In this document: piece after piece, positions 1 through 64,000 of the stretch
Numbering within the stretch: the first letter of the stretch is position 1
Layout: each line of letters begins with the position of its first letter
NCBI RefSeq assembly: GCF_000826545.1
Contig: NZ_CDME01000021.1
Coordinates: forward strand, 1-64,000
Length of the DNA stretch: 64,000 nucleotides
Direction: 5' to 3'
Source of the DNA: Kibdelosporangium sp. MJ126-NF4
GTDB taxonomy: Bacteria > Actinomycetota > Actinomycetes > Mycobacteriales > Pseudonocardiaceae
The notes under the pieces: model-generated
Database searches by the model: none
The model's input: only the letters and a program-made list of their open reading frames with translations
What the model was told of the DNA's origin: nothing
Made by a program: the position numbers and the translations under genes

Positions 1-1
1 C

Positions 2-253
2 CATGGCTCCCCGAAACTCGCCGTACTCACCTACTTCGCACTGGGCGACACAGAGGCCGGACGAGCGAACATCCAGGACTTCTACCGGCTGGCCCCCAAG
101 GAGATCGCCGCCAACGCGGTGCTTCGCACCACCAGGGAGACGATCCAGCAGTCCGTCACGGAATACACCGACCTCGGTGTGGACGAGATCATCTTCGTTC
201 CGGCCACGGACGACCTCGACGAGGTCACGCGGCTCGCCGACGTCATCGCCTGA
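2..253 (+). CDS. LLM-class flavin-dependent oxidoreductase, C-terminal fragment
   Basis: The reading frame is open from the window edge to a TGA at 251-253, giving the last 83 residues of a longer protein. The segment ending in TDLGVDEIIFVPATDDLDEV is typical of the C-terminal strand and helix of bacterial luciferase-like (F420- or FMN-dependent) monooxygenases. In M. tuberculosis a luciferase-like oxidoreductase lies next to sucD in the same arrangement (Rv0953c, from memory), which supports the call. It converges on sucD with an 18-bp gap. Substrate cannot be told from this fragment. Confidence 0.7.
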   Translation, partial: HGSPKLAVLTYFALGDTEAGRANIQDFYRLAPKEIAANAVLRTTRETIQQSVTEYTDLGVDEIIFVPATDDLDEVTRLADVIA

Positions 254-271
254 GCCCCGCGTCGGTTCGGG

Positions 272-1168
272 TCAGCTCGCCTCGACGATCGCCCGCGCCA
301 GCGCGGCCGTCTCGCTCGGGGTCTTGCCGACCTTCACACCCGCGGCCTCGAGGGCTTCCTTCTTGGCCGCGGCGGTACCGGCCGAACCGGACACGATCGC
401 ACCGGCGTGCCCCATGGTCTTGCCCTCCGGCGCGGTGAAGCCCGCGACATAGCCGACGACCGGCTTGGTCACGTTCTCCTTGATGTACGCCGCCGCACGC
501 TCCTCCGCGTCGCCACCGATCTCACCGATCATCACGATCAGCTCGGTCTCGGGGTCGTCCTGGAACGCCGCGAGCGCGTCGATGTGCGTCGTACCGATCA
601 CCGGGTCGCCACCGATGCCCACCGCGGACGAGAAACCGATGTCCCGCAGCTCGTGCATCATCTGGTAGGTCAACGTGCCCGACTTCGACACCAGACCGAT
701 CTTGCCGGGGCCGGTGATGTCCGCCGGGATGATGCCCGCGTTCGACTTCCCGGGCGAGATCAGGCCGGGGCAGTTCGGGCCGACGATCCGGGTTTTCCCG
801 CCCTTGGCGACCGCGTGTGCCCAGAAGTAGGCCGAGTCGTGCACCGGGATGCCCTCGGTGATCACGACCGCCAGGCCGATTCCGGCGTCGATCGCCTCGA
901 TCACGGCGTCCTTGGCGAACCTCGGCGGCACGAAGATCACCGACACGTCCGCGCCGGTCTTCTCGATCGCGTCGGCCACCGAGCCGAACACCGGCACCAG
1001 CGTGCCGTCGATGTCGGCCTCGGTGCCCGCCTTGCGCGGGTTCACGCCACCGACGATGTTCGTGCCCGACTTGAGCATCCGCTTGGTGTGCTTGGTGCCC
1101 TCGGAGCCGGTCATGCCCTGGACGATGACCTTGGAGTTCTCGTTGAGGAAGATGGCCATCTTGTTCAC
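272..1168 (-). CDS. sucD: Succinyl-CoA synthetase (succinate-CoA ligase) alpha subunit
   Basis: Alpha subunit of the TCA-cycle enzyme that interconverts succinyl-CoA and succinate with ATP or GTP formation. About 298 residues, the usual length. Visible are the CoA-binding Rossmann region ([17 protein letters not shown]), the [12 protein letters not shown] segment, and GHAGAIVSG holding the phosphorylated active-site histidine. The GTG at 1166-1168 overlaps the sucC stop (GTGA); an ATG nine bases further in (1159) with GGGGG upstream is an equally good start giving MAIFLNENS. The overlap with sucC implies a two-gene operon with translational coupling. Confidence 0.97.
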
Positions 1169-2343
1169 GCCCCCGCAGCAGCAAGTGCGGCAGCCTTGTC
1201 GGCTGCGTTGTCCATTGTGTCCACCTGCTCGAGGCCGGGCAGCTTGGCATCGGTGAGGATGCGGCGGCCCTCCTCGGCGTTGTTGCCGTCCAGCCGGACC
1301 ACGATCGGCCGGGTGACGGCCTCGCCGCGCGACTCAAGCAGCTGGAACGCCTGCACGATGCCGTTGGCGACCGCGTCGCACGCGGTGATGCCACCGAAGA
1401 CGTTCACGAAAACGCTGCGCACGTCCGGGTCGGACAGGATGATCTCCAGCCCGTTGGCCATCACCTCGGCCGACGCGCCACCACCGATGTCCAGGAAGTT
1501 GGCGGGCTTCACACCGCCGTGCCGCTCACCCGCGTACGCGACGACGTCCAAAGTGGACATGACGAGGCCCGCGCCGTTGCCGATGATGCCGACCTGGCCG
1601 TCGAGCTTGACGTAGTTGAGGTCCTTGGCCTTGGCCGCGGCCTCCAGCGGGTCCTCGGCCGCGACGTCGACGAGGTCGGCGTGCGCCGGGTGCCGGAAGG
1701 CGGCGTTCTCGTCGAGCGTGACCTTGCCGTCCAACGCGATGATCTTGTCCTGCGGGTCGCGGACCAGCGGGTTCACCTCGACCAGCGTGGCGTCCTCGGC
1801 GACGAAGGCGTCCCACAGCTTGACGATGACCTCGGCGACCTGGTCGGCGACGGCCTCGGGGAACTTCGCGGCTGCCGAGATCTCCTTGGCCTTGGCCAGG
1901 TCGACGCCCTCGATCGGGTCGATCAGGATCTTGGCGAGGGCCTCCGGCTTGGTGACCGCGACCTCTTCGATGTCCATCCCGCCCTCGACGGAGGCCATCG
2001 CGAGGAACTTGCGGTTGGCGCGGTCGAGCAGGAACGAGAAGTAGTACTCCTCGGCGATGTCGGATGCCGGCGTCACCAGGACGCGGCGGACCACATGGCC
2101 CTTGATGTCCAGTCCGAGAATGGCCTCGGCCTTGGTCCTGGTGTCCTCGGGATCGTCGGCCAGCTTCACGCCACCGGCCTTGCCTCGGCCACCGGTCTTC
2201 ACCTGTGCCTTGACGACGACCGTCTGGCCCAGTTCGGCCGCGATCGCCTTGGCGTCTTCGGGGTTGTCAGCCACGGAGCCCGGCAGTACCGGCACTCCGT
2301 GGGCGGCGAAGAGGTCCTTCGCCTGGTACTCGTACAGGTCCAC
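1165..2343 (-). CDS. sucC: Succinyl-CoA synthetase beta subunit (ADP-forming type)
   Basis: Beta subunit of succinyl-CoA synthetase, 392 residues. It begins with [21 protein letters not shown] and has the ATP-grasp segments [17 protein letters not shown] and EVNPLV, then the C-terminal ligase part [12 protein letters not shown] and [13 protein letters not shown] chose the GTG at 2341-2343 because AGGAGCT lies about 5-9 bases upstream and the protein then begins like known SucC. The frame also runs to an upstream GTG at 2370 (MHMVEQELS prefix), which I consider leader sequence. sucD follows with a 4-bp overlap. Confidence 0.97.
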
Positions 2344-2436
2344 TGAGAGCTCCTGCTCCACCATATGCACTGCGCTGGACGGAACGACCCTAGCGACCGG
2401 TGTTCGGGGCCGGGCCGTCGGTCCTGGTGAGGTCGG

Positions 2437-2787
2437 TCACCGCTTGTGATCGGGCGCGAGCGTACTTGCCCAGCTCACGACGCCTTCGGCGTTGCCGTGC
2501 CGGAAAACCGCCTTGACTCCGGCGGCCCGCAGCGCGTGTTCGTCGCCGTCCGCAGTGGCGAACACCACGGTCCGGGCGGCCAGTTCTGTACCGATCAGGC
2601 GGTGCTCGCCGGTCCGGACGACCAGTCCAACCGCGCGCACGTCCTCCTGCTCAGCGGCGCGCGCGATCTCCTCGGCTGTGCCCGCTGTGGCGTAGACGAC
2701 CTCCACGCCGCTGTCACGCAGCGCACGCGCCAGCGCCCGGGTCTCGGCGTCGTCCGCTTCGAGCTCGACGAGCAGCAGCCTGATCAT
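2437..2787 (-). CDS. Small stand-alone protein with cobalamin-binding-like fold, axial histidine absent
   Basis: A 116-residue protein resembling the C-terminal B12-binding domain of methylmalonyl-CoA mutase: MIRLLLVELEADDAETRALARALRDSGVEVVYA followed by an alternating strand/helix pattern (RAVGLVVRT, TVVFATADGDEHALRAAGVKAVF). The family signature DxHxxG, which supplies the lower axial histidine, would fall at residues 12-17, but the sequence there is DDAETR, so cobalamin binding in the usual base-off mode looks unlikely. Its ATG overlaps the stop of the upstream membrane-protein gene (ATGA), so the two are probably co-translated. Function unknown; it may act as a protein-interaction or ligand-binding module. 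Confidence 0.75.
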   Translation of the reverse strand: MIRLLLVELEADDAETRALARALRDSGVEVVYATAGTAEEIARAAEQEDVRAVGLVVRTGEHRLIGTELAARTVVFATADGDEHALRAAGVKAVFRHGNAEGVVSWASTLAPDHKR

Positions 2788-4601
2788 GTGCGGCGCGCGG
2801 GTTCCGGCCGCACCGCCAACGCCACGAACGCACTGATCACCAGGGCCGCGATGGTCGCCAGCGACAACCACGTCCCGGCGGCCGCCGCCGAGCCTTCGGC
2901 TCGTCCGCCGGTCATCGGCACTTCCAGCGCGTGCACGGCGACCAGCCCAGCCGTGCCGAACAGCAAGGCCGCGGCGCGCGGCGGACGGCTGCGCGCGGCG
3001 AGCACCGTCGCGATGATCACCGCGATCACCGCGATGACAAGGCCCCACGACGCGATCCGGAAGTTCGACCAGATGCCCGGCGCCGCGTACTGCTCGGCAC
3101 GCATCGTCGGCAGCCCGAACGCACCGATGGCGAACAACACCGCCGCTGCCAACGGCGCCATCAGGATCATGTTCGACGGGCGGTCGGTCAGATCGACGTC
3201 GTCTCGTTCGATCGCGCCCGCCGCACCGGCGCAGATCGCCGCGCCGAGCGCGAACAGGACCGCGAGCAGCGTCCACCACGTCCCTGCGCCCGCGCGGATC
3301 GCGCCGCTGGTGGACGTGGCCGTGACGACGGCGTCCAACGCGAGGAACGCGGCGAGCGGGATGGCGACCCACGCGACGCCCAACATCGGACGGAAGATCC
3401 GCGAGATCGGCTTGATCAGCAGGAGGATGCCGAGCGCGATCACGAGGATGGCCGACGGCAGCAGCAGTCCGTTCGCGAACGAGCCGGGACGGACTCCGGA
3501 AAGGATGATCAGCTCGTCGGTCTGGTTGATCGGGACGTCCGTCGGGATCTCCACCACGAACAGGTCGGTGGCCTGGCCGAGGATGGCGGCGGCACCGGCG
3601 AGGAGCGCGAACACGCCTGCAGTGCGGTGCATCCGGCCGCCGCTCTCCGCGATCGGCACGCTTTCCTTGCGCTTCACCGCAAGCCCGCTCGGCCACACGA
3701 CGGTGACGACGAGCCCGAGAGCGCCGGCGGTCGCCATGTACGACCGCCAGTCGGCGTGCAGCCAGTCCACTGCGCTCCCGGCGACCTGCGCGGGAAGCAG
3801 GAACGTGAAGACCGCCACCGCGACGCCGACCAGTACGCCCCGGCCCATCTTCGACGAGCGGGCCGTCCCCGCGAACACGCAACCGAGCAACGCGGCGAGC
3901 ACGATCAACAACCCGCCCGCGATCACCAGCCCCGGCCCGTTCGCGAGGTCGACGTCGAGCAGATACGCGTTGTCCGAACGGAACGGCGGCATCAGCAGGC
4001 CGATGGCCGCGAGTCCGCCGAACACCAGTCCCCAACCGAGCAACCGCTTGCGCGACTCCGGTTCCGAGTCCTCGAACTCGGCGGCAACAGCCGTACCGGG
4101 CTGAGCACCGGCACGAACAACCACCATGGCACCGGCGGCGAACGTCAGCACATGCCCGGCGACAAGCAGCCAAGTGCCCACACCGGCGGCCAGTGGAACA
4201 AGTTGAGTCGGCACAACCAACTCAGGCCGCGACGCCACCAACGCGTCCGCGGCGAGTTGAAGATCAAGCAGGGCTCGCCCAGGCGCGAGGAAGGCAACAC
4301 CGACGAGCACACCCGCCGCACCGATCGGCCTGCCCGCGACCAACAACCCAGCCGCGACCAGAACCGGAAGAACAGCGAGCACGACGAGTAGTGGCCCGCT
4401 GCCATACGCGGGCGGAGGCGCGCTCCGCAGCACCCCGACAAGCGGACCGATCGCCACCAGAACCGCACCAGCGGCAGCCACGACCATCGCCAGTTTCAAC
4501 AGAGCCGGTACCGCAAGCCGCTCCGGCACGAAATCTCCACCCTCACCAGCGGTCGGGCCGGTCGGATGCCGGGTTTCCGACGATCGGATCCGCGAATTCA
4601 T
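2784..4601 (-). CDS. Large polytopic membrane protein of unknown function
   Basis: About 605 residues, beginning MNSRIRSSETRHPTGP, with a short cytoplasmic N terminus and then roughly 14-16 hydrophobic segments separated by short loops (for example LLKLAMVVAAAGAVLVAIGP and LIIGGLLIVLAALLG-type stretches). I recognise no catalytic motif. A frame extension to 4664 exists; the internal ATG at 4601 is preferred because the upstream residues look like leader sequence. It overlaps the downstream B12-fold gene by 4 bp. The operon lies beside sucCD, but nothing in the sequence links it to the TCA cycle. A transport or cell-envelope role is possible but not shown. Confidence 0.8.
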   Translation of the reverse strand: MNSRIRSSETRHPTGPTAGEGGDFVPERLAVPALLKLAMVVAAAGAVLVAIGPLVGVLRSAPPPAYGSGPLLVVLAVLPVLVAAGLLVAGRPIGAAGVLVGVAFLAPGRALLDLQLAADALVASRPELVVPTQLVPLAAGVGTWLLVAGHVLTFAAGAMVVVRAGAQPGTAVAAEFEDSEPESRKRLLGWGLVFGGLAAIGLLMPPFRSDNAYLLDVDLANGPGLVIAGGLLIVLAALLGCVFAGTARSSKMGRGVLVGVAVAVFTFLLPAQVAGSAVDWLHADWRSYMATAGALGLVVTVVWPSGLAVKRKESVPIAESGGRMHRTAGVFALLAGAAAILGQATDLFVVEIPTDVPINQTDELIILSGVRPGSFANGLLLPSAILVIALGILLLIKPISRIFRPMLGVAWVAIPLAAFLALDAVVTATSTSGAIRAGAGTWWTLLAVLFALGAAICAGAAGAIERDDVDLTDRPSNMILMAPLAAAVLFAIGAFGLPTMRAEQYAAPGIWSNFRIASWGLVIAVIAVIIATVLAARSRPPRAAALLFGTAGLVAVHALEVPMTGGRAEGSAAAAGTWLSLATIAALVISAFVALAVRPEPARRT

Positions 4602-5504
4602 CGCCCCGAACCTAGCAAGGCGATCACACCCGACTTCCCCCAGCACAGCCGCCACCCAGAACACACCAGGTCACACGGACGGAACAGGAATATGCGCTCG
4701 CCGAGTGATCCACATGGACGCCGAAGCCCCCGTGTCACGTGCCAACCGTCATGCGGGCGCGGTCGGGCTTTGCGGAGGTTCTTCGGATCCTGATGACAAC
4801 CTTCGGCGGACTTGTCGCGTCTTAGGGGCAGAGGCGAAGTTGGGGCCTGCCGCCTGGGGATTGGTGACGGGCGCCTGCCGGAATCGGGGAACGGGCGAGC
4901 GGGGTTCGAGGTTGCCGGTGGCGGGGGCTACCGGGCAACCGAAGGTTGTTGTCGATCAGCGGATTGCTGGGGACAGGGCTGGCGCCCCGGACACGTTTCG
5001 CCGGGTGGGCGGGATGCACCGAAGGCCACCTTGGTTGCACTCAGTGCACCGAAGGCCACCTTGGTTGTGGGTGTCAGCGGTGGTGGTGACTGAGGGTGAG
5101 GGGTGGTGGGTGGTTGCATTGGATACATGGGGTTGGGGTGGATCGAGTAACGGGGGCGTGGGTGCGGTGAGCGGTTCGATGGGGCCATAGGGCGTGCAGA
5201 ACCGCCCGGTTGGCGTAACACAGATCACATTCTGGCGTGTTATGCCGAGTTAACTTTGGGTAGTTGTTACTGATCAGTGACTTGTCCGGGCTCCCTGAAC
5301 GGCAGAAGACACCTTCGGGAAGTTGCCCTCCGCTGTCTCCTCTGGTTACTGTCCCCCGGTCCGTTGTCACGGTCCGGTCACGGCAGGACTTGGGTGGTTC
5401 CCCCGAAACCACCCGCCCGGGATCCCCCGCCCGGTTGTCCACGCCAAAGCTCGTCCCCGCGAGTTGAAGTGCCGCCCGGACTCCCCGAGGCAGAAGGGCA
5501 GGCT
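4602..5504. other. Non-coding stretch between the membrane-protein gene and the M23 peptidase gene
   Basis: About 900 bases without a convincing gene. Open frames here are short, rich in Pro/Arg/Ser and lack ribosome-binding sites. Contents: a 30-bp-period tandem repeat (5015-5067), a pair TAACAC / GTGTTA in inverted orientation (5216-5221 and 5237-5242), a palindrome ACTGATCAGT (5269-5278), and a C-rich segment just upstream of the peptidase start. The last ~300 bases are probably promoter and a long 5' leader of the peptidase gene. I looked for a ydaO-type (c-di-AMP) riboswitch, common ahead of such genes, and did not find its conserved blocks. Confidence 0.6.
5015..5067. repeat. Two direct copies of a 23-bp repeat, period 30 bp
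   Basis: TGCACCGAAGGCCACCTTGG followed by TTG occurs at 5015-5037 and again, identically, at 5045-5067. The 7-bp spacer plus repeat ends make a palindrome TGCACT-C-AGTGCA at 5036-5048, and each copy contains AAGGccaCCTT. I have a general impression that this motif recurs in intergenic regions of Pseudonocardiales genomes, but cannot verify it here. Confidence 0.8.
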
Positions 5505-6326
5505 TTGTCTCGACACCGCTCCCCCGGCGGGCAGCAGCAGTCTGCAGTGATGCTTGAGGCGCTTGATCGCACCTCGAGCGACGACCGCGCAGAGCGCGGC
5601 GCGCACCGGCTTCCGGCGCCGCCGCCCGCGTTGCGTGGCCGTGTGGTCGTTGCAGCTGTCGCCATCGGCGCTTTCGCAGCCGCCGCAGCTGGTCAGACTC
5701 TCAACGCAGGTGCGTCCTCCGGCGACGGCATCGCTCCACCGCTCCCCAACCCTGACGGCGCGTCCGCCGCGTTCGGCGTTGGTGGCGACATCAGCGCCGC
5801 GGCCCCCGAGGTTCTCACTGTCGCGCAGGTCAGCGACGCGGGTATCGAAGCCCGCAAGCTCACCCAGAGCGCGCAGTTGATGGCCAACAAGACCGCCAAG
5901 CTCCAGCAGGAAGCCGCCGAACAGGCCGAGAAGTCACGTGTGAAGTACGTCCGCCCCGCGGACGGCGTTTTCACCTCCGGCTTCGGCGCCCGGTGGGGCG
6001 TGACCCACTTCGGCGTGGACATCGCGGGCAGGTTCGGCTCGCCGATCCGCGCGGTCACCGACGGCGTCGTCATCGAGGCGGGCCCGGCCAGCGGCTTCGG
6101 CCTGTGGGTGCGGGTCCAGCACGCGGACGGCACGGTCAGCGTCTACGGACACATGGACTCGATCACCGTCCGCGAAGGCGCCAAGGTCAAGGCGGGCGAC
6201 CAGATCGCGCGGATGGGCAACCGCGGCCAGTCCACCGGTACCCACCTGCACTTCGAGATCTGGGACTCCAGCGGCCGCAAGATGAACCCCGGCCCGTGGC
6301 TCTCGCAGCGCGGCGTCAACCTCTGA
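5505..6326 (+). CDS. Secreted or membrane-anchored M23 family metallopeptidase (peptidoglycan endopeptidase)
   Basis: A 273-residue protein: cytoplasmic head, one hydrophobic segment at about residues 45-62 (VVVAAVAIGAFAAAAAG), a Lys/Glu-rich possible coiled coil around 112-145 (ARKLTQSAQLMANKTAKLQQ), then a LytM/M23 domain from about 148. Zinc ligands are present: H168 and D172 in HFGVD, and H249 in THLHF (H247 being the catalytic partner), with H216 in YGHMD. The TTG at 5505 is chosen because GAAGGG lies 6-11 bases upstream; the first ATG (5550) has no such site. It probably cleaves cross-linking peptides in the wall. An M23 peptidase near sucC and pcrA also occurs in mycobacteria. Confidence 0.9.
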   Translation: MSRHRSPGGQQQSAVMLEALDRTSSDDRAERGAHRLPAPPPALRGRVVVAAVAIGAFAAAAAGQTLNAGASSGDGIAPPLPNPDGASAAFGVGGDISAAAPEVLTVAQVSDAGIEARKLTQSAQLMANKTAKLQQEAAEQAEKSRVKYVRPADGVFTSGFGARWGVTHFGVDIAGRFGSPIRAVTDGVVIEAGPASGFGLWVRVQHADGTVSVYGHMDSITVREGAKVKAGDQIARMGNRGQSTGTHLHFEIWDSSGRKMNPGPWLSQRGVNL

Positions 6327-6570
6327 CGAACCAGACCCCGGCGACTCGCCAGACCGTGCACATGGCGGGCGAGCCCCGGGGCGTCTGACAGCCCACGCAT
6401 CGTCGACGACGACCTGTGGGCGCGTGCTGGCCGAGCAACGAACGCCAGGCTCCGGAGAGCCTGCGCAGCTCGTGACCGATTTCTCTGGGCTGCGCCGTCG
6501 CCAGGCGCTCGACGCCGTCCAGGTAGCCGGCCACACGCTCTGCCAGCACGCGGAACAAGATGTCGTCCAT
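6316..6570 (-). CDS. Small hypothetical protein, convergent with the M23 gene
   Basis: An 84-residue basic protein starting MDDILFRVLAERVAGYLDGV, with an amphipathic helical N-terminal half and a C-terminal half containing one CVGC pair and an aromatic end (WRVAGVWFVRG). The ATG at 6570 follows AGCAGGGGGT, a reasonable ribosome-binding site; the frame could also begin 16 codons earlier at 6618. The last 11 bp overlap the end of the M23 gene on the other strand. I do not recognise the family. Coding potential is supported by the ribosome-binding site and composition only. Confidence 0.5.
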   Translation of the reverse strand: MDDILFRVLAERVAGYLDGVERLATAQPREIGHELRRLSGAWRSLLGQHAPTGRRRRCVGCQTPRGSPAMCTVWRVAGVWFVRG

Positions 6571-6663
6571 CGGGGCACCCCCTGCTTTCTGGCTTTCGGG
6601 TTCATGGGCGCCAGTCAAGCAGGGGGGTCTGACAGTTTTCGAACTTGTGGTCGAATGCCCTGG

Positions 6664-7377
6664 TCAGGCCTTCGCTTCCGCTGGTTTCGGCGCCGGGCGG
6701 GCGGCGCGCTCGAGGACCTTGCGGCCGTAGACGTAGCGGGCGGCGAGCGCCACGCCCTTGTTCACGATCGTCTGCGGCAACGGCATCGGTCGCAGCACGT
6801 CGACAATCAGGACAATTCGCTCGCCGGTGCTGTTATTGACCACCTCGTGGCTCCAGCTGTCGTCGAACAGCATGCTCTCGTTTTCCTGCCACGTGTACCA
6901 CTCGTCCTTCACGCGGATGCTCGGTGGCGCGTCGTCCGGCACTTTGAGGCCGAGGTGATACCGCAGATACCCGCAGTACGGTCCCTCGTGTTCCGGAATT
7001 GACTTACCCGGCTCGAGAATCGAGAAGAACGCTTGGAAGACATTCGGAATCGACGCGAGGAGTGCGGTCGTTTTAGGGCATTTCGACGCGTTCGGCTCGG
7101 CCCGCTCACCCATCGCCCACAAGTAGAAGATCTTCCACTCGTTGGGCGTCGCGTTGGAGATCGTGGCCTGGTCAGGGTCCAGATCGTGGTACGCGGGCAA
7201 CGTCGAGCGGTCGGCGAGCACGCCGTCGAGTTCGGCCCGGATGTCCGCGTAGGAATTGTCAAGGCTGCGCAACGCCGGATACGTTTCGTCGATGTCGAAC
7301 AGCACCGGCCGCTGCTCACCGCCTGCCGTCTGCTTGAACCACTTGCTGACAGCTTCCTGAATAGGCTTGGTATTCAC
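6664..7377 (-). CDS. Aspartyl/asparaginyl beta-hydroxylase family dioxygenase
   Basis: A 237-residue Fe(II)/2-oxoglutarate dioxygenase-type protein. The family core is clear: EHEGPYCGYLRYHLGL (H130 iron ligand, R139 and H141 for 2-oxoglutarate) and DDSWSHEVVNNSTGERIVLIVD (H177 second iron ligand, R187 for 2-oxoglutarate). Like human AspH it has the two-histidine site without a carboxylate ligand. The GTG at 7377 is chosen because GGGGAGA lies directly upstream; a longer frame reaches 7443. Known relatives hydroxylate Asp/Asn in proteins or lipid-linked fatty acids (LpxO); the substrate here is unknown. The gene lies alone between the M23 region and pcrA. Confidence 0.88.
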   Translation of the reverse strand: MNTKPIQEAVSKWFKQTAGGEQRPVLFDIDETYPALRSLDNSYADIRAELDGVLADRSTLPAYHDLDPDQATISNATPNEWKIFYLWAMGERAEPNASKCPKTTALLASIPNVFQAFFSILEPGKSIPEHEGPYCGYLRYHLGLKVPDDAPPSIRVKDEWYTWQENESMLFDDSWSHEVVNNSTGERIVLIVDVLRPMPLPQTIVNKGVALAARYVYGRKVLERAARPAPKPAEAKA

Positions 7378-7479
7378 GAGTCTCCCCAGAGCGTGTCCGT
7401 CCAGTACTTTCGAATACTGGCCCCGCAGAACGGTGACTCGCATCGGGGAACGACCCGTAGGCGTCCCTGAACGTAACCC

Positions 7480-9816
7480 TTAGAGCTTTACCAGGGGAAC
7501 GCTGCCGATCAGCATCAGCCGAATCGTGCCCGCGCTGCCGAAGTCGATCGTCGCGGTGGCGCGCGGACCCGCGCCGTCCGTCGCCACGACCGTGCCGAGC
7601 CCGTACTTGTCGTGGTTGACGCGGTCGCCCGTTTCGAGCTTCAACGCGGGCGTGTCCTTCCAGCCCTTGAACGGCGTCGAACGCATGCCCTGCGCGGCGA
7701 TCCTGGCCTGCGCCGAGTCCGATCCGGACCGGCTCCACGTGGTCATCGCGGACGGGCCGGACGAGCGCCTCGACGACGACTCCACCCTGCGCCAGTCCAT
7801 CAGCTCGGCCGGGATCTCGTCGAGGAACCGGGACGCCGGGTTGGTCGACGGCTGGCCCCACGCGGACCTCATCACCGCACGCGACAGGTACAGCCGTTCC
7901 CGCGCCCGCGTGATCCCGACATACGCCAGGCGCCGTTCCTCAGCCAGCTCGACAGGATCGGACAACGCGCGCATGTGCGGGAAGATGCCGTCCTCCCAGC
8001 CGGTGCTGAACACGACCGGGTACTCGAGGCCCTTGGCCGTGTGCAACGTCATCAGCGTGACCACGCCGTCGGAGTCGGCATCCGGCACCTGGTCGGCGTC
8101 GGCGACCAACGACACGCGTTCGAGGAACGCTTCGAGCGTGCCCAGTTGCGGCGCCGTCTCCTCGTCCTCGATCGCGGGTGGGACCTCGGCGAACTCCCGC
8201 GCCACGGTGATCAGCTCGCGGAGGTTGTCCAGTCGGGTGGCGTCCTGCGGGTCTTCGCTTTCCTCGAGCTCGGCCTGGTAGCCGGTGCGGTCGATGATCG
8301 CTTCGAGCAACTCGGCCACGCCGCCGTCGATCAGCTCGCGCAACGAGTCCAGCAGCTCGACGAAACCCGCGATGCACTTCTCCGACCGCGGGTTGAGCAG
8401 GGTGACCTCACCGGCCGCGGCCTTGCGCAGCGCCGCGCTGAACGAGATCCGCTGCTGTTCGGCGTGCGTGGCGACCACGGCTTCCGCCCGGTCGCCGATG
8501 CCGCGCTTGGGCACGTTCAGGATCCGCCGCAGCGACACCGTGTCCTCGGGGTTGGCCAGCACGCGCAGGTACGCCAGCGCGTCGCGGACCTCCTTGCGCT
8601 CGTAGAACCGCACGCCGCCGACGACCTTGTACGGCAGCCCGAGCCTGATGAAGATCTCCTCGAAGACACGGGACTGGTTGTTGGTCCGGTAGAACACCGC
8701 GATATCGCTGTTGCGGGCGTCGCCGTGGTCGATCAGCTTGTCGATCTCACCCGCGACGAACGCGGCCTCGTCGTGCTCGTTGTCGCCGACGTAGCCGACG
8801 ATCTTCTCGCCTTCGCCCGAGTCGGTCCACAGCCGCTTGTCGATCCGGCCGGGGTTGCGGGAGATGACGGCGTTGGCCGCGGACAGGATGGTCTGTGTCG
8901 AGCGGTAGTTCTGCTCCAGCTTGATCGTGGCCGCGTCCGGGTAGTCGCGCTCGAACTCCTCGATGTTCCGGATCGTCGCGCCGCGGAAGGCGTAGATCGA
9001 CTGGTCCGCGTCGCCGACCACGCACAGCTCACCCGGCGGGATGTCGCCCGCGCCGACGCCGACCAGTTCACGGACCAGCATGTACTGGGCGTGGTTGGTG
9101 TCCTGGTACTCGTCGACCAGCACGTGCCGGAAGCGGCGGCGGTAGTACTCGGCCACCTCGGGGAACGCCTGCAGCAGCTCGACCGACTTCATGATCAGGT
9201 CGTCGAAGTCGAACGCGTTGGCCTGCTGCAGCCGCTGCTGGTAGACGCCGTAGACCTCGGCCGTGCGGCGCTCGAAGTCGTTGGTCGCGCGGCCCGCGGC
9301 GGCCTCGTAGTCGATCAGTTCGTTCTTCAGGTTCGAGATCTGCACGGCGAGCGACCGCGCGGAGTAGCGCTTCGGGTCCAGATCGAGGTCCCTGGCGACC
9401 AGGGTGATCAGTCGCCGGGTGTCGTCGGAGTCGTAGACCGAGAAGTTCGACGACATGCCGATGGTCTTGGCCTCGCGCCGCATGATCCGCACGCACATCG
9501 AGTGGAACGTGGAGACCCACATCGCCTTGGCGCGCCCGCCGACCAGGTCGGCGACGCGCTCCTTCATCTCGGCGGCGGCCTTGTTGGTGAAGGTGATCGC
9601 CATGATCTCGCCGGGATGCGCGTTCCGCGCGGCCAGCAGGTAGGCGATTCTCCTTGTCAGCACACGGGTTTTGCCCGATCCCGCGCCCGCGACGACGAGC
9701 AGCGGCGTACCGCTGTGCTCGACGGCCTGGCGTTGCCGGTCGTTGAGGCCCTCAAGCAGGGCGGCGACGGCCGGATTGACAGGAGTGGTGCCGGGAAGCT
9801 CGAACAAGGCGCTCAT
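7480..9816 (-). CDS. pcrA: ATP-dependent DNA helicase PcrA/UvrD1 (superfamily 1)
   Basis: A 778-residue SF1A helicase of normal length. Visible motifs: Walker A GAGSGKT (residues 44-50), LVDEYQDTNHAQ (motif II), VGDADQSIYAFRGA (motif III), NYRSTQTIL (motif IV), MTLHTAKGLEYPVVF (motif V) and VGITRARERLYL (motif VI). The C-terminal ~50 residues (GDRVNHDKYGLGTVVATDG) form the Tudor-like domain that in PcrA/UvrD binds RNA polymerase. It acts in nucleotide excision repair and in clearing replication/transcription conflicts. The ATG at 9816 has no Shine-Dalgarno site but TACCTT lies 8 bases upstream, so a leaderless message is possible. A frame extension to 10023 is judged non-coding. Confidence 0.97.
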   Translation of the reverse strand: MSALFELPGTTPVNPAVAALLEGLNDRQRQAVEHSGTPLLVVAGAGSGKTRVLTRRIAYLLAARNAHPGEIMAITFTNKAAAEMKERVADLVGGRAKAMWVSTFHSMCVRIMRREAKTIGMSSNFSVYDSDDTRRLITLVARDLDLDPKRYSARSLAVQISNLKNELIDYEAAAGRATNDFERRTAEVYGVYQQRLQQANAFDFDDLIMKSVELLQAFPEVAEYYRRRFRHVLVDEYQDTNHAQYMLVRELVGVGAGDIPPGELCVVGDADQSIYAFRGATIRNIEEFERDYPDAATIKLEQNYRSTQTILSAANAVISRNPGRIDKRLWTDSGEGEKIVGYVGDNEHDEAAFVAGEIDKLIDHGDARNSDIAVFYRTNNQSRVFEEIFIRLGLPYKVVGGVRFYERKEVRDALAYLRVLANPEDTVSLRRILNVPKRGIGDRAEAVVATHAEQQRISFSAALRKAAAGEVTLLNPRSEKCIAGFVELLDSLRELIDGGVAELLEAIIDRTGYQAELEESEDPQDATRLDNLRELITVAREFAEVPPAIEDEETAPQLGTLEAFLERVSLVADADQVPDADSDGVVTLMTLHTAKGLEYPVVFSTGWEDGIFPHMRALSDPVELAEERRLAYVGITRARERLYLSRAVMRSAWGQPSTNPASRFLDEIPAELMDWRRVESSSRRSSGPSAMTTWSRSGSDSAQARIAAQGMRSTPFKGWKDTPALKLETGDRVNHDKYGLGTVVATDGAGPRATATIDFGSAGTIRLMLIGSVPLVKL

Positions 9817-10089
9817 CGCGAACAAAGGTACTCGGTGGGTCCGACAAAGTCCGGGCCGCCTCGCACGTGTGTTCACCCAACTTGTTCGTCGGACACAGAA
9901 ATAGAACCGGCCCTGAAGTCGTTGGCACGGATGGCGGGCGGTGCGGTGCTCCGCGCAACGAGGCGCTTCACCAGGAGTTCGGGGTCCGTTTCCGGGGTAT
10001 TCCGGGGCTGATCCCTGATCCATTCGCCTGCCGGGGACGAGAGTCTGAAGAGGAGATCCGCAGGGGAGCTGGGAGACGGGGGCGCGAAC

Positions 10090-10770
10090 GTGTTCGAAGG
10101 CCTGATGCCCGACCTCACCGCGCTGTCACCAGTCGCGGTGCTGGCGACGATCTTCGTGTTGTCGTTCATGGAGACGACCGTGGTGATCGGCGTCGTCCTA
10201 CCGGGGGAAGTCCTCGTCGGCGCGTGCATCGGGGTGTTGCATGTCGCGTGGTCGCCGCTCGCGGGGGCGGTGGCGGCCGTCGGGTGCCTGGCGGGTCAAC
10301 TGGGTGGTTACGCGCTTGGTCGCTGGTCGGGGCCGGCGATCAAGCACGGCTGGGTCGGCCGCAAGGCAGGCCCGAAACGGTGGGCACAAGCCGAGCGCCT
10401 GGTTGGGGAATCAGGTGGCTGGCTGTTGGTGACAGCGCGGTTCGTCTCCGTGGCGCACACGCTGGCACCTGTGCTCGCCGGTGCGCTGCGGATGCCGTTG
10501 CGCAAGTTCGTCACGTTCGCCGCCGCCTCAGCGGTGGTGTGGGCGGCACTGTGGACCGCTGTCGGGGCCGCGCTGTCCGGCGCCAGCCGGGTCATCGATC
10601 CGGGCGTGTTGTCGTTCGCACTGGTCGGCGGGGGTGTCGTGGTCGGCGGAGTGATCATGACCAAGCTGTTCCGCAGGCTCGACAAGGCGGCCGAGCAGCA
10701 CGCCGACGACGACGCGGGTGAACAACCGGCGCCGCCGCTCGACGCACGCACGCCAGTTGTGTCAAGATGA
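10090..10770 (+). CDS. DedA family (SNARE-associated) integral membrane protein
   Basis: A 226-residue membrane protein with about five hydrophobic segments. It carries DedA landmarks: an acidic residue in the first membrane segment (LSFMETTVVIGVVLPGEVLVGACIG) with the E-x(n)-P-G-E pattern, GRWSGPAIK and the conserved arginine in LVTARFVSVAHTLAPVLAG. DedA proteins are lipid flippases or scramblases for undecaprenyl phosphate or phosphatidylethanolamine in studied bacteria; which one applies here cannot be told. The charged C-terminal tail (about 195-226) is cytoplasmic. GTG start with GGGAG about 20 and GGGGG about 10 bases upstream. Its TGA lies 4 bp before the aromatic leader peptide. Confidence 0.9.
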   Translation: MFEGLMPDLTALSPVAVLATIFVLSFMETTVVIGVVLPGEVLVGACIGVLHVAWSPLAGAVAAVGCLAGQLGGYALGRWSGPAIKHGWVGRKAGPKRWAQAERLVGESGGWLLVTARFVSVAHTLAPVLAGALRMPLRKFVTFAAASAVVWAALWTAVGAALSGASRVIDPGVLSFALVGGGVVVGGVIMTKLFRRLDKAAEQHADDDAGEQPAPPLDARTPVVSR

Positions 10771-10774
10771 GTTC

Positions 10775-10837
10775 GTGCGGACAGAGCGCTTTTACTTTTT
10801 CTACGGGAACCGGACTCCGGCTCCCGTGGTTCTCTGA
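10775..10837 (+). CDS. Phe/Tyr-rich leader peptide of the chorismate mutase attenuator
   Basis: A 20-codon frame, GTG to TGA, reading MRTERFYFFYGNRTPAPVVL. Five consecutive aromatic codons (TTT TAC TTT TTC TAC, 10790-10804) sit just before the first hairpin. The aromatic run, the position 91 bp ahead of chorismate mutase and the overlapping hairpins match the classical design of a transcription attenuator responding to charged tRNA-Phe and tRNA-Tyr. No strong ribosome-binding site is seen within the preceding DedA stop region. Too short for ordinary gene prediction; the case rests on the RNA structures. Confidence 0.8.
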   Translation: MRTERFYFFYGNRTPAPVVL

Positions 10838-10886
10838 CGCCAACCAGACACCACGAAGCCCCCGGAGTCCGCGGACCCGGGGGTTT
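10803..10886 (+). promoter_or_regulatory. Transcription attenuator: protector, antiterminator and terminator segments
   Basis: Three mutually exclusive pairings can be read off directly. Segments 1:2: ACGGGA (10803-10808) with TCCCGT (10822-10827), plus CCGGA with TCCGG inside. Segments 2:3: CGGACTCCGG (10811-10820) is perfectly complementary to CCGGAGTCCG (10862-10871). Segments 3:4: the terminator at 10859-10883. A ribosome stalled on the aromatic codons covers segment 1, frees segment 2 and lets 2:3 form, so transcription continues. A ribosome reaching the stop at 10837 covers segment 2, and the terminator forms. Confidence 0.85.
10859..10886 (+). terminator. Attenuator terminator hairpin
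   Basis: CCCCCGG-A-GTCC, loop GC, GGAC-CCGGGGG (10859-10883), then TTT. Eleven GC-rich pairs with a single bulged A. Only three T residues follow, as is usual in high-GC actinomycetes. Its left arm contains the bases that would instead pair with 10811-10820 in the antiterminator. Confidence 0.85.
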
Positions 10887-10927
10887 CGCGCTCCCGGGCC
10901 AGGCCTCCTAGAACGACAGGAAAGCCG

Positions 10928-11200
10928 ATGACCCCCACGACCGAGAACGGCACCGCCGCCGACGACATCGACGCGCTGCGCAAGGAGATCGACTGGCTCG
11001 ACGCCGAGATCCTGCGTCTGGTCAAGCGCCGCGTGGAGGTGTCGCAGACGATCGGCGCGGCGAGAATGGCCGCGGGCGGCCCGAAGATCGTCTACAACCG
11101 CGAGATGGACGTGCTCGCGCGCTACCGCGAACTGGGCCCGGAAGGCCGCCAGCTCGCCATGGCACTGCTGAACCTCGGCCGAGGCAGGCTCGGCCGTTAA
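10928..11200 (+). CDS. aroQ: Chorismate mutase, AroQ class
   Basis: A 90-residue all-helical chorismate mutase: IDALRKEIDWLDAEILRLVKRRVEVSQTIG holds the N-terminal arginine and lysine that bind the substrate carboxylates. The protein ends GRGRLGR; in M. tuberculosis the equivalent GRGRLGH tail docks onto DAHP synthase, which raises activity and adds feedback control, so the same partnership is likely. It converts chorismate to prephenate, the first step towards Phe and Tyr. The ribosome-binding site is AACGACAGGAAAGCCG before the ATG. The upstream attenuator fits end-product control. Confidence 0.95.
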   Translation: MTPTTENGTAADDIDALRKEIDWLDAEILRLVKRRVEVSQTIGAARMAAGGPKIVYNREMDVLARYRELGPEGRQLAMALLNLGRGRLGR

Positions 11201-11263
11201 GCCAGCGAAATATCAGGGCGATCACCCATCCGTGCGCGCCCGGGGAAAGGGCACACTGGAGTC

Positions 11264-11569
11264 ATGCTGGACCTGATCGCCGTGATCGTCGTCATCGTGG
11301 CCCTGGTGGCCACACTCGCCCACGTCGGGTACTTGGCACTGCTGAACTCGGCGGCGAGCAAGCGCGCGGGTGGCGGGCCGATCGCTCAGTACGTCCGTTC
11401 CCGGTGGCCGCTCGCCGGTGTGACGACAGCCGGGGCGTTGCTCGGGCTGTTGCTCACCGGTGGCAGCGGCTTCGTCGACGTCCTCGCGATCCTGATCGGC
11501 GGTGGCTCCGGCGCCGTCGCGGTGAAGTCGCTGGAGTCGACGCAGAAGAAGTACAAGTCGGATTCGTAG
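11264..11569 (+). CDS. Small membrane protein, unknown function
   Basis: 101 residues with an N-terminal hydrophobic segment (LIAVIVVIVALVATLAHVGYLALL, about 3-27), a short basic loop (SAASKRAGG, QYVRSRWP) and a second hydrophobic region at about 50-85 that is glycine-rich (LLGLLLTGGSGFVDVLAILIGGG). The tail is charged (STQKKYKSDS). CTGGAGTC lies just upstream of the ATG. I do not recognise the family. Confidence 0.75.
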   Translation: MLDLIAVIVVIVALVATLAHVGYLALLNSAASKRAGGGPIAQYVRSRWPLAGVTTAGALLGLLLTGGSGFVDVLAILIGGGSGAVAVKSLESTQKKYKSDS

Positions 11570-11702
11570 GCCCTCGTTTCGCTCCGGCAGGTCCGGTCGC
11601 CGACACCCGGCGTGTCAAGCGAGTTCACCCCTTCGTGTGTCCCCCTAATTTGGGCTCCTACCAGCGTTTTCGCGCGCGGGGGCACGGCATACCCTGGCAC
11701 GG

Positions 11703-11858
11703 GTGAGCACCGGATCCGCGTTGGTCGTCGCCGCCTTCATCGACGACGTCGACTTCGGTGCGGCAGGCAAAGCAGCGACGGGGTCCGGCGTCCGCGCGAT
11801 CCGCGAGGCGCGTCCCGAAGCAGTGCTCACGTGGTCGTCATGTCGTGATCATGAGTAG
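11703..11858 (+). CDS. Possible short peptide gene in the 11570-11895 gap
   Basis: A GTG-to-TAG frame of 51 codons beginning MSTGSALVVAAFIDDVDFGAAGKA. It fills part of a 326-bp gap between the small membrane protein and the next anchored protein. The CACGGCATACCCTGGCACGG stretch upstream could hold a -10 element, but there is no Shine-Dalgarno site, and the frame could arise by chance. Otherwise I see nothing in this gap. Confidence 0.25.
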   Translation: MSTGSALVVAAFIDDVDFGAAGKAATGSGVRAIREARPEAVLTWSSCRDHE

Positions 11859-11895
11859 TCGCGTCATGACAGGCAGTGAGAAGGGTCACACCAGC

Positions 11896-12822
11896 ATGAC
11901 CAGCGGGGAGCATCAGCCAGCACAGGGACGACACCGGCATCACCAGGGCACCTGGACGCCTGAGGTCACACACACGCACCCACCCGCGCACTCCCGTCCC
12001 GACGCAGCCCGTACCGAAGACGCAGCCCGTACCGAACCGGTGCTGGTGCCACCACCCAGCGCGGCCGAGACGACCGTGCCCGGCCTGCACAAGTTCGACC
12101 TGGGCACCATCCCCGCCTCGGTGACCCCGCCGAGGACGTGGCGCAAGGCAGCGTGGTTCGCGATCGGCGCGTCCCTCGCCGTGGTGTTCGGCCTGGCGTT
12201 CGCAGCGGCGGCGCTGGTCGGCAAGCCCAAGAACAACGACACCATCGACGCGCTGCCCGGTGTGCCGAGCGCGCCCGCCCTCCTCGACGCGCCGATGGAG
12301 CCCTCGACGCGGTCCACGCCGAAGCACACGACCAGCCGCGCCGCGGAGCGCACCACGGAGGCGGCCGCCGTGCCGACCCAGTCCTACCGCGGCACGAGCA
12401 CTGGACCGGGCACGAAGAGCAGTTCCGTGCGGACGAGCGCCTCCCCGGTGCCGTCGGCCCCGTCGACGCAGCCTGGCCCGCCGGTCAGGGAGACCACACC
12501 GAAGCGGGCCTTCGCGACCAACGACCCGAAGCAGATCGGCGACCGCACCGAAGCCTTCTACAAGCAGGTCACCAACAATCCGGCCGCGGCGTTCCAGATG
12601 ACCACCGGCGAGCTGCGCGGCCAGGGTGAGCAGGCGTTCCGGCAGCGCTACGCGGACATCAAGTCGGTCGAGGTGCGCCGGATCGGTATCGACCCGAACC
12701 AGGGAACCACGGTCAGTGAGGTGAAGATCACCAAAACGGACGGGTCGACGTTCACCGAGCGCAGGAGGCTGAAGTTCACCTCGGGACAAGATCCCAAAAT
12801 CAGTTCTGAAGTTACCCATTAA
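11896..12822 (+). CDS. Single-pass membrane protein with C-terminal extracellular NTF2-like domain
   Basis: 308 residues: a His/Pro-rich cytoplasmic head, one membrane helix near residues 85-107 (AAWFAIGASLAVVFGLAFAAAALVG), a Thr/Ser/Pro-rich linker, then about 90 residues with the pattern FYKQVTNNPAAAF...FRQRYADIKSVEVRRIGID...VSEVKITKTDGSTFTERRRLKF. This end resembles the last domains of the next gene (12983) and of the kinase at 15556: short helices, then a curved sheet, as in SnoaL/NTF2-like folds. The ATG at 11896 follows GAAGGG by about 10 bases. Function unknown; probably a sensor or binding module. Confidence 0.8.
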   Translation: MTSGEHQPAQGRHRHHQGTWTPEVTHTHPPAHSRPDAARTEDAARTEPVLVPPPSAAETTVPGLHKFDLGTIPASVTPPRTWRKAAWFAIGASLAVVFGLAFAAAALVGKPKNNDTIDALPGVPSAPALLDAPMEPSTRSTPKHTTSRAAERTTEAAAVPTQSYRGTSTGPGTKSSSVRTSASPVPSAPSTQPGPPVRETTPKRAFATNDPKQIGDRTEAFYKQVTNNPAAAFQMTTGELRGQGEQAFRQRYADIKSVEVRRIGIDPNQGTTVSEVKITKTDGSTFTERRRLKFTSGQDPKISSEVTH

Positions 12823-12982
12823 GTCCGGAGCCGAACGGGCCGATACCGACAGTGCCAGCGGTCACCGCTGGCCCAGTCGAGGTACAGCCAGCGCCACGAA
12901 CAACCCCGAACGGGTGACACCGCAGTGGCCCTGCGTGACTCGGCACCCGAGCTGCAGAGACACACACGCAAGGAAGTAACCA

Positions 12983-13876
12983 GTGGAGCGTCCGACGTCT
13001 GGTCGCCGGCACATCCGAGCCGGGGCGATCACCGTTGCGGAGCTGATCAAGAACCGGCCGACCCCGGTTCACGTCCCGTCCCGCGACGACGAACCGTCCC
13101 GCGACGAGGCCGCCACCGAGGAGATTCCGGCAGGCATCGCCACGGAACCCATGCCGCCGATCTCGGCAACCGATCACCGGGCCGAGACATCGTCATCACC
13201 CGCTCCGAACACGCACCGCCGCCAGGCGGCCCGCACCGGCCAGCTGGCGAAGCTCGCCGGTCTCGGCGTGGCCACCGTCGTGCTGTGCGGCTCCATCGCC
13301 GCCGCCTCGATCATCAACACCCGCAGGCAGGCGACCACGGAGGCAGCCGATCGTCCGGCCGCGGAGATGACCAACGAGCAGGCCCTGCTGCCCAACATGT
13401 TCACGCTGACCGCGGGGAGCACCACGCCGCGGATCACGACCGAGCTGCCTGCCCCGAACAAGGGCAGCGCGACTGCGACGGTGGAGAATCCCGGCAGCGG
13501 TCGTCGCCCGGCCGAGGCGAAGAAGCTCGCGGGCAGCAGCACGCCGCCGACGCAGGCCGCCAACACCACGCCGACCGACATCGAACTGGTCCGCGAGTAC
13601 TACAAGCTGCTGGCCAGCCAGCCGCACCAGGCGGTCGGCCTGCTCGACGGCCTGCTCAGGCAGACCGACCTGTCCCACTTCCTGGACTCGTGGTCGCAGA
13701 CCCGCGACATCCGCGTGATCGACGTGCAGCCGCGTGATGACGGAGCGTTGCTGGCCGTTGTCGAGATGATCCTGCCTGACGGCGCCACCGCGCGCGTACA
13801 ACAGCTGCTCAGGGTCACCGACGGCCAGCCGAAGCGGATCACCGGCGCCGAGATCCTCTCCGCCCAACGCAGCTGA
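12983..13876 (+). CDS. Single-pass membrane protein with C-terminal extracellular NTF2-like domain (paralogue of the preceding gene)
   Basis: 297 residues starting with GTG after AAGGAAG. A polar N-terminal half, a membrane helix at about 88-108 (LAKLAGLGVATVVLCGSIAAASI), a Pro/Thr/Ser linker, and a C-terminal module IELVREYYKLLASQPHQAVGLL...FLDSWSQTRDIRVIDVQPR...LAVVEMILPDGATARVQQLLRV. This matches the ends of 11896-12822 and of the second kinase in layout (EYYxLL, hydrophobic strand with V-x-V, acidic turn, DG-x(3)-R). No enzyme motif is seen. The neighbouring kinases suggest a signalling role at the cell surface. Confidence 0.8.
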   Translation: MERPTSGRRHIRAGAITVAELIKNRPTPVHVPSRDDEPSRDEAATEEIPAGIATEPMPPISATDHRAETSSSPAPNTHRRQAARTGQLAKLAGLGVATVVLCGSIAAASIINTRRQATTEAADRPAAEMTNEQALLPNMFTLTAGSTTPRITTELPAPNKGSATATVENPGSGRRPAEAKKLAGSSTPPTQAANTTPTDIELVREYYKLLASQPHQAVGLLDGLLRQTDLSHFLDSWSQTRDIRVIDVQPRDDGALLAVVEMILPDGATARVQQLLRVTDGQPKRITGAEILSAQRS

Positions 13877-14157
13877 CATACCGAAGCGGTGACGCCCGAT
13901 TGGGCCGCCTCGGTACCTCGCGTCACCAATGCGCCCCCCGATCGGGCTAAGCTTGTCCACGCCCGAGGAATGGACCGATGTGTGGCATTGGTCTCATTCG
14001 GCGCACCGGCGCACCGACACGCCGGTGTTGTTCGTGTTCAGGTAATGGTCTTGCGACCATGCGCGAAGAGTGAGCGCATAGCCTGGGGGCGGGTTTCGGG
14101 GTCGTCCGCCTGAGGAGAGCAGAGCGCCGGCGAGTAGTTCGCGGGCAAGGAGGTGTC

Positions 14158-15471
14158 GTGAGCGACGAAGGCCGACTGGTAGCCGGTCGCTACCGGCTCG
14201 TGCATCGCATCGGCACTGGCGCCATGGGCGTCGTCTGGCAGGCGAGGGACGAACGGCTCAACCGGGTCGTCGCCGTCAAGCAGGTCCTCCTGCAGACGGG
14301 GCTGACCCATGAGGAGATCAACGAGCAGCTCGAACGCGTCCAGCGTGAGGGCCGGATCGCAGCCAAGCTGCATCACCCGAACGCCGTGACGGTCTTCGAC
14401 GTGGTCGACGAGGACGACGCGCCGTGGCTGGTGATGGAGTACGTCGCGAGTCAGAGCCTGGCCGCGGCGCTGAAGGAGCGCGGCACGCTCCAGCCGCTGG
14501 AGGTCGCCGCGATCGGAGCGCAGATCGCCGCCGCGCTGGCCGCCGCGCACGCCGCCGGGATCGTGCACCGGGACATCAAGCCGGGCAACATCCTGCTTGC
14601 CGACAACGGCACAGTGAAGATCACCGACTTCGGTATCTCCCGCGCCAGCGACGACGTCACCGTGACCAAGACCGGCCTGATCGCCGGTACGCCCGCCTAC
14701 CTGGCCCCTGAGGTGGCGTACGGCAAGGATCCGACACCACCCACCGACATCTTCTCCCTCGGCTCCACGCTGTACGCGGCGGTCGAAGGCGAGCCGCCGT
14801 TCGGCCTGAGCGAGAACACGCTCGGTCTGCTGCACGCCGTCGCCGCGGGCAGGATCAACCCGCCGCAGCACGCGGGCCCGTTGACCCCTGTGCTGATCGC
14901 ACTGCTCGCGACGGAGTCCGAGGACCGGCCGACAGCCGCGCACGCCAGGGACATGCTGGCCTCGGTCGCCCGCGGCGACCGCCCGGACGTGCCGGAGATG
15001 CGAACGGCGTTCGCGAATCCGTCGACCGATCCGCGGACCAGGGCCATCACCACGCAGTCCGGACGATCACGCACGGGAGTCCGTCCAGCGGCGGCCCCGC
15101 CGCCTCCACCCCGCAAGCAGTCCAAGCGGCCGCTGGTGATCGCGGCAGTGATGGCCGCACTGGTCTTAGGCCTGGGTGGTTGGCTGATCGCCGCGAGCGG
15201 CAAGAAGCCGGCGACCGGGCAGAATCCGTCGCCCATCAACAGCTCGCAGACAACCACCGCCCCAGTGGAGACGTACACCAACACGGATACGACGCAGGAG
15301 ACCACGTCGGCGCCGCCGAAGCAGACTCCGAAGTCGACGCCGAAGACCACCAGTTCGACGACAACGACCACCACCACGACAACGACGACGACCACCACGA
15401 CGACGACGACCACCAAGCCGACCACGTCGTCGAGGCCGACGTCAGTGTCGGTCGACCCGCCGACTTCATAG
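14158..15471 (+). CDS. Transmembrane Ser/Thr protein kinase (Pkn family)
   Basis: 437 residues. The kinase domain spans about 10-270: glycine loop GTGAMGVV (19-26), catalytic lysine K41 in VAVKQ, HRDIKPGN (137-144, catalytic D139), DFG (157-159), and an activation segment VTVTKTGLIAGTPAYLAPE with several threonines. A membrane helix follows a Pro/Lys juxtamembrane stretch at about 324-346. The outside part is only a Thr/Ser/Pro-rich tail without a folded domain, unlike its neighbour. GTG start with a strong GGAGGTGTC site. Probably autophosphorylating; substrates unknown. Confidence 0.95.
   Translation: MSDEGRLVAGRYRLVHRIGTGAMGVVWQARDERLNRVVAVKQVLLQTGLTHEEINEQLERVQREGRIAAKLHHPNAVTVFDVVDEDDAPWLVMEYVASQSLAAALKERGTLQPLEVAAIGAQIAAALAAAHAAGIVHRDIKPGNILLADNGTVKITDFGISRASDDVTVTKTGLIAGTPAYLAPEVAYGKDPTPPTDIFSLGSTLYAAVEGEPPFGLSENTLGLLHAVAAGRINPPQHAGPLTPVLIALLATESEDRPTAAHARDMLASVARGDRPDVPEMRTAFANPSTDPRTRAITTQSGRSRTGVRPAAAPPPPPRKQSKRPLVIAAVMAALVLGLGGWLIAASGKKPATGQNPSPINSSQTTTAPVETYTNTDTTQETTSAPPKQTPKSTPKTTSSTTTTTTTTTTTTTTTTTTTKPTTSSRPTSVSVDPPTS
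15349..15417 (+). repeat. Low-complexity threonine-codon repeat in the kinase tail
   Basis: A run of ACG/ACC/ACA triplets inside the kinase gene encodes about 20 consecutive threonines near the C terminus. Such tracts are prone to slippage and, once exported, to O-mannosylation in actinomycetes (inference). Confidence 0.85.
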
Positions 15472-15555
15472 TTCGAAGCAACCTCTGGGTGTGCCCAAAC
15501 GACACATAAGTAGAGTCCTTGGTCGCAGACAGTCCAGCCGCACGGGAGTTAGGCG

Positions 15556-17229
15556 TTGCCCACCGACGAAGACCGCCTTGTGGCGGGTCGATACCGACTG
15601 GGTCAGCGCATCGGCAGCGGCGCTATGGGCGTCGTCTGGCAGGCGCATGACGAGCGGTTGCACCGCACCGTCGCGGTCAAGCAGCTGCTCACGCAGCCGG
15701 GCCTGACCACCGCGCAGGCCGAGGAAGGCCGATTGCGCGCGATGCGGGAAGGCCGCATCGCGGCCCGTCTGCAGCACCCGAACGCGATCACCGTCTACGA
15801 CGTGGTCGAGGACGACGGCCAGCCATGGCTGGTGATGGAGTACCTGCCGTCCCGCAGCCTCGCGGCCGAGCTCGACGAGCGCATCACGCTGCCACCGCAG
15901 GAAGCGGCCAGGATCGGCACGGAGGTGGCAGCCGGCCTGGTGGCCGCGCACGCGGCCGGGATCGTGCACCGCGACATCAAGCCCGCCAACGTGCTGCTCG
16001 GCAACGACGGCTCAGTGAAGATCACCGACTTCGGCATCTCCCGCGCGGTCGGCGACGTGACGGTGACCGCCACCGGCATGCTCGCCGGAACGCCCGCCTA
16101 CCTCGCCCCCGAGGTCGCCAAGGGCATGGAGCCGACGCCGGCATCGGACGTGTTCTCGCTGGGCTCAACGCTGTACATCGGCGTCGAAGGACACTCACCG
16201 TTCGGTCTCAGCGAGAACACCCTCGCCCTGCTCCACGCCGTCGCCGCAGGCAAGATCACCCCGCCTCGGCAGGCAGGCCCGCTGACCGCGTTGTTGATGC
16301 GTCTGCTGCGTACCGAACCGGAGGAGCGGCCGACCATGGCCGCCGCCAAGGAAGCTCTCGCCGCAATCGCCACCGGACGCCCCATGCCACCCGGCCTGGT
16401 CAGCGGCGGCTCATACGACGGCCCAACCGTGGCACAGCGGATCCAGCCGCCCGCCCCCATGCCACCGCAGCCCGTGCAGCAGCAGCTCAACCACCCGGCG
16501 ACACGGATCGACGCCAACCCGTTGGCCGAGCCACGCCGCACACCACCAGGCGGCTTCCCCATGGGCGGCCCACCGCCGCCCAACACGCCACCACGCGGCG
16601 CACAGCCACCGCCCATGGCCTCCCAGCCAAGACCCGCGGCCGAGCCAAGACAGGGCAGAGACGTCCGCAAGATCGTGCTGACCGTCCTGGCAATCATCGG
16701 CGCGGCGGTAGTCGGCGTCCTCGTCGCAAGCCTCTTCACGCCAAACAATCCAACCAACGCGCAGGGACAACAAACCACCCTGCCCGCACCACCTCCGACA
16801 ACCGTCACCCAGACAGCGTCGGAAGCCCCGAAGAAAACAACCACGACAACACCCCCGTCCACCACCTCAGCGGCAACGTCATCGACCCCGACCGACGACG
16901 AGGACACCAGCGAGAAGCTGGAAGACGCGGGAAACTTCGTCAACCGCTACTACGACCTGCTGCCGGAAAAACCCGAAGAAGCCTGGGCCCTGCTCACCCC
17001 CAAGGCACAGGGACAGTCCAACGGCAAGGACAACTACCTCAACTTCTACGCCAAGATGTCCGACGTCCGAATCAACGACGTCAGCGCCGACGACAAGGGC
17101 ACCGTCCGTGGCACCGTCCGCTTCACCCTCAAGGACGGCAAGGAAACCCGAGAGCCGTACAAGTTCACGGTGATAGTGCAGAACGGCAAGCTGATGATCG
17201 ACGACTTCACCAAGGGCGGCGCGACCTGA
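15556..17229 (+). CDS. Transmembrane Ser/Thr protein kinase with extracellular NTF2-like domain
   Basis: 557 residues, TTG start with GGGAG about 8 bases upstream, N terminus parallel to the preceding kinase (DRLVAGRYRLGQRIGSGAMG). Kinase motifs: K42 in VAVKQ, HRDIKPAN (138-145), DFG (159-161), and GTPAYLAPE. A Pro/Gln-rich linker (280-368), a membrane helix at 372-393, a Thr/Pro linker, then an outside domain of about 100 residues (NFVNRYYDLLPEKPEEAWALL...DVRINDVSADDKGTVRGTVRF...YKFTVIVQNGKLMIDDF). That domain is like the C-terminal ends of the two single-pass proteins upstream. It probably senses a ligand outside the cell. The two kinases look like a tandem duplication that diverged outside the membrane. 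Confidence 0.95.
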   Translation: MPTDEDRLVAGRYRLGQRIGSGAMGVVWQAHDERLHRTVAVKQLLTQPGLTTAQAEEGRLRAMREGRIAARLQHPNAITVYDVVEDDGQPWLVMEYLPSRSLAAELDERITLPPQEAARIGTEVAAGLVAAHAAGIVHRDIKPANVLLGNDGSVKITDFGISRAVGDVTVTATGMLAGTPAYLAPEVAKGMEPTPASDVFSLGSTLYIGVEGHSPFGLSENTLALLHAVAAGKITPPRQAGPLTALLMRLLRTEPEERPTMAAAKEALAAIATGRPMPPGLVSGGSYDGPTVAQRIQPPAPMPPQPVQQQLNHPATRIDANPLAEPRRTPPGGFPMGGPPPPNTPPRGAQPPPMASQPRPAAEPRQGRDVRKIVLTVLAIIGAAVVGVLVASLFTPNNPTNAQGQQTTLPAPPPTTVTQTASEAPKKTTTTTPPSTTSAATSSTPTDDEDTSEKLEDAGNFVNRYYDLLPEKPEEAWALLTPKAQGQSNGKDNYLNFYAKMSDVRINDVSADDKGTVRGTVRFTLKDGKETREPYKFTVIVQNGKLMIDDFTKGGAT

Positions 17230-17341
17230 CCGGCGCAGGCCATTGCCTGCCCAAAAAGTCAGTCCCACCCACATGCAGAGGACCTGCGGGCCTGCGCGCA
17301 AAGCGCAGGTGCTTGCGGCTTGCGGCGTGCGCGAAGCGCAG

Positions 17342-17603
17342 GGGTGTGGTTCGTGGGGTGTCCCTCCCGTATGGCCTGGGCGTAGCCATACCATGGCGTG
17401 TCGGGAGGTCGGCCTACGCAAACCGACCCACAGCGCAGGCGATACCGACCTCCCGGCACGTCGTGGTTTCCTCCGGCAGGACATACGGGAGGGGCGCCCC
17501 GCGCCCCCCACTCGACCCAGGAAATCACGTGAGCTGAGCCAACCGGCGCGAGAAACGAAGAGGTCTGTGGTGTCCCCTCTCGGAGGCCTGCCTGCCGGCG
17601 AGG
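17342..17603 (+). repeat. Arm 1 of a ~260-bp imperfect inverted repeat
   Basis: Pairs with 17830-18090 on the opposite strand. Matching blocks run in order: GTGTGGTTCGTGGGGTGT, the hairpin unit 17363-17492, CCAGGAAATCACGTGAGCTG, and CCTCTCGGAGGCCTGCC. Identity is roughly 75-85 percent by eye, with the hairpin unit better conserved (about 90 percent) than the flanks. Confidence 0.85.
17363..17492 (+). repeat. Nested palindromic unit, copy 1 (130 bp)
   Basis: Bounded by perfect 11-bp inverted ends, CCTCCCGTATG (17363-17373) and CATACGGGAGG (17482-17492). Inside is a second pair, GTGTCGGGAGGTCGG (17398-17412) against CCGACCTCCCGGCAC (17445-17459), and inside that GGTCGG...CCGACC. Transcribed from either strand it would fold into one long hairpin. 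Without a transposase it could be a miniature mobile element or a structured RNA. Confidence 0.85.
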
Positions 17604-17829
17604 CATCTTTGTCTTTCTCTTCCCCCACCCCATAAGACAGTCCCCCGCCCAACCCGGGGGGCGTCCCTGCTCCAGTCTACCGGCAATAACCCCTGGTCAA
17701 CGGGCTACCGACGAGTTGTGGACAACGAGATTCGCCGATGATCCCTTCGCCTCAGGGACGAGACTGTGATGCCCGCCGTGTCGGGCTCGTTCCCGACGCT
17801 CGAGTTTGCTCGTGGCTCGAAGAGCGTGT

Positions 17830-18090
17830 CCTCGCCGGACGGCAGGCCTCCGAGAGGGAAACCAACACATGGTCTGCCCACCCGGTTGGCTCAGCCCACG
17901 TGACTTCCCGGGTCCAGTGGTAGAGAGGCGTGGTCGGTCCCCTCCCGTATGACCTGCCAGAGGAAACCACGACGTGCCGGGAGATCGGTACCGCCTGCGC
18001 TGTGGGTCGGTTTCGTAGGCCGACCTCCCGACACGCCATGGTATGGCTTCGCCCAGGCCATACGGGAGGAAACCAACCACGAACCCCACC
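17830..18090 (-). repeat. Arm 2 of the ~260-bp imperfect inverted repeat
   Basis: Reverse-complement partner of 17342-17603. Its right end, ACCAACCACGAACCCCACCC, matches the left flank of arm 1, and its left end, CCTCGCCGGACGGCAGGCCT, matches the right flank of arm 1. It ends about 25 bp before the LysR stop codon. Confidence 0.85.
17941..18069 (-). repeat. Nested palindromic unit, copy 2 (129 bp)
   Basis: Same 11-bp inverted ends as copy 1: CCTCCCGTATG (17941-17951) and CATACGGGAGG (18059-18069). Differences from copy 1 are scattered substitutions and a 1-bp length change (TTTCGTAGG against TTTGCGTAGG), and both hairpin stems are kept. This suggests selection on structure or a recent origin of the copies. 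Confidence 0.85.
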
Positions 18091-18114
18091 CATGGGTGGT
18101 TTTGTGGCTGCGGG

Positions 18115-19020
18115 TCACTGGGTGACGCGGTTCGCCACTTCCCGCAGCGCTGTGAGGAACGCTTGCACGGCAAGGTTTTCCGCGCTTGTTTCGCGGATCG
18201 CGGCGTAGATCTCCCGTGTCGGCTCTGGTCTGCGGACGCGTTTGGCCACCACACCGAAATGCGGAGTGTCCAAGCCCAACCGCGGAATCAACGCCACACC
18301 AAGCCCAGCAGCCACGAAACCCTGAGAAGTCGAGTAGTCCTCCGACTCCACCGCCACATTCGGAGTGAAACCCGCGGCCGCGCAAGCGTTCATCATCAGA
18401 TCAGCGCACGGCCCCGGAATCTGCTCGGTACTGATCCACGGCTCTTCCGCCAGGTCAGCCAGATCCACGTAACGCTTGGCCGCCAACCTGTGCCCGCGCG
18501 GCAACACAGCCCGCAATGGATCGTGCATCAGGTGAATCAGCTGTACGCCACGCCGCGGCGGATTCATCCGGGGGAAGACCACGATCGCGACATCAGCTCG
18601 GCCCTCCTCCACCTCCGGCAGCGGATCCTCCGGATCGATCAGCTTCAGGTCGATCTGCACACCAGGATGGTCCTTGCGCAGCTGCGCCATCGCAGGCGGT
18701 ACCAGGGCCACACCAGCTGTCGAGAAGTACCGGATCGACAGCTGTCCCGTCTTTCCCTCCTTCAGGTCCCGCAGCGCGCATTCGGCGTCCGAGAGGTTCT
18801 TGCTGATGATCGCCGCGTGCTCGGTCAGCAGACGGCCCGCCGCCGTTGCCCGGACGCCTCGCCCGACGCGTTCGAGCAGCGCCACGCCTGCTTCCTTCTC
18901 CAGCACCGCCAGTTGCTGGCTGATCGCCGACGGGGTGTAGCCGAGGTTGCCCGCCGCCGAGGTGACCGATCCGCTGGTCACGACGGCTCTCAGCAGCTGC
19001 ATGCGGCGTACGTCAAGCAT
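18115..19020 (-). CDS. LysR family transcriptional regulator
   Basis: 301 residues. The N-terminal winged helix-turn-helix reads MQLLRAVVTSGSVTSAAGNLGYTPSAISQQLAVLEKEAGVALLER, the standard LysR signature. A substrate-binding domain of the periplasmic-protein type follows from about residue 90 (QLSIRYFSTAGVALVPPAMAQL...). It is divergent from the EamA exporter gene, with 106 bp between the starts, so it most likely controls that gene and itself. The ligand is not apparent. Confidence 0.93.
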   Translation of the reverse strand: MLDVRRMQLLRAVVTSGSVTSAAGNLGYTPSAISQQLAVLEKEAGVALLERVGRGVRATAAGRLLTEHAAIISKNLSDAECALRDLKEGKTGQLSIRYFSTAGVALVPPAMAQLRKDHPGVQIDLKLIDPEDPLPEVEEGRADVAIVVFPRMNPPRRGVQLIHLMHDPLRAVLPRGHRLAAKRYVDLADLAEEPWISTEQIPGPCADLMMNACAAAGFTPNVAVESEDYSTSQGFVAAGLGVALIPRLGLDTPHFGVVAKRVRRPEPTREIYAAIRETSAENLAVQAFLTALREVANRVTQ

Positions 19021-19090
19021 GGCTCGATCGTACAGCTTTGCTTAACGGTTGATCCATATATATTCAATTGTTCTGGCTAGTTAGCAGGAG

Positions 19091-19116
19091 CATCGTTGAG
19101 GCGTACGTCAACGATG
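19091..19116. promoter_or_regulatory. Inverted repeat in the LysR/EamA divergent promoter region
   Basis: CATCGTTGA, 8-bp spacer, TCAACGATG: a perfect 9-bp dyad starting 36 bp upstream of the EamA GTG. An AT-rich patch (CCATATATATTCAATTG, 19052-19068) in the same gap may be the core promoter. The dyad is a candidate operator for the LysR protein or, given its closeness to the ribosome-binding site, a hairpin in the leader RNA. Confidence 0.55.
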
Positions 19117-19126
19117 GGAGACCGCG

Positions 19127-20095
19127 GTGGGCAGCAGGGGCACTCTGATCAGGATGGGCGTTCTGGCTCTGCTGTGGGGATCCAGCTTCCTGTGGATCAA
19201 GTTCGCGCTCCAGTCGCTGTCTCCCGGCCAGATCGCGATCGGGCGCAGCGTGCTCGGCGCGGCCGTACTGGTCGTGCTGTGCTACTCCGGCAGGCAACGG
19301 CTGCCCAAGGACCGCAAAATCTGGGCCCACCTGGCGTTTGCCGCGTTCTTCGGCAACGCGCTGCCGTTCTTCCTCTTCGGTTTCGGCGAGCAGACGGTCG
19401 ACTCCGGCGTCGCCGGTGTGCTCAACGCCACAACGCCGTTGTGGGCGTTGTTGATCGGGGTCCTGCTCCGGCACGAACGCAAGCTGATCTCGTTGCGGAT
19501 GCTCGGCATGCTCGTCGGATTCGCGGGGACGCTGCTGATCTTCGCGCCGTGGCAGGCGAGTGGGCTGACCAGCTGGGGAGCGCTCGCCATCCTCGGCGCG
19601 GCGGCCAGCTACGCCGTCAGTTACACGTACATCGGGCTCAAGCTGTCCGGGAAGGGCACGGCCCCGATCGCGCTGTCCGCCGCGCAGCTGGTCACCGCCG
19701 CCGGGTTGAGCACCCTGTTGCTGCCGATCGACGGGTTCGAGCCGATCACGTGGCACCCGATGGGTGTGATCGCGCTGTTCGTCCTCGGGGTTTTCGGTAC
19801 CGGGTTCGCGTTCGCGTTGAACTACCGGTTGATCGCCGACGAGGGCGCGGTGGCCGCGACCTCCGTCGGCTACCTGCTTCCTGTGGTTTCCGTGCTGCTC
19901 GGCGCCGCTGTGCTGGGTGAGCCGGTGACCGTCCGGGTGGTGGTCGGCATGGTCGTGGTCCTCCTGGGGGTGGGCATGACCCGTTGGCAGCCCAAAGCCG
20001 CCGCCAAGCCGGAACTCGTCGTTCCGGCTGTGGCGGCGGCCCCGGCCACGTCCCCCGCGTCAGCGGTTGCGGCGGCGGACCGAGCTGCCGAGTAG
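19127..20095 (+). CDS. EamA/DMT superfamily transporter
   Basis: 322 residues with ten predicted membrane helices in two EamA repeats (GVLALLWGSSFLWIKFALQSLSPGQIAIGRS at the start of the first, LGAAASYAVSYTYIGLKLSGKG at the second). The conserved WGSSFLWIK and the late LPVVSVLLGAAVLGEPV are typical of drug/metabolite exporters. GTG start with GGGAG upstream. The Ala/Pro-rich C-terminal tail overlaps the small membrane gene on the other strand by 36 bp. Substrate unknown. Confidence 0.93.
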   Translation: MGSRGTLIRMGVLALLWGSSFLWIKFALQSLSPGQIAIGRSVLGAAVLVVLCYSGRQRLPKDRKIWAHLAFAAFFGNALPFFLFGFGEQTVDSGVAGVLNATTPLWALLIGVLLRHERKLISLRMLGMLVGFAGTLLIFAPWQASGLTSWGALAILGAAASYAVSYTYIGLKLSGKGTAPIALSAAQLVTAAGLSTLLLPIDGFEPITWHPMGVIALFVLGVFGTGFAFALNYRLIADEGAVAATSVGYLLPVVSVLLGAAVLGEPVTVRVVVGMVVVLLGVGMTRWQPKAAAKPELVVPAVAAAPATSPASAVAAADRAAE

Positions 20096-20272
20096 CAGCA
20101 GGCCGACCAGGACCGCGCCGCTGGCCAGCAGCCAGCGCGAGTCGAACGAGGGCAGCCAGGTCCGACCGTCGGTGAGCACGTAGGCCGACATCAGCAGCGC
20201 CGCGATCCCGGCCAGCAGGGTCAGCAGGTCCAGCCGCTTGCGGTCGGTTGTCTTGTCCGTGTCGTCAGCCAC
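20060..20272 (-). CDS. Small two-helix membrane protein in the PspC operon
   Basis: 70 residues, MADDTDKTTDRKRLDLLTLLAGIAALLM at the start, with two hydrophobic segments (about 15-34 and 45-62) and a basic tail (SSVRRRNR). The GTG start overlaps the TGA of the upstream PspC gene, and GGAGGTGCGTC precedes it, so translation is coupled. Probably an accessory membrane component of the envelope-stress module; I recognise no family. Confidence 0.8.
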   Translation of the reverse strand: MADDTDKTTDRKRLDLLTLLAGIAALLMSAYVLTDGRTWLPSFDSRWLLASGAVLVGLLLLGSSVRRRNR

Positions 20273-21551
20273 GACGCACCTCCACGTTCCCGGAGTTCAC
20301 CCGGGCCTCGATGTAGATCTTGAGTCCACCCGGCCCGTCGGTGCCGTTGTCGGTGCCTGCGACGTGCGCGTCAGCCGCGTTCTGTTCGTTGCCGACGCAG
20401 TCGACGGAACCGAGCCCGGCGTCACACAGGTACTCCACGTCCGCGGTCGGCGGCACGACCACCTCGACGTTGCCGAGGCCCACGTCGATCTTCGTCTGGA
20501 CCGACCCCGTCGCGGGCAGGGCGGTCAGGTCGAGGTCGACTGTTCCGCCGTCCACGCCGTAGTACTTCGAGACCGCGTCGGTCGAGGTCGGCTTCGCGGT
20601 GATGGTGCCCCAGTCCTGCCGACTCCCTGAGGACACATCGAACATGCCGCCGCTCTGGGCCGTGGTGAACACGAATCCGGCCAGCGCCAGCGGAACCGCG
20701 AGGCCGATCAGGCCACGGCCGCCGCCCATCAGCGAGCCGCCGACCATGCCGAGGCCGACGACGGCCAGCATGATCCCGATGATGTGCCCTGGCGTGAACC
20801 AGGAGACATACGGCGTGATGAGCGCGCACGCACCGCCGATGGCCAACGCGGCACCGAACGTGATCCCGCCGACGGCGGAACGCCTGCGGCGTGGTGCGGG
20901 CGGCTGCGGCGCGGGTTGAGCGGGCGCCGGGTCCGGCAGGTCCCACGCGAACGGCGCGGCACCGAGCGGGTCCCACGCGGGCGGGCCGGTCCGCTGCTCC
21001 GGCTCCTGCTGCGGCGGTACGGGCACCGCTGCGGTCTGGGCGTTCATGTCCACTCCCAGCGGCATCGTCGGCTGCGCGACGGGCGGTGGCGGCGGTGACG
21101 GCGGCGCGAGCGACGACCTGCTGCGGTGCAGCAGGAACATCGCCGTCAACAGCAGGGCCAGTCCGACGATCCCCTCGCCGCCACTGCCGTTGAAAGTCCA
21201 GAGTGAGACGCCGAACAGCACCGCGCACAGCATCAGCGTGAAGAACCAGCCTGTGCTGCTGCGGCCACGGCCGATCAGCGCGGGCAGTGCCGCTTCCTCG
21301 TCGTTCTCGTCGGGGAAGAACAGCCAGCCGAAGATGTACACCATCAGCCCGGCCCCGCCGATGACGGCGGCGACGACCAGCAGGACCCGCACCAGGACAG
21401 GGTCGATCTGGTAGCGGTTGGCGATGGCCGCCGCGACACCCGCGATCTTCCGGCCGCGCCGCGGCCGCCTCGGCCGGGTGCCCCAGAAGTCCTTCAGCGT
21501 GTCCTCCGCCCCGGCCAACGGATGGTTCTGCTGTCGCTGCGTTCCGCTCAC
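20265..21551 (-). CDS. PspC domain membrane protein with LiaF-like C terminus
   Basis: 428 residues. The N-terminal PspC domain (RRGRKIAGVAAAIANRYQIDPVLVRVLLVVAAVIGGAGLMVYIFGWLFFPD) is followed by further helices, a Pro-rich cytoplasmic stretch, four more helices at about 225-310, and a soluble C-terminal beta-helix-like domain (VDLDLTALPATGSVQTKIDVGLGNVEVVVPPTADVEY) as in LiaF/DUF4097 proteins. LiaF-type proteins restrain or sense for histidine kinases of the LiaS/NarL class. It is transcribed away from just such a kinase. Confidence 0.9.
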   Translation of the reverse strand: MSGTQRQQNHPLAGAEDTLKDFWGTRPRRPRRGRKIAGVAAAIANRYQIDPVLVRVLLVVAAVIGGAGLMVYIFGWLFFPDENDEEAALPALIGRGRSSTGWFFTLMLCAVLFGVSLWTFNGSGGEGIVGLALLLTAMFLLHRSRSSLAPPSPPPPPVAQPTMPLGVDMNAQTAAVPVPPQQEPEQRTGPPAWDPLGAAPFAWDLPDPAPAQPAPQPPAPRRRRSAVGGITFGAALAIGGACALITPYVSWFTPGHIIGIMLAVVGLGMVGGSLMGGGRGLIGLAVPLALAGFVFTTAQSGGMFDVSSGSRQDWGTITAKPTSTDAVSKYYGVDGGTVDLDLTALPATGSVQTKIDVGLGNVEVVVPPTADVEYLCDAGLGSVDCVGNEQNAADAHVAGTDNGTDGPGGLKIYIEARVNSGNVEVRRG

Positions 21552-21662
21552 GGTGACAAGGATGAGCCGACCGGACCGCCCCGCACATCAGGGACCGCCC
21601 CTGAGCTTGTCCCCGGGACGTTCCCTGATGACCGGCTTGCGCGCGCGTGTGACCATTCTCGT

Positions 21663-22934
21663 GTGGGTTTGCAGCTCAGACGGGACACCAACGCCCTGAA
21701 CGCCCCGAACGCGCCGGACTTCAACCGGATGTACCGGCGGCGGTCCGGGCGCACCATCGCGGGCATCGCGGGCGGCCTCGCCGATCACCTCGGCGTCGAC
21801 GTGCTCTGGATCCGGCTCGCGTTCGCCGCGCTCGCGGCCGCCGGTGGCGTCGGCGTGATCGTGTACGGCCTGCTGTGGGCGTTCGTGCCGCAGCAGGACG
21901 CCGATGCGGAGGCCGCGCCGATCTCGTCGAAGGAACGCCAGCAGGCGATCGGCCTGATCGCGCTCGGCGTGGGCGTCGCGCTGGCCGGGGGCACGCTGAC
22001 CGGCACGTTCAACGGCTGGGGCGGCGCCGCGCTGGCGTTGTCCGTGATCGGTGCCGCGATCGTCTGGCGTGAGGCCGACGAACGCCGCAAGGGTGAACGT
22101 GGCGCGTTCGTGCGCACGTTGTCCGGTATCGCGCTGGTCGTGTCGGGTGTCGCCGCGTTCCTGCTGCAGGCCGTCGGCAACTACGACCAGCCTCAGTTCG
22201 TCATCGCGTCGGTGGTGGCGGTGCTGCTGGGTGTCGCGGCCGTGACCGTGCCGTGGTGGCTGCGGCTGGTGCGGGACCTCGGCGATGAGCGCCGCAAGCG
22301 GATCCGCACCGAAGAACGTGCCGAGATCGCCGCCCACCTGCACGACTCCGTGCTGCAAACGCTTGCGTTGATCCAGAAGCAGGCCGAGACGCCCCGCGAG
22401 GTGCTCCGGCTCGCCCGTGGCCAGGAGCGGCAACTGCGGACCTGGCTGTACGGGCCGTCCGGGTACAGCCGCGGCGACGCGCCGATCACCGGCACCCACG
22501 TCAGCGAGCCGACCACCATGTCGGAGGCCGTCGAGGTGGCGTGCGGCGAGGTCGAGGACACGTTCGCGATCAAGGTGCAGCAGGTCGTCGTCGGCGACTG
22601 CGAGCTGGACGAGAAGCTGACCGCGTTGGTGCAGGCGACCAGGGAGGCGACCGTCAACGCCGCCAAGCACGCGGGCGTGGCCGAAGTCAGCGTGTACGCC
22701 GAGGTCGAGCCGGATCGGGTGAACATCTTCGTGCGTGACCGGGGCAAGGGCTTCGACGAGGGAGCTGTTCCGACCGACCGGCATGGCCTCGCCGACTCCA
22801 TCAAGGGCAGGATGGACCGCAACGGGGGTTCGGTACGGATCCGAACCGCCATCGGCGAAGGCACCGAAGTGCACCTCGAGATGCCGAGGAGCACCGCGTC
22901 GTCGAGGACTGCAGGGAGAGAGGCCAAGGCGTGA
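21663..22934 (+). CDS. PspC-fused sensor histidine kinase
   Basis: About 423 residues from the GTG at 21663 (an ATG at 21729 is possible). PspC domain at about 22-70 (RSGRTIAGIAGGLADHLGVDVLWIRLAFAAL), several more membrane helices to about residue 200, then a HisKA_3-type dimerisation helix AEIAAHLHDSVLQTLALIQKQ with phospho-acceptor H227 and a HATPase domain (REATVNAAKHAG N-box, VRDRGKGFD G1 box, HGLADSIKGRM). GTGA overlap with the response regulator gene. It faces the PspC/LiaF-like gene, with 111 bp between the starts. Likely senses membrane or cell-wall stress. Confidence 0.93.
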   Translation: MGLQLRRDTNALNAPNAPDFNRMYRRRSGRTIAGIAGGLADHLGVDVLWIRLAFAALAAAGGVGVIVYGLLWAFVPQQDADAEAAPISSKERQQAIGLIALGVGVALAGGTLTGTFNGWGGAALALSVIGAAIVWREADERRKGERGAFVRTLSGIALVVSGVAAFLLQAVGNYDQPQFVIASVVAVLLGVAAVTVPWWLRLVRDLGDERRKRIRTEERAEIAAHLHDSVLQTLALIQKQAETPREVLRLARGQERQLRTWLYGPSGYSRGDAPITGTHVSEPTTMSEAVEVACGEVEDTFAIKVQQVVVGDCELDEKLTALVQATREATVNAAKHAGVAEVSVYAEVEPDRVNIFVRDRGKGFDEGAVPTDRHGLADSIKGRMDRNGGSVRIRTAIGEGTEVHLEMPRSTASSRTAGREAKA

Positions 22935-23614
22935 GCGAGACGGCACAGCAGGCGGACACCACTCGCAAGGTCCGGGTCTTCCTGGTGGACGACCACGCGT
23001 TGTTCCGCGCGGGCGTGCGCACCGAACTGGACTCGATTTCCGACGAGGTCGAGGTGGTCGGCGAGGCGGGCACGGTCGGTGAGGCGGTCGCCGGGATCGC
23101 GGCGAAACTGCCCGATGTGGTCCTGCTGGACGTGCACATGCCCGACGGTGGCGGTGCCGAGGTGCTGCGCAAGATGCGCCCGACGCACCCGGCCGTGGTG
23201 TTCCTCGCCCTGTCGGTGTCCGACCAGGCCGAGGACGTGATCACGGTGATCAGGGCGGGCGCACGCGGCTACGTCACCAAGACGATCTCCAGCCAGGAGC
23301 TGGTCAGGGCGATCTGCCGGGTGGCCGAGGGCGACGCGGTGTTCTCGCCGCGGCTGGCCGGGTTCGTGCTCGACGCGTTCGCCGACCGGCCGGGATCCGC
23401 GCCGATCAGCGACCCCGAGCTGGATCTGCTCACGCCGCGTGAGCGTGACGTGCTGCGGTTGCTGGCGCGCGGGTACGCGTACAAGGAGATCGCGTCCGAG
23501 CTGTTCATTTCGGTCAAGACAGTCGAGACGCATGTTTCCAGCGTGTTGCGCAAAACCCAGCTGTCCAACCGCTACGAGCTCTCCCGCTGGGCTTCCGACC
23601 GCAGGCTCGTTTGA
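22931..23614 (+). CDS. NarL/LuxR-family response regulator
   Basis: 227 residues. The receiver domain has the acidic pocket (LVDDHALFRAG) and phospho-acceptor D67 in VVLLDVHMPDGG; the C-terminal LuxR helix-turn-helix reads LTPRERDVLRLLARGYAYKEIASELFISVKTVETHVSSVLRK. It overlaps the kinase gene by 4 bp, a cognate pair. Expected targets are the divergent PspC operon and its own operon. Confidence 0.95.
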   Translation: MSETAQQADTTRKVRVFLVDDHALFRAGVRTELDSISDEVEVVGEAGTVGEAVAGIAAKLPDVVLLDVHMPDGGGAEVLRKMRPTHPAVVFLALSVSDQAEDVITVIRAGARGYVTKTISSQELVRAICRVAEGDAVFSPRLAGFVLDAFADRPGSAPISDPELDLLTPRERDVLRLLARGYAYKEIASELFISVKTVETHVSSVLRKTQLSNRYELSRWASDRRLV

Positions 23615-23724
23615 CACCAATGGGACGAATTCCCTACTTCTGATGGTTACGGTGTAGTAACAAGCTTTTCTACCGTTCTCCGTGACCCGGATCACTCCGG
23701 GCCCACCAAAAAGGAGAACTCCAA

Positions 23725-24477
23725 ATGAAGGCACGGTCCCTGCTCGCCGGCCTGTTCACCGCTGGAGTCGCACTCGCCGGGCTGGCTATCCCAGCCGCAG
23801 CGGCTCAAGCGGGTCAGCCAACAGACGTCGAACCGATGGTTGTCGGTGGCCGCAACGCCACCGAAGTCTATTCCTTCATGGCATCCCTGCAGTCGACCTC
23901 AGGCGGCCACAGCTGTGGTGGCTCGCTGGTCAAGGCGAACTGGGTGGTCACCGCGAAGCACTGTGGCCAGCCTGCCCAGGTCCGTGTCGGCACGACCAAC
24001 AGGACCAGCGGCGGCACGGTCGCACGTGTATCCCGTCGGATCGCTCACCCCTCCGAAGACCTCGCGGTGTTGCAACTCGCGACCTCGGTGTCGCAGGCGC
24101 CGATCGCCATCGCCGCCGACTCCGGCCCGGCCGGGACCGCGACCAGGATCATCGGCTGGGGTCAGACCTGTGCACCGCGCGGTTGTGGCGGCGCGCCGAT
24201 CACCCTGCAGGAACTGGACACCTCGATCGTGGCCGACAGCCGGTGCTCCGGCATCCGCGGCGCGACCGAGATCTGCACCAACAACCCGGGCGGCAGCGCG
24301 GGTGCCTGCTACGGCGACTCCGGTGGCCCGCAGGTCAAGAAGGTCGGCGGCGTGTGGCAGCTGATCGGTGCCACCAGCCGCGCGGGCAACAACAGCTCGA
24401 CCTGCGCGACCGGCCCGTCGATCTACGTCGACACCGTCGCGACGGCAGCCTGGATCCGCCAGAACACCGGCGGCTGA
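23725..24477 (+). CDS. Secreted trypsin-like serine protease (S1 family)
   Basis: 250 residues with a Sec signal peptide (MKARSLLAGLFTAGVALAGL, cleavage near AAAAQA, residue 28) and a short propeptide ending before VVGG (39-42), whose new N terminus activates such enzymes. The catalytic triad is complete: H79 in TAKHC, D112 in EDLAVLQL, S199 in GDSGGP. Paired cysteines suggest disulfides. AAGGAG lies 8 bases before the ATG. Streptomyces and Amycolatopsis secrete similar trypsins during development or nutrient scavenging. Confidence 0.95.
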   Translation: MKARSLLAGLFTAGVALAGLAIPAAAAQAGQPTDVEPMVVGGRNATEVYSFMASLQSTSGGHSCGGSLVKANWVVTAKHCGQPAQVRVGTTNRTSGGTVARVSRRIAHPSEDLAVLQLATSVSQAPIAIAADSGPAGTATRIIGWGQTCAPRGCGGAPITLQELDTSIVADSRCSGIRGATEICTNNPGGSAGACYGDSGGPQVKKVGGVWQLIGATSRAGNNSSTCATGPSIYVDTVATAAWIRQNTGG

Positions 24478-24493
24478 CCCAGCGGTAGAACCA

Positions 24494-24533
24494 CGAAGGG
24501 GCTGGCCGGTAGCGACACCGGCCAGCCCCTTCG
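24494..24533. terminator. Bidirectional terminator between the protease gene and guaA
   Basis: CGAAGGGGCTGGCCGGT (24494-24510), loop AGCGAC, ACCGGCCAGCCCCTTCG (24517-24533): a perfect 17-bp stem. It sits 17 bp after the protease stop and 6 bp from the guaA stop, so it can serve both convergent genes. Confidence 0.92.
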
Positions 24534-24538
24534 GCACG

Positions 24539-26092
24539 TCATTCCCACTCGATGGTGCCGGGCGGCTTGCTCGTCACGTCGAGGACGACCCGGTTGACCT
24601 CGGCCACCTCGTTGGTGATCCGCGTCGAGATTCGTTCGAGGACGTCGTAGGGCAGCCTGGTCCAGTCCGCCGTCATCGCGTCCTCCGACGACACCGGGCG
24701 CAGCACGACCGGGTGCCCGTAGGTCCGGCCGTCTCCTTGCACGCCAACGCTTCGCACGTCGGCCAGCAGCACGACCGGGCACTGCCAGATGTCGCGGTCC
24801 AGTCCGGCCGACGTCAGCTCCTCGCGGGCGATCGAGTCCGCCGTGCGCAGGATCTCCAGGTTGTCCGCGTTGACCTCGCCGATGATCCGGATCGCCAGGC
24901 CGGGCCCGGGGAAGGGCTGGCGGTGCACGATCGTCTCCGGCAGGCCGAGTTCCAGTCCGACCCGGCGGACCTCGTCCTTGAACAGCGTCCGCAGCGGCTC
25001 GACCAGCTTGAACTGCAGGTCGTCCGGCAGACCGCCGACGTTGTGGTGGCTCTTGATGTTCGCCGCGCCCGTGCCGCCGCCGGACTCGACCACGTCCGGG
25101 TACAGCGTGCCCTGCACGAGGAAGTCCACGCCCTCCTCGGTCTTCAGGTCGCGGGCGGCCTGCTCGAAGACGCGGATGAACTCCCGGCCGATGATCTTGC
25201 GCTTCAGCTCGGGATCGGTCACCCCGGCCAGCGCGTCCAGGAACCGCTCGCGGGCGTCCACAGTGATCAGGTTGACGCCGGTCGCGGCGACGAAGTCGCG
25301 CTCGACCTGGGTGCGCTCACCGGCCCGCAGCAGGCCGTGGTCGACGAAGACACACGTCAGCCGGTCGCCGACGGCCCGGTGGACGAGCGCGGCGGCCACA
25401 GCGGAGTCGACACCGCCGGACAGGGCGCAGATCGTGCGGCCGTCGCCGACCTGGGCCCTGATCGCGGCGACCTGGTCCTCCACAATGGACGCGACGGTCC
25501 ACTGTGGCCTGATGCCCGCGATCTCGTGCAGGAAGCGGCGCAGCACCTCCTGGCCGTGCGGCGAGTGCCCGACCTCGGGGTGGTACTGCACACCGGCGAA
25601 GCGGCGCTCGACGTCCTCGAAGCCCGCGACGGCGGCGCCGTCACTGGACGCGGTGACCGTGAAGCCCTCGGGGGCCTTGGTGACGCTGTCGTTGTGGCTC
25701 ATCCACACCGGGTGCTTACCGGGCAGGTCCTCGTGCAGCACGCCGCCGGACACCGACAACTCGGTGCGGCCGAACTCGCGGATCCCGGTCGCCTCGACCG
25801 TTCCGCCGAGGCCTCGGGCCATCGCCTGGTAGCCGTAGCAGATGCCGAACACCGGCACGCCGGTGTCGAACAGCGCGGGGTCGACGGCGGGCGCGCCGTC
25901 GACGAAGACACTTGCCGGTCCACCGGACAGGATGATCGCGGCCGGGTCGCGGGCGATCATCTCCTTGACGGACTCGGTGTGCGGGACGACTTCGGAGTAC
26001 ACCTGCGCCTCGCGCACGCGGCGCGCGATCAGCTGGGCGTATTGCGCGCCGAAGTCGACGACGAGCACGGGCCGGGCGCTGGCGTCGGACAC
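24539..26092 (-). CDS. guaA: GMP synthase (glutamine-hydrolysing)
   Basis: 517 residues; converts XMP, ATP and glutamine to GMP. The N-terminal class I glutamine amidotransferase has C85 in GICYGYQ and H171/E173 in QYHPEVGHS. The ATP pyrophosphatase domain has the PP-loop SGGVDS (225-230), and the dimerisation domain ends PPGTIEWE. The GTG at 26092 ([16 protein letters not shown]) is preceded by GAGGAG; the frame runs on to 26443 without support. The other GMP enzymes, guaB2 and guaB3, lie 9 kb away on the same strand. Confidence 0.97.
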
Positions 26093-26212
26093 TGTGGGTG
26101 GCTCCTCTCGATGTGCGCAGGTCAAGCATCGCAGGCGCGCGTGCCGATCTACTGGGTGGGTGAACCCACTTAACGCCCGGTGCCTGAAAGCGCACGCAGC
26201 GGAGTGATTACC

Positions 26213-27667
26213 GTGGACACCATGGATGCCTACACGCCCACACCTCGGCCCTGTTGGATCGCGGGACGCCCTGAGCAGGGCGTGGAAGCGCTGACCGTGC
26301 GCCATCCGTTCGACGGATCCGAGGTGGCGACCGTCGCGGTGCCGGGCCCGGAGCAGGTCGAGCGGGCCGTCGCCGCGGCCGTCGCCGTCGCGCCTGAGTT
26401 CCGCCGCACGCCTGCGCACGTACGGGCCGACGCGCTCGAACACGTCTCACGCGGCCTGGCCGAGCAGGCCGACATGATCGCCGAGCTGATCACCGCCGAG
26501 AACGGCAAGCCGTTGCGGTGGGCCGAGATCGAGGTCAAGCGGGCCGTCTCGACGTTCCGGATGGCCGCCGAGGAGGCGCGCCGGTTCGGCGGCGAGATCC
26601 AGCGGCTGGACACCGATCCCGCGATGGACGGGCGGGTGGCGCTGGTGCGCCGGTTCCCACGCGGGCCCGTGCTGGGCATCGCGCCGTTCAACTTCCCGCT
26701 CAACCTGGTCGCGCACAAGGTCGCGCCGTCGATCGCGGTCGGCGCGCCGATCCTGGTCAAACCGGCGCCGCGAACCCCGCTGTCGTCGTTGGTGCTCGGC
26801 GAACTGCTGGCCGAGACGGATCTGCCGGACGGCGCGTTCTCCGTGCTGCCGGTGGGCAACGAGGCGACGTCCGCGCTGGTGCGTGACGAGCGGCTGCCGG
26901 TGGTGTCCTTCACCGGTTCCGGACCGGTCGGCTGGTCCTTGATGGACGCCGCGCCGCGCAAGCACTTCGTGCTCGAACTGGGCGGCAACGCGGCGGCCGT
27001 GGTGTGCGCGGACTGGACGGACCTGGACTTCGCGGCCAGCCGGATCGCCACGTTCGGCAACTACCAGGCCGGTCAGTCGTGCATCGCGGTGCAGCGCGTC
27101 CTGGTGGACCGGGCGGTCGCGGACGAGTTCGTCGGCAAACTGGTCGACGCGGTCCGCGGGCTGCGCAACGGCGACCCGCACGACCCCGACGTCGAGGTGG
27201 GCCCGGTGGTCGACGAGGCGGCCGCCGACCGGATCATGTCGTGGATCGAGGACGCGACCGCCCGTGGCGCGAAACTGCTGGCAGGTGGGCACAGGGACGG
27301 CACGCTGGTCGAGCCGACCGTGCTGCTGGACGCCCCGGAGGACAGCAAGGTCTGGACCGAGGAGGTATTCGGCCCGGTACTCGTGGTGTCAATTGTGGAC
27401 GGTAACGACGACGCATTCGATCGGGTGAATTCCTCCGCGTACGGACTGCAGGCCGGAGTCTTCACCCGCGATCTGCCGACGGCGACGCGGGCGGGCACGG
27501 AACTCGAGGTCGGCGGGGTCATCATCGGTGACGTCCCGTCGTTCCGCGCTGACCAGATGCCCTATGGCGGTGTGAAGGGGTCCGGCTTCGGCAGGGAGGG
27601 CGTCCGGTCGGCGATGATCGACCTGACCGAGGAGCGGATAACGGTACTGACAAACGTTAGCCTCTGA
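26213..27667 (+). CDS. Aldehyde dehydrogenase family protein, NAD(P)-dependent
   Basis: About 484 residues. Typical ALDH motifs: [20 protein letters not shown] (cofactor-binding loop), [17 protein letters not shown] with the general-base glutamate, GQSCIAVQR with the catalytic cysteine, [13 protein letters not shown] and [14 protein letters not shown]. The GTG at 26213 has GGAG 8 bases upstream; ATG 26222 is the alternative. It diverges from guaA across 120 bp. The closest functional class cannot be fixed from motifs; lactaldehyde, succinate semialdehyde and glyceraldehyde-3-phosphate (non-phosphorylating) enzymes share this pattern. Confidence 0.92.
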
Positions 27668-27870
27668 TCGGATCAATTCCGTCACAATTGGAGCAATACC
27701 ACCAAGATCCCATTTCCCTCCGTAATTCACATTCCCCCATTCGTGAGGTACATTCCAGGCGGGTTCCATGGGGGGAGCCGCGTTTGTACACCCAGAGTCG
27801 TATTAGGACCGCTCGACGACTCCGGTCAAGGGACACGTGCCCAGCGCGCGTTACGAGGAGGGAACTAGCG

Positions 27871-28206
27871 ATGACGTCGGCGAACACCGAGAACGAGGAC
27901 CTACAGGGTCTGGTCAAGCCGAAGCAGAACGAGAAGGTCGAGGCCAAGGCCCCGGCGCAGCAGACCATGGCGGTGGACAGCAGCGGTGGCACCACCCTGC
28001 CGAAGGACCCGGAAGTCAAGCCCGACGGCGGTTACCACCACGACAGTGAGCCCGTTGCCGTGCAGCCACGGCCCACTGGCGGCTACCACCACGACGGCGT
28101 GCCGACCGACCCGGAGCCGGAGCCCGAGCCGGAACCACGGCCACGGCCACGGCCGACCGGTGGCTACCACCACGACAGCGTGCCCACCACCAGCACCAAT
28201 TCCTGA
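27871..28206 (+). CDS. Small acidic protein with three GGYHHD repeats
   Basis: 111 residues, ATG with GGAGGGAACTAGCG upstream. The N-terminal 35 residues are polar (MTSANTENEDLQGLVKPKQN...). The rest carries GGYHHD at residues 53-58, 70-75 and 97-102, each inside P-x-GGYHHD-x-x-P and spaced by Pro/Glu/Arg stretches (PEPEPEPEPRPRPRP). There is no signal peptide or membrane segment, and predicted disorder is high. The gene lies 83 bp before a TPR-CHAT protease on the same strand, with a terminator-like hairpin between them. Repeats of identical short blocks suggest multiple binding or cleavage sites. Family not recognised. Confidence 0.85.
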   Translation: MTSANTENEDLQGLVKPKQNEKVEAKAPAQQTMAVDSSGGTTLPKDPEVKPDGGYHHDSEPVAVQPRPTGGYHHDGVPTDPEPEPEPEPRPRPRPTGGYHHDSVPTTSTNS

Positions 28207-28221
28207 TCTTCGGCACGTCGA

Positions 28222-28262
28222 GCCCGTCGGCCGGGCGGTGTTCCGGCCCACGGGCATCATTT
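28222..28262 (+). terminator. Hairpin between the GGYHHD gene and the CHAT gene
   Basis: GCCCGT-C-GGCCGG (28222-28234), 8-base loop, CCGGCC-C-ACGGGC (28243-28255), then ATCATTTG. Twelve GC-rich pairs with one internal C-C mismatch. It would stop most transcripts after the small gene and let some continue into the CHAT gene, making the small protein the more abundant product (inference). Confidence 0.75.
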
Positions 28263-28289
28263 GTCCGGATTCTGTGATCTCATAGTCAG

Positions 28290-30902
28290 GTGAGTCGCGG
28301 CCTCGTGAATCGGACGACGGAAGCGATCCGTCAGGCGAGCGAACTCCATCGGCGAGCGCTCGGCCTTGGCGCGAAGGCCCGTGAGGCCGAGGCCATCCGG
28401 GTGATGCGGCAGGCCCTCGCGATGCTGGACAGCGTGGCGGCGGAGGCGAGCGAGCAGACCGACTGGCTGCGGGCCTGGTTCCGGATCCAGGTCACCATGG
28501 CCTACTCACAGGCCGAACTGGGCACCGTCGCGGTTGGCCTGACCAGGTTGAAGGCGTTGCGGGCCGAGATCGCCCGCCTCCCGCACGGCTCGGTCCGCTC
28601 GGAGCTCAACGGGTTCGTCGACCACAACCACGCCACCGTGCTGATGCGCGCGGGCCGTGACGAAGAGGGCATCCCGCTGCTCGACTCGGCCATCGAGCAC
28701 AAGGAACGCTGCCTGGCCGAAGGCACCGACGATCCCGCCCGGATCACCGAGTCACTGCTGGCCTCGGTCGCCAACCGCGGCCTGGCGTACGTGATCACCG
28801 GTCGGCTCGGCCCGGCGACACGGGACCTCAACCGGGCGATCGCCATCGCGATCGAGCACAACCTGCCGATCCGGCTGGCCATCACGATGATCTCGCTCGG
28901 CGACCTCAAGCGCCGCACCGGTGACATCCCCGGCGCGCTGCGCTGCTACGAGGAAGCCGAACGGATCTGCCAGGAACAAGGCCCGGACATGTTGTCCCGG
29001 CTGCGGTTGGACCGGGCGCAGGCGCTGCTGGCCGCGGGCCTGGCCGACCACGCGGGCCAGGACCTCGACCTGGTCATCCCGCACGCGCGAGAGCAACGTG
29101 TCTATCAGGATCTCGCGGAGGCCGAGCTGTTCCGGGCCGCGGCGGCGCTGCTGGAGGACGAACTGACCCTCGCCAAGCGGATGGCGACGGCGGCCAGGCG
29201 GCGACTGCTCAAGCGCGGCAACGAGTCCTGGGCGACCATCGCGGCGTTGATCAGCCTGCGGGTCGATGCCCGGCGCGCCGTCGGTTCCGGTCGGATCCCG
29301 GCTCGGTTGCCCACGCTGGCAACACAACTGGCCCAGCAGCTGCGCGCCCTGCGGCTCACCGACGACGCCATGCTCGCGGACACCCTGGCGGCGCGACTCG
29401 AGCTGCTGCGCGGCAATCCCGGCCGCGCCGAGGCGCTACTCGCCCAGGTACCTCGGCCCGGTCAGCTGACCCCGATCGAACAGCGCATGCTGCTGCGCCT
29501 CTGCCAGGCGGAACTCGCTGTGGCACAAGGCAATCGCCGGAAGGCCTTCGCGCAGGCCCGTGCCGGGCTGAACGAACTGAGCAGGGCGCGCGACCGGATG
29601 GGCGGGCTGGAACTGGTGTCCGGCACGGCGATCCACGGTCAGGAACTCGGCGACCTCGCGGTCCGGCTGGTGCTCGACGGCGGGGACACCGCGGCCGAGG
29701 CACGGCGCCTGTTCGACTGGCTGGAGCGGACGCGGGCGCAGACGTACCGGTACGAGGCATCGGGTTCCGACGATCCACGGCTGAGCGAGTTGATCGCCGA
29801 GACCCGGCATCTCGGCTACACGCTCCGCCAGGCGCGGATCGAAGGCAGGCCGACGGCGAAGTTGCAGTCCCGCTACGCCGAACGGCGACGCGCCGCGATG
29901 CGGCTCGGCTGGCACGCGGCATCCCGTTGGGGCAAGCCACGTCCGGTCGCGGGTGTCACGCAAGTGCTGGCACAGCTCGGGTCCGGTGCGCTGGTCAGCT
30001 TCGCGGTGTCCGGTGACTCGCTGCTCGCCGTGGTGCTGGCCCACGGCCGGGTCCGGCTGGTGCGACTGGGTTCGGCGGCCGAGGCCAGCGAGAACGCCAT
30101 GCGCCTGCACGCGGACCTGAACGCGATGGCACCCGACCACCTGCCGGAACCACTGTTCGACGCGATCACGATGTCGGCCCGCAAACACGCGGCGGCACTG
30201 GACGCGCAGCTGCTGCGGCCGTTGACGGGACTGGACGGAGATCTGGTGATCGTCCCGACCGGCGCGCTCTACGCGGTTCCTTGGGGCGCACTGGATTCGC
30301 TGCGCTCACGGCCGGTCACGGTCGCGCCGTCGGCGACCGCGTGGCTCGCCGCGTCGCAGGGATCGTTCCCGGACGGGCACACGGCGTTGGTCCGCGGGCC
30401 TGGCCTGACAGCGGCCATCGGTGAGATCGACAAACTGGCCGCGCACTACGACAAGGCGAGGCTGCTGGCCGGGCCGGACGCGACGTCGGAACGGGTGCTG
30501 GGCACCATGGACGGGGCGTCGCTGGTGCACATCGCGGCACACGGCGAACACGAGGCGGACAACGCCTTGTTCTCCCGGCTCGAACTGGTCGACGGCGCGC
30601 TGTTCGCGCACGAACTCGCCCGGTTGCGCAGGCCGCCGCGGCAGGTCGTGCTCGCCGCGTGCGAGCTGGCGCTGAACCGGATCCGGCCGGGCGACGAGGC
30701 ATTGGGCTTCGCCGGGTCCCTGCTGGCCGGTGGCGTCGGCACGGTGGTGGCCGCGGCCAGCCGCGTCGGTGACCTGCCCGCGGCCGGGGCCATGGACGAC
30801 TACCACCGGGCACTGGTCGCCGGGGCCGCGCCTGCCATGGCGCTCGCCGAGGCGGTCAGCGTGGACCCGCTGCGCCGCCCCTTTGTCTGTCTGGGAAGTT
30901 AG
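28290..30902 (+). CDS. TPR-repeat protein with C-terminal CHAT (caspase-like) protease domain
   Basis: 870 residues. The first ~600 are helical repeats of TPR type (for example HRRALGLGAKAREAEAIRVM, RALRCYEEAERICQEQGP). The C-terminal ~270 residues form a CHAT domain, related to caspases and separase: the catalytic pair is H751 in VHIAAHGEHEAD and C791 in VVLAACELALNR, followed by GFAGSLLAGGVGTVVAAASRV. CHAT proteases in bacteria act in defence (for example with gasdermins or type III-E CRISPR) and signalling. GTG start with no clear Shine-Dalgarno site. The neighbour with GGYHHD repeats is a plausible substrate or regulator. Its stop overlaps that of the convergent FAD lipoprotein gene. Confidence 0.92.
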   Translation: MSRGLVNRTTEAIRQASELHRRALGLGAKAREAEAIRVMRQALAMLDSVAAEASEQTDWLRAWFRIQVTMAYSQAELGTVAVGLTRLKALRAEIARLPHGSVRSELNGFVDHNHATVLMRAGRDEEGIPLLDSAIEHKERCLAEGTDDPARITESLLASVANRGLAYVITGRLGPATRDLNRAIAIAIEHNLPIRLAITMISLGDLKRRTGDIPGALRCYEEAERICQEQGPDMLSRLRLDRAQALLAAGLADHAGQDLDLVIPHAREQRVYQDLAEAELFRAAAALLEDELTLAKRMATAARRRLLKRGNESWATIAALISLRVDARRAVGSGRIPARLPTLATQLAQQLRALRLTDDAMLADTLAARLELLRGNPGRAEALLAQVPRPGQLTPIEQRMLLRLCQAELAVAQGNRRKAFAQARAGLNELSRARDRMGGLELVSGTAIHGQELGDLAVRLVLDGGDTAAEARRLFDWLERTRAQTYRYEASGSDDPRLSELIAETRHLGYTLRQARIEGRPTAKLQSRYAERRRAAMRLGWHAASRWGKPRPVAGVTQVLAQLGSGALVSFAVSGDSLLAVVLAHGRVRLVRLGSAAEASENAMRLHADLNAMAPDHLPEPLFDAITMSARKHAAALDAQLLRPLTGLDGDLVIVPTGALYAVPWGALDSLRSRPVTVAPSATAWLAASQGSFPDGHTALVRGPGLTAAIGEIDKLAAHYDKARLLAGPDATSERVLGTMDGASLVHIAAHGEHEADNALFSRLELVDGALFAHELARLRRPPRQVVLAACELALNRIRPGDEALGFAGSLLAGGVGTVVAAASRVGDLPAAGAMDDYHRALVAGAAPAMALAEAVSVDPLRRPFVCLGS

Positions 30903-32365
30903 CGCGGCACGGCCTGAGCGAAACCGAAGACCTTGTCCGGGTCGGTGGACTTGGCGACCTGCTGGAGCCTGGGCAGGTTGGCGCCGTAGTACGCGTTCGC
31001 CCAGTCCGGCATCGTGGGATCGATGTAGTTGACGTACCCGGTGGCTCCGGTGAACTCGGTCAGCGCGTCCCGGACCTCGGCCACCTGGGTGTTCGCCCGC
31101 GCGGCGGCCGCCGCGTCCGTCTTGAGATAGATCTGGACGCTGGCGAAGGCCTTGCGGTGCGGGAACGCGGTGTCCGACGGCCCGAGGTCGGCGACCGCGC
31201 CGCCGAGGCCGTCGATCAGCAGGTCCAGCCCCGGCCGCCCGGTCATCAGCTGCGCGATCTTCGCCGGGTCCGCCGGTCCCGGCAGCATCCGCGACGAGGC
31301 CACAAAGGACTCGCGCTGACTGCCACCCGCGAAGAAACGCATCCCCGCCAGGTAGTCCTTGGGCTGCACCACACGGGACGACGGCTGGACCTTCAGCCCG
31401 GCCAACAGACCGTTGAGGTCCTTCACCGCGCCGACATAGCAGCCGCTGATGTGACACGCGGGCGCGCCGGACGCGCCGGAGACGACCATGTTGGACCACA
31501 GCTCCGGCGGCGCGCCTGCGATCCACTGTTGCCACACGCCAAGGACGTTCGCGACCGAACCCGCCGGGAAACGCAAGGTGAACACCGTGAGGCTCGGCGC
31601 AGGCAGCGTGGAGAAGACGAATTCGGTGACTATGCCGAAGTTTCCGCCACCACCGCCGCGCAGCGCCCAGAACAGGTCCGCCCCGCTGCCCGACGACACC
31701 TCATGCACCTTGCTGTCCGCGGTCACGATCGTCACCGCGTCGAGCCGGTCGCAGGTCAGCCCGAACTTCCTCGACAGGACACCGATTCCGCCGCCGAGCG
31801 TGAGCCCGGCGATGCCGACTGTCGGGCACGACCCGGCCGGCAGGCACTGCCCTGCCTTCGCCAGTTCCGTGTAGACGTCCATCAGCCGTGCGCCCGCACC
31901 GATCCGAACTGTCCCGTTAGGACGAACGTTGACCTGGTTCATCGCGCCGAGATCGACCTGCAGTCCCGCCTCGGGAACCGAGTACCCGGCGTAGCTGTGC
32001 CCGCCGCTGCGTGCGGCGATCGGGATCTTCGACTCGGCGGCCAGCTCGACACAGGACTGTACGTCCTCTTTGGTCTTGCACCGGACGACCGCAGCCGGTT
32101 TACGCGCGTCGGTGAGCGGGTTGTAGATCCGCCTGACCGCGTCGAACTCCGCGTCACCCGGAAGCAGAACGGTTCCGGTGATCCTGGCGCGCAGCGACTG
32201 CCAGTCCGGCGGTCGTGGCGGGACAGTCACCGTCGTCGTGGCGGGCGGCGGCGAAGTCGCGCTCGGACTTCCGGGCGCGGTCGACCCGGCGGACGAACAG
32301 CCCGCCAGCGCGGTGCCTGCTCCGGCCAGTCCCGCGGCCCGCAAGAAGGCACGCCGATCCATCAT
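30899..32365 (-). CDS. Tat-exported FAD-linked oxidoreductase lipoprotein (berberine-bridge type)
   Basis: 489 residues. The N terminus MMDRRAFLRAAGLAGAGTAL followed by AGC has both a twin-arginine motif and a lipobox with C23, so the folded enzyme is probably exported by Tat and lipid-anchored. The FAD_binding_4 domain has RSGGHSYAGYS (histidine for 8-alpha linkage) and SCPTVGIAGLTLGGG (cysteine for 6-S linkage), indicating bicovalent FAD. It ends with the berberine-bridge motif NYIDPTMPDWANAYYG. Such enzymes oxidise sugars, alkaloids or polyketides with oxygen. ATG 32365 follows GGGAGGAG closely. A second family member lies at 48988. Confidence 0.92.
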   Translation of the reverse strand: MMDRRAFLRAAGLAGAGTALAGCSSAGSTAPGSPSATSPPPATTTVTVPPRPPDWQSLRARITGTVLLPGDAEFDAVRRIYNPLTDARKPAAVVRCKTKEDVQSCVELAAESKIPIAARSGGHSYAGYSVPEAGLQVDLGAMNQVNVRPNGTVRIGAGARLMDVYTELAKAGQCLPAGSCPTVGIAGLTLGGGIGVLSRKFGLTCDRLDAVTIVTADSKVHEVSSGSGADLFWALRGGGGGNFGIVTEFVFSTLPAPSLTVFTLRFPAGSVANVLGVWQQWIAGAPPELWSNMVVSGASGAPACHISGCYVGAVKDLNGLLAGLKVQPSSRVVQPKDYLAGMRFFAGGSQRESFVASSRMLPGPADPAKIAQLMTGRPGLDLLIDGLGGAVADLGPSDTAFPHRKAFASVQIYLKTDAAAAARANTQVAEVRDALTEFTGATGYVNYIDPTMPDWANAYYGANLPRLQQVAKSTDPDKVFGFAQAVPR

Positions 32366-32495
32366 CCCGACTCCTCCCGACAGCACCATCATCGGGCGTC
32401 CGGCGACTCTTCGCACGACAATGTCGCGCAGGACATAACGGACCAGAAGAGACTACGAAAGGTCACTCGACGTGACCACTGCCGTCACCGCACAG

Positions 32496-34148
32496 TCATC
32501 GCAACGCTCCGGGCGCGGCGGACGGCACCGCAGGCGAGCGGGGCGCGACCGTGTCGACGCGACGGTACGGCGAGCCCTGCTCCGGGCGCTTGTCCGCCTC
32601 GCCATTGTTGGGCCACAACGAGAATGCCCGCTCAGCCTGTGCCGTGATGGTCAGCGACGGGTTCACGCCGAGGTTCGCCGTGATCGCCGCGCCGTCCACA
32701 ACGGACAGACCTGGGTAGTTGTGCACCCGGTGGTACGGGTCGATGACGCCGCTGCGCTCGTCCTCCCCGATCGGACATCCGCCGATGAAGTGCGCGGTCA
32801 GCGGGATGTCGAACACCTCGCCCCACGTTCCGCCCGCGATGCCGTCGATGTGCTTCGCGGTCAGCTGGTTGGCCTCGTGACCAGCGGGGATGAAGCTCGG
32901 GTTCGGCTCGCCGTGGCCCTGCTTGGACGTGTACCGCCCGCGTTTGTCCACGTAGGTCGTGATGGAGTTGTCCAGTGACTGCATCACGAGCAGGATCACC
33001 GTCCGCTCGCTCCACCGGTAGCCGTTGAGCAGCCGCACGGTCTGTATCGGGTGCCTGACCATGAAGCGCAGCGCCTGCTTCCAGCGCGGCACCTCGGATG
33101 CGCCGTCCGTGGCGATGGTCTGCAACAAGCTCATCGCGTTGCTGCCCTTGCCGTAGCGGACCGGCTCGATGTGCGTGTTCTCGTCGGGATGGATGGACGA
33201 GGTGATCGCGACGCCACGGCTGAAGTCCCTGTCCGGGTCCGCGGTGAACCGGCCGGAGCCGATGATCGCCTCGGAGTTTGTCCTGGTCAGCTCGCCGAGC
33301 CTGGCCGAGAGCCGGGGCAGCGCGCCCGTGTGGCGCATCTGGTGCAGCAGGTTCTGAGTTCCCCATGTTCCCGCGGCGAGGACCACGTGCGTGGCGGTCA
33401 GCGAGTGCCGGAACCGGGTACCGGTCCTGCGGATGGCCACCTCGAACGACCCGTCGGCGCGCTCGGCCAGCCCGGTCACCGTGGTCAGCGGGATGATCTT
33501 CGCCCCGGCCTGCTCGGCCAGGTAGAGGTAGTTCTTCATCAGGGTGTTCTTTGCGCCGACCCGGCAGCCGGTCATGCACGAGCCGCACTCGGTGCACCCG
33601 GTGCGAACCGGCCCGGCGCCGCCGAAGAACGGGTCGGCCACGGTCTCACCGGGCTTGCCGAAGTACACGCCGACAGGCGTCGGGTGGTAGGAGTCCGAGA
33701 CGCCCATGTCCGCGGCGACCTTCTGCATGACCTCGTCGGACGGCGTCACCGTCGGGTTGGTCACGACACCGAGCATCCTGCTCGCCTGGTCGTAGTGCGG
33801 CGCCAGTTCGTCGCGCCAGTCGGTGATGTGGGCCCACTGCTTGTCCCGGTAGAAGGGGTCGAGCGGGCGGTAGAGGGTGTTGGCGTACACCAACGAGCCG
33901 CCGCCGACACCCGCGCCGGCCAGCACCATCACGTCCCGCAGCAGGTGGATCCGCTGGATGCCGAAGCAGCCGACCGCGGGCGCCCACAGGTACCGGCGCA
34001 GGTCCCACGAGGTCTTGGCGAACTCGTCGTCCGCGAACCGCCTGCCCGCCTCGACGACGGCGACGCGGTAGCCCTTCTCGGTCAGCCGCAGCGCGGCGAC
34101 GCTCCCGCCGAATCCCGAGCCGACGACGATGACGTCGTAGTCAACCAT
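32496..34148 (-). CDS. choD: GMC-family oxidoreductase similar to mycobacterial ChoD (cholesterol oxidase-like)
   Basis: 550 residues. FAD dinucleotide-binding motif GSGFGGSVAALRLTEKG near the start, VGGGSLVYANTLYRPLDPFY, and the C-terminal GMC part GLSVVDGAAITANLGVNPSLTITAQAERA. A cysteine cluster CTECGSCMTGC at about 180-190 is also present in ChoD-type proteins. Position directly beside guaB3/guaB2 matches the choD (Rv3409c) location in M. tuberculosis. Despite the name, cholesterol oxidation by this subgroup is uncertain. The protein lacks a signal peptide and ends in a Pro/Ala/Arg-rich tail. Confidence 0.85.
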   Translation of the reverse strand: MVDYDVIVVGSGFGGSVAALRLTEKGYRVAVVEAGRRFADDEFAKTSWDLRRYLWAPAVGCFGIQRIHLLRDVMVLAGAGVGGGSLVYANTLYRPLDPFYRDKQWAHITDWRDELAPHYDQASRMLGVVTNPTVTPSDEVMQKVAADMGVSDSYHPTPVGVYFGKPGETVADPFFGGAGPVRTGCTECGSCMTGCRVGAKNTLMKNYLYLAEQAGAKIIPLTTVTGLAERADGSFEVAIRRTGTRFRHSLTATHVVLAAGTWGTQNLLHQMRHTGALPRLSARLGELTRTNSEAIIGSGRFTADPDRDFSRGVAITSSIHPDENTHIEPVRYGKGSNAMSLLQTIATDGASEVPRWKQALRFMVRHPIQTVRLLNGYRWSERTVILLVMQSLDNSITTYVDKRGRYTSKQGHGEPNPSFIPAGHEANQLTAKHIDGIAGGTWGEVFDIPLTAHFIGGCPIGEDERSGVIDPYHRVHNYPGLSVVDGAAITANLGVNPSLTITAQAERAFSLWPNNGEADKRPEQGSPYRRVDTVAPRSPAVPSAAPGALR

Positions 34149-34209
34149 CCTTCGAGGTTAGTTCGACGAACGCGTTCTGACTAGCGGTAAGTTTCTCGTC
34201 AGTAACTTA

Positions 34210-34713
34210 TTAGGGACGGGGGTCTGTCCGCAGGATGCTGTAGCTGATCAGGTCCCGGCGCTTGCCTTCCCGCAGCTGAGCACCGCGAATGATGCCCTCA
34301 CGGGTGAACCCGGCCTTCTCCATGGACCGCTGCGACCGCACGTTCGTGGTGTCCGTGCTGCCTTCGATCCGGTCGACGTCGGTCGTGTCGAACAGGTGCC
34401 GCACCAGCAGCCTCAGCACCTCCGTGCCGATGCCCTTGCCGCGCGACTGCGGCAACAGGTGACGGCCGAAGTTCCACGCGACACAGCCGTAGGAGGGGCC
34501 GTAGTTCACGGGGTGCCAGTTCACCTGGCCGAGCAGTTCCTCGCCGTCCTCGCTCGTCACCGCCAGGCGGTAGCTCGGGGCCGTGATGGGCATGTCCCGC
34601 CCGTCCCGGTCGACGTCGAAGGCTGCGTCGTTGTGCTCGGCCAGCCAGTCCTTGTCGCGGTCGGTCACCTCGGCAAGGGCGACGCCGTCGCCCCTGGCCA
34701 CGATCTTGCGCAA
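34210..34713 (-). CDS. GNAT N-acetyltransferase, RimJ/RimL-like
   Basis: 167 residues. Acetyl-CoA loop QSRGKGIGTEVLRLLVRHLF and the RimJ/L-type end DRIEGSTDTTNVRSQRSMEKAGFTREGIIRG are clear. TTG start at 34713 with GGGGGTCGGG upstream; a GTG seven codons later is possible. It ends 61 bp from choD and lies 24 bp after guaB3 on the same strand, so it may share the guaB3 transcript. Substrate unknown: ribosomal protein N termini or small amines. Confidence 0.87.
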   Translation of the reverse strand: MRKIVARGDGVALAEVTDRDKDWLAEHNDAAFDVDRDGRDMPITAPSYRLAVTSEDGEELLGQVNWHPVNYGPSYGCVAWNFGRHLLPQSRGKGIGTEVLRLLVRHLFDTTDVDRIEGSTDTTNVRSQRSMEKAGFTREGIIRGAQLREGKRRDLISYSILRTDPRP

Positions 34714-34737
34714 ACCCGACCCCCAGGTCGCTCGTGG

Positions 34738-35871
34738 TCAGCCCCGGATCGTGAGCCCGACCTTCTGGAACTCCTTCAGGTCCGAGTATCCCGTCTTCGC
34801 CATCGCCCTGCGCAGAGCACCGAACAAGTTCAGCGTCCCGTCGGCGTCACTGGACGGGCCGAACAGCAACTCGCGCAGACCGACCTCGCTCTCGGCCGCA
34901 GGCACGACCCGGCTGCGCGGCAGCGACGGGTGCGCCGCCGCGGCCGTCCAGTACAGACCACCGCCAGGTGACTCGCTCGCGGCCGCGAGCGGGGCGCCGA
35001 GCATCACGGCGTCCGCGCCGCAGGCGATCGCCTTGGCGATCTGGCCGCTGGTTTCGATGCCGCCGTCGGCCAGGACGTGCACGTACCGGCCGCCGGTCTC
35101 GTCGAGGTAGTCACGGCGGGCTGCCGCCGCGTCGACGATCGCGGTCGCCATCGGGACGCCGATGCCGAGCACGCTGTCGGTCGACGTGACACCGCTGCTG
35201 TAGCCGTAGCCGACGATGACACCGGCCGCGCCGGTTCGCATGAGGTGCATGGCCGTGCGGTAGTCGTGCACGCCGCCCGCGACCACCGGGACGTCCAGGT
35301 CCTCGATGAAGGTCTTGAGGTTCAACGGTTCCCCGTCGCGGGCCACGTGCTCGGCGGACACGATTGTGCCCTGCACGACCAGGATCTCCACGCCCGCCGC
35401 GACCAGGTCGGGCGTCAGCTCGGCCGCCCGCTGCGGGCTGACCCGCGCGGCGACCGTCACGCCGGAGTCGCGGACCTCCTTGATCGACTGGGCGACCAGG
35501 TCGGCCTGGATCGGCGCGGCGTGCAGCTCCTGCAGCACCTTGGTCACGTCGGCGGCCTCGGACGCCTCCTCGGCGGCCTCGATCAGCCGGAACAGCACGT
35601 CGTCCACATTGGCGTGCCGAGCCCACAGGCCCTCGGCGTTGATCACACCGAGACCACCGAGCTCGCCCACCGCGACCGCGGTGCGCGGCGAGACGACCGC
35701 GTCGGTCGGATGCGTCACCAGCGGGATCTCGAAGCGGTACGCGTCGAGCTGCCACGCGGTGGACACGTCCTTGGACGACCGTGTCCGGCGCGACGGCACG
35801 ATCTCGATGTCGTCAAGCTCGTAGGCGCGCCGGGCCGTCCGGCCCATGCCGATCTCGACAAGGTCCCGCAC
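34738..35871 (-). CDS. guaB3: GuaB3: IMP dehydrogenase-family protein without CBS domains
   Basis: 377 residues, a TIM barrel related to IMP dehydrogenase but without the paired CBS domains. Where IMPDH has the catalytic cysteine loop (GSICTT), the aligned segment here is SSGVTSTDSVLGIGVPMATAI, with no cysteine. The glycine-rich phosphate loops VLADGGIETSGQIAKAIACGADAVMLG are kept. Family members occur beside guaB2 throughout actinobacteria; the in vivo reaction is unsettled. GTG start with GGGAG about 10 bases upstream, 31 bp after guaB2, so one operon. Confidence 0.93.
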   Translation of the reverse strand: MRDLVEIGMGRTARRAYELDDIEIVPSRRTRSSKDVSTAWQLDAYRFEIPLVTHPTDAVVSPRTAVAVGELGGLGVINAEGLWARHANVDDVLFRLIEAAEEASEAADVTKVLQELHAAPIQADLVAQSIKEVRDSGVTVAARVSPQRAAELTPDLVAAGVEILVVQGTIVSAEHVARDGEPLNLKTFIEDLDVPVVAGGVHDYRTAMHLMRTGAAGVIVGYGYSSGVTSTDSVLGIGVPMATAIVDAAAARRDYLDETGGRYVHVLADGGIETSGQIAKAIACGADAVMLGAPLAAASESPGGGLYWTAAAAHPSLPRSRVVPAAESEVGLRELLFGPSSDADGTLNLFGALRRAMAKTGYSDLKEFQKVGLTIRG

Positions 35872-35902
35872 TGTGTTGTCTCCCTCAGCTCTTGCCGACT
35901 CG

Positions 35903-37426
<1,524 letters not shown>

Positions 37427-37538
37427 CTACGCCGTCACAGGCTGGCACATCGGTGCCCGCCCGTGTTTTCCCAGGCGAGGCCGTTGACACCATGGTATCT
37501 GGACAGGCCCGGGGGCCCGCCCGGTACCGTGCGAGACC

Positions 37539-37925
37539 GTGCCGCACGACTCACTGCCCCCCGACCCCTTCGCGGGCGACCCGGACGACCCCGCCCGGGC
37601 CATCGTCGACCACGATGACGAGGTCGACCACCCGATGGGAGAGGACGAGCGGGCCGAACTGCTGACCGACCTGTCCGACCTGGCCGTCTACCAGGCCCTG
37701 CTGGAGCACCGCGGGGTCAAGGGCGTGGTCGTGGACTGCGGTGAATGCCAGGAGCCGCACTACCACGACTGGGCGCTGCTGCGGTCCAGCCTCGAACAGC
37801 TGCTGACCGACGGGCGGATGCGTCCGCACGAGCCCGCCTTCGACCCGGATCCTGGCGCGTACGTGAGCTGGGAGTACTGCCGTGGCTACGCCGACGGCGT
37901 GACCGCGACCGAAAGCGCTCGCTAG
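37539..37925 (+). CDS. DUF5319 family protein
   Basis: 128 residues, acidic. The conserved part is LTDLSDLAVYQALLEHRGVKGVVVDCGECQEPHYHDWALLRSSLEQLL, with a CGEC pair and histidines that could bind a metal, then YVSWEYCRGYADG. An equivalent gene (Rv3412) sits at the same place between guaB2 and the sigD locus of M. tuberculosis. GTG start with ACCGTGCGAGACC upstream and no strong ribosome-binding site. Function unknown. The stop is 4 bp from the large palindrome. Confidence 0.85.
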   Translation: MPHDSLPPDPFAGDPDDPARAIVDHDDEVDHPMGEDERAELLTDLSDLAVYQALLEHRGVKGVVVDCGECQEPHYHDWALLRSSLEQLLTDGRMRPHEPAFDPDPGAYVSWEYCRGYADGVTATESAR

Positions 37926-37929
37926 CCTC

Positions 37930-38050
37930 TCGTGAGTGTTTTGGCCGGTTAGAACCGGCCTAACCGCTCACGACACTCTTCCCAGCCGTGCTGGTTCGTG
38001 TGTCGTGAGCGGTTGGGCCGAGCGGTTCTAACCGGCCAAAACACTCACGA
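37930..38050. repeat. 121-bp palindromic element between convergent genes
   Basis: Left arm 37930-37976 and right arm 38000-38050 are inverted copies: TCGTGAGTGTTTTGGCCGGT on the left is matched exactly on the right, and CCTAACCGCTCACGACAC pairs with GTGTCGTGAGCGGTTGGG apart from one base. The left arm also holds an 18-bp palindrome GGCCGGTTAGAACCGGCC (37943-37960). The right end includes the rsdA stop. It can fold in RNA from either strand and may terminate both genes; its length and nesting suggest a dispersed repeat family. Confidence 0.9.
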
Positions 38051-39082
38051 GGCGCCGGGTTCGCCTGCCTGCGGGGCGTTGCCGTCCGTGGGGTTGCCGC
38101 TGCCGGTGCCCGGTCGTCCACCGTCGGCGGGAGCGTCGCTGCGCGGCGGGCCGCTGCCCGTGCCCGGCTCGCTGCCACCCGTGCCGTTGGTGCCCGAGTT
38201 CGGCGGCTTCACCGGCTCGGACGCGCTACCGGAGGACGGCGGGTCGGACGGCTTGTTCGACGGCGGCTGGGACGGGGATCCGCTCGGGGTCGGCGTGGTC
38301 GACGCGGAATGCGACGACGGCTTGGTCGGCTCAGCGCGCGCGCTGGTCGACTTCGTCGGCGCCGGGCCCATCGTGAGCTGTTCGAGCAGGGACTCGTGCT
38401 CGGCCTGCAGCACGTCCTTGCCGTCCTCGCTCGACACGTTCGGCAGGGCGGTGCCCGCCGCTTCCAGCCGGTCCTTGGCTTCGTCGACCCGGCCGCGCTC
38501 CAGTGCTTGCTGCGCGTCGTTCAAGTCAGTGCGCACGGACTTGGCGGCTTCCACCGACCGTGCGTGATCGGCGTAGAGGACCTTGCTCAAACCCCAGAGC
38601 GGGTCGCCTGGTTCGGCGCCCCGAGCGGCCATCCCTACACCTGCGAACGCCATCGCCAGCACAGCTGCTGCAGCCGCGACCGGGACAAGCATGCGTGGCC
38701 TGCGTCTGCGCGCCGATCGTGCCGCGGTGACAGTCGCCACCGCTGTCCTGGTGTCCACGATCTGCGGTACGGGAACGCTGTCCACGTCCTGGCGCCACGC
38801 GAGCAGCAACGCGTTCAGCTGCTCGTCGTCGAAGTCCACGGGTCCGGCGTCGTCGACCTTGGCCGCGAGGGCGTCGAGGAGTTCGTCGTCGGCGCGGATC
38901 TGCGCCAGGTCGTCGGCCTCTTCAAGGTCAATTGCCGAGAAGTATTCATTTTCGGGGGAAACGTGCGTATCGTCACGTTCTGTGGATGTAGCACCCGAGG
39001 TGACCGGATGAATGTCACCCGATCGGCCGGTCTGCGGCGACTCGGGTGACTCTCTGCCGTCACTGTCGTGCCGGTCGGCCAT
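38045..39082 (-). CDS. rsdA: Anti-sigma-D factor RsdA
   Basis: 345 residues. The N-terminal part (about 50-100: IDLEEADDLAQIRADDELLDALAAKVDDAGPVDFDDEQLN) fits the short SigD-binding domain of RsdA. A membrane helix follows at about 130-152 (PRMLVPVAAAAAVLAMAFAGVGMAARG), then an outside part with a possible coiled coil (VEAAKSVRTDLNDAQQALERGRVDEAKDRLEAAG) and a Pro/Ser/Gly-rich tail. It starts directly at the sigD stop (TGAATG), the usual sigma/anti-sigma pair. In M. tuberculosis the homologue Rv3413c is degraded by ClpP1P2 to release SigD. Confidence 0.88.
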   Translation of the reverse strand: MADRHDSDGRESPESPQTGRSGDIHPVTSGATSTERDDTHVSPENEYFSAIDLEEADDLAQIRADDELLDALAAKVDDAGPVDFDDEQLNALLLAWRQDVDSVPVPQIVDTRTAVATVTAARSARRRRPRMLVPVAAAAAVLAMAFAGVGMAARGAEPGDPLWGLSKVLYADHARSVEAAKSVRTDLNDAQQALERGRVDEAKDRLEAAGTALPNVSSEDGKDVLQAEHESLLEQLTMGPAPTKSTSARAEPTKPSSHSASTTPTPSGSPSQPPSNKPSDPPSSGSASEPVKPPNSGTNGTGGSEPGTGSGPPRSDAPADGGRPGTGSGNPTDGNAPQAGEPGAS

Positions 39083-39655
39083 TCAGACCACCTCCTCCGC
39101 TGACAGAGTCTTTCGTAGCCGTGCCAAAGCGCGGTGCTGGGCAACCCTGACAGCCCCCGGAGTCGAGCCCACCGCTTCGGCGGTCTCCTCCGCAGACAGT
39201 CCCACGACCACCCGCAACACCACGATCTCGCGCTGTTTGTCGGGCAGGACGTCCAACAGTTGCTTCATGCGCCTGGTCAGCTCGCCCTGCATAGCCCGTT
39301 GTTCCGGTCCCGCGTCGGTTTCCGGTTCGTCAGGTACGTCGGCCACGGGCTCCGATCGGTTACGCGCAGCCGCCCGATGAGCGTCTGCCACCTTGTGCGC
39401 GGCGATGCCGTACACGAAGGCGAGGAAGGGCCTGCCCTGGTCGCGGTAGCTCGGCAGAGCTGTGAGTACCGCGAGGCAAACTTCCTGCGCAACGTCGTCC
39501 GCCGAAGCGAAAGAACGTTCCTGCCTACCGACCCGTGCGCGGCAGTACCGCACCACGAGAGGACGAATGGACTCCAATACACGACCGACCGCGCGAGGAT
39601 CGCCCTCGACGGCAGCGCTCACTGAAGCGTCCAGTCCGTCCCCCAAATTCGTCAT
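39083..39655 (-). CDS. sigD: ECF RNA polymerase sigma factor SigD
   Basis: 190 residues from the ATG at 39655. Region 2: IRPLVVRYCRARVGRQERSFASADDVAQEVCLAVLTALPSYRDQGRPFLAFVYGIAAHKVADAHRAAAR. Region 4: LLDVLPDKQREIVVLRVVVGLSAEETAEAVGSTPGAVRVAQHRALARLRK. Both are very close to M. tuberculosis SigD. A GTG at 39730 with GAGGAAG 8 bases upstream would add 25 residues and is a serious alternative start. A SigD-like promoter motif overlaps the ATG (separate entry). Confidence 0.93.
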   Translation of the reverse strand: MTNLGDGLDASVSAAVEGDPRAVGRVLESIRPLVVRYCRARVGRQERSFASADDVAQEVCLAVLTALPSYRDQGRPFLAFVYGIAAHKVADAHRAAARNRSEPVADVPDEPETDAGPEQRAMQGELTRRMKQLLDVLPDKQREIVVLRVVVGLSAEETAEAVGSTPGAVRVAQHRALARLRKTLSAEEVV

Positions 39656-39679
39656 CGCAGACAACAGCCTTGGCGTTAC
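39654..39679 (-). promoter_or_regulatory. Candidate SigD-type promoter at the start of sigD
   Basis: On the minus strand: GTAACG (39679-39674), 16 bases, CGAT (39657-39654). This equals the consensus I recall for M. tuberculosis SigD (-35 GTAACG, 16 bases, -10 CGAT). It overlaps the ATG, so if real it would start transcription inside the gene and imply a downstream start or promoter-internal role. Ten matching positions could be chance. Confidence 0.35.
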
Positions 39680-39853
39680 TCGTTGGCGTCCGACAGTAAC
39701 CGTCACCGTGCGCGGAGTATCCCCCGTCACGGTGACAACTTCCTCACCGTACCGGTCACCCCCAAGCGGACTAACCGCCGGATGGGGCTTTGTGGTCGGA
39801 TCCGACCACGAATGGCGGCACCCGAATGGTCCGGCAGATTCCGGCATGCGGAA

Positions 39854-39881
39854 CGGCCCGAGGTCACCAACCCCCGGGCCG
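39854..39881 (-). terminator. Hairpin downstream of the BldM-like gene
   Basis: CGGCCCG (39854-39860) and CGGGCCG (39875-39881) form a 7-bp GC stem with a 14-base loop, starting 33 bases past the stop of the BldM-like gene on the minus strand. No T-tract follows. It would separate that operon from sigD. Confidence 0.5.
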
Positions 39882-39913
39882 CACCACGTTTGTAGATAGT
39901 CCTCGATCCGCCG

Positions 39914-40510
39914 CTAGGAAACCAGACCCCGGCGGAAACCGTGTGCCACAGCCTGCGCACGGTCGCGCACACCCAGCTTGCGGAACAGCCGCCTCGCGTG
40001 GGTCTTCACTGTGTCCTCGGACAGGTAGAGCTCGCGCCCGATCTGTCCGTTGCTCTTGCCCTGACTCATCCCGCGCAGTACCTGCAGCTCACGGTCGGTG
40101 AGCTGGACACCGGGATCGGAGGGCTGACGCGGCGCGGGCACCGAGGTGCTGGCCAGCGTGTGCGCCAGCGCGGCGACCAGTTCGGGACGCGAGGCGTCCC
40201 AACGCAGGTAACCACGGGCGCCACCAGCGATCGCCGCGGCGATGCTGCCCGCATCGTCCGGCGCTCCGAACACGATGACGTTGGCCTGGGGATTGGCCGA
40301 GACGAGACGACGCGTCGCTTCCACGCCAGTCGGTACGGCGCGCTGGGTACCTACGAGCACGACGTCCACCGGCTGGCGGGAGAAGCGGGCGAGCAACTCG
40401 TCACCGTGCGCTACGCAGTCGATGCGACTAACCCCGGGTACAGCAGACATAACGCGGGTGAGACCTTCCCGCACGCTGCGCCGGTCGTCGCAGATCAAGA
40501 CCGTCGTCAC
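39914..40510 (-). CDS. bldM: BldM-like orphan response regulator without phospho-acceptor aspartate
   Basis: 198 residues, close to Streptomyces BldM at the DNA-binding end: LTDRELQVLRGMSQGKSNGQIGRELYLSEDTVKTHARRLFRKLGVRDRAQAVAHGFRRGLV. The receiver keeps the acidic pair D8/D9 (CDDRRSVREG), but the position equal to BldM D54 is G54 (DVVLVGTQRAVPTG), so it cannot be phosphorylated there. BldM activates genes of aerial growth and sporulation, including whi genes. GTG start overlapping the upstream stop (GTGA). Near sigma factor, guaB and whiD as in S. coelicolor. Confidence 0.88.
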   Translation of the reverse strand: MTTVLICDDRRSVREGLTRVMSAVPGVSRIDCVAHGDELLARFSRQPVDVVLVGTQRAVPTGVEATRRLVSANPQANVIVFGAPDDAGSIAAAIAGGARGYLRWDASRPELVAALAHTLASTSVPAPRQPSDPGVQLTDRELQVLRGMSQGKSNGQIGRELYLSEDTVKTHARRLFRKLGVRDRAQAVAHGFRRGLVS

Positions 40511-41487
40511 GGGGACTCCTTCCTGCAGCCGAGTGACGTTCCTCCTCCCCTATCGGACGCTTGCGCGCGAACCTTGACACGATCTGGTGGTAATTCTGTG
40601 AACGAGTTCGCCCGGATGCTCGGCTGAGTGGGTTCACCCGATGTCAGCAGCGTGTCCGGAACCCACGGCGACGACGCTGCCAGGCGACGCGCGATCGGGT
40701 CGGATCGTCGTAACACACAGTGCAGAGCACCCGCGGCCCGGCGACGGTGGTCGTCGGCGTTGGCGGGGTCCAGATCGGCCAGCAGAAGTGAGCAAGGCCA
40801 CACCAGCGGGAGAAGCCCGTACTCGATCGCCTGGTCGACCACTCCCGCCGCGAGCTGCCGGGCCCGGATGCGTTCCGTGACTCCGCCGCGCACGGTCAGC
40901 GCGGCCGCGAGCACCATTCCGGACTTCGCGATGTGCCTGCGCGCCCCGGCCGCCCGCGCCCGGCGCAACGCGGCCTCGGCGTTCGGTACCGATTCAGCCG
41001 GATTCCCGGCGGCCAGTTCCACCTCGGCCCTGACCCACCCGAGCCGGACCTGGCCACGCCAGCCGACGTCGCCGAGGGCGTCGGCGGCAGCGATGAGCCT
41101 GCGCGCGGTCGTCAGCCTGCCGGTGCCCAACGCGTCGGCCGCGAGCCCGAGCAGGGCGTCCGAGCGCGCCCCCAGGGTGTCGATCCCGTCACAGTCGCCG
41201 TCCGCGGTGTCGGTCAGCCGGGCGAGCGCGGCCGCGTCGAGCCGCCGTGCCACGTCGTGGCCGCCCACCTGTCGGCGGTGTGAGCCGAGGGTGCTCGCGG
41301 CCAGCGAGGCGATCACCGCGTCGGCGTGCCTGAGCAAGCCGGTGAGGATCGCCGAGGCCGCCGCGTAGCGGCCCTGGCCGCCGAGCACGACAGCGGCCAG
41401 CCAACGGTCCCTCGGATGCTCTCCGACGGTCACGTGCGCGTCCGGGCGGTCGCCGAAGGCAGCCACCCTGAGGTGATCACTCGTCAT
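40507..41487 (-). CDS. Hypothetical helical-repeat protein between the MerR-type and BldM-like genes
   Basis: 326 residues, Ala/Arg-rich and almost entirely helical by pattern, with repeated hairpins such as RYAAASAILTGLLRHADAVIASLAA and TLGARSDALLGLAADALGTGRLTTARRLIAAADAL that resemble TPR/SARP-like repeats. No enzymatic motif and no membrane segment. The ATG at 41487 overlaps the upstream stop (ATGA), and the stop overlaps the BldM-like start (GTGA), so the three genes are one tightly coupled operon. Probably a regulatory partner of either protein; family not recognised. Confidence 0.8.
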   Translation of the reverse strand: MTSDHLRVAAFGDRPDAHVTVGEHPRDRWLAAVVLGGQGRYAAASAILTGLLRHADAVIASLAASTLGSHRRQVGGHDVARRLDAAALARLTDTADGDCDGIDTLGARSDALLGLAADALGTGRLTTARRLIAAADALGDVGWRGQVRLGWVRAEVELAAGNPAESVPNAEAALRRARAAGARRHIAKSGMVLAAALTVRGGVTERIRARQLAAGVVDQAIEYGLLPLVWPCSLLLADLDPANADDHRRRAAGALHCVLRRSDPIARRLAASSPWVPDTLLTSGEPTQPSIRANSFTELPPDRVKVRAQASDRGGGTSLGCRKESP

Positions 41488-42377
41488 GTGCGGGCACCAA
41501 CGACCACCGCCTCGATCTGGTCGACGGCGTCGGCCAACGCGTCGAGCCGCTGTACCTGGTCCGGCAACGGGGCCGTGGCCCAGCCGGGGCCGCAGCCGAA
41601 CAACCTGACCCGCTGCGGGGTCCCGGACACCCGCTCGAACACGGCCGGATCGCCGTGCCTCGGCAGCTGCGCCCACAGCACCACCGCGGCCGGAGCCGAG
41701 CGGCGGACGGCCGCGGCGAGCGCGTCGGCCGGGAGCGCGGCACCGAGCATCTGGCTTCCGACCTCCCGGCGCGCCAGCGCGGCACGCAGTACGTACAACG
41801 GCAGACTGTGCCGCTCCTCAGGCGCACAGCACAGTAATACCGGTCTCGGGTTGCGCGCCGGGCCCAGCAACGGGGTGGCGGCGATCATCGCGGCCAGGAC
41901 GCACTCGTTGAGCAGGTGCTCGACCTCGACGCAGGCCCCCGAATGCGCCCAGCGCCCCGCCACGGCCGTCAGCACCGGCCGGACGACCCGGTCCCAGCAC
42001 GCGATCACGCCGTCGGTCTCGATCGCCTCGTCCAGCAGCCGGTGCACGCCTGGTGTGTCCATCGCGAGAGCGGCCCGGCCGAGCCCACGCGCCAGCGTCG
42101 ACTCGTCGGGGACGGCGACCGGCTGCGGTGCGAGCTTGTCCGGCTCGGCGTGCGCCCTGAGCGCGTACTCGGCGGCTTCGGCGGGGGACGCGCCACGCAG
42201 CAGCGCACGCTGCATCAGCTCAAGGCGTGCGACGTCCTCCGGGCCGTAGCGGCGGTGCCTGCCTGTGGTGCGACCACGCGGGCCGAGTCCGTACCGGCGG
42301 TCCCACGTACGCAGAGTCGACGGCGCCACACCCAGCCGACGAGCCACCGCCGCTACCGGCAATGACGGCTCGGGCAC
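41484..42377 (-). CDS. MerR-type regulator with B12-binding-like sensor domain (CarH/LitR-like)
   Basis: 297 residues from a GTG with GGAAGGG 7 bases upstream (frame open to 42497). The MerR helix-turn-helix is at about 6-60 (VAAVARRLGVAPSTLRTWDRRYGLGPRGRTTGRHRRYGPEDVARL). The second half has the W-x9-EH signature of CarH-type photoreceptors: W143, E153, H154 (RWAHSGACVEVEHLL). The lower-ligand motif DxHxxG appears as ERHSLP (188-193), so the histidine is kept but the frame of the motif is not. It may bind adenosylcobalamin and respond to light, or be a degenerate relative. First gene of the operon ending in the BldM-like regulator. Confidence 0.85.
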   Translation of the reverse strand: MPEPSLPVAAVARRLGVAPSTLRTWDRRYGLGPRGRTTGRHRRYGPEDVARLELMQRALLRGASPAEAAEYALRAHAEPDKLAPQPVAVPDESTLARGLGRAALAMDTPGVHRLLDEAIETDGVIACWDRVVRPVLTAVAGRWAHSGACVEVEHLLNECVLAAMIAATPLLGPARNPRPVLLCCAPEERHSLPLYVLRAALARREVGSQMLGAALPADALAAAVRRSAPAAVVLWAQLPRHGDPAVFERVSGTPQRVRLFGCGPGWATAPLPDQVQRLDALADAVDQIEAVVVGART

Positions 42378-42709
42378 CCCATACCCTTCCTGAGGTATCC
42401 CGAATATCGATTTCGGCCCCGTCGCCACGCCTCTCATCGTCCGATCGGTCGCAGTGCCCGGCAACCGGAGGCTCGGGACCCATGGTCCATGTCGCATACG
42501 TGACCAGGGAGTTTCCTACGGAGTGATCGTTTTCCGCGACGCTGTGTATCGCCGGTGTCACCTTGTGCTGTCCGTAATGGGTCGGTTACTGGATTGGGTG
42601 ATCTGTAGGTGATCACCCTTGAACAAGTATTGGCGCGGTTCTACTGTCGCCATCGTTGGACCGAATGGAGTACAGACGTCCTCTCCACGAGACGAGGAGG
42701 CGGGCCACG
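42378..42709. other. 332-bp divergent control region between the MerR operon and whiD
   Basis: No gene is seen. It holds the promoter-operator of whiD (42596-42647, separate entry), a TTCGGGATA-type segment near the MerR start, and about 190 bp in the middle (CATGGTCCATGTCGCATACG... region) without a clear signal. The long distance for two regulators suggests several protein-binding sites. Confidence 0.6.
42596..42647 (+). promoter_or_regulatory. whiD: whiD promoter with palindromic operator next to the -35 box
   Basis: -35 TTGAAC (42619-42624), 17 bases, -10 TACTGT (42642-42647). Immediately upstream lies GGTGATCACC (42608-42617), a perfect 10-bp palindrome that is also half of a larger dyad GGGTGATC (42596-42603) / GATCACCC (42611-42618). 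A site touching the -35 box suits an activator. GTGA/TCAC cores occur in Streptomyces BldM sites as I recall, so the BldM-like protein is one candidate binder (inference). Confidence 0.7.
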
Positions 42710-43012
42710 ATGGCGGATACGCGCAGGCTTCCCGGCCCCAACGCGGACGTATGGGACTGGCAGCTCGAAGGCAGCTGTCGCGGCATGGACAGCGCCTTCT
42801 TCTTCCACCCAGACGGCGAGCGCGGGCCGGCACGCAGCAGGCGGGAGGCGCGGGCGAAAGCGATCTGCCACGCCTGCCCTGTCCTGGAACTGTGCCGCAA
42901 ACACGCACTCGCGGTACACGAGCCGTACGGGATTTGGGGCGGGCTCTCCGAGTCCGAACGAGACAACATCATCAAAACCCGCAAACGAAGTTTCGTCGGC
43001 GCGGCCACCTGA
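42710..43012 (+). CDS. whiD: WhiB-family iron-sulfur regulator, WhiB3/WhiD type
   Basis: 100 residues. Four cysteines bind a [4Fe-4S] cluster: C23 (GSCRGMD), C53 and C56 (ICHACPV), C62 (LELCRKH). Then the GIWGGLSESER turn that contacts sigma-A and a basic tail for DNA (IIKTRKRSF). The N terminus LPGPNADVWDWQLEG is nearly that of M. tuberculosis WhiB3, and the gene sits in the same neighbourhood. GAGGAGG lies 10 bases before the ATG. In Streptomyces WhiD is needed for late sporulation; in mycobacteria WhiB3 senses redox state. Confidence 0.95.
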   Translation: MADTRRLPGPNADVWDWQLEGSCRGMDSAFFFHPDGERGPARSRREARAKAICHACPVLELCRKHALAVHEPYGIWGGLSESERDNIIKTRKRSFVGAAT

Positions 43013-43041
43013 CCGCATCGACCCCAGACAACTGAATAGAG

Positions 43042-43076
43042 AAAGGCGCCGACCGGATCCCGGTCGGCGCCTTTTT
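43042..43076. terminator. Strong intrinsic terminator after whiD
   Basis: AAAGGCGCCGACCGG (43042-43056), loop ATC, CCGGTCGGCGCCTTT (43060-43074) and two more T. A 15-bp perfect stem with T-tract on the plus strand and A-tract mirrored on the other, so it serves whiD and the convergent gene at 43087. Confidence 0.95.
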
Positions 43077-43086
43077 CACACGTCGC

Positions 43087-43695
43087 TCAGATGCCGCTGA
43101 TGCACCACTTCGAGCCGCTCTTGCGCATCTCCATGGTGAAGCCCTCGCTCTGGCCGCCCATCTTCATGGTGATCCTGGCCTGCGCGGTCGAGCCGGTCTC
43201 CTTCACGTCGTCCACCGTCGCCGTCACCCCGGACGGAACCCTGGACAAGTCGCGTTTGAGTTCGCTGGCCGCCGTGCTGTTGCAGGCCAGCGAGTCGATC
43301 TGGCTCGTCGACTTCGACTCGATGGCGTCCACAGCCGCCTGGGCCAGCGCCTCCGGGGTGCCGCCACCGCCGCTGTCGCTGCCGCCCGTCGACCGGCCAC
43401 CGGAGGGCTTGTTCGGCCCGGGAACGGTCACGTCGGGTGCGCCTGCGGGCTTGTCTCCACCGGCCGACGAGGAGCCGCTGTCGTCCTTGCCGGACAGCAC
43501 CAGCACCAGCACCAGCGCGATCACGGCCGCAGCTGCGACGCCCGCGAGCGCGATGATCATGCCGTTGTTCTTCTTCGGCGGGTAGGGCGGTGGATATCCC
43601 GGCTGCTGCGGGGGATACCCGCCCTGCTGCTGCGGGTAGCCACCCGGCTGTTGCTGCTGATAGCCGCCGTACTGCGGTCCCTGCGGATAGCTCAC
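43087..43695 (-). CDS. Single-pass membrane protein with Gly/Tyr/Pro/Gln-rich head and small extracellular domain
   Basis: 202 residues from the GTG at 43695. The head is low-complexity (GGYQQQQPGGYPQQQGGYPP...), a membrane helix spans about 46-68 (MIIALAGVAAAAVIALVLVLVLSG), then a Gly/Ser/Pro linker and about 90 residues outside (PEALAQAAVDAIESKSTSQIDSLA...ARITMKMGGQSEGFTMEMRKSG, ending KWCISGI) with two cysteines likely in a disulfide. The layout matches DUF4878/NTF2-like lipoprotein-type domains and resembles the proteins at 11896 and 12983. Role unknown. Confidence 0.85.
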   Translation of the reverse strand: MSYPQGPQYGGYQQQQPGGYPQQQGGYPPQQPGYPPPYPPKKNNGMIIALAGVAAAAVIALVLVLVLSGKDDSGSSSAGGDKPAGAPDVTVPGPNKPSGGRSTGGSDSGGGGTPEALAQAAVDAIESKSTSQIDSLACNSTAASELKRDLSRVPSGVTATVDDVKETGSTAQARITMKMGGQSEGFTMEMRKSGSKWCISGI

Positions 43696-43903
43696 ACCTA
43701 CTGTCCCCCAGCTTCTGCTCACCCTTTCGCGGGAGCATAACCAGCGGGAACGCTCCCCGCAGACTTTCGGCCATCCTGTTACCCGGCCGTCCGACGGCCC
43801 GTGTCACCCCCGCTGGCCAGGACAACGGCGACGATGAGACGGGCTGACGAGGGACCGCGAGTCCCCCATACTGGGGACAGCCGCGGATGAGAGCGGGGCC
43901 TCG

Positions 43904-43938
43904 TTGAAGCGTTGGCACTCGACTCGGTAGAGTGCTAG
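43904..43938 (+). promoter_or_regulatory. groES promoter overlapped by a CIRCE operator
   Basis: The CIRCE element is TTGGCACTC (43912-43920), 9 bases, GAGTGCTAG (43930-43938), the HrcA-binding dyad. It overlaps -35 TTGAAG (43904-43909) and -10 TAGAGT (43928-43933), 18 bp apart, so HrcA would block RNA polymerase until heat shock. It lies 104 bp before the groES start, within a 346-bp gap that holds nothing else recognisable. Confidence 0.93.
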
Positions 43939-44041
43939 TTGCACGGCACCAGACACCGCCCCGGCACCCGCGACGGCGGGGTGGCCAGGAGCCGCTGTAG
44001 GTACCTGCCAACGCTTTGGAAGACCCATGGAGGTCACCCCC

Positions 44042-44335
44042 GTGAGCGTGAACATCAAACCGCTCGAGGACAAGATCGTCGTCCAGGCCAGCGAGGCCGA
44101 AGCGACGACCGCGTCCGGTCTGGTCATTCCGGACACCGCCAAGGAGAAGCCCCAGGAGGGCAAGGTCCTGGCTGTGGGCCCGGGCCGCATCGACGACAAC
44201 GGCAACCGCGTCCCGCTGGACGTGAGTGTCGGTGATGTCGTCATCTACTCGAAGTACGGCGGCACCGAGGTCAAGTACAACGGCGAGGAGTACTTGATTC
44301 TCTCCGCCCGCGATGTGCTGGCCGTCGTCAACTGA
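44042..44335 (+). CDS. groES: 10-kDa co-chaperonin GroES
   Basis: 97 residues, [48 protein letters not shown], the standard Cpn10 with mobile loop [10 protein letters not shown]. The GTG at 44042 follows ATGGAGGTCACC. It caps GroEL rings. Controlled by the CIRCE element upstream; groEL1 follows after an 81-bp gap containing a hairpin. Confidence 0.97.
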
Positions 44336-46039
<1,704 letters not shown>

Positions 46040-46060
46040 ACCCAGTAGCCAGCCCAACCA

Positions 46061-46096
46061 CAACGGCGCCCCTCGCCTCGGCAAGGGGCGCCGTTG
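46061..46096 (+). terminator. Terminator after groEL1
   Basis: CAACGGCGCCCCT (46061-46073), 10-base loop, AGGGGCGCCGTTG (46084-46096), a perfect 13-bp stem followed by TTC. Twenty-one bases after the groEL1 stop. Confidence 0.92.
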
Positions 46097-46142
46097 TTCA
46101 TAGCCTGCGTCACCATCGCGTGGTGTCGTCGAGCGGGCTACC

Positions 46143-46481
46143 GTGAACAACGTGGCTTCTCCCGCATCGCGGCCTTCGGACTCGCCAGCTCCCACACTGC
46201 TGTCGGCCAATATCCCGCAGGCAATCCGGGACGCCCTCGTCGGTTCGGAACGCGCCGAGTTCGAACAGCGCTACGCCGAGGAGATGGCTGCAGCAGCGCA
46301 CACCTTGAACCTGGCTGGCGTGCTCACAGTGCTGGGCACGTACCGCAAGATCGCCGAGATCACCCAACGGCAAGGACCGCACGCACACCAGCGCATGCTC
46401 GATCAAGTCGACCGTCTACTACAGGGCCAAGACGTGCCCACTGTGTTTGGTCAAGAGCACAAGACACACAGACCAGAGTGA
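46143..46481 (+). CDS. Small DUF6247-like protein
   Basis: 112 residues, GTG start (a second GTG three codons later is possible). Core: AIRDALVGSERAEFEQRYAEEMAAAAHTLNLAGVLTVLGTYRKIAEI, a helical segment with the E-x2-F-x3-Y pattern of DUF6247. Such proteins often sit next to toxin-like or XRE genes in actinomycetes. It precedes the XRE regulator by 30 bp in the same direction, so they are probably co-transcribed. An antitoxin-like or accessory role is possible but unproved. Confidence 0.7.
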   Translation: MNNVASPASRPSDSPAPTLLSANIPQAIRDALVGSERAEFEQRYAEEMAAAAHTLNLAGVLTVLGTYRKIAEITQRQGPHAHQRMLDQVDRLLQGQDVPTVFGQEHKTHRPE

Positions 46482-46511
46482 GGAAGTCGACGAAGACAGG
46501 CAGGCACCAGC

Positions 46512-47708
46512 ATGGACTTCGGTGAGGCGTACATCGGGCAGCGGGTCCGCGAAATTCGAAACTGGCGCGGGTTGAACCTTCGGACTGCTGCCGGTCTGGC
46601 TGGGATCTCGTACACGTATTTGGGGCAGATCGAGCGCGGCGAGAAGCCAGTCAGCAAGCGACGCGTGTTGGAGTCTCTGGCGTGGGCGTTGAAGGTGTCG
46701 CCTACCGAACTGACCGGCGCTCCGTACGCGCCCTCTGATCCCGTCAGCAGCGCCTCACACGCCGCGCTCGACCAGATCGAAACAGCGTTGACCGAATGGC
46801 TGCCGGGCGAGTTGCCCGACACCGGCCCAGCCCGTGAGTGGCCACACGTCGCGGCCGAAGTCGACAGGCTCACGCATGTACTGCGCCCGCAATCGGACTA
46901 CGCCGGTCAAGGTGAAATGCTGCCGTCGCTGATTCGAGACCTGCTCGTCCACACACACGGCGAGAAAGCCGAATCGGCACTGGAAGGGCTGATGTCCGCC
47001 TACTACGCGTCCGGCAACGTCGCCGCACGCCTCGGTAAACGCACGCTGACCTACTTGGCGGGCGATCGCGTCCGCGCGACAGCGGAACTGCTGGAGTTGC
47101 CCGAATTGCTGGGAGTCAGCGCGTGGATACGCGCACAGTTTCTGAGCGCCGCCTCCCGACCGCGACAATACAAACTGGCTCTGGAGGCAGTGGACTACCC
47201 AGGCGCCCGACTGGAATCCCGAGGCATGGGCCACCTGACAGCTGCGATGGCTGCCGCCGCACAAGGTGACGCAGTCACAGCGAACTCACACCTGACTGAG
47301 GCCACAAGGATGGCCGCGAAGGTCGAACCGTCTCCGTCCTGGGGCCTTGGCACACTGAACTTCGGCCAGGCGAACACCGGAATCTGGCGCGTGGCGATCG
47401 GTGTCGAACTTGGCGATGGCGGGAAAGTCGCGGAGATAGCACGCACAGTGGACTGGAAGACGGTCCCAGTATCACGTCAAGGCGCGTTCTGGATGGATCT
47501 GGGACGTGGCTTGATCCAAGACCGCGCGACTCGCGAACGTGGCGTCCATGCGCTGTTGAAAGCCGAAGAGCTCACGCCCCAACAGGTGCGCGCCAACCCG
47601 TTCGCACGCGAAGCTGTAGTCACGTTGCTGCGATCCGCGCAACGCAACGCCGGAGGGCGCGACTTGCGTGGTCTCGCATGGCGAATGGGCGTAGCCCCGA
47701 AAGGGTGA
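46512..47708 (+). CDS. XRE-family regulator with TPR-like C-terminal domain
   Basis: 398 residues. Helix-turn-helix at about 8-65 (IGQRVREIRNWRGLNLRTAAGLAGISYTYLGQIERGEKPVSKRRVLESLAWAL). The remaining ~320 residues are helical repeats. This architecture is abundant in Streptomyces and Pseudonocardiales, where it may bind a small ligand or peptide. The downstream pair (47986, 48621) is a usual companion set. GC and codon use are somewhat lower than in the flanking core genes, compatible with acquired DNA. Confidence 0.88.
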   Translation: MDFGEAYIGQRVREIRNWRGLNLRTAAGLAGISYTYLGQIERGEKPVSKRRVLESLAWALKVSPTELTGAPYAPSDPVSSASHAALDQIETALTEWLPGELPDTGPAREWPHVAAEVDRLTHVLRPQSDYAGQGEMLPSLIRDLLVHTHGEKAESALEGLMSAYYASGNVAARLGKRTLTYLAGDRVRATAELLELPELLGVSAWIRAQFLSAASRPRQYKLALEAVDYPGARLESRGMGHLTAAMAAAAQGDAVTANSHLTEATRMAAKVEPSPSWGLGTLNFGQANTGIWRVAIGVELGDGGKVAEIARTVDWKTVPVSRQGAFWMDLGRGLIQDRATRERGVHALLKAEELTPQQVRANPFAREAVVTLLRSAQRNAGGRDLRGLAWRMGVAPKG

Positions 47709-47715
47709 ACCGATC

Positions 47716-47742
47716 CGCTTGTGCACTTCTGGTGCACAAGCG
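47716..47742. terminator. Perfect 11-bp hairpin after the XRE gene
   Basis: CGCTTGTGCAC (47716-47726), loop TTCTG, GTGCACAAGCG (47732-47742), 8 bases past the XRE stop. No T-tract. It is either a terminator or, since XRE proteins bind dyads, an operator. The rest of the 277-bp gap to 47986 shows only weak open frames (one reads DDTDPEVRVVAFLREHTD without a credible start). Confidence 0.65.
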
Positions 47743-47985
47743 ACAAGATTCCACCCTTAGCGTCACATCCCATAATTGGGAGGTGACGACGTGGAGACGG
47801 TGTTACCGCGCCGGACGACACGGATCCTGAGGTGCGGGTCGTCGCATTCTTGCGCGAACACACAGACGCGACAGGTCAGGCTGATTGTCCGTGGCCTTCG
47901 CCTGGGCGAGAGCAGTTGAGTGGTGGCGCATCGGGTGGCATCTCCTTCATGTCAACAACGCCGTTGGTCAACATGAGAGAATCGC

Positions 47986-48624
47986 ATGACACACATTCTG
48001 ACTTCAGAGAATCCCACCCCGCGAATCGTGGTTCCGTACATAACGTCGTGGAGCGAGGAAGATGACCCGTTGGATGCCGCGCTGCTGCTCGAACACGGTG
48101 GCCGACTCGCGTACCTGAACGAGACTCTGACCGATCGCGACGCCAAAGGAGTGCTGTGGTGTAGGACATTTTTCCGCCCACGGCAGGGAAAACCGAACTT
48201 CGGTGTTGTCCACCCGCTGCGCCAGCGCCGCGCGATGCTCAGGTTGCTCTGCCAGGTGTGCGGCAGCCCGGCTACACGCTCGGACAACGGGATCCTGTGG
48301 CTGCTCAAGGATCACCGCGACGACTGGCCGAACTGGCCAGCGGACATGGCAGTCACTGAGCCGCCAATCTGTATGGCGTGCGCGAAAGTAGCCAGCCGGT
48401 TGTGCCCTGCGCTCAGACCTGGCGCGGTGCTGTTGTGGGCGCGCACATTCCCCGTTGTCGGCGTGTACGGTCCCGTCTATCGGAGCACAGGCGTGGTCCG
48501 AGTTGTCTCCAGCGAGGAACAGCGAATTGTCACCTACGGAGACCCGGCCATCAGGTGGGTATGCGCGACGAGTCAGATCCGCAGACTCAACGACTGCACG
48601 ATCGTCTCCATGGACACGTTGTGA
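47986..48624 (+). CDS. Hypothetical protein with two CxxC pairs
   Basis: 212 residues. Recurrent actinobacterial layout: IVVPYITSWSEEDDP at the start, then LLCQVCGSPA and ICMACAKVASRLCP, two CxxC pairs likely binding zinc, and a C-terminal beta-rich part. GAGAGAATCGC precedes the ATG. It overlaps the next small gene by 4 bp. Commonly found near XRE regulators, but its function is unknown to me. Confidence 0.78.
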   Translation: MTHILTSENPTPRIVVPYITSWSEEDDPLDAALLLEHGGRLAYLNETLTDRDAKGVLWCRTFFRPRQGKPNFGVVHPLRQRRAMLRLLCQVCGSPATRSDNGILWLLKDHRDDWPNWPADMAVTEPPICMACAKVASRLCPALRPGAVLLWARTFPVVGVYGPVYRSTGVVRVVSSEEQRIVTYGDPAIRWVCATSQIRRLNDCTIVSMDTL

Positions 48625-48737
48625 CGCGGTACTGGGCTGACGGGCCCTGCCCGCCTTGGTGCGACAACGACCATCCAGCGTTCCGCGAACACCTGTCCAC
48701 CAACTGGTCCTGTCAGATCATCCTCACTATCGACTGA
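48621..48737 (+). CDS. Very small Cys-rich protein
   Basis: 38 residues, MTRYWADGPCPPWCDNDHPA at the start and WSCQIILTID at the end. The GTG overlaps the preceding stop (GTGA), indicating translational coupling. The CPPWC...H arrangement is like the short zinc-type motif of DUF6907-like actinobacterial proteins. Alternative longer frames exist upstream, but they lie in the coding sequence of the previous gene. Confidence 0.55.
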   Translation: MTRYWADGPCPPWCDNDHPAFREHLSTNWSCQIILTID

Positions 48738-48987
48738 ACGGCTTCCATCCTGCGCCTGTGTCTGTTCGCCTCGGGAAACACGAGCACATAACCGCTGCTA
48801 GACCCAGTCCGGACACCGAGGGGTTCGAGCGGACGGGACAGCCTCCAGTAACGCGATCGGGTGATCAGTCGTCTGCGCGGTCGGGGTCACCGGGGCTGGT
48901 GAACTTCTCGGTAAGCGGGGCAAGTGGCTGGGAAGCTGCTGATGATGTCCACATCGGGCAGTTACCCGACAGCGGGAGGTTTGTGCT

Positions 48988-50481
48988 GTGTCGGTCAGTC
49001 GACGAGTGGTCCTACGGGCAAGCGCGGCAGCCGCGCTGACATTGGGATATGGAAGCACTCCGGCAGGTGCCGACGCGGCGCGCACAAGGCTCGACGCCGA
49101 CGGCGCCGCCTGGCGAGAACTACGCCAGGTCCTGAGCCCGGCTGCCCAGCTCTACCGTCCCGGTGACCGGGACTACTCGGCCCACGCCACGGCCGACAAC
49201 CAGCGCTACGTCTCCACCCGCCCTGCCGGGGTGCTCGCCTGCGCCACCGAGGAGGACGTGCAGACCGCACTTCGCTGGTGCGCCAAGCACGGCATGCCCT
49301 TCGCGCCACGGTCTGGCGGCCACAACTACGCCGGATACTCGACCACGACCGGTCTGGTGATCAGCCTGCGGGCCATGAAGCACGTGCGCCCACAGGGCCA
49401 GCAGCTCCACCTGGGTGGTGGCGCCACCAACTCCGATGTGTACGCGGCCCGCGACGCGGGACTGTACTTTCCGGGCGGGCGCTGCCCCGGTGTCGGGGTG
49501 GCGGGCCTGACGCTCGGTGGCGGGCTCGGCTTCAACGACCGCAAGTGGGGCTTGACATGTGACCGGCTCGTCGAGACCCGGGTCGTGCTCGCCGATGGAA
49601 CCGTGGTGCGTGCCGCCGAGGACGAGAACCCCGATCTGTTCTGGGCGTGTCGCGGCGGCGCGGGTGGAAACTTCGGCGTCAACACCGCCTTCGTATTCGA
49701 CTGCGTACCGGTGGACCGGCTGCGCGCCACCGTCTTCAACCTCTCCTTCAGCCTGAGCGCGGGCCAGGACGTGGTGGACGAGCTCCAGCACCTCCTGGAC
49801 ACGGATCGCTCGGATGACCTGGACGTCCGGATCGGCTTCAAACACGCGGGCGACGGCACGACCGCCCTGTGGGTCCTCGGACAGCGCCTCGGCGATGAGG
49901 ACACCCTGCGCCGTCTCTTCGGGCCGCTGCTGAGGCTGCATCCGAACACTGTCCTCATTGAGGAGCGCGGCTTCTGGACCGCGCAGGACTACCTGATGGA
50001 AAACCCGGGCCCGAAGGACTGTTACGCCTCCAGATCCCTCGTTCCCGACCAGTGGCTGTGCCCGGACACCGTGGCTGCCGTCGTCGATTGGACCCGTACG
50101 TGGCGTCCTGGTTCCGCAAAGGCGACCGGTTATGTGACGCTGTTCGCCATGGGCGGCGCCAGCTCCGCGCCTCGACCGGACGAGACCGCCTATCCGCACC
50201 GTGGGGCGACCTTCGTCATCGACATCGGTACCCATTGGCAGCCAGGCACCGCGCCCAGCCAGGTGCGCGCCCTGCTGACGCAGACCCGTGTCATGCACCA
50301 CACACTGCGCCGACGCCTGGACACCGACGCGGCCTACGTCAACTTCCCCGACCCCGACCTGCGCAGCTGGCAGCATGCCTACTACGGCAGTAACTACCAG
50401 CGCCTCGCACAGGTCAAGCACCAGTACGACCCCACCGGTTTGTTCCGCTATGCGCAGGCCATCGACCGGCCCGAGCGCTAA
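48988..50481 (+). CDS. Tat-exported FAD-linked oxidase (berberine-bridge type)
   Basis: 497 residues, GTG start with GGGAGG about 10 bases upstream. The N terminus SRRVVLRASAAAALTLGYG is a twin-arginine signal; cleavage is likely near AGADAA. The FAD domain has RSGGHNYAGYS and GGRCPGVGVAGLTLGGG, the His and Cys of bicovalent FAD, and the C-terminal NFPDPDLRSWQHAYYG. Paralogue of 30899-32365, but released rather than lipid-anchored. The substrate is probably a sugar or secondary metabolite outside the cell. The 250 bp upstream hold no other gene. Confidence 0.92.
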   Translation: MSVSRRVVLRASAAAALTLGYGSTPAGADAARTRLDADGAAWRELRQVLSPAAQLYRPGDRDYSAHATADNQRYVSTRPAGVLACATEEDVQTALRWCAKHGMPFAPRSGGHNYAGYSTTTGLVISLRAMKHVRPQGQQLHLGGGATNSDVYAARDAGLYFPGGRCPGVGVAGLTLGGGLGFNDRKWGLTCDRLVETRVVLADGTVVRAAEDENPDLFWACRGGAGGNFGVNTAFVFDCVPVDRLRATVFNLSFSLSAGQDVVDELQHLLDTDRSDDLDVRIGFKHAGDGTTALWVLGQRLGDEDTLRRLFGPLLRLHPNTVLIEERGFWTAQDYLMENPGPKDCYASRSLVPDQWLCPDTVAAVVDWTRTWRPGSAKATGYVTLFAMGGASSAPRPDETAYPHRGATFVIDIGTHWQPGTAPSQVRALLTQTRVMHHTLRRRLDTDAAYVNFPDPDLRSWQHAYYGSNYQRLAQVKHQYDPTGLFRYAQAIDRPER

Positions 50482-50663
50482 ATACGGTGCCCTCCGGGTG
50501 CTCGGATCGCATCGTTCCTTCGTGCCGTGTGTGAACGGTTGGCGATCCAGGAGGCGTTGGCAGCAAAATCTGACTGTTCATTCCGAGCTAACCCGAGCTT
50601 GAGATGGCGGTTGCGCTGCCGGGTGAGGGTGACGGACCAGTAGACCCCGAACTGGGAGGTACT

Positions 50664-52199
50664 GTGTCCGTTCCCACCACACCCTCACGTCGTTCCGTCC
50701 TGCTTGGCGGCGCTGCGGCCTTAGGCCTGACTGCGCTGGGGACCACGCAGGCCAGCGCGTCCGCCGACCGGCTCACCGATCCCTTCACGCTCGGTATCGC
50801 CTCCGGCGACCCGGATCACCACAGTGTCGTGCTGTGGACGCGACTGGCGCAGAATCCATTGGCGGATAACGGTCTTGGCGGCATGCCTGACCGTCCTTAC
50901 CTGGTCGAGTGGGAGATCGCCACCGACGAGCGGTTCCGCCGGACTGTCCGGCGTGGTGTCGAGCTGGCGCGGCCGCAGTCGGCGCACAGCGTGCACGTCG
51001 AGGTCGAAGGGCTGCGGCCGGGTTCGGAGTACTTCTACCGATTCCGTACGCAGGGCCACATTTCCGAGGCCGGGCGGACTCGCACCGCTCCAGCGCCTGG
51101 CACGCTCCGCACGGATCTGACGATGTGTTTCGCGTCCTGCAGCCACTTCGGCGCCGGTCACTTCACGGCGTACAAGCGTCTCGCCGAGGACGAGCCGGGT
51201 TTGATCCTGCACCTCGGTGACTACCAGTACGAGTACGCGGCGGGCGCCAACGACGTGCGCAAGGTTCTCGGGCCGGAGACGCGCACGTTGGAGAACTACC
51301 GGTTGCGGCACGCGCAGTACAAGACCGACCCGGACTTGCAGCTCGCACACGCCACCGCGCCATGGCTCGTCGTCTGGGATGATCATGAGACGGAAAACAA
51401 CTGGGCCGACGAGGTTCCCGAGCAGCCCGACCCGGATTTCCTGACACGCCGCAAGAACGCGTTCCAGGCGTACTACGAGAACATGCCGTTGCGCCGCACC
51501 GCACGGCCACGTGGCATCGACATGCAGCTCTACCGCCGTCTCCAGTGGGGCAACCTGATCAACTTCCACATGCTCGACACCCGCCAGTACCGCGACGACC
51601 AGGCATGCGGTGACGGCGTCAAGGCCAACTGCGACGCGCGGCTGGAGCCGACCCGTTCCATCACCGGCGAGGAGCAGGAGCGGTGGTTGCTCGACGGTCT
51701 GCGGCGGTCGCGGGCCCGCTGGGACGTGCTCGGCCAGCAGGTTTTCTTCGCGCAGATCGACCTCACGCCCGGCGCGGCCCAGGGATACAACATGGACGCG
51801 TGGGACGGCTACAAGGCCAACCGCGACCGGATCGCCGCAGGGCTGGGCACAACCCGTAACGGTGTCGTGCTGACCGGTGACGTGCACCGGCACTGGGCCG
51901 CCGAGATCAAGTCCGACTACACCGACCCTGGTTCGCGGGGCGTGGGCACGGAGCTCGTCACCACGTCGATCACCAGCGGCGGCGACGGCAACGACGACCC
52001 GAACGCGGCCGTGCTCGCCGAGAACCCGCACGTCAAGTTCCACAAGAACCGGCGCGGGTACATCCGGACGAAGTTCACCGCCGACGAGCTGCGGGCGGAC
52101 TACCGGATCTTGCCGCACGTGCGGCAGCCTGGTGCGGAGGCGTCGACCGCCGTCAGCTTCGTGGTCGCCGACCGCGACCCGAGCCTGCACCCTGCGTAA
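50664..52199 (+). CDS. phoD: Secreted alkaline phosphatase D (PhoD family phosphodiesterase)
   Basis: 511 residues from the GTG at 50664, preceded by GGGAGGT. Tat signal SRRSVLLGGAAALGLTALGT. PhoD landmarks: GIASGDPDHHSVVLWTR, FASCSHFG, HLGDYQYEY, VWDDHETENNW, MLDTRQYR and VLTGDVHRHW, which hold the Fe/Ca-binding residues. It cleaves phosphate esters or teichoic acids outside the cell. Tat export suits metal loading in the cytoplasm. In many actinomycetes PhoP controls it; a PHO box was not evident by eye in the 180 bp upstream. Confidence 0.95.
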   Translation: MSVPTTPSRRSVLLGGAAALGLTALGTTQASASADRLTDPFTLGIASGDPDHHSVVLWTRLAQNPLADNGLGGMPDRPYLVEWEIATDERFRRTVRRGVELARPQSAHSVHVEVEGLRPGSEYFYRFRTQGHISEAGRTRTAPAPGTLRTDLTMCFASCSHFGAGHFTAYKRLAEDEPGLILHLGDYQYEYAAGANDVRKVLGPETRTLENYRLRHAQYKTDPDLQLAHATAPWLVVWDDHETENNWADEVPEQPDPDFLTRRKNAFQAYYENMPLRRTARPRGIDMQLYRRLQWGNLINFHMLDTRQYRDDQACGDGVKANCDARLEPTRSITGEEQERWLLDGLRRSRARWDVLGQQVFFAQIDLTPGAAQGYNMDAWDGYKANRDRIAAGLGTTRNGVVLTGDVHRHWAAEIKSDYTDPGSRGVGTELVTTSITSGGDGNDDPNAAVLAENPHVKFHKNRRGYIRTKFTADELRADYRILPHVRQPGAEASTAVSFVVADRDPSLHPA

Positions 52200-52294
52200 C
52201 TCAGACACGAACTGAGCTGATTGGCCGCAAGTTGTTGACGAGCAGGGCGCTGGGGCCCAGAGTAGGCGTGACCTCGTCACCGGGAGAAATCGCC

Positions 52295-54205
52295 ATGCGC
52301 CCTGCTCTCATCCTGGCCACGGTCACCGGCCTTGTGTTCGGCGTGACCCCAGCCAGCGCTGCCCCCGCCGACCAGGCACGCCAGCGCGCGTTCAGCGCTG
52401 CCGCGGCCGAGTTCGGCATACCGGAATCCGTGCTCCTCGGTGTGTCCTATTTAGAGTCCAAATGGGACGCCAACGCCGGAACTCCGAGTACCAGTGCCGG
52501 TTACGGCCCGATGCACCTCACCGACGTGCGGACCGCGAATCCCGTCGGCGGCACACACCACGACGGCGCCGAGGACCCACGCGGCGACGATGCCCGGCCG
52601 CCGCTGCACCTTCCGCCCGCCCAGCCGGTCGAAGCGGTCCCCTCGCTGCTGACGGTCGACCAGGCGTCGACGCTGACCGGCGTGCCCACCGCGCGACTGC
52701 GCAGCGACACCGAGCAGAACATCCGCGGCGGCGCGGCACTGCTTGCCAAGTACCAGAAGGACATCGGCGTCGACAGCGACAACCCGGCCGACTGGTACGG
52801 CGCGGTCGCCCGCTACGGCGGCGCCGAGGACACCGGCGCGGCGGGGACGTTCGCCGACGAGGTGTTCGCGACCATCAGCTCCGGCGTCGACCGGGTCACC
52901 GACGACGGCCAGCACGTGCGGCTCGCCCCGACACCGGTCACGCCGAACAAGGGGCTGCTGGACCGGACCGGACTGAGGAAGTCCACTTCGGACAACACGG
53001 AGTGCCCGCGCAGCCTCGCCTGTGAGTGGATTCCCGCGGCCTACGCGGAGTACATCAACGACAAGGGCCAGCTCACGTACGGCAACCACGACAAGGGCAA
53101 CCGGCCGGAGTCGCAGGAGATCAAGTACATCGTCATCCACGACACCGAGGGCTACTACCCGAACGTCATCAACATGACGCAGGACCCGAAGTGGGCGAGC
53201 TGGCAGTACACGCTCCGGTCGGCCGACGGGCACGTGGCCCAGCACATCAAGCACAAGGACGTGGCCTGGCAGGCGGGCAACTGGTTCGTCAACTCGAAGT
53301 CGATCGGCCTCGAGCACGAGGGCTTCGCCAAGCTCGGCACCTGGTACACCGAGGCGATGTACCGCTCGTCCGCGAAGCTCGTGCGTTACCTCGCGGCGAA
53401 GTACCGGATTCCGATGGACCGCGCACACATCATCGGCCACGACAACGTGCCCGGTATTCGCCCCGGCACGGTCAAGGACATGCACTGGGACCCGGGCCCC
53501 TACTGGGACTGGGCGCACTACTTCGACCTGCTGGGCGCGCCACTGCGGCCGACGGTCAACCTCGGCCTGGTCACGATCAAGCCTGACTTCGCGAACAACA
53601 AGCCCACGTTCGTCGGCTGCGTCAAGGCTGGTGAGCCGTGCACCCCGCGCGGCTCGACCTCGGTCATCCTGCACACCGAACCCCGCACGGACGCACCGTT
53701 GTTGAAGGACATCGGGCTGCGGCCGGACGGGTCACCCGGGACCATGGAGGTCTCCGACATCAGCAGCCGGGTGGAGACTGGCCAGCAGTTCGCGGTCGCC
53801 GACGTCCGCGGCGACTGGACCGCGATCTGGTACCTGGGGCAGAAGGGCTGGTTCCACAACCCCCGCAAGGCACCGACCGCCCTCGGCACGGGTGGACTCG
53901 TGGCCACGCCCAAGAAGGGCAAGGCCACGATCCCGGTCTACGGCAGGGCGTTCCCCGAGTCGGCCGCGTACCCGCCGAACGTCCCCGACCAGGGCGAGAT
54001 CCCGTTGCAGTACACGCTTTCCGCTGGTGAGCGGTACTCCGTCGGGCAGGTGCTGTCGTCCGAGTACTACTGGGCGAACACGTTCGATCCCTCGAACCAC
54101 ACCGTGGTGAAGGGCAAGACGAAGTACGTCCAGATCCAGTTCGGGCACCGGATCATGTTCGTCAAGGCCTCGGATGTCGACGTGAAACCGTCGTTCCTGC
54201 GCTAG
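52295..54205 (+). CDS. Secreted N-acetylmuramoyl-L-alanine amidase with N-terminal transglycosylase-like domain
   Basis: 636 residues, Sec signal peptide [20 protein letters not shown] (cleavage near ASA). Residues about 30-200 resemble a lytic-transglycosylase fold ([26 protein letters not shown] with a candidate catalytic glutamate, and a GYGPMHLTD turn). An amidase_2 domain follows at about 265-410 ([49 protein letters not shown]) with zinc-binding histidines. The last ~200 residues are beta-rich (SH3-like). It would cut peptidoglycan at two bonds. The stop overlaps tsaD by 4 bp on the other strand. Confidence 0.9.
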
Positions 54206-55251
54206 ACGTGCACGACCTCGACGGGCAGACCTGGATCTGTTGGCAACTCGAGAGATGAAGGACTGACACCGGCAGCGACGACATGAGCGCCCACCGCGGC
54301 GATCATGGCGCCGTTGTCGGTGCACAGCCGGGGTCGCGGCACCCTGAGCTCGATCCCGGCCGCCGCGCAGCGCTCGCGCGCCAGCTCGGAGAGCCGCGAG
54401 TTCGCCGCCACACCACCGGAAATGACGAGGGTGCCGATCTCGAGCTCCTTGGCCGCCCTGATCGCCTTCGCGGTCAGCACGTCCGCGACGGACTCCTGGA
54501 ACGACGCGCAGACGTCCTCGACCGGGATCGGTTTCCCCTCGGCCTCGCGGGCCTCGACCCACCGGGCGACCGCGGTCTTCAGTCCGGAGAACGAGAAGTC
54601 GAACTTCGGGTCGCGCGGGCCGGTCAGGCCGCGGGGGAACCTGATCGCGTTCGGATCGCCCTGCTTCGCTGCCTTGTCGATGGGCGGGCCACCGGGGTAG
54701 GGCAGGCCGATGATCCGCGCGACCTTGTCGTAGGCCTCGCCCGCCGCGTCGTCGATGGTCGAGCCGATCTCGGTGATCCTGCCCGCGAGGTCCTCGACCT
54801 TCAGCAACTGCGTGTGCCCGCCGGAAACCAGCAACGCCAGGCATTCCGACGGCAGCGGGCCGTGCTGCAGGGTGTCCGCGGCCACGTGCCCGGCCAGGTG
54901 GTTCACGCCATACAGCGGAACATCCAGCGCGGCGGCGTACGCCTTCGCGGCGGAGACGCCGACGAGCAGCGCACCGGCGAGGCCAGGACCGCACGTCACC
55001 GCGATGGCATCCACATTGGACAGCGAGAGTCCCGACTCGTCCAGCGCGCGTTCCATGGTCGGCACCATGGCTTCCAGGTGCGCGCGGCTGGCGACCTCGG
55101 GGACCACACCGCCGAACCGGGCGTGCTGGTCCACACTGGACGCCACCTGGTCGGCGAGCAGGGTCATACCGCCGTCCGCCGCGAGCCGGACGATGCCGAC
55201 GCCGGTCTCGTCGCACGAGCTCTCGATGCCGAGAACTATCTTGTCACTCAC
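54202..55251 (-). CDS. tsaD: tRNA N6-adenosine threonylcarbamoyltransferase TsaD
   Basis: 349 residues. Transfers threonylcarbamoyl to A37 of ANN-decoding tRNAs. Metal-binding H118 and H122 in [38 protein letters not shown] and [12 protein letters not shown] are all present. The GTG at 55251 overlaps the rimI stop and has GGGGAG upstream. Part of the usual tsaB-rimI-tsaD cluster. Confidence 0.97.
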
Positions 55252-55712
55252 TGGGTTCTCCCCGGCCTGGCCATGGTGTACGCGTCCGCGCCCGACGGCT
55301 GGTAGTACCGCCTGCGCAGACCGATCTGTTCGAAGCCGTGTGCCTCGTAGAGCTTGATCGCGGCCACGTTGTCCGTCCGTACCTCGAGGAACACGGGCGC
55401 GTGCACGTTGTCCGCGTGGTCGAGCAGGTCCCGCAGCAGCGCCTTGCCGATCCCCTGTCCCTGGAACTCCGGGTCGACGCCGATGGTGTGGATCTCGCAC
55501 TCGTAGCTGGTGGGCCCGCCCAGCACCGAGATGCCCGCATAGCCGACGAGCCCGACCGGATCGGAATGCGCGGCGACGTAGTGGTTGCCGTTCTCCAGCT
55601 CGTACTGGAAGGCGCGGACACTCCACGGATCCTCGCCGGGGAACAGCACCTTCTCCAGTTCGGCGCAGCGCGGAAGATCCTCGCCGCGCAACGGTTCGAG
55701 TCGGACTGTCAC
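55248..55712 (-). CDS. rimI: Ribosomal-protein-alanine N-acetyltransferase RimI
   Basis: 154 residues. GNAT motif [25 protein letters not shown] and the C-terminal [40 protein letters not shown] typical of RimI, which acetylates the N terminus of S18 and other proteins. GTGA overlaps with tsaB upstream and tsaD downstream bind the three genes into one operon. Confidence 0.95.
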
Positions 55713-56347
55713 GCCCGGCTCACGCGCTTGCGCACACCGGGTTCGACGGCGTCGGGCCGACGCAGGTACAGCGGCGTCAACGGCGGCGGCGTCTGCCCGA
55801 ACAGCGGCGCTGCGGCGAGGACCAGCCCGATCGGTGTCGGCGAGGCGGGCTCGACGGCACGCTGCAGCAGTTCGGCGCCCACCACGAGATCGGCTTCGAC
55901 GCCTTCCAGGTCAGCGGGTTTGCGCACGTCCGGCCCCTCGACGCGGCGGCCGTCGCGGTAGCGCGCCCAGTACGCCTCCTTGCGGCGGGCGTCGGTGACC
56001 ACGAGCAGCTGCCGCACTTCGGGGAAGTCGGCGGCGATGGCGTCCAGCGTGCACACCGGGTAGACCGGCTTGCCGAGCGCCTGCCCGAGCGCGGCGGCGG
56101 TGACCATGCCCGCGCGCAGCCCGGTGAACGGGCCAGGCCCGCACCCGCACACGACGGCGTCGAGATCGGCGAAGCCCAGCCCGGCCTCGGCGAGCGCTTC
56201 CTTGCTGTGCGGAGTCAGCAGCTCGCCGTGTGCGCGGGCGTCGACCGTGACCCGGCTGGCCAGCGTACGGGCCTGCCCCTGGTGGTCGAGGTCGACGACA
56301 CCGGCGGTCACTGCGGGCGTGGCGGTGTCAAGGGCGAGAACGAGCAC
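55709..56347 (-). CDS. tsaB: tRNA threonylcarbamoyladenosine biosynthesis protein TsaB
   Basis: 212 residues. ASKHA-fold partner of Tsa[33 protein letters not shown] and [20 protein letters not shown] are characteristic. First gene of the cluster here. In M. tuberculosis tsaE and alr lie just upstream of tsaB; here a divergent MerR gene takes that place, so tsaE must be elsewhere. Confidence 0.95.
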
Positions 56348-56366
56348 TGACCAAGAGTACGCAGGC

Positions 56367-56397
56367 TGGACTTGACGTCGATGTCAAGGCCTAACGT
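56367..56397 (+). promoter_or_regulatory. MerR-type promoter with dyad in a 19-bp spacer
   Basis: TGGACT (56367-56372), 19 bases, TAACGT (56392-56397). The spacer contains CTTGAC-gtcgat-GTCAAG (56371-56388), a perfect 6-bp dyad, as in MerR operators where the protein untwists an overlong spacer. The -10 box ends 6 bases before the merR ATG, so the message is probably leaderless. Confidence 0.7.
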
Positions 56398-56403
56398 GGA
56401 CGC

Positions 56404-56778
56404 ATGATGCGGATCGGGGAGCTGGCCGAGCGCGCGGGAACAAGCACACGGTCACTGCGCTACTACGAAGCACAGGGCCTGCTGACCGCCCGGCGTGCGG
56501 CCAACGGACACCGTGAGTACGACGAGGGCGATCTGCGGCTCGTCCAGGAGATCCGTTCCCTGCTGGAGATCGGGTTCGCACTGGAGGAGACCCGCCCGTT
56601 CGTCGAGTGCCTGCGCGCCGGTCACGCCTCCGGTGACGTGTGCCCGGCGTCGATCGAGGTCTACCGCCGCAAGCTGACCGAGCTCGAGCGGGGCATCGCC
56701 CGGCTGAACGCGATCCGCGACCGGCTTGCCGCGCAACTGGACACCGTCTCGAAGGGGAAACGACCATGCTCGCGTTGA
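56404..56778 (+). CDS. MerR family regulator of the adjacent thioredoxin gene
   Basis: 124 residues. Helix-turn-helix MRIGELAERAGTSTRSLRYYEAQGLLTARRAANGHREYDEGDLRLV and a dimerisation helix. Two cysteines (VECLRAGHASGDVCPAS) in the effector region could sense metal, thiol or oxidative state. The end overlaps the thioredoxin start by 13 bp, so this is a self-contained regulator-thioredoxin unit. Start at 56404 or at the adjacent ATG 56407. Confidence 0.9.
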   Translation: MMRIGELAERAGTSTRSLRYYEAQGLLTARRAANGHREYDEGDLRLVQEIRSLLEIGFALEETRPFVECLRAGHASGDVCPASIEVYRRKLTELERGIARLNAIRDRLAAQLDTVSKGKRPCSR

Positions 56779-57095
56779 CCGACTCGACCTTCAGCAGCCA
56801 CCTGGCAGGCGCGGACCGGCCGGTGCTCGTCTACTTCTGGGCGACGTGGTGCCCGCCGTGCCGGATGCTCTCGCCGGTGCTCGCCGAACTGGCGACCGAG
56901 CTCGCCGACGTGCTGGAGATCGTCAAGGTGGATCTGGACGCCGAGGCCGACACCGCCCGCGGCCAGCGGATCATGGCCGCGCCGACGCTGAACCTCTACC
57001 GCGGCGGCGAGCTCGTCGGATCGATGGTCGGCGCCCGTCCCAAGCACGCGTTGCTGCGCGAACTGGAACCACACCTGTCCGTTCTCAGCCGGTAG
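56766..57095 (+). CDS. Thioredoxin with CPPC active site
   Basis: 109 residues, full thioredoxin fold: FWATWCPPCRMLSPVLAEL holds the active site C29-P30-P31-C32 in place of the usual CGPC, followed by VKVDLDAEADTARGQRIMAAPTLNLY with the cis-proline, and GSMVGARPKHALL. The CPPC change is expected to shift the redox potential. It starts within the merR reading frame and its last 11 bp overlap the convergent crotonase gene. Confidence 0.93.
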   Translation: MLALTDSTFSSHLAGADRPVLVYFWATWCPPCRMLSPVLAELATELADVLEIVKVDLDAEADTARGQRIMAAPTLNLYRGGELVGSMVGARPKHALLRELEPHLSVLSR

Positions 57096-58002
57096 CGACG
57101 GGGCCGTCCGCCCAGAAATCCCGTGCCAGGCCACGGCGTTCCTGCCAAAGCGTGCCCTTGGTGCGGAAGTTGAGCACTCCGGCGCCCTGGTCGGCGTCGT
57201 CGATCTGCCACCGGCCGTTGACCGCTCCGGTCAGGCCCGCGCCGAGCTTCTCGAAGGCCTGTGCGGTCTTCAGGTCGGCCTCGGCACCGTTGTCGATGAT
57301 GAACTTCAGCTGGCGCACGGACTGCTGGTTCTTGCTCAGCAGGACCTGGACCAGTTCGTTCACGGCGGCGTCGAGGCGGTCGTCCGGCACGACCCGGTTC
57401 CACAGGGTGAGCTGGGCGGCACGCTCGGCCGGGTGCAGCGCGCCGAGCAGGTTGATCTCCTTGGTCAGGCGTCGGCCGACCAGCCGAGCCATCCGGGTGG
57501 TCCCGCCCCAGCCGGGCGTGATCCCGAGGTCGACCTCGGGCATGCCCCACCGGGCGCTGGCCGCCGCGACGACGAAGTCGCAGGCCATGGTGATCTCCAG
57601 GCCGCCGCCCACCGCGTACCCGTCGACCCTCGCGATGGTGACCTTGTCCAGGGCCGCCAAGGTGTCGGCCATGTGCTGGTACCCGGTCACCCGGCGCATG
57701 GCCTGGTTGGGGTTGCCCCACGTGTGCATCTCGGTGATGTCGTCCCCGGCGCAGAACGTCCCGCCCGCGCCCCGGATCACCAGCACGTTGATGGTGTCGC
57801 TGTCGCGCACCACTTCCAGGACGTGAATGAGCTCGTCGGACAGCGCGACCGACAGCGCGTTGCGCGCGTGGGGCCGGTTCAGCGTGATGGTCGCGACCTT
57901 TCCCTCCTCTTCGAACAGGAGGTGCTCGTACGGCCCCGTGATGTTGTGCGCGGTCGGCGCGCCCACCACGGGTACGGCCATGAGTTCGTCCCACTCGCCC
58001 AT
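57085..58002 (-). CDS. Enoyl-CoA hydratase/isomerase (crotonase) family protein
   Basis: 305 residues from the ATG at 58002, preceded by GGAGGAACC. Crotonase core: NRPHARNALSVALSDEL, IRGAGGTFCAGDDITEMHTWG (oxyanion hole), VDGYAVGGGLEITMACDFVVAAASARWGMPEVDLGITPGWGGT with the active-site acidic residue near MPEVDLG. The C-terminal end carries extra residues. It is divergent from an HxlR regulator with a dyad between them, so expression is probably ligand-controlled. The acyl substrate is not evident. Confidence 0.92.
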   Translation of the reverse strand: MGEWDELMAVPVVGAPTAHNITGPYEHLLFEEEGKVATITLNRPHARNALSVALSDELIHVLEVVRDSDTINVLVIRGAGGTFCAGDDITEMHTWGNPNQAMRRVTGYQHMADTLAALDKVTIARVDGYAVGGGLEITMACDFVVAAASARWGMPEVDLGITPGWGGTTRMARLVGRRLTKEINLLGALHPAERAAQLTLWNRVVPDDRLDAAVNELVQVLLSKNQQSVRQLKFIIDNGAEADLKTAQAFEKLGAGLTGAVNGRWQIDDADQGAGVLNFRTKGTLWQERRGLARDFWADGPVATG

Positions 58003-58024
58003 GTCGGTTCCTCCGGTTGGTTTC

Positions 58025-58062
58025 GATTTGCTACTCACGCTAGCGCGAGAAGGTAGCAAATC
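58025..58062. promoter_or_regulatory. Inverted-repeat operator between the crotonase and HxlR genes
   Basis: GATTTGCTAC (58025-58034), 18 bases, GTAGCAAATC (58053-58062), a perfect 10-bp dyad midway in the 86-bp divergent gap. Half-sites 28 bp apart centre to centre suit a winged-helix dimer or two dimers such as HxlR. It lies between both starts, so one site could control both genes. Confidence 0.8.
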
Positions 58063-58088
58063 GCAACCAACTGGATTAGCATTCGGCC

Positions 58089-58535
58089 ATGACCGACAGC
58101 ACCCGTCCGCATCGGGACTCCGTGGAGGCCGCCGTCGCCCTGATCCCGGACCGGTGGACGTTCCTGGTGCTGCGCGAGTGCTTCTTCGGGGTGCGGCGGT
58201 TCGCCGAGTTCCACCGCAACCTCGGCGTCGCCCGCAACATCCTGTCCGACCGGCTGGACAAGCTCGTCCACTCCGGCGTCCTGGAACGACACCGCTACAG
58301 CGACCGGCCTCCCCGCGAGGAATACCGCCTGACCGCCAAGGGCGACGACCTCTACGGCATCGTCGTGGCGCTCATGTACTGGGCCGACCGATGGCTCACC
58401 GACGACCCGCCCCTCACGTTGAGCCACCACGCCGACGGCGGCGCTGTCGAGCAAGTCCTACGATGCGCCACCTGCGGCAAGGAACTCGGCATCCACGACG
58501 TCACCTACCACGTGAACGCCGGTCACGACCGATAA
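58089..58535 (+). CDS. HxlR family transcriptional regulator
   Basis: 148 residues. The HxlR winged helix reads VALIPDRWTFLVLRECFFGVRRFAEFHRNLGVARNILSDRLDKLVHSGVLERHRYSDRPPREEYRLTAKGDDL. The C terminus carries CATCGKELGIHDVTYH, a possible zinc-binding CxxC. No Shine-Dalgarno site is apparent before the ATG. Divergent from the crotonase gene; the perfect dyad between them is the likely operator. Confidence 0.93.
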   Translation: MTDSTRPHRDSVEAAVALIPDRWTFLVLRECFFGVRRFAEFHRNLGVARNILSDRLDKLVHSGVLERHRYSDRPPREEYRLTAKGDDLYGIVVALMYWADRWLTDDPPLTLSHHADGGAVEQVLRCATCGKELGIHDVTYHVNAGHDR

Positions 58536-58635
58536 CGCAGGCCGTCCATGAGCAGGTCGAGCAACTATGGCAGGTGTCGCTCGCCACACTGGGCTGACTG
58601 GGCCGACCGGGCTTCATCCCGGCATAGTGGCGTGC

Positions 58636-60006
58636 ATGTTTGGTGAGCTGACCAGGGCTGCCGACCGCCCAGCGCTGCGCTTCGGTGACGTGGATCTGAC
58701 CTACCGGCAGTTGGCGGGCGCGGCGGGCGCTGTCGCCGCGCAGATCAAGGGCAAGACGCGAGTCGCCGTGTGGGCGACGCCCACGGTCCAGACCGCGGTG
58801 GCCGTGGTCGGCGCGCTGGTCGCCGGGATCCCGGTCATCCCGATCAACCCGAAGGTCGGCGAACGCGAACTGGAGCACATCCTCTCGGACAGCTCACCGG
58901 ATGTGATCCTGCGCGAGACGGACATCGACATCACCGCGTCCGCGCCACTGCCCGACGGGGACATCGCCGGCACGCACCCGGCGTTCATCGTGTACACCTC
59001 CGGCACCACCGGACCGCCCAAGGGCGTCGTCCTGCCCCGCCGGGCCATCATGTCCAATCTGGACGCCCTGGCCCTGGCGTGGGCGTGGACGTCCGAGGAT
59101 GTCCTCGTGCACGGGTTGCCGCTGTTCCACGTGCACGGCCTGATCATCGGCATCATCGGGCCGTTGCGGCGCGGCGGGGCCGTGCGGCACGTCGGCAGGT
59201 TCTCCTCCGCCGCTGTGGCGCGAGAGCTCGCGGGCGACGCGACGATGATGTTCGGCGTCCCGACGATGTACCACCGGCTGGCCGCCGATGTCGAGGCCGA
59301 TCCCGTGTTGGCCGAGGCGATCGGGCAGGCCAGGCTGCTGGTGTCCGGGTCGGCGGCGTTGCCCGCGTCCGACCACGACCGGATTTTCCGGGCGACCGGT
59401 CAGCGGATCGTCGAGCGCTACGGGATGACCGAGACGTTGATGAACTGCAGTGTCCGGGCGGACGGTGAACGCAGGCCGGGCACGGTCGGCCCGCCGGTGG
59501 ACGGCGTGGATCTGCGCATCGTGGACGAGCAGGGAAAGGAGGTGGCCGACGGCGAGATCGGCGAGATCGAAGTGCGCGGCCCGAACCTGTTCCTCGAGTA
59601 CCTCAACCGCCCGGACGCGACCGCGGCGGCGTTGCGGGACGGGTGGTTCCGCACGGGCGATGTGGCCACACTCGACCCGGACGGCTACGTCAGGATCGTC
59701 GGTCGTCGCGCCACGGACCTGATCAAGAGCGGCGGCTACAAGATCGGCGCTGGCGAGATCGAGAACGTGCTCCTCGAACACCCCCAGGTCGCCGAGGTGG
59801 CGGTGACCGGGGAACCGGACGACGACCTCGGCGAGCGGATCGTCGCCTGGGTCGTGCCCGTGGGCGAGCGGCCCGACGAGCAGGACCTGATCGACCACGT
59901 GGCCCGACTGCTGACACCGCACAAGCGACCAAGGATCGTCCGTTTCCTGGATGCCTTGCCACGCAACGACATGGGCAAAGTGACCAAACGTGCCCTCAGT
60001 CAGTGA
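58636..60006 (+). CDS. matB: Malonyl-CoA (methylmalonyl-CoA) synthetase MatB
   Basis: 456 residues, closely similar over its whole length to Streptomyces MatB as I remember it (DRPALRFGDVDLTYRQLAGAAG, LPLFHVHGLIIGIIGPLRRGG, LFLEYLNRPDATAAAL). It ligates malonate or methylmalonate to CoA with ATP. AMP-binding motif VYTSGTTGPPKGVVL, YGMTETLMN, GWFRTGD, and the catalytic lysine in NDMGKVTKRAL. The ATG at 58636 has no ribosome-binding site, but CATAGT lies 7 bases upstream, so a leaderless message is likely. The carboxyltransferase gene overlaps its end by 17 bp. Confidence 0.92.
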   Translation: MFGELTRAADRPALRFGDVDLTYRQLAGAAGAVAAQIKGKTRVAVWATPTVQTAVAVVGALVAGIPVIPINPKVGERELEHILSDSSPDVILRETDIDITASAPLPDGDIAGTHPAFIVYTSGTTGPPKGVVLPRRAIMSNLDALALAWAWTSEDVLVHGLPLFHVHGLIIGIIGPLRRGGAVRHVGRFSSAAVARELAGDATMMFGVPTMYHRLAADVEADPVLAEAIGQARLLVSGSAALPASDHDRIFRATGQRIVERYGMTETLMNCSVRADGERRPGTVGPPVDGVDLRIVDEQGKEVADGEIGEIEVRGPNLFLEYLNRPDATAAALRDGWFRTGDVATLDPDGYVRIVGRRATDLIKSGGYKIGAGEIENVLLEHPQVAEVAVTGEPDDDLGERIVAWVVPVGERPDEQDLIDHVARLLTPHKRPRIVRFLDALPRNDMGKVTKRALSQ

Positions 60007-61267
60007 TCCGCTGAACTGGCCGGGGTACGAGGAAGCCAGGGCCAGGGCCAGGCAGTCGACCGGCGCCGAGGAGTCGGTGACCTACGGCCAGGTCCTGATC
60101 GGCGACATCGACGTGATGCTGATCGAGTTCGACTTCGGATTCCTCGGCGGCTCAGTCGGCACCGCAACCGGCGACCGCCTGGTGCACGCCCTGTCCACGG
60201 CCCGCGTCCACGACATGCCGGTGGTGTCCTTGCTGGCAACCGGCGGCAGCAGAATGCAGGAAGGCATGCTCTCCCTCCTGCAACTGCAACGAGTAGCACG
60301 GGAATGCCACCTCAACCGCGAAAGCGGGATCCCCCACATCACTGTGCTGCGCAACCCCACCACCGGTGGCGTCTGGGCATCCCTTGGCGCAGGTGCGGAC
60401 ATCATCCTGGCAGTCGACGGCGCCCAGGTCGCCTTCGGCGGCCGCCGCGTCCGAGCACCCGAGGACGCCGACCACCCGGCGTTCACCGCCGCCGGTCAAC
60501 TGGCCGCCGGTCAGATCGACGAAGTGACAACTCCGGCCTCCCTGCCCGAAGTCCTGTCCAGCTGGCTCGAACTACTCACCGGTGGCTCCCCCGAACCCGC
60601 GGAAGTACCAAAATCCCTCCCCAGCAAGACATCCAGCGACGTGACGGTGGGCGGTGCCGCGTTGCCTGCCAGTGGTTGGGAGGCGGTGCGGCGTGCGCGG
60701 GATCCGGGAAGGCCGCGGGCGGCGGCCTACCTTGAGTCCTATTTCGACTCCTACCGGCTGATCAGTGGTGACCGGGCTGGTGGGGTCGATCCCGGGATGC
60801 TGTGCGGAGTTGGGCGGCGTGGTGGTCGGTCGATCGCGTTCGCGGCCCAGACGGGAACCGCGACCAGGGCTGCCGGGTATCGGACGGCCAGTCGGTTGAT
60901 CGCGCTGGCCGACCGGTTCGGTGTTCCGGTGCTGACGCTGGTCGACACGCCAGGCGCGGCCAACGACTCCGCGTCCGAGTCCGCTGGCCTTGCCGCGGCG
61001 ATCTCCGGCACGTTCACCGCTGTCGCCGCGACCCATATCCCGGTGACCACACTGGTCGTCGGCGAAGGCGGCTCCGGCGGCGCGCTGGCCCTCGCCGGAG
61101 CGGGCCGGACCTGGATCACGCCGGACGCGTACTTCTCAGTCATCGCACCGGAATCAGCGGCGGCCATCCTGAAACGCGCCCCCTCCGAAGCGCCCGCCCT
61201 TGCCGACCGGTTACGCCTTCGCCCCCAGGACCTCCTGGAACTCGGCGTTGTCGACGGCATTGCGTGA
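59990..61267 (+). CDS. Fused beta/alpha acyl-CoA carboxyltransferase-like protein
   Basis: 425 residues with two crotonase-like carboxyltransferase halves: the first resembles AccD (LATGGSRMQEGMLSLLQLQRVARECH, NPTTGGVWASLGAGADIILA), the second AccA (LVDTPGAANDSASESAGLAAAISGTF, VVGEGGSGGALALAGAGRTWITPDAYFSVIAPESAAAIL). No zinc finger of the AccD type is visible. It may carboxylate acetyl- or propionyl-CoA, or decarboxylate malonyl-CoA like Mdc subunits. The start lies inside the end of matB, so the two act together in malonyl-CoA metabolism. Its 3' end overlaps the MFS gene by 57 bp. Confidence 0.88.
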   Translation: MPSVSDPLNWPGYEEARARARQSTGAEESVTYGQVLIGDIDVMLIEFDFGFLGGSVGTATGDRLVHALSTARVHDMPVVSLLATGGSRMQEGMLSLLQLQRVARECHLNRESGIPHITVLRNPTTGGVWASLGAGADIILAVDGAQVAFGGRRVRAPEDADHPAFTAAGQLAAGQIDEVTTPASLPEVLSSWLELLTGGSPEPAEVPKSLPSKTSSDVTVGGAALPASGWEAVRRARDPGRPRAAAYLESYFDSYRLISGDRAGGVDPGMLCGVGRRGGRSIAFAAQTGTATRAAGYRTASRLIALADRFGVPVLTLVDTPGAANDSASESAGLAAAISGTFTAVAATHIPVTTLVVGEGGSGGALALAGAGRTWITPDAYFSVIAPESAAAILKRAPSEAPALADRLRLRPQDLLELGVVDGIA

Positions 61268-62584
61268 CTTGACCAGGGCGAGGGCGACCACGGCCACCAC
61301 CAGGCCGACGGATCCGGCGACCACATAGGACGATTCGAGGCCGCCTTCGAAGGTTTCCGCGTGGCTGACGACTGTGCCGAGGAGTGCCACACCCAGTGCG
61401 AATCCGAGTTGACGGAACGTGTTCAACGCTCCCGATGCCATTCCGGCACGGTGCTGCGGCACCGTCGCCATGATCGCGCCGGGCAGTGCCTGGCTGGTCA
61501 CCGCGACACCTACGCCGGTGGCGGCCAGCCCTGGGAGAGTCACCGCCCAGCTGTCACCGGTTGTCAGCAGGAAGGCTCCCACGCTGGTTATCGCCATCCC
61601 CAGACTGATCGTGTAGCGGAACGGCACCTGGTGCAGGAACCTGCCGATTGTGCCCGCCACCAGGAATGCGGCGACGCTCGACGGCAGCAGCACCAGGCCT
61701 GCTTCCAGCGGTCCCAGGCCGAGTCGCTGTTGCAGCCAGACGGACAGGAATGGCAGGTAGCCGAACGCCGCGAACGAGAACGCCATCGCCGCGAGCAGGA
61801 TCACCGGGAACGACGGCTGCCTGAACAGCTTCAGGTCCAGCAGTGCCTTGCCGCTTCGGCTCTGCACCACGACAAAGCCGATCAGCAGGACCAGTCCCGC
61901 GCCCAGCCAGCCGAGTGTTCGCGCCGAACCCCAGCCGTGCTCGCCCGCTTCCATCAGGCCGTACGTGATCGCGCCCGCCGCCGCGGTGAACGTCACGACA
62001 CCCGGTATGTCGACTCCCCTGGCGTGCGGGTTCGTGGATTCCGTCACCACCTTCGACGTCAGCCAGATCGCGGCTATCCCGATCGGGATGTTGATCAGGA
62101 ACGTCCACCGCCAGCCCAGGAACTCGGTCAGCAGGCCGCCGAGCACCGGCCCGGCCGCCGACGCCGCTCCCGCCACCGCGCCCCAGATTCCGAGCGCGAT
62201 TCCGCGATCGCGGCCGTGATAGGTGACGTTGATGATGGCCATGGTGGTCGCGAGCATCGCGGCACCGCCGATTCCCTGGGCAGCGCGTGCCACCACAAGG
62301 ACGCCGACGGTCGGTGCCAGTCCACATGCGAGGGACGCGATCCCGAAGACCGCCAGTCCGCCGAGATACGTCCGTTTGCGGCCGATCTGGTCGGCAAGCG
62401 CGCCGCTGCCCAGCACGAACGCGGACAGCGCGAGCGCGTAGGCGTCGACGACCCACTGCATGCCGGTGAGCGAGGCGTTGAGGCTGTTTGCCGTCGCGGG
62501 CAGTGCGACCAGCACGATCGTGACGTCGACCAGCAGGACGAATCCGCCAAGGCACGCCGCGACGAGCGGCGACCACTTCCCCAT
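61211..62584 (-). CDS. MFS drug exporter, DHA2 (EmrB/QacA) family
   Basis: 457 residues with 14 predicted membrane helices. Motif A in ALADQIGRKRTYLGGL, motif C in AVAGAASAAGPVLGGLLTE, early DVTIVLVALPATANSLNASLTGMQWVVDAYALALS of the DHA2 class. TAAGGAG stands 6 bases before the ATG at 62584. It is divergent from an Lrp-type regulator (144 bp gap), which could respond to the exported compound. The last 57 bp are shared with the convergent carboxyltransferase. Confidence 0.93.
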   Translation of the reverse strand: MGKWSPLVAACLGGFVLLVDVTIVLVALPATANSLNASLTGMQWVVDAYALALSAFVLGSGALADQIGRKRTYLGGLAVFGIASLACGLAPTVGVLVVARAAQGIGGAAMLATTMAIINVTYHGRDRGIALGIWGAVAGAASAAGPVLGGLLTEFLGWRWTFLINIPIGIAAIWLTSKVVTESTNPHARGVDIPGVVTFTAAAGAITYGLMEAGEHGWGSARTLGWLGAGLVLLIGFVVVQSRSGKALLDLKLFRQPSFPVILLAAMAFSFAAFGYLPFLSVWLQQRLGLGPLEAGLVLLPSSVAAFLVAGTIGRFLHQVPFRYTISLGMAITSVGAFLLTTGDSWAVTLPGLAATGVGVAVTSQALPGAIMATVPQHRAGMASGALNTFRQLGFALGVALLGTVVSHAETFEGGLESSYVVAGSVGLVVAVVALALVKSRNAVDNAEFQEVLGAKA

Positions 62585-62716
62585 ATCGATCTCCTTAGGA
62601 CGCTGAGTACGACCGAAGGATCTGCGGCCGACCGCCCGAGTCGCCATTGCCGGAGCCGCTCCGGCGGTTTTCGACATTCACCTCTCGTCTGTGGCGGAAA
62701 CCGACGGGCGCGGCGC

Positions 62717-62722
62717 TACCGT
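62717..62722 (+). promoter_or_regulatory. Leaderless -10 box of the first Lrp-type gene
   Basis: TACCGT (62717-62722) ends 6 bases before the GTG at 62729. The second Lrp-type gene has the same GCTACCGTG string with the same spacing (63693-63698, start 63705), supporting both the promoter and the starts. The TANNNT element is the usual -10 of leaderless actinobacterial genes. Confidence 0.65.
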
Positions 62723-62728
62723 GGAGGG

Positions 62729-63688
62729 GTGGAACTCGACTCGACCGACCGGGCTCTGATCCATGCCCTGCACATCGACGGCCGGGCCCCGTTCAGCAAG
62801 ATCGGCGAGGTGCTCGGCCTGTCCGACCAGACCGTGGCCCGCCGGTACCGCAAGCTGCGCGCGTCGTCGACGGTGCGCGTGGTCGGCCAGACCTTGCCGT
62901 GGCGAGTCGGGCACGTTCGCTGGCATCTGCGGATCAAGTGCGCGCCGTCCGCCGCGCTGCCCGTCGCGGCCGCGTTGTCCCGCCGTCCGGACACATACTG
63001 GGTGCGGATGTACTCCGGCGGCACCGAGATCGGCTGCGTCACCCAGTCGTACACCGCGGACGAAACAGACACCCTTCTGCTGCAACAACTTCCACGCACA
63101 CCACGGATCAACGACGTGAGCGCGCACAGCCTGCTGCACATGTTCCAAGGCGGCACGGTCGACCACTTGGCGCTGCTGGACTACCTCACTGCCGAGCAGA
63201 TCGCCGCCCTGCGCCCACGGATCAACCCGACCGACGAGGTCGTCACGCTGGACGACGCCGACCGGCGGATGCTCAGCGCGCTGGAGCAGGACGGCCGGGC
63301 GGGCTTCGCGGACCTGGCCAAAGCCACCGGATCGTCGGAGTCGGGCGTGCGACGACGGCTGGACTTCCTGCGCGATGTCGGCGCCCTGTTCTACGACCTG
63401 GACATCGACGCCCGGCCGCTGGGCTACGCGTGCGAGGCGATGCTGTGGATGTCCGTGCCGCCCTCGGACCTCGCGGAGGTCGGCAACGCGCTCGCGAACC
63501 ACGTCGAGGTCGCCTTCGTCGCCGCCATCAGCGGACCGGCGAACCTGATCGCCTCGGTGGTCTGCCGTGACGTCCCGACGCTCTACGAGTACCTGACCAC
63601 GAAGGTCTCCGCGCTCAAGGCGATCAGGCAGCTTGAGACGTCACCGGTGATCCGGACGGTCAAGCGTGGCGCCACAGTCATGCCGTGA
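62729..63688 (+). CDS. Lrp/AsnC family regulator with two helix-turn-helix segments
   Basis: 319 residues, about twice the size of a usual AsnC protein, containing two AsnC-type helix-turn-helices: LDSTDRALIHALHIDGRAPFSKIGEVLGLSDQTVARRYRKLR (1-45) and LDDADRRMLSALEQDGRAGFADLAKATGSSESGVRRRLDFLR (about 170-215), each followed by a ligand-binding-type half (RAM-like). GTG start at 62729, message probably leaderless. It may repress the divergent MFS pump. A partial second copy follows at 63705. Confidence 0.9.
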   Translation: MELDSTDRALIHALHIDGRAPFSKIGEVLGLSDQTVARRYRKLRASSTVRVVGQTLPWRVGHVRWHLRIKCAPSAALPVAAALSRRPDTYWVRMYSGGTEIGCVTQSYTADETDTLLLQQLPRTPRINDVSAHSLLHMFQGGTVDHLALLDYLTAEQIAALRPRINPTDEVVTLDDADRRMLSALEQDGRAGFADLAKATGSSESGVRRRLDFLRDVGALFYDLDIDARPLGYACEAMLWMSVPPSDLAEVGNALANHVEVAFVAAISGPANLIASVVCRDVPTLYEYLTTKVSALKAIRQLETSPVIRTVKRGATVMP

Positions 63689-63692
63689 CCGC

Positions 63693-63698
63693 TACCGT
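63693..63698 (+). promoter_or_regulatory. Leaderless -10 box of the second Lrp-type gene
   Basis: TACCGT ends 6 bases before the GTG at 63705, copying the arrangement of the first gene. It lies only 5 bases after the first gene's stop codon, so the second gene could have its own promoter. Confidence 0.6.
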
Positions 63699-63704
63699 GA
63701 CGTG

Positions 63705-64000
63705 GTGGTAGTCGACGAGATCGACCGGACGCTGATCCACGCCCTCGAGGTGGACGGCCGCGCGCCGTTCAGCAGGATCGGCGAGGTGCTCGGCCTGTCC
63801 GACCAGACGGTCGCCCGGCGCTACCGGAGACTCCGAGCGGAGTCCATCGCCCGCGTGGCCGGTCAGACCGCGCCGTGGCGAGTCGGCCAAGTCCGCTGGT
63901 ACCTGCGTGTGCGAGTGGAGCCCAGCGTCGCCGTGTCTGTCGCGAACGCGCTGGCGCGCAGGCCGAGGACGTACTGGGTGAAGCTCAACTCCGGCGGCAC
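63705..64000 (+). CDS. Second Lrp/AsnC family regulator (partial, runs off the window)
   Basis: The first 98 codons are visible, VVVDEIDRTLIHALEVDGRAPFSRIGEVLGLSDQTVARRYRRLRAES and onward, roughly 65-75 percent identical by eye to the start of the preceding gene; the shared GRAPFS and IGEVLGLSDQTVARRYR segments are nearly unchanged. It is a tandem duplicate. The start at 63705 is set by alignment to the first copy and by the equal spacing of the TACCGT box (an adjacent GTG at 63702 exists). Confidence 0.88.
   Translation, partial: MVVDEIDRTLIHALEVDGRAPFSRIGEVLGLSDQTVARRYRRLRAESIARVAGQTAPWRVGQVRWYLRVRVEPSVAVSVANALARRPRTYWVKLNSGG

Follow-up and report, generated by a model that had tools for sequence, protein, structure and literature searches.

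Ahead of csm, a gene for a stand-alone chorismate mutase, the Kibdelosporangium DNA analysed here (a stretch of 64,000 nucleotides, hereafter the window) holds an aromatic mini-ORF interlaced with overlapping hairpins, and we read this arrangement, with a probability of roughly 0.85, as a transcription attenuator of the ribosome-mediated kind known from pheA and trp, in which a leaderless transcript would tie csm expression to the charging of Phe and Tyr tRNAs. The mechanism is a known one, on a target for which we found no description in the literature searched. The leader belongs to no Rfam family, and it is conserved through nearly the whole of the sampled family and much of the order.

A Phe/Tyr leader peptide and overlapping hairpins precede csm

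The gene downstream of the leader surpassed both curated cut-offs for its enzyme (NF005894, 120.4 versus 73 bits; TIGR01808, 102.9 versus 52.15 bits), which upholds the stand-alone chorismate mutase named in a preliminary description of this DNA. Chorismate mutase leads to Phe and Tyr, so the downstream gene makes the amino acids that the leader would sense, as is expected of an attenuator. The 20-codon peptide with five consecutive aromatic codons, also claimed there, can be read directly in the sequence (GTG CGG ACA GAG CGC TTT TAC TTT TTC TAC GGG AAC CGG ACT CCG GCT CCC GTG GTT CTC TGA) and supplies the run of end-product codons, FYFFY, that such a leader needs. Nowhere else in the six frames of the window do five or more F/Y residues follow one another, and 30 mononucleotide shuffles of the window yielded no such run. 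The Phe codon TTT, absent from five window genes (0 of 48), makes up 103 of 171 Phe codons in leaders of the family.

Around and behind the aromatic codons lie the three RNA elements already proposed, all of which stood up to inspection: a protector hairpin, an antiterminator formed by 10 bp of perfect pairing, and a GC terminator that shares its left arm with the antiterminator and can be extended on both sides (Table 1). The protector overlaps the control codons, its first base (10803) lying inside the last of them. Two elements are additions to the preliminary description, i.e., a second, inner antiterminator helix and a -10-like hexamer before the leader start.

Table 1. Features of the csm leader region, in coordinates of the window
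Feature	Position	Strand	Basis or remark
-10-like hexamer CAAGAT	10763..10768	+	6 nt before leader GTG
Leader peptide ORF MRTERFYFFYGNRTPAPVVL	10775..10837	+	GTG start 10775, TGA stop 10835-10837, 20 codons
Control codons TTT TAC TTT TTC TAC (F Y F F Y)	10790..10804	+	
Protector hairpin ACGGGAaCCGGACTCCGGCTCCCGT (1:2)	10803..10827	+	Folding; two pairs changed on both sides, one sequence each (family alignment)
Outer antiterminator, left arm CGGACTCCGG	10811..10820	+	Perfect complement of 10862-10871
Inner antiterminator, left arm GTGGT	10826..10830	+	Pairs with 10850-10854
Inner antiterminator, right arm ACCAC	10850..10854	+	Strict 5-bp partner in 39/59 distinct family leaders
Terminator hairpin, short T-run	10855..10887 (core 10859-10883)	+	Left arm contains antiterminator right arm 10862-10871
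AGGAAAG, likely Shine-Dalgarno of csm	10918..10924	+	By eye; outside attenuator hairpins
csm/aroQ, monofunctional chorismate mutase, 90 aa	10928..11200	+	NF005894 and TIGR01808 above cut-off

The transcript is probably leaderless

In 133 of 159 leaders, an in-frame ATG, GTG or TTG is preceded at 5-8 nt by a match to [TC]ANNNT, as against 1 of 159 at a control spacing of 10-13 nt. These 159 are what remained of 163 leaders found after four entries (L176, L196, L238, L245) had been dropped, and they combine 72 distinct leaders of a first set, the window included, with 87 from a broader survey, two sets that share family members and are not independent. A scan for sigma-70 consensus promoters called nothing at 10600-11000. 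Because the -10-like hexamer stands at a conserved spacing before the start codon, transcription probably begins at or next to the first base of the leader ORF (10775). Leaderless transcription has been reported for other actinobacterial leader peptides (PMC8079986).

Stalling in the leader would shift pairing from protector to antiterminator

The mechanism that we infer from the computed anatomy, conservation and alternative pairings, with its translation, stalling, termination and amino-acid response, would run as follows. Transcription would begin on the GTG or right beside it, and the leading ribosome would load on the 5' end of the transcript. When Phe-tRNA or Tyr-tRNA is scarce, this ribosome would stall in FYFFY and cover the left arm of the protector, leaving 10811-10830 to pair with 10850-10871; the left arm of the terminator would be sequestered and csm transcribed. 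When both tRNAs are charged, the ribosome would instead reach the stop codon and cover the left arm of the antiterminator, allowing the terminator to form. With no translation at all, the early-forming protector would favour the terminator, provided that it holds long enough. The leader would thereby respond to tRNA charging.

The whole leader (10775-10890) folds with -57.6 kcal/mol (z -5.0), a stability that none of 200 shuffles attained, and the protector hairpin by itself has z < -2 in 62 of 72 family leaders and 65 of 87 survey leaders. Folding in both states, proposed earlier as a check, gave a divided outcome. In free transcripts with 3' ends from 10845 to 10866, the protector has a mean pair probability of 0.83-0.99; with a ribosome stalled at the codon at 10796, it drops from 0.40 at a 3' end of 10855 to 0.00 at 10866, and the inner helix reaches 0.98. 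Once the transcript reaches 10871, however, the equilibrium folds of the two states are alike: the outer antiterminator prevails over the protector in the free transcript (0.87 versus 0.00) and stands at 0.56-0.87 with the ribosome stalled at any of the five control codons. A ribosome at the stop codon gives the terminator P 1.0, and when the full terminator has been transcribed it is preferred at equilibrium in every stall state (P 0.84-1.0). Because free and stalled transcripts ending at 10871 both favour the antiterminator and the complete terminator always wins, the modelled switch must rest on kinetics, as in classical attenuators; equilibrium folds do not demonstrate switching.

Compensatory changes, which the preliminary description had suggested looking for in relatives, were, within the family, present in one of the two antiterminator helices and absent from the other. 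The inner helix co-varies. Of the 59 distinct family leaders, 39 have a strict 5-bp partner, where 3.9 would be expected, and 20 have none; the matching variants are GTGAT:ATCAC (29), GTGGT:ACCAC (7) and, once each, GTGAC:GTCAC, GTGGA:TCCAC and GTCGT:ACGAC. This helix was tested by script because the family alignment (A1) misaligns the linker. The outer helix, by contrast, hardly varies within the family: none of its pairs is changed on both sides, and it does not rise above the shuffled controls.

Compared with dinucleotide shuffles, the antiterminator duplex did not stand out significantly (median z -0.95 and -0.52, with p <= 0.05 in 12 of 72 and 6 of 87 leaders). The terminators chosen automatically for this comparison were evidently mistaken in some leaders, that of the window among them, and it was hence replaced by a group-swap test, in which pairing with a leader's own terminator arm is compared with pairing to foreign arms. 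On automatic clusters the difference was small (own -15.9, foreign -14.8). On eight hand-made groups (142 leaders, 84 of them distinct; one more was missed by the rule), own arms averaged -15.2 and foreign arms -12.7 kcal/mol, and 11 of 40320 permutations were as good as the real pairing, both with kinship not removed; the own arm was the best partner in just 4 of 8 groups, and the arms of one group look mis-assigned. Terminator and antiterminator come out as mutually exclusive in their 10-bp arm overlap, in the folding states and in the group-matched pairing, and in the models the alternative pairings could plausibly form during transcription; on average, they are matched between groups.

The leader is conserved nearly throughout the sampled family

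A scan of named species genomes yielded 126 csm relatives, of which the best 80 were analysed: the core TACGGGAnCCGGACTCCGGCTCCCGT (within 4 edits), followed downstream by the GGAGTC terminator arm, was present in all 80, and an in-frame aromatic mini-ORF in 78. An RNA model built from the 72 distinct family leaders matched 148 of 150 sampled genomes of the same family, some of them two or three times, and it matched a single place in each of four genomes searched singly. Codon run and pairing have thus been conserved in relatives, the point on which the preliminary description had staked its claim. In the window, the model found the leader with E 1.7e-30; the opposite strand, which carries the same inverted repeats, gave E 2e-5 and 3e-4, and the next match had E 0.13.

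The pattern of conservation also bears on whether the leader might act through its peptide, which would arrest the ribosome in the style of TnaC and sense free Phe or Tyr instead of tRNA charging. The motif (F/Y)YGx(R/G) does recur across many leader groups, and the peptide is in this respect better conserved than enteric attenuator leaders typically are. However, over the nine codons from Tyr on in the 72 family leaders (648 codons), comparison with the modal sequence gives 57 nonsynonymous and 10 synonymous changes, the former count inflated by three leaders (L029, L019, L024) in which indels after the aromatic run alter the C-terminus of the peptide and leave the RNA core intact. Most base changes after the Tyr codon (40) hit a single bulged base in the hairpin, where they change the amino acid; elsewhere changes are few, and almost every position, third positions among them, is invariant. 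To judge by these substitutions, it is the RNA more than the peptide that is conserved after the Tyr codon, which argues against a nascent-chain sensor and leaves that alternative very improbable; the preferred reading remains the sensing of tRNA charging.

One entry among the relatives, titled Rhodococcus rhodnii NRRL B-16535 (L002), has a csm leader stretch identical to that of Kibdelosporangium aridum (L003) and a csm 98% identical to that of the window; its title is probably wrong or its assembly contaminated.

Leaders of the same kind occur across the order and in the class

A class-level draw of 296 genomes gave 29 with a match to the RNA model. Leaving aside the reference genome, 19 of the 28 matches precede csm, six precede a DAHP synthase, and three are chance-like. 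To be independent of the RNA model, a further search used the protein family of csm. In the order-level sample csm scored above the cut-off in 95 of 121 genomes (100 rows), and 90 of these rows, together with 22 class-level loci (10 of which were below the cut-off), made up a set of 112 csm loci. Mini-ORFs with at least three F/Y/W among five residues were found within 600 nt upstream at 81 of the 112; the antisense strand gave 2 and shuffled sequence 4. A relaxed look for F(x)YG, run with no shuffle or antisense control, added nine order-level and seven class-level leaders. A recognisable F/Y leader, for which a search in related genomes had been proposed, stood at 77 of the 90 order-level loci, with none at 11 and two doubtful cases (L196, L238) left out; of those 11, four are second copies of csm in a genome where the other copy does have a leader. 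The 22 class-level loci divide into 18 with a leader and four without. Six order-level loci with strong csm matches (L145-L148, L156, L162) have no aromatic leader in the 450-600 nt upstream, apparently by lineage-specific loss or absence.

A chance origin of the leader was considered and rejected, because its F/Y run is unique in the six-frame scan, the antisense and shuffle controls are nearly empty, and the leader is conserved in relatives.

The terminator is rich in GC and poor in T

In the window, the T-run behind the terminator stem is short (GGGGGTTTCGCG, i.e., just TTT), and a simple terminator scan of the window called no canonical site, including at 10600-11000. Other leaders are slightly better provided: the 10 nt after the GC stem contain a median of 4 T in the 72 family leaders and 5 in 78 survey leaders, the T-run is somewhat better in other groups, and some survey members have runs of six T after the stem. 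One genome (L105/L142) retains leader and protector hairpin ahead of csm without the usual GC terminator, a natural termination-less case.

The short T-run and the lack of a canonical call would suit a variant of the model in which the leader still senses charging and the hairpin acts through Rho-dependent termination or on csm translation, rather than by intrinsic termination; actinobacterial leaders without obvious or typical terminators have been reported (PMC1262725, PMC8079986). The likely Shine-Dalgarno sequence of csm, however, lies outside the hairpin, and the slightly higher T content of the survey set, with its six-T runs, speaks for intrinsic termination, so that we hold this variant to be unlikely, if worth keeping in mind. 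Far less credible is that the region is a decaying remnant, in which a conserved intrinsic terminator follows an ORF that is there incidentally and csm is driven from an unmapped promoter downstream. Decay of this sort might be seen in two leaders (L034, L067) in which a T-run one base shorter breaks the F/Y (FFY) run, in the survey genome without the usual terminator, and in the loci without any leader; against it stand the retention of the leader in nearly every sampled family genome, the conserved spacing of its start, and its use of F/Y but not W codons.

Codon content differs between leaders of csm and of DAHP synthase

One of 159 csm leaders has Trp among the six codons that end at Tyr, and 21 have just two F/Y among the six counted. 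The six DAHP synthases behind class-level matches of the RNA model are all of the TIGR01361 type and above its cut-off, a type that we take to be class I-beta. At 30 loci of this type (L250-L279), four of which are short so that the search region there is approximate, an upstream aromatic mini-ORF was present in 16, versus 0 antisense and 1 shuffled, and 14 of the 16 (one of the 16, L269, is doubtful) combine Trp with Phe or Tyr. Leader-like ORFs with Trp, Phe and Tyr (L103, L104, L106, L107, L108, L111, L250-L279) include MRTAWSFWYGDGP, MQRNFWRFYGYRP and VARWFFSYYAE, and several DAHP synthase leaders have YG after the aromatic run, as csm leaders do. Upstream of class II DAHP synthases, no leader was found in 700 nt at 16 loci over the cut-off. 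Because DAHP synthase serves Phe, Tyr and Trp, and csm serves Phe and Tyr only, the codon content of the leaders matches the products of each enzyme.

Taken at its widest, a reading to which we give even odds, the leaders would form a class-wide family, as yet uncatalogued, of aromatic attenuators in Actinobacteria, largely on leaderless transcripts and with a codon alphabet set by the place of the enzyme in the pathway (Phe and Tyr for chorismate mutase; Trp, Phe and Tyr for TIGR01361-type DAHP synthase); where a class II DAHP synthase that lacks such a leader is used, attenuation of csm only would set the ratio of DAHP synthase to chorismate mutase. If so, tRNA charging would tune the amount of the allosterically controlled DAHP synthase/chorismate mutase complex. 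Attenuation of csm, whose product is the partner of DAHP synthase, would place a second, tRNA-based control on the same step. The breadth of the leaders and the Trp contrast with those of DAHP synthase make them more interesting than a single case, and knowledge of the csm leader could help studies of how producers such as Amycolatopsis are supplied with aromatic precursors.

Relation to known leaders

In its anatomy, the csm leader resembles the enterobacterial pheA (pheL) attenuator: both have an aromatic codon run, protector, antiterminator and terminator, and both act at the chorismate mutase step. Unlike that system, the csm leader would sense F and Y rather than F only, is apparently leaderless, and has a GC-rich, T-poor terminator; csm, moreover, is stand-alone, whereas pheA encodes a fusion of chorismate mutase and prephenate dehydratase.

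PMC11802643 attests the enterobacterial pheA attenuator and, like PMC4046766, describes the aroR leader of C. glutamicum, a Phe-Tyr-Phe leader ahead of aroF that is reported to respond to limitation of Phe and not of Tyr. This too is an actinobacterial aromatic leader, but it precedes a DAHP synthase, not csm. The actinobacterial leaders leuL, trpL and ilvL share leaderless transcription with the csm leader, and some are without a typical U-tract (PMC8079986). For S. lividans, Table 4 of that paper lists eight leaders, none for Phe or Tyr and none before csm. A 2005 survey (PMC1262725) reported that it observed no RNA structure conserved upstream of the Phe or Tyr operons of Actinobacteria. 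Rv0948 and phenylalanine have 0 occurrences in the main texts of three papers on Mycobacterium transcripts or leaders (PMC13236596, PMC9094748, PMC4633059). No report of a csm attenuator in Actinobacteria came up in the openly readable literature searched, and priority is not certain.

At gathering cut-off, the Rfam 15 families gave 0 matches in the window. Membership in RF00627 (P15), which we take to be a Pseudomonas sRNA lying ahead of a DAHP synthase, was rejected at 20.7 bits against a cut-off of 70; the likeness consists of a weak full-length match to positions 10792-10883 (E 0.012-0.022). The P15 consensus contains UAUUAUUUUUGG, readable as Tyr-Tyr-Phe-Trp, and to go by this reading P15 may itself be an aromatic attenuator.
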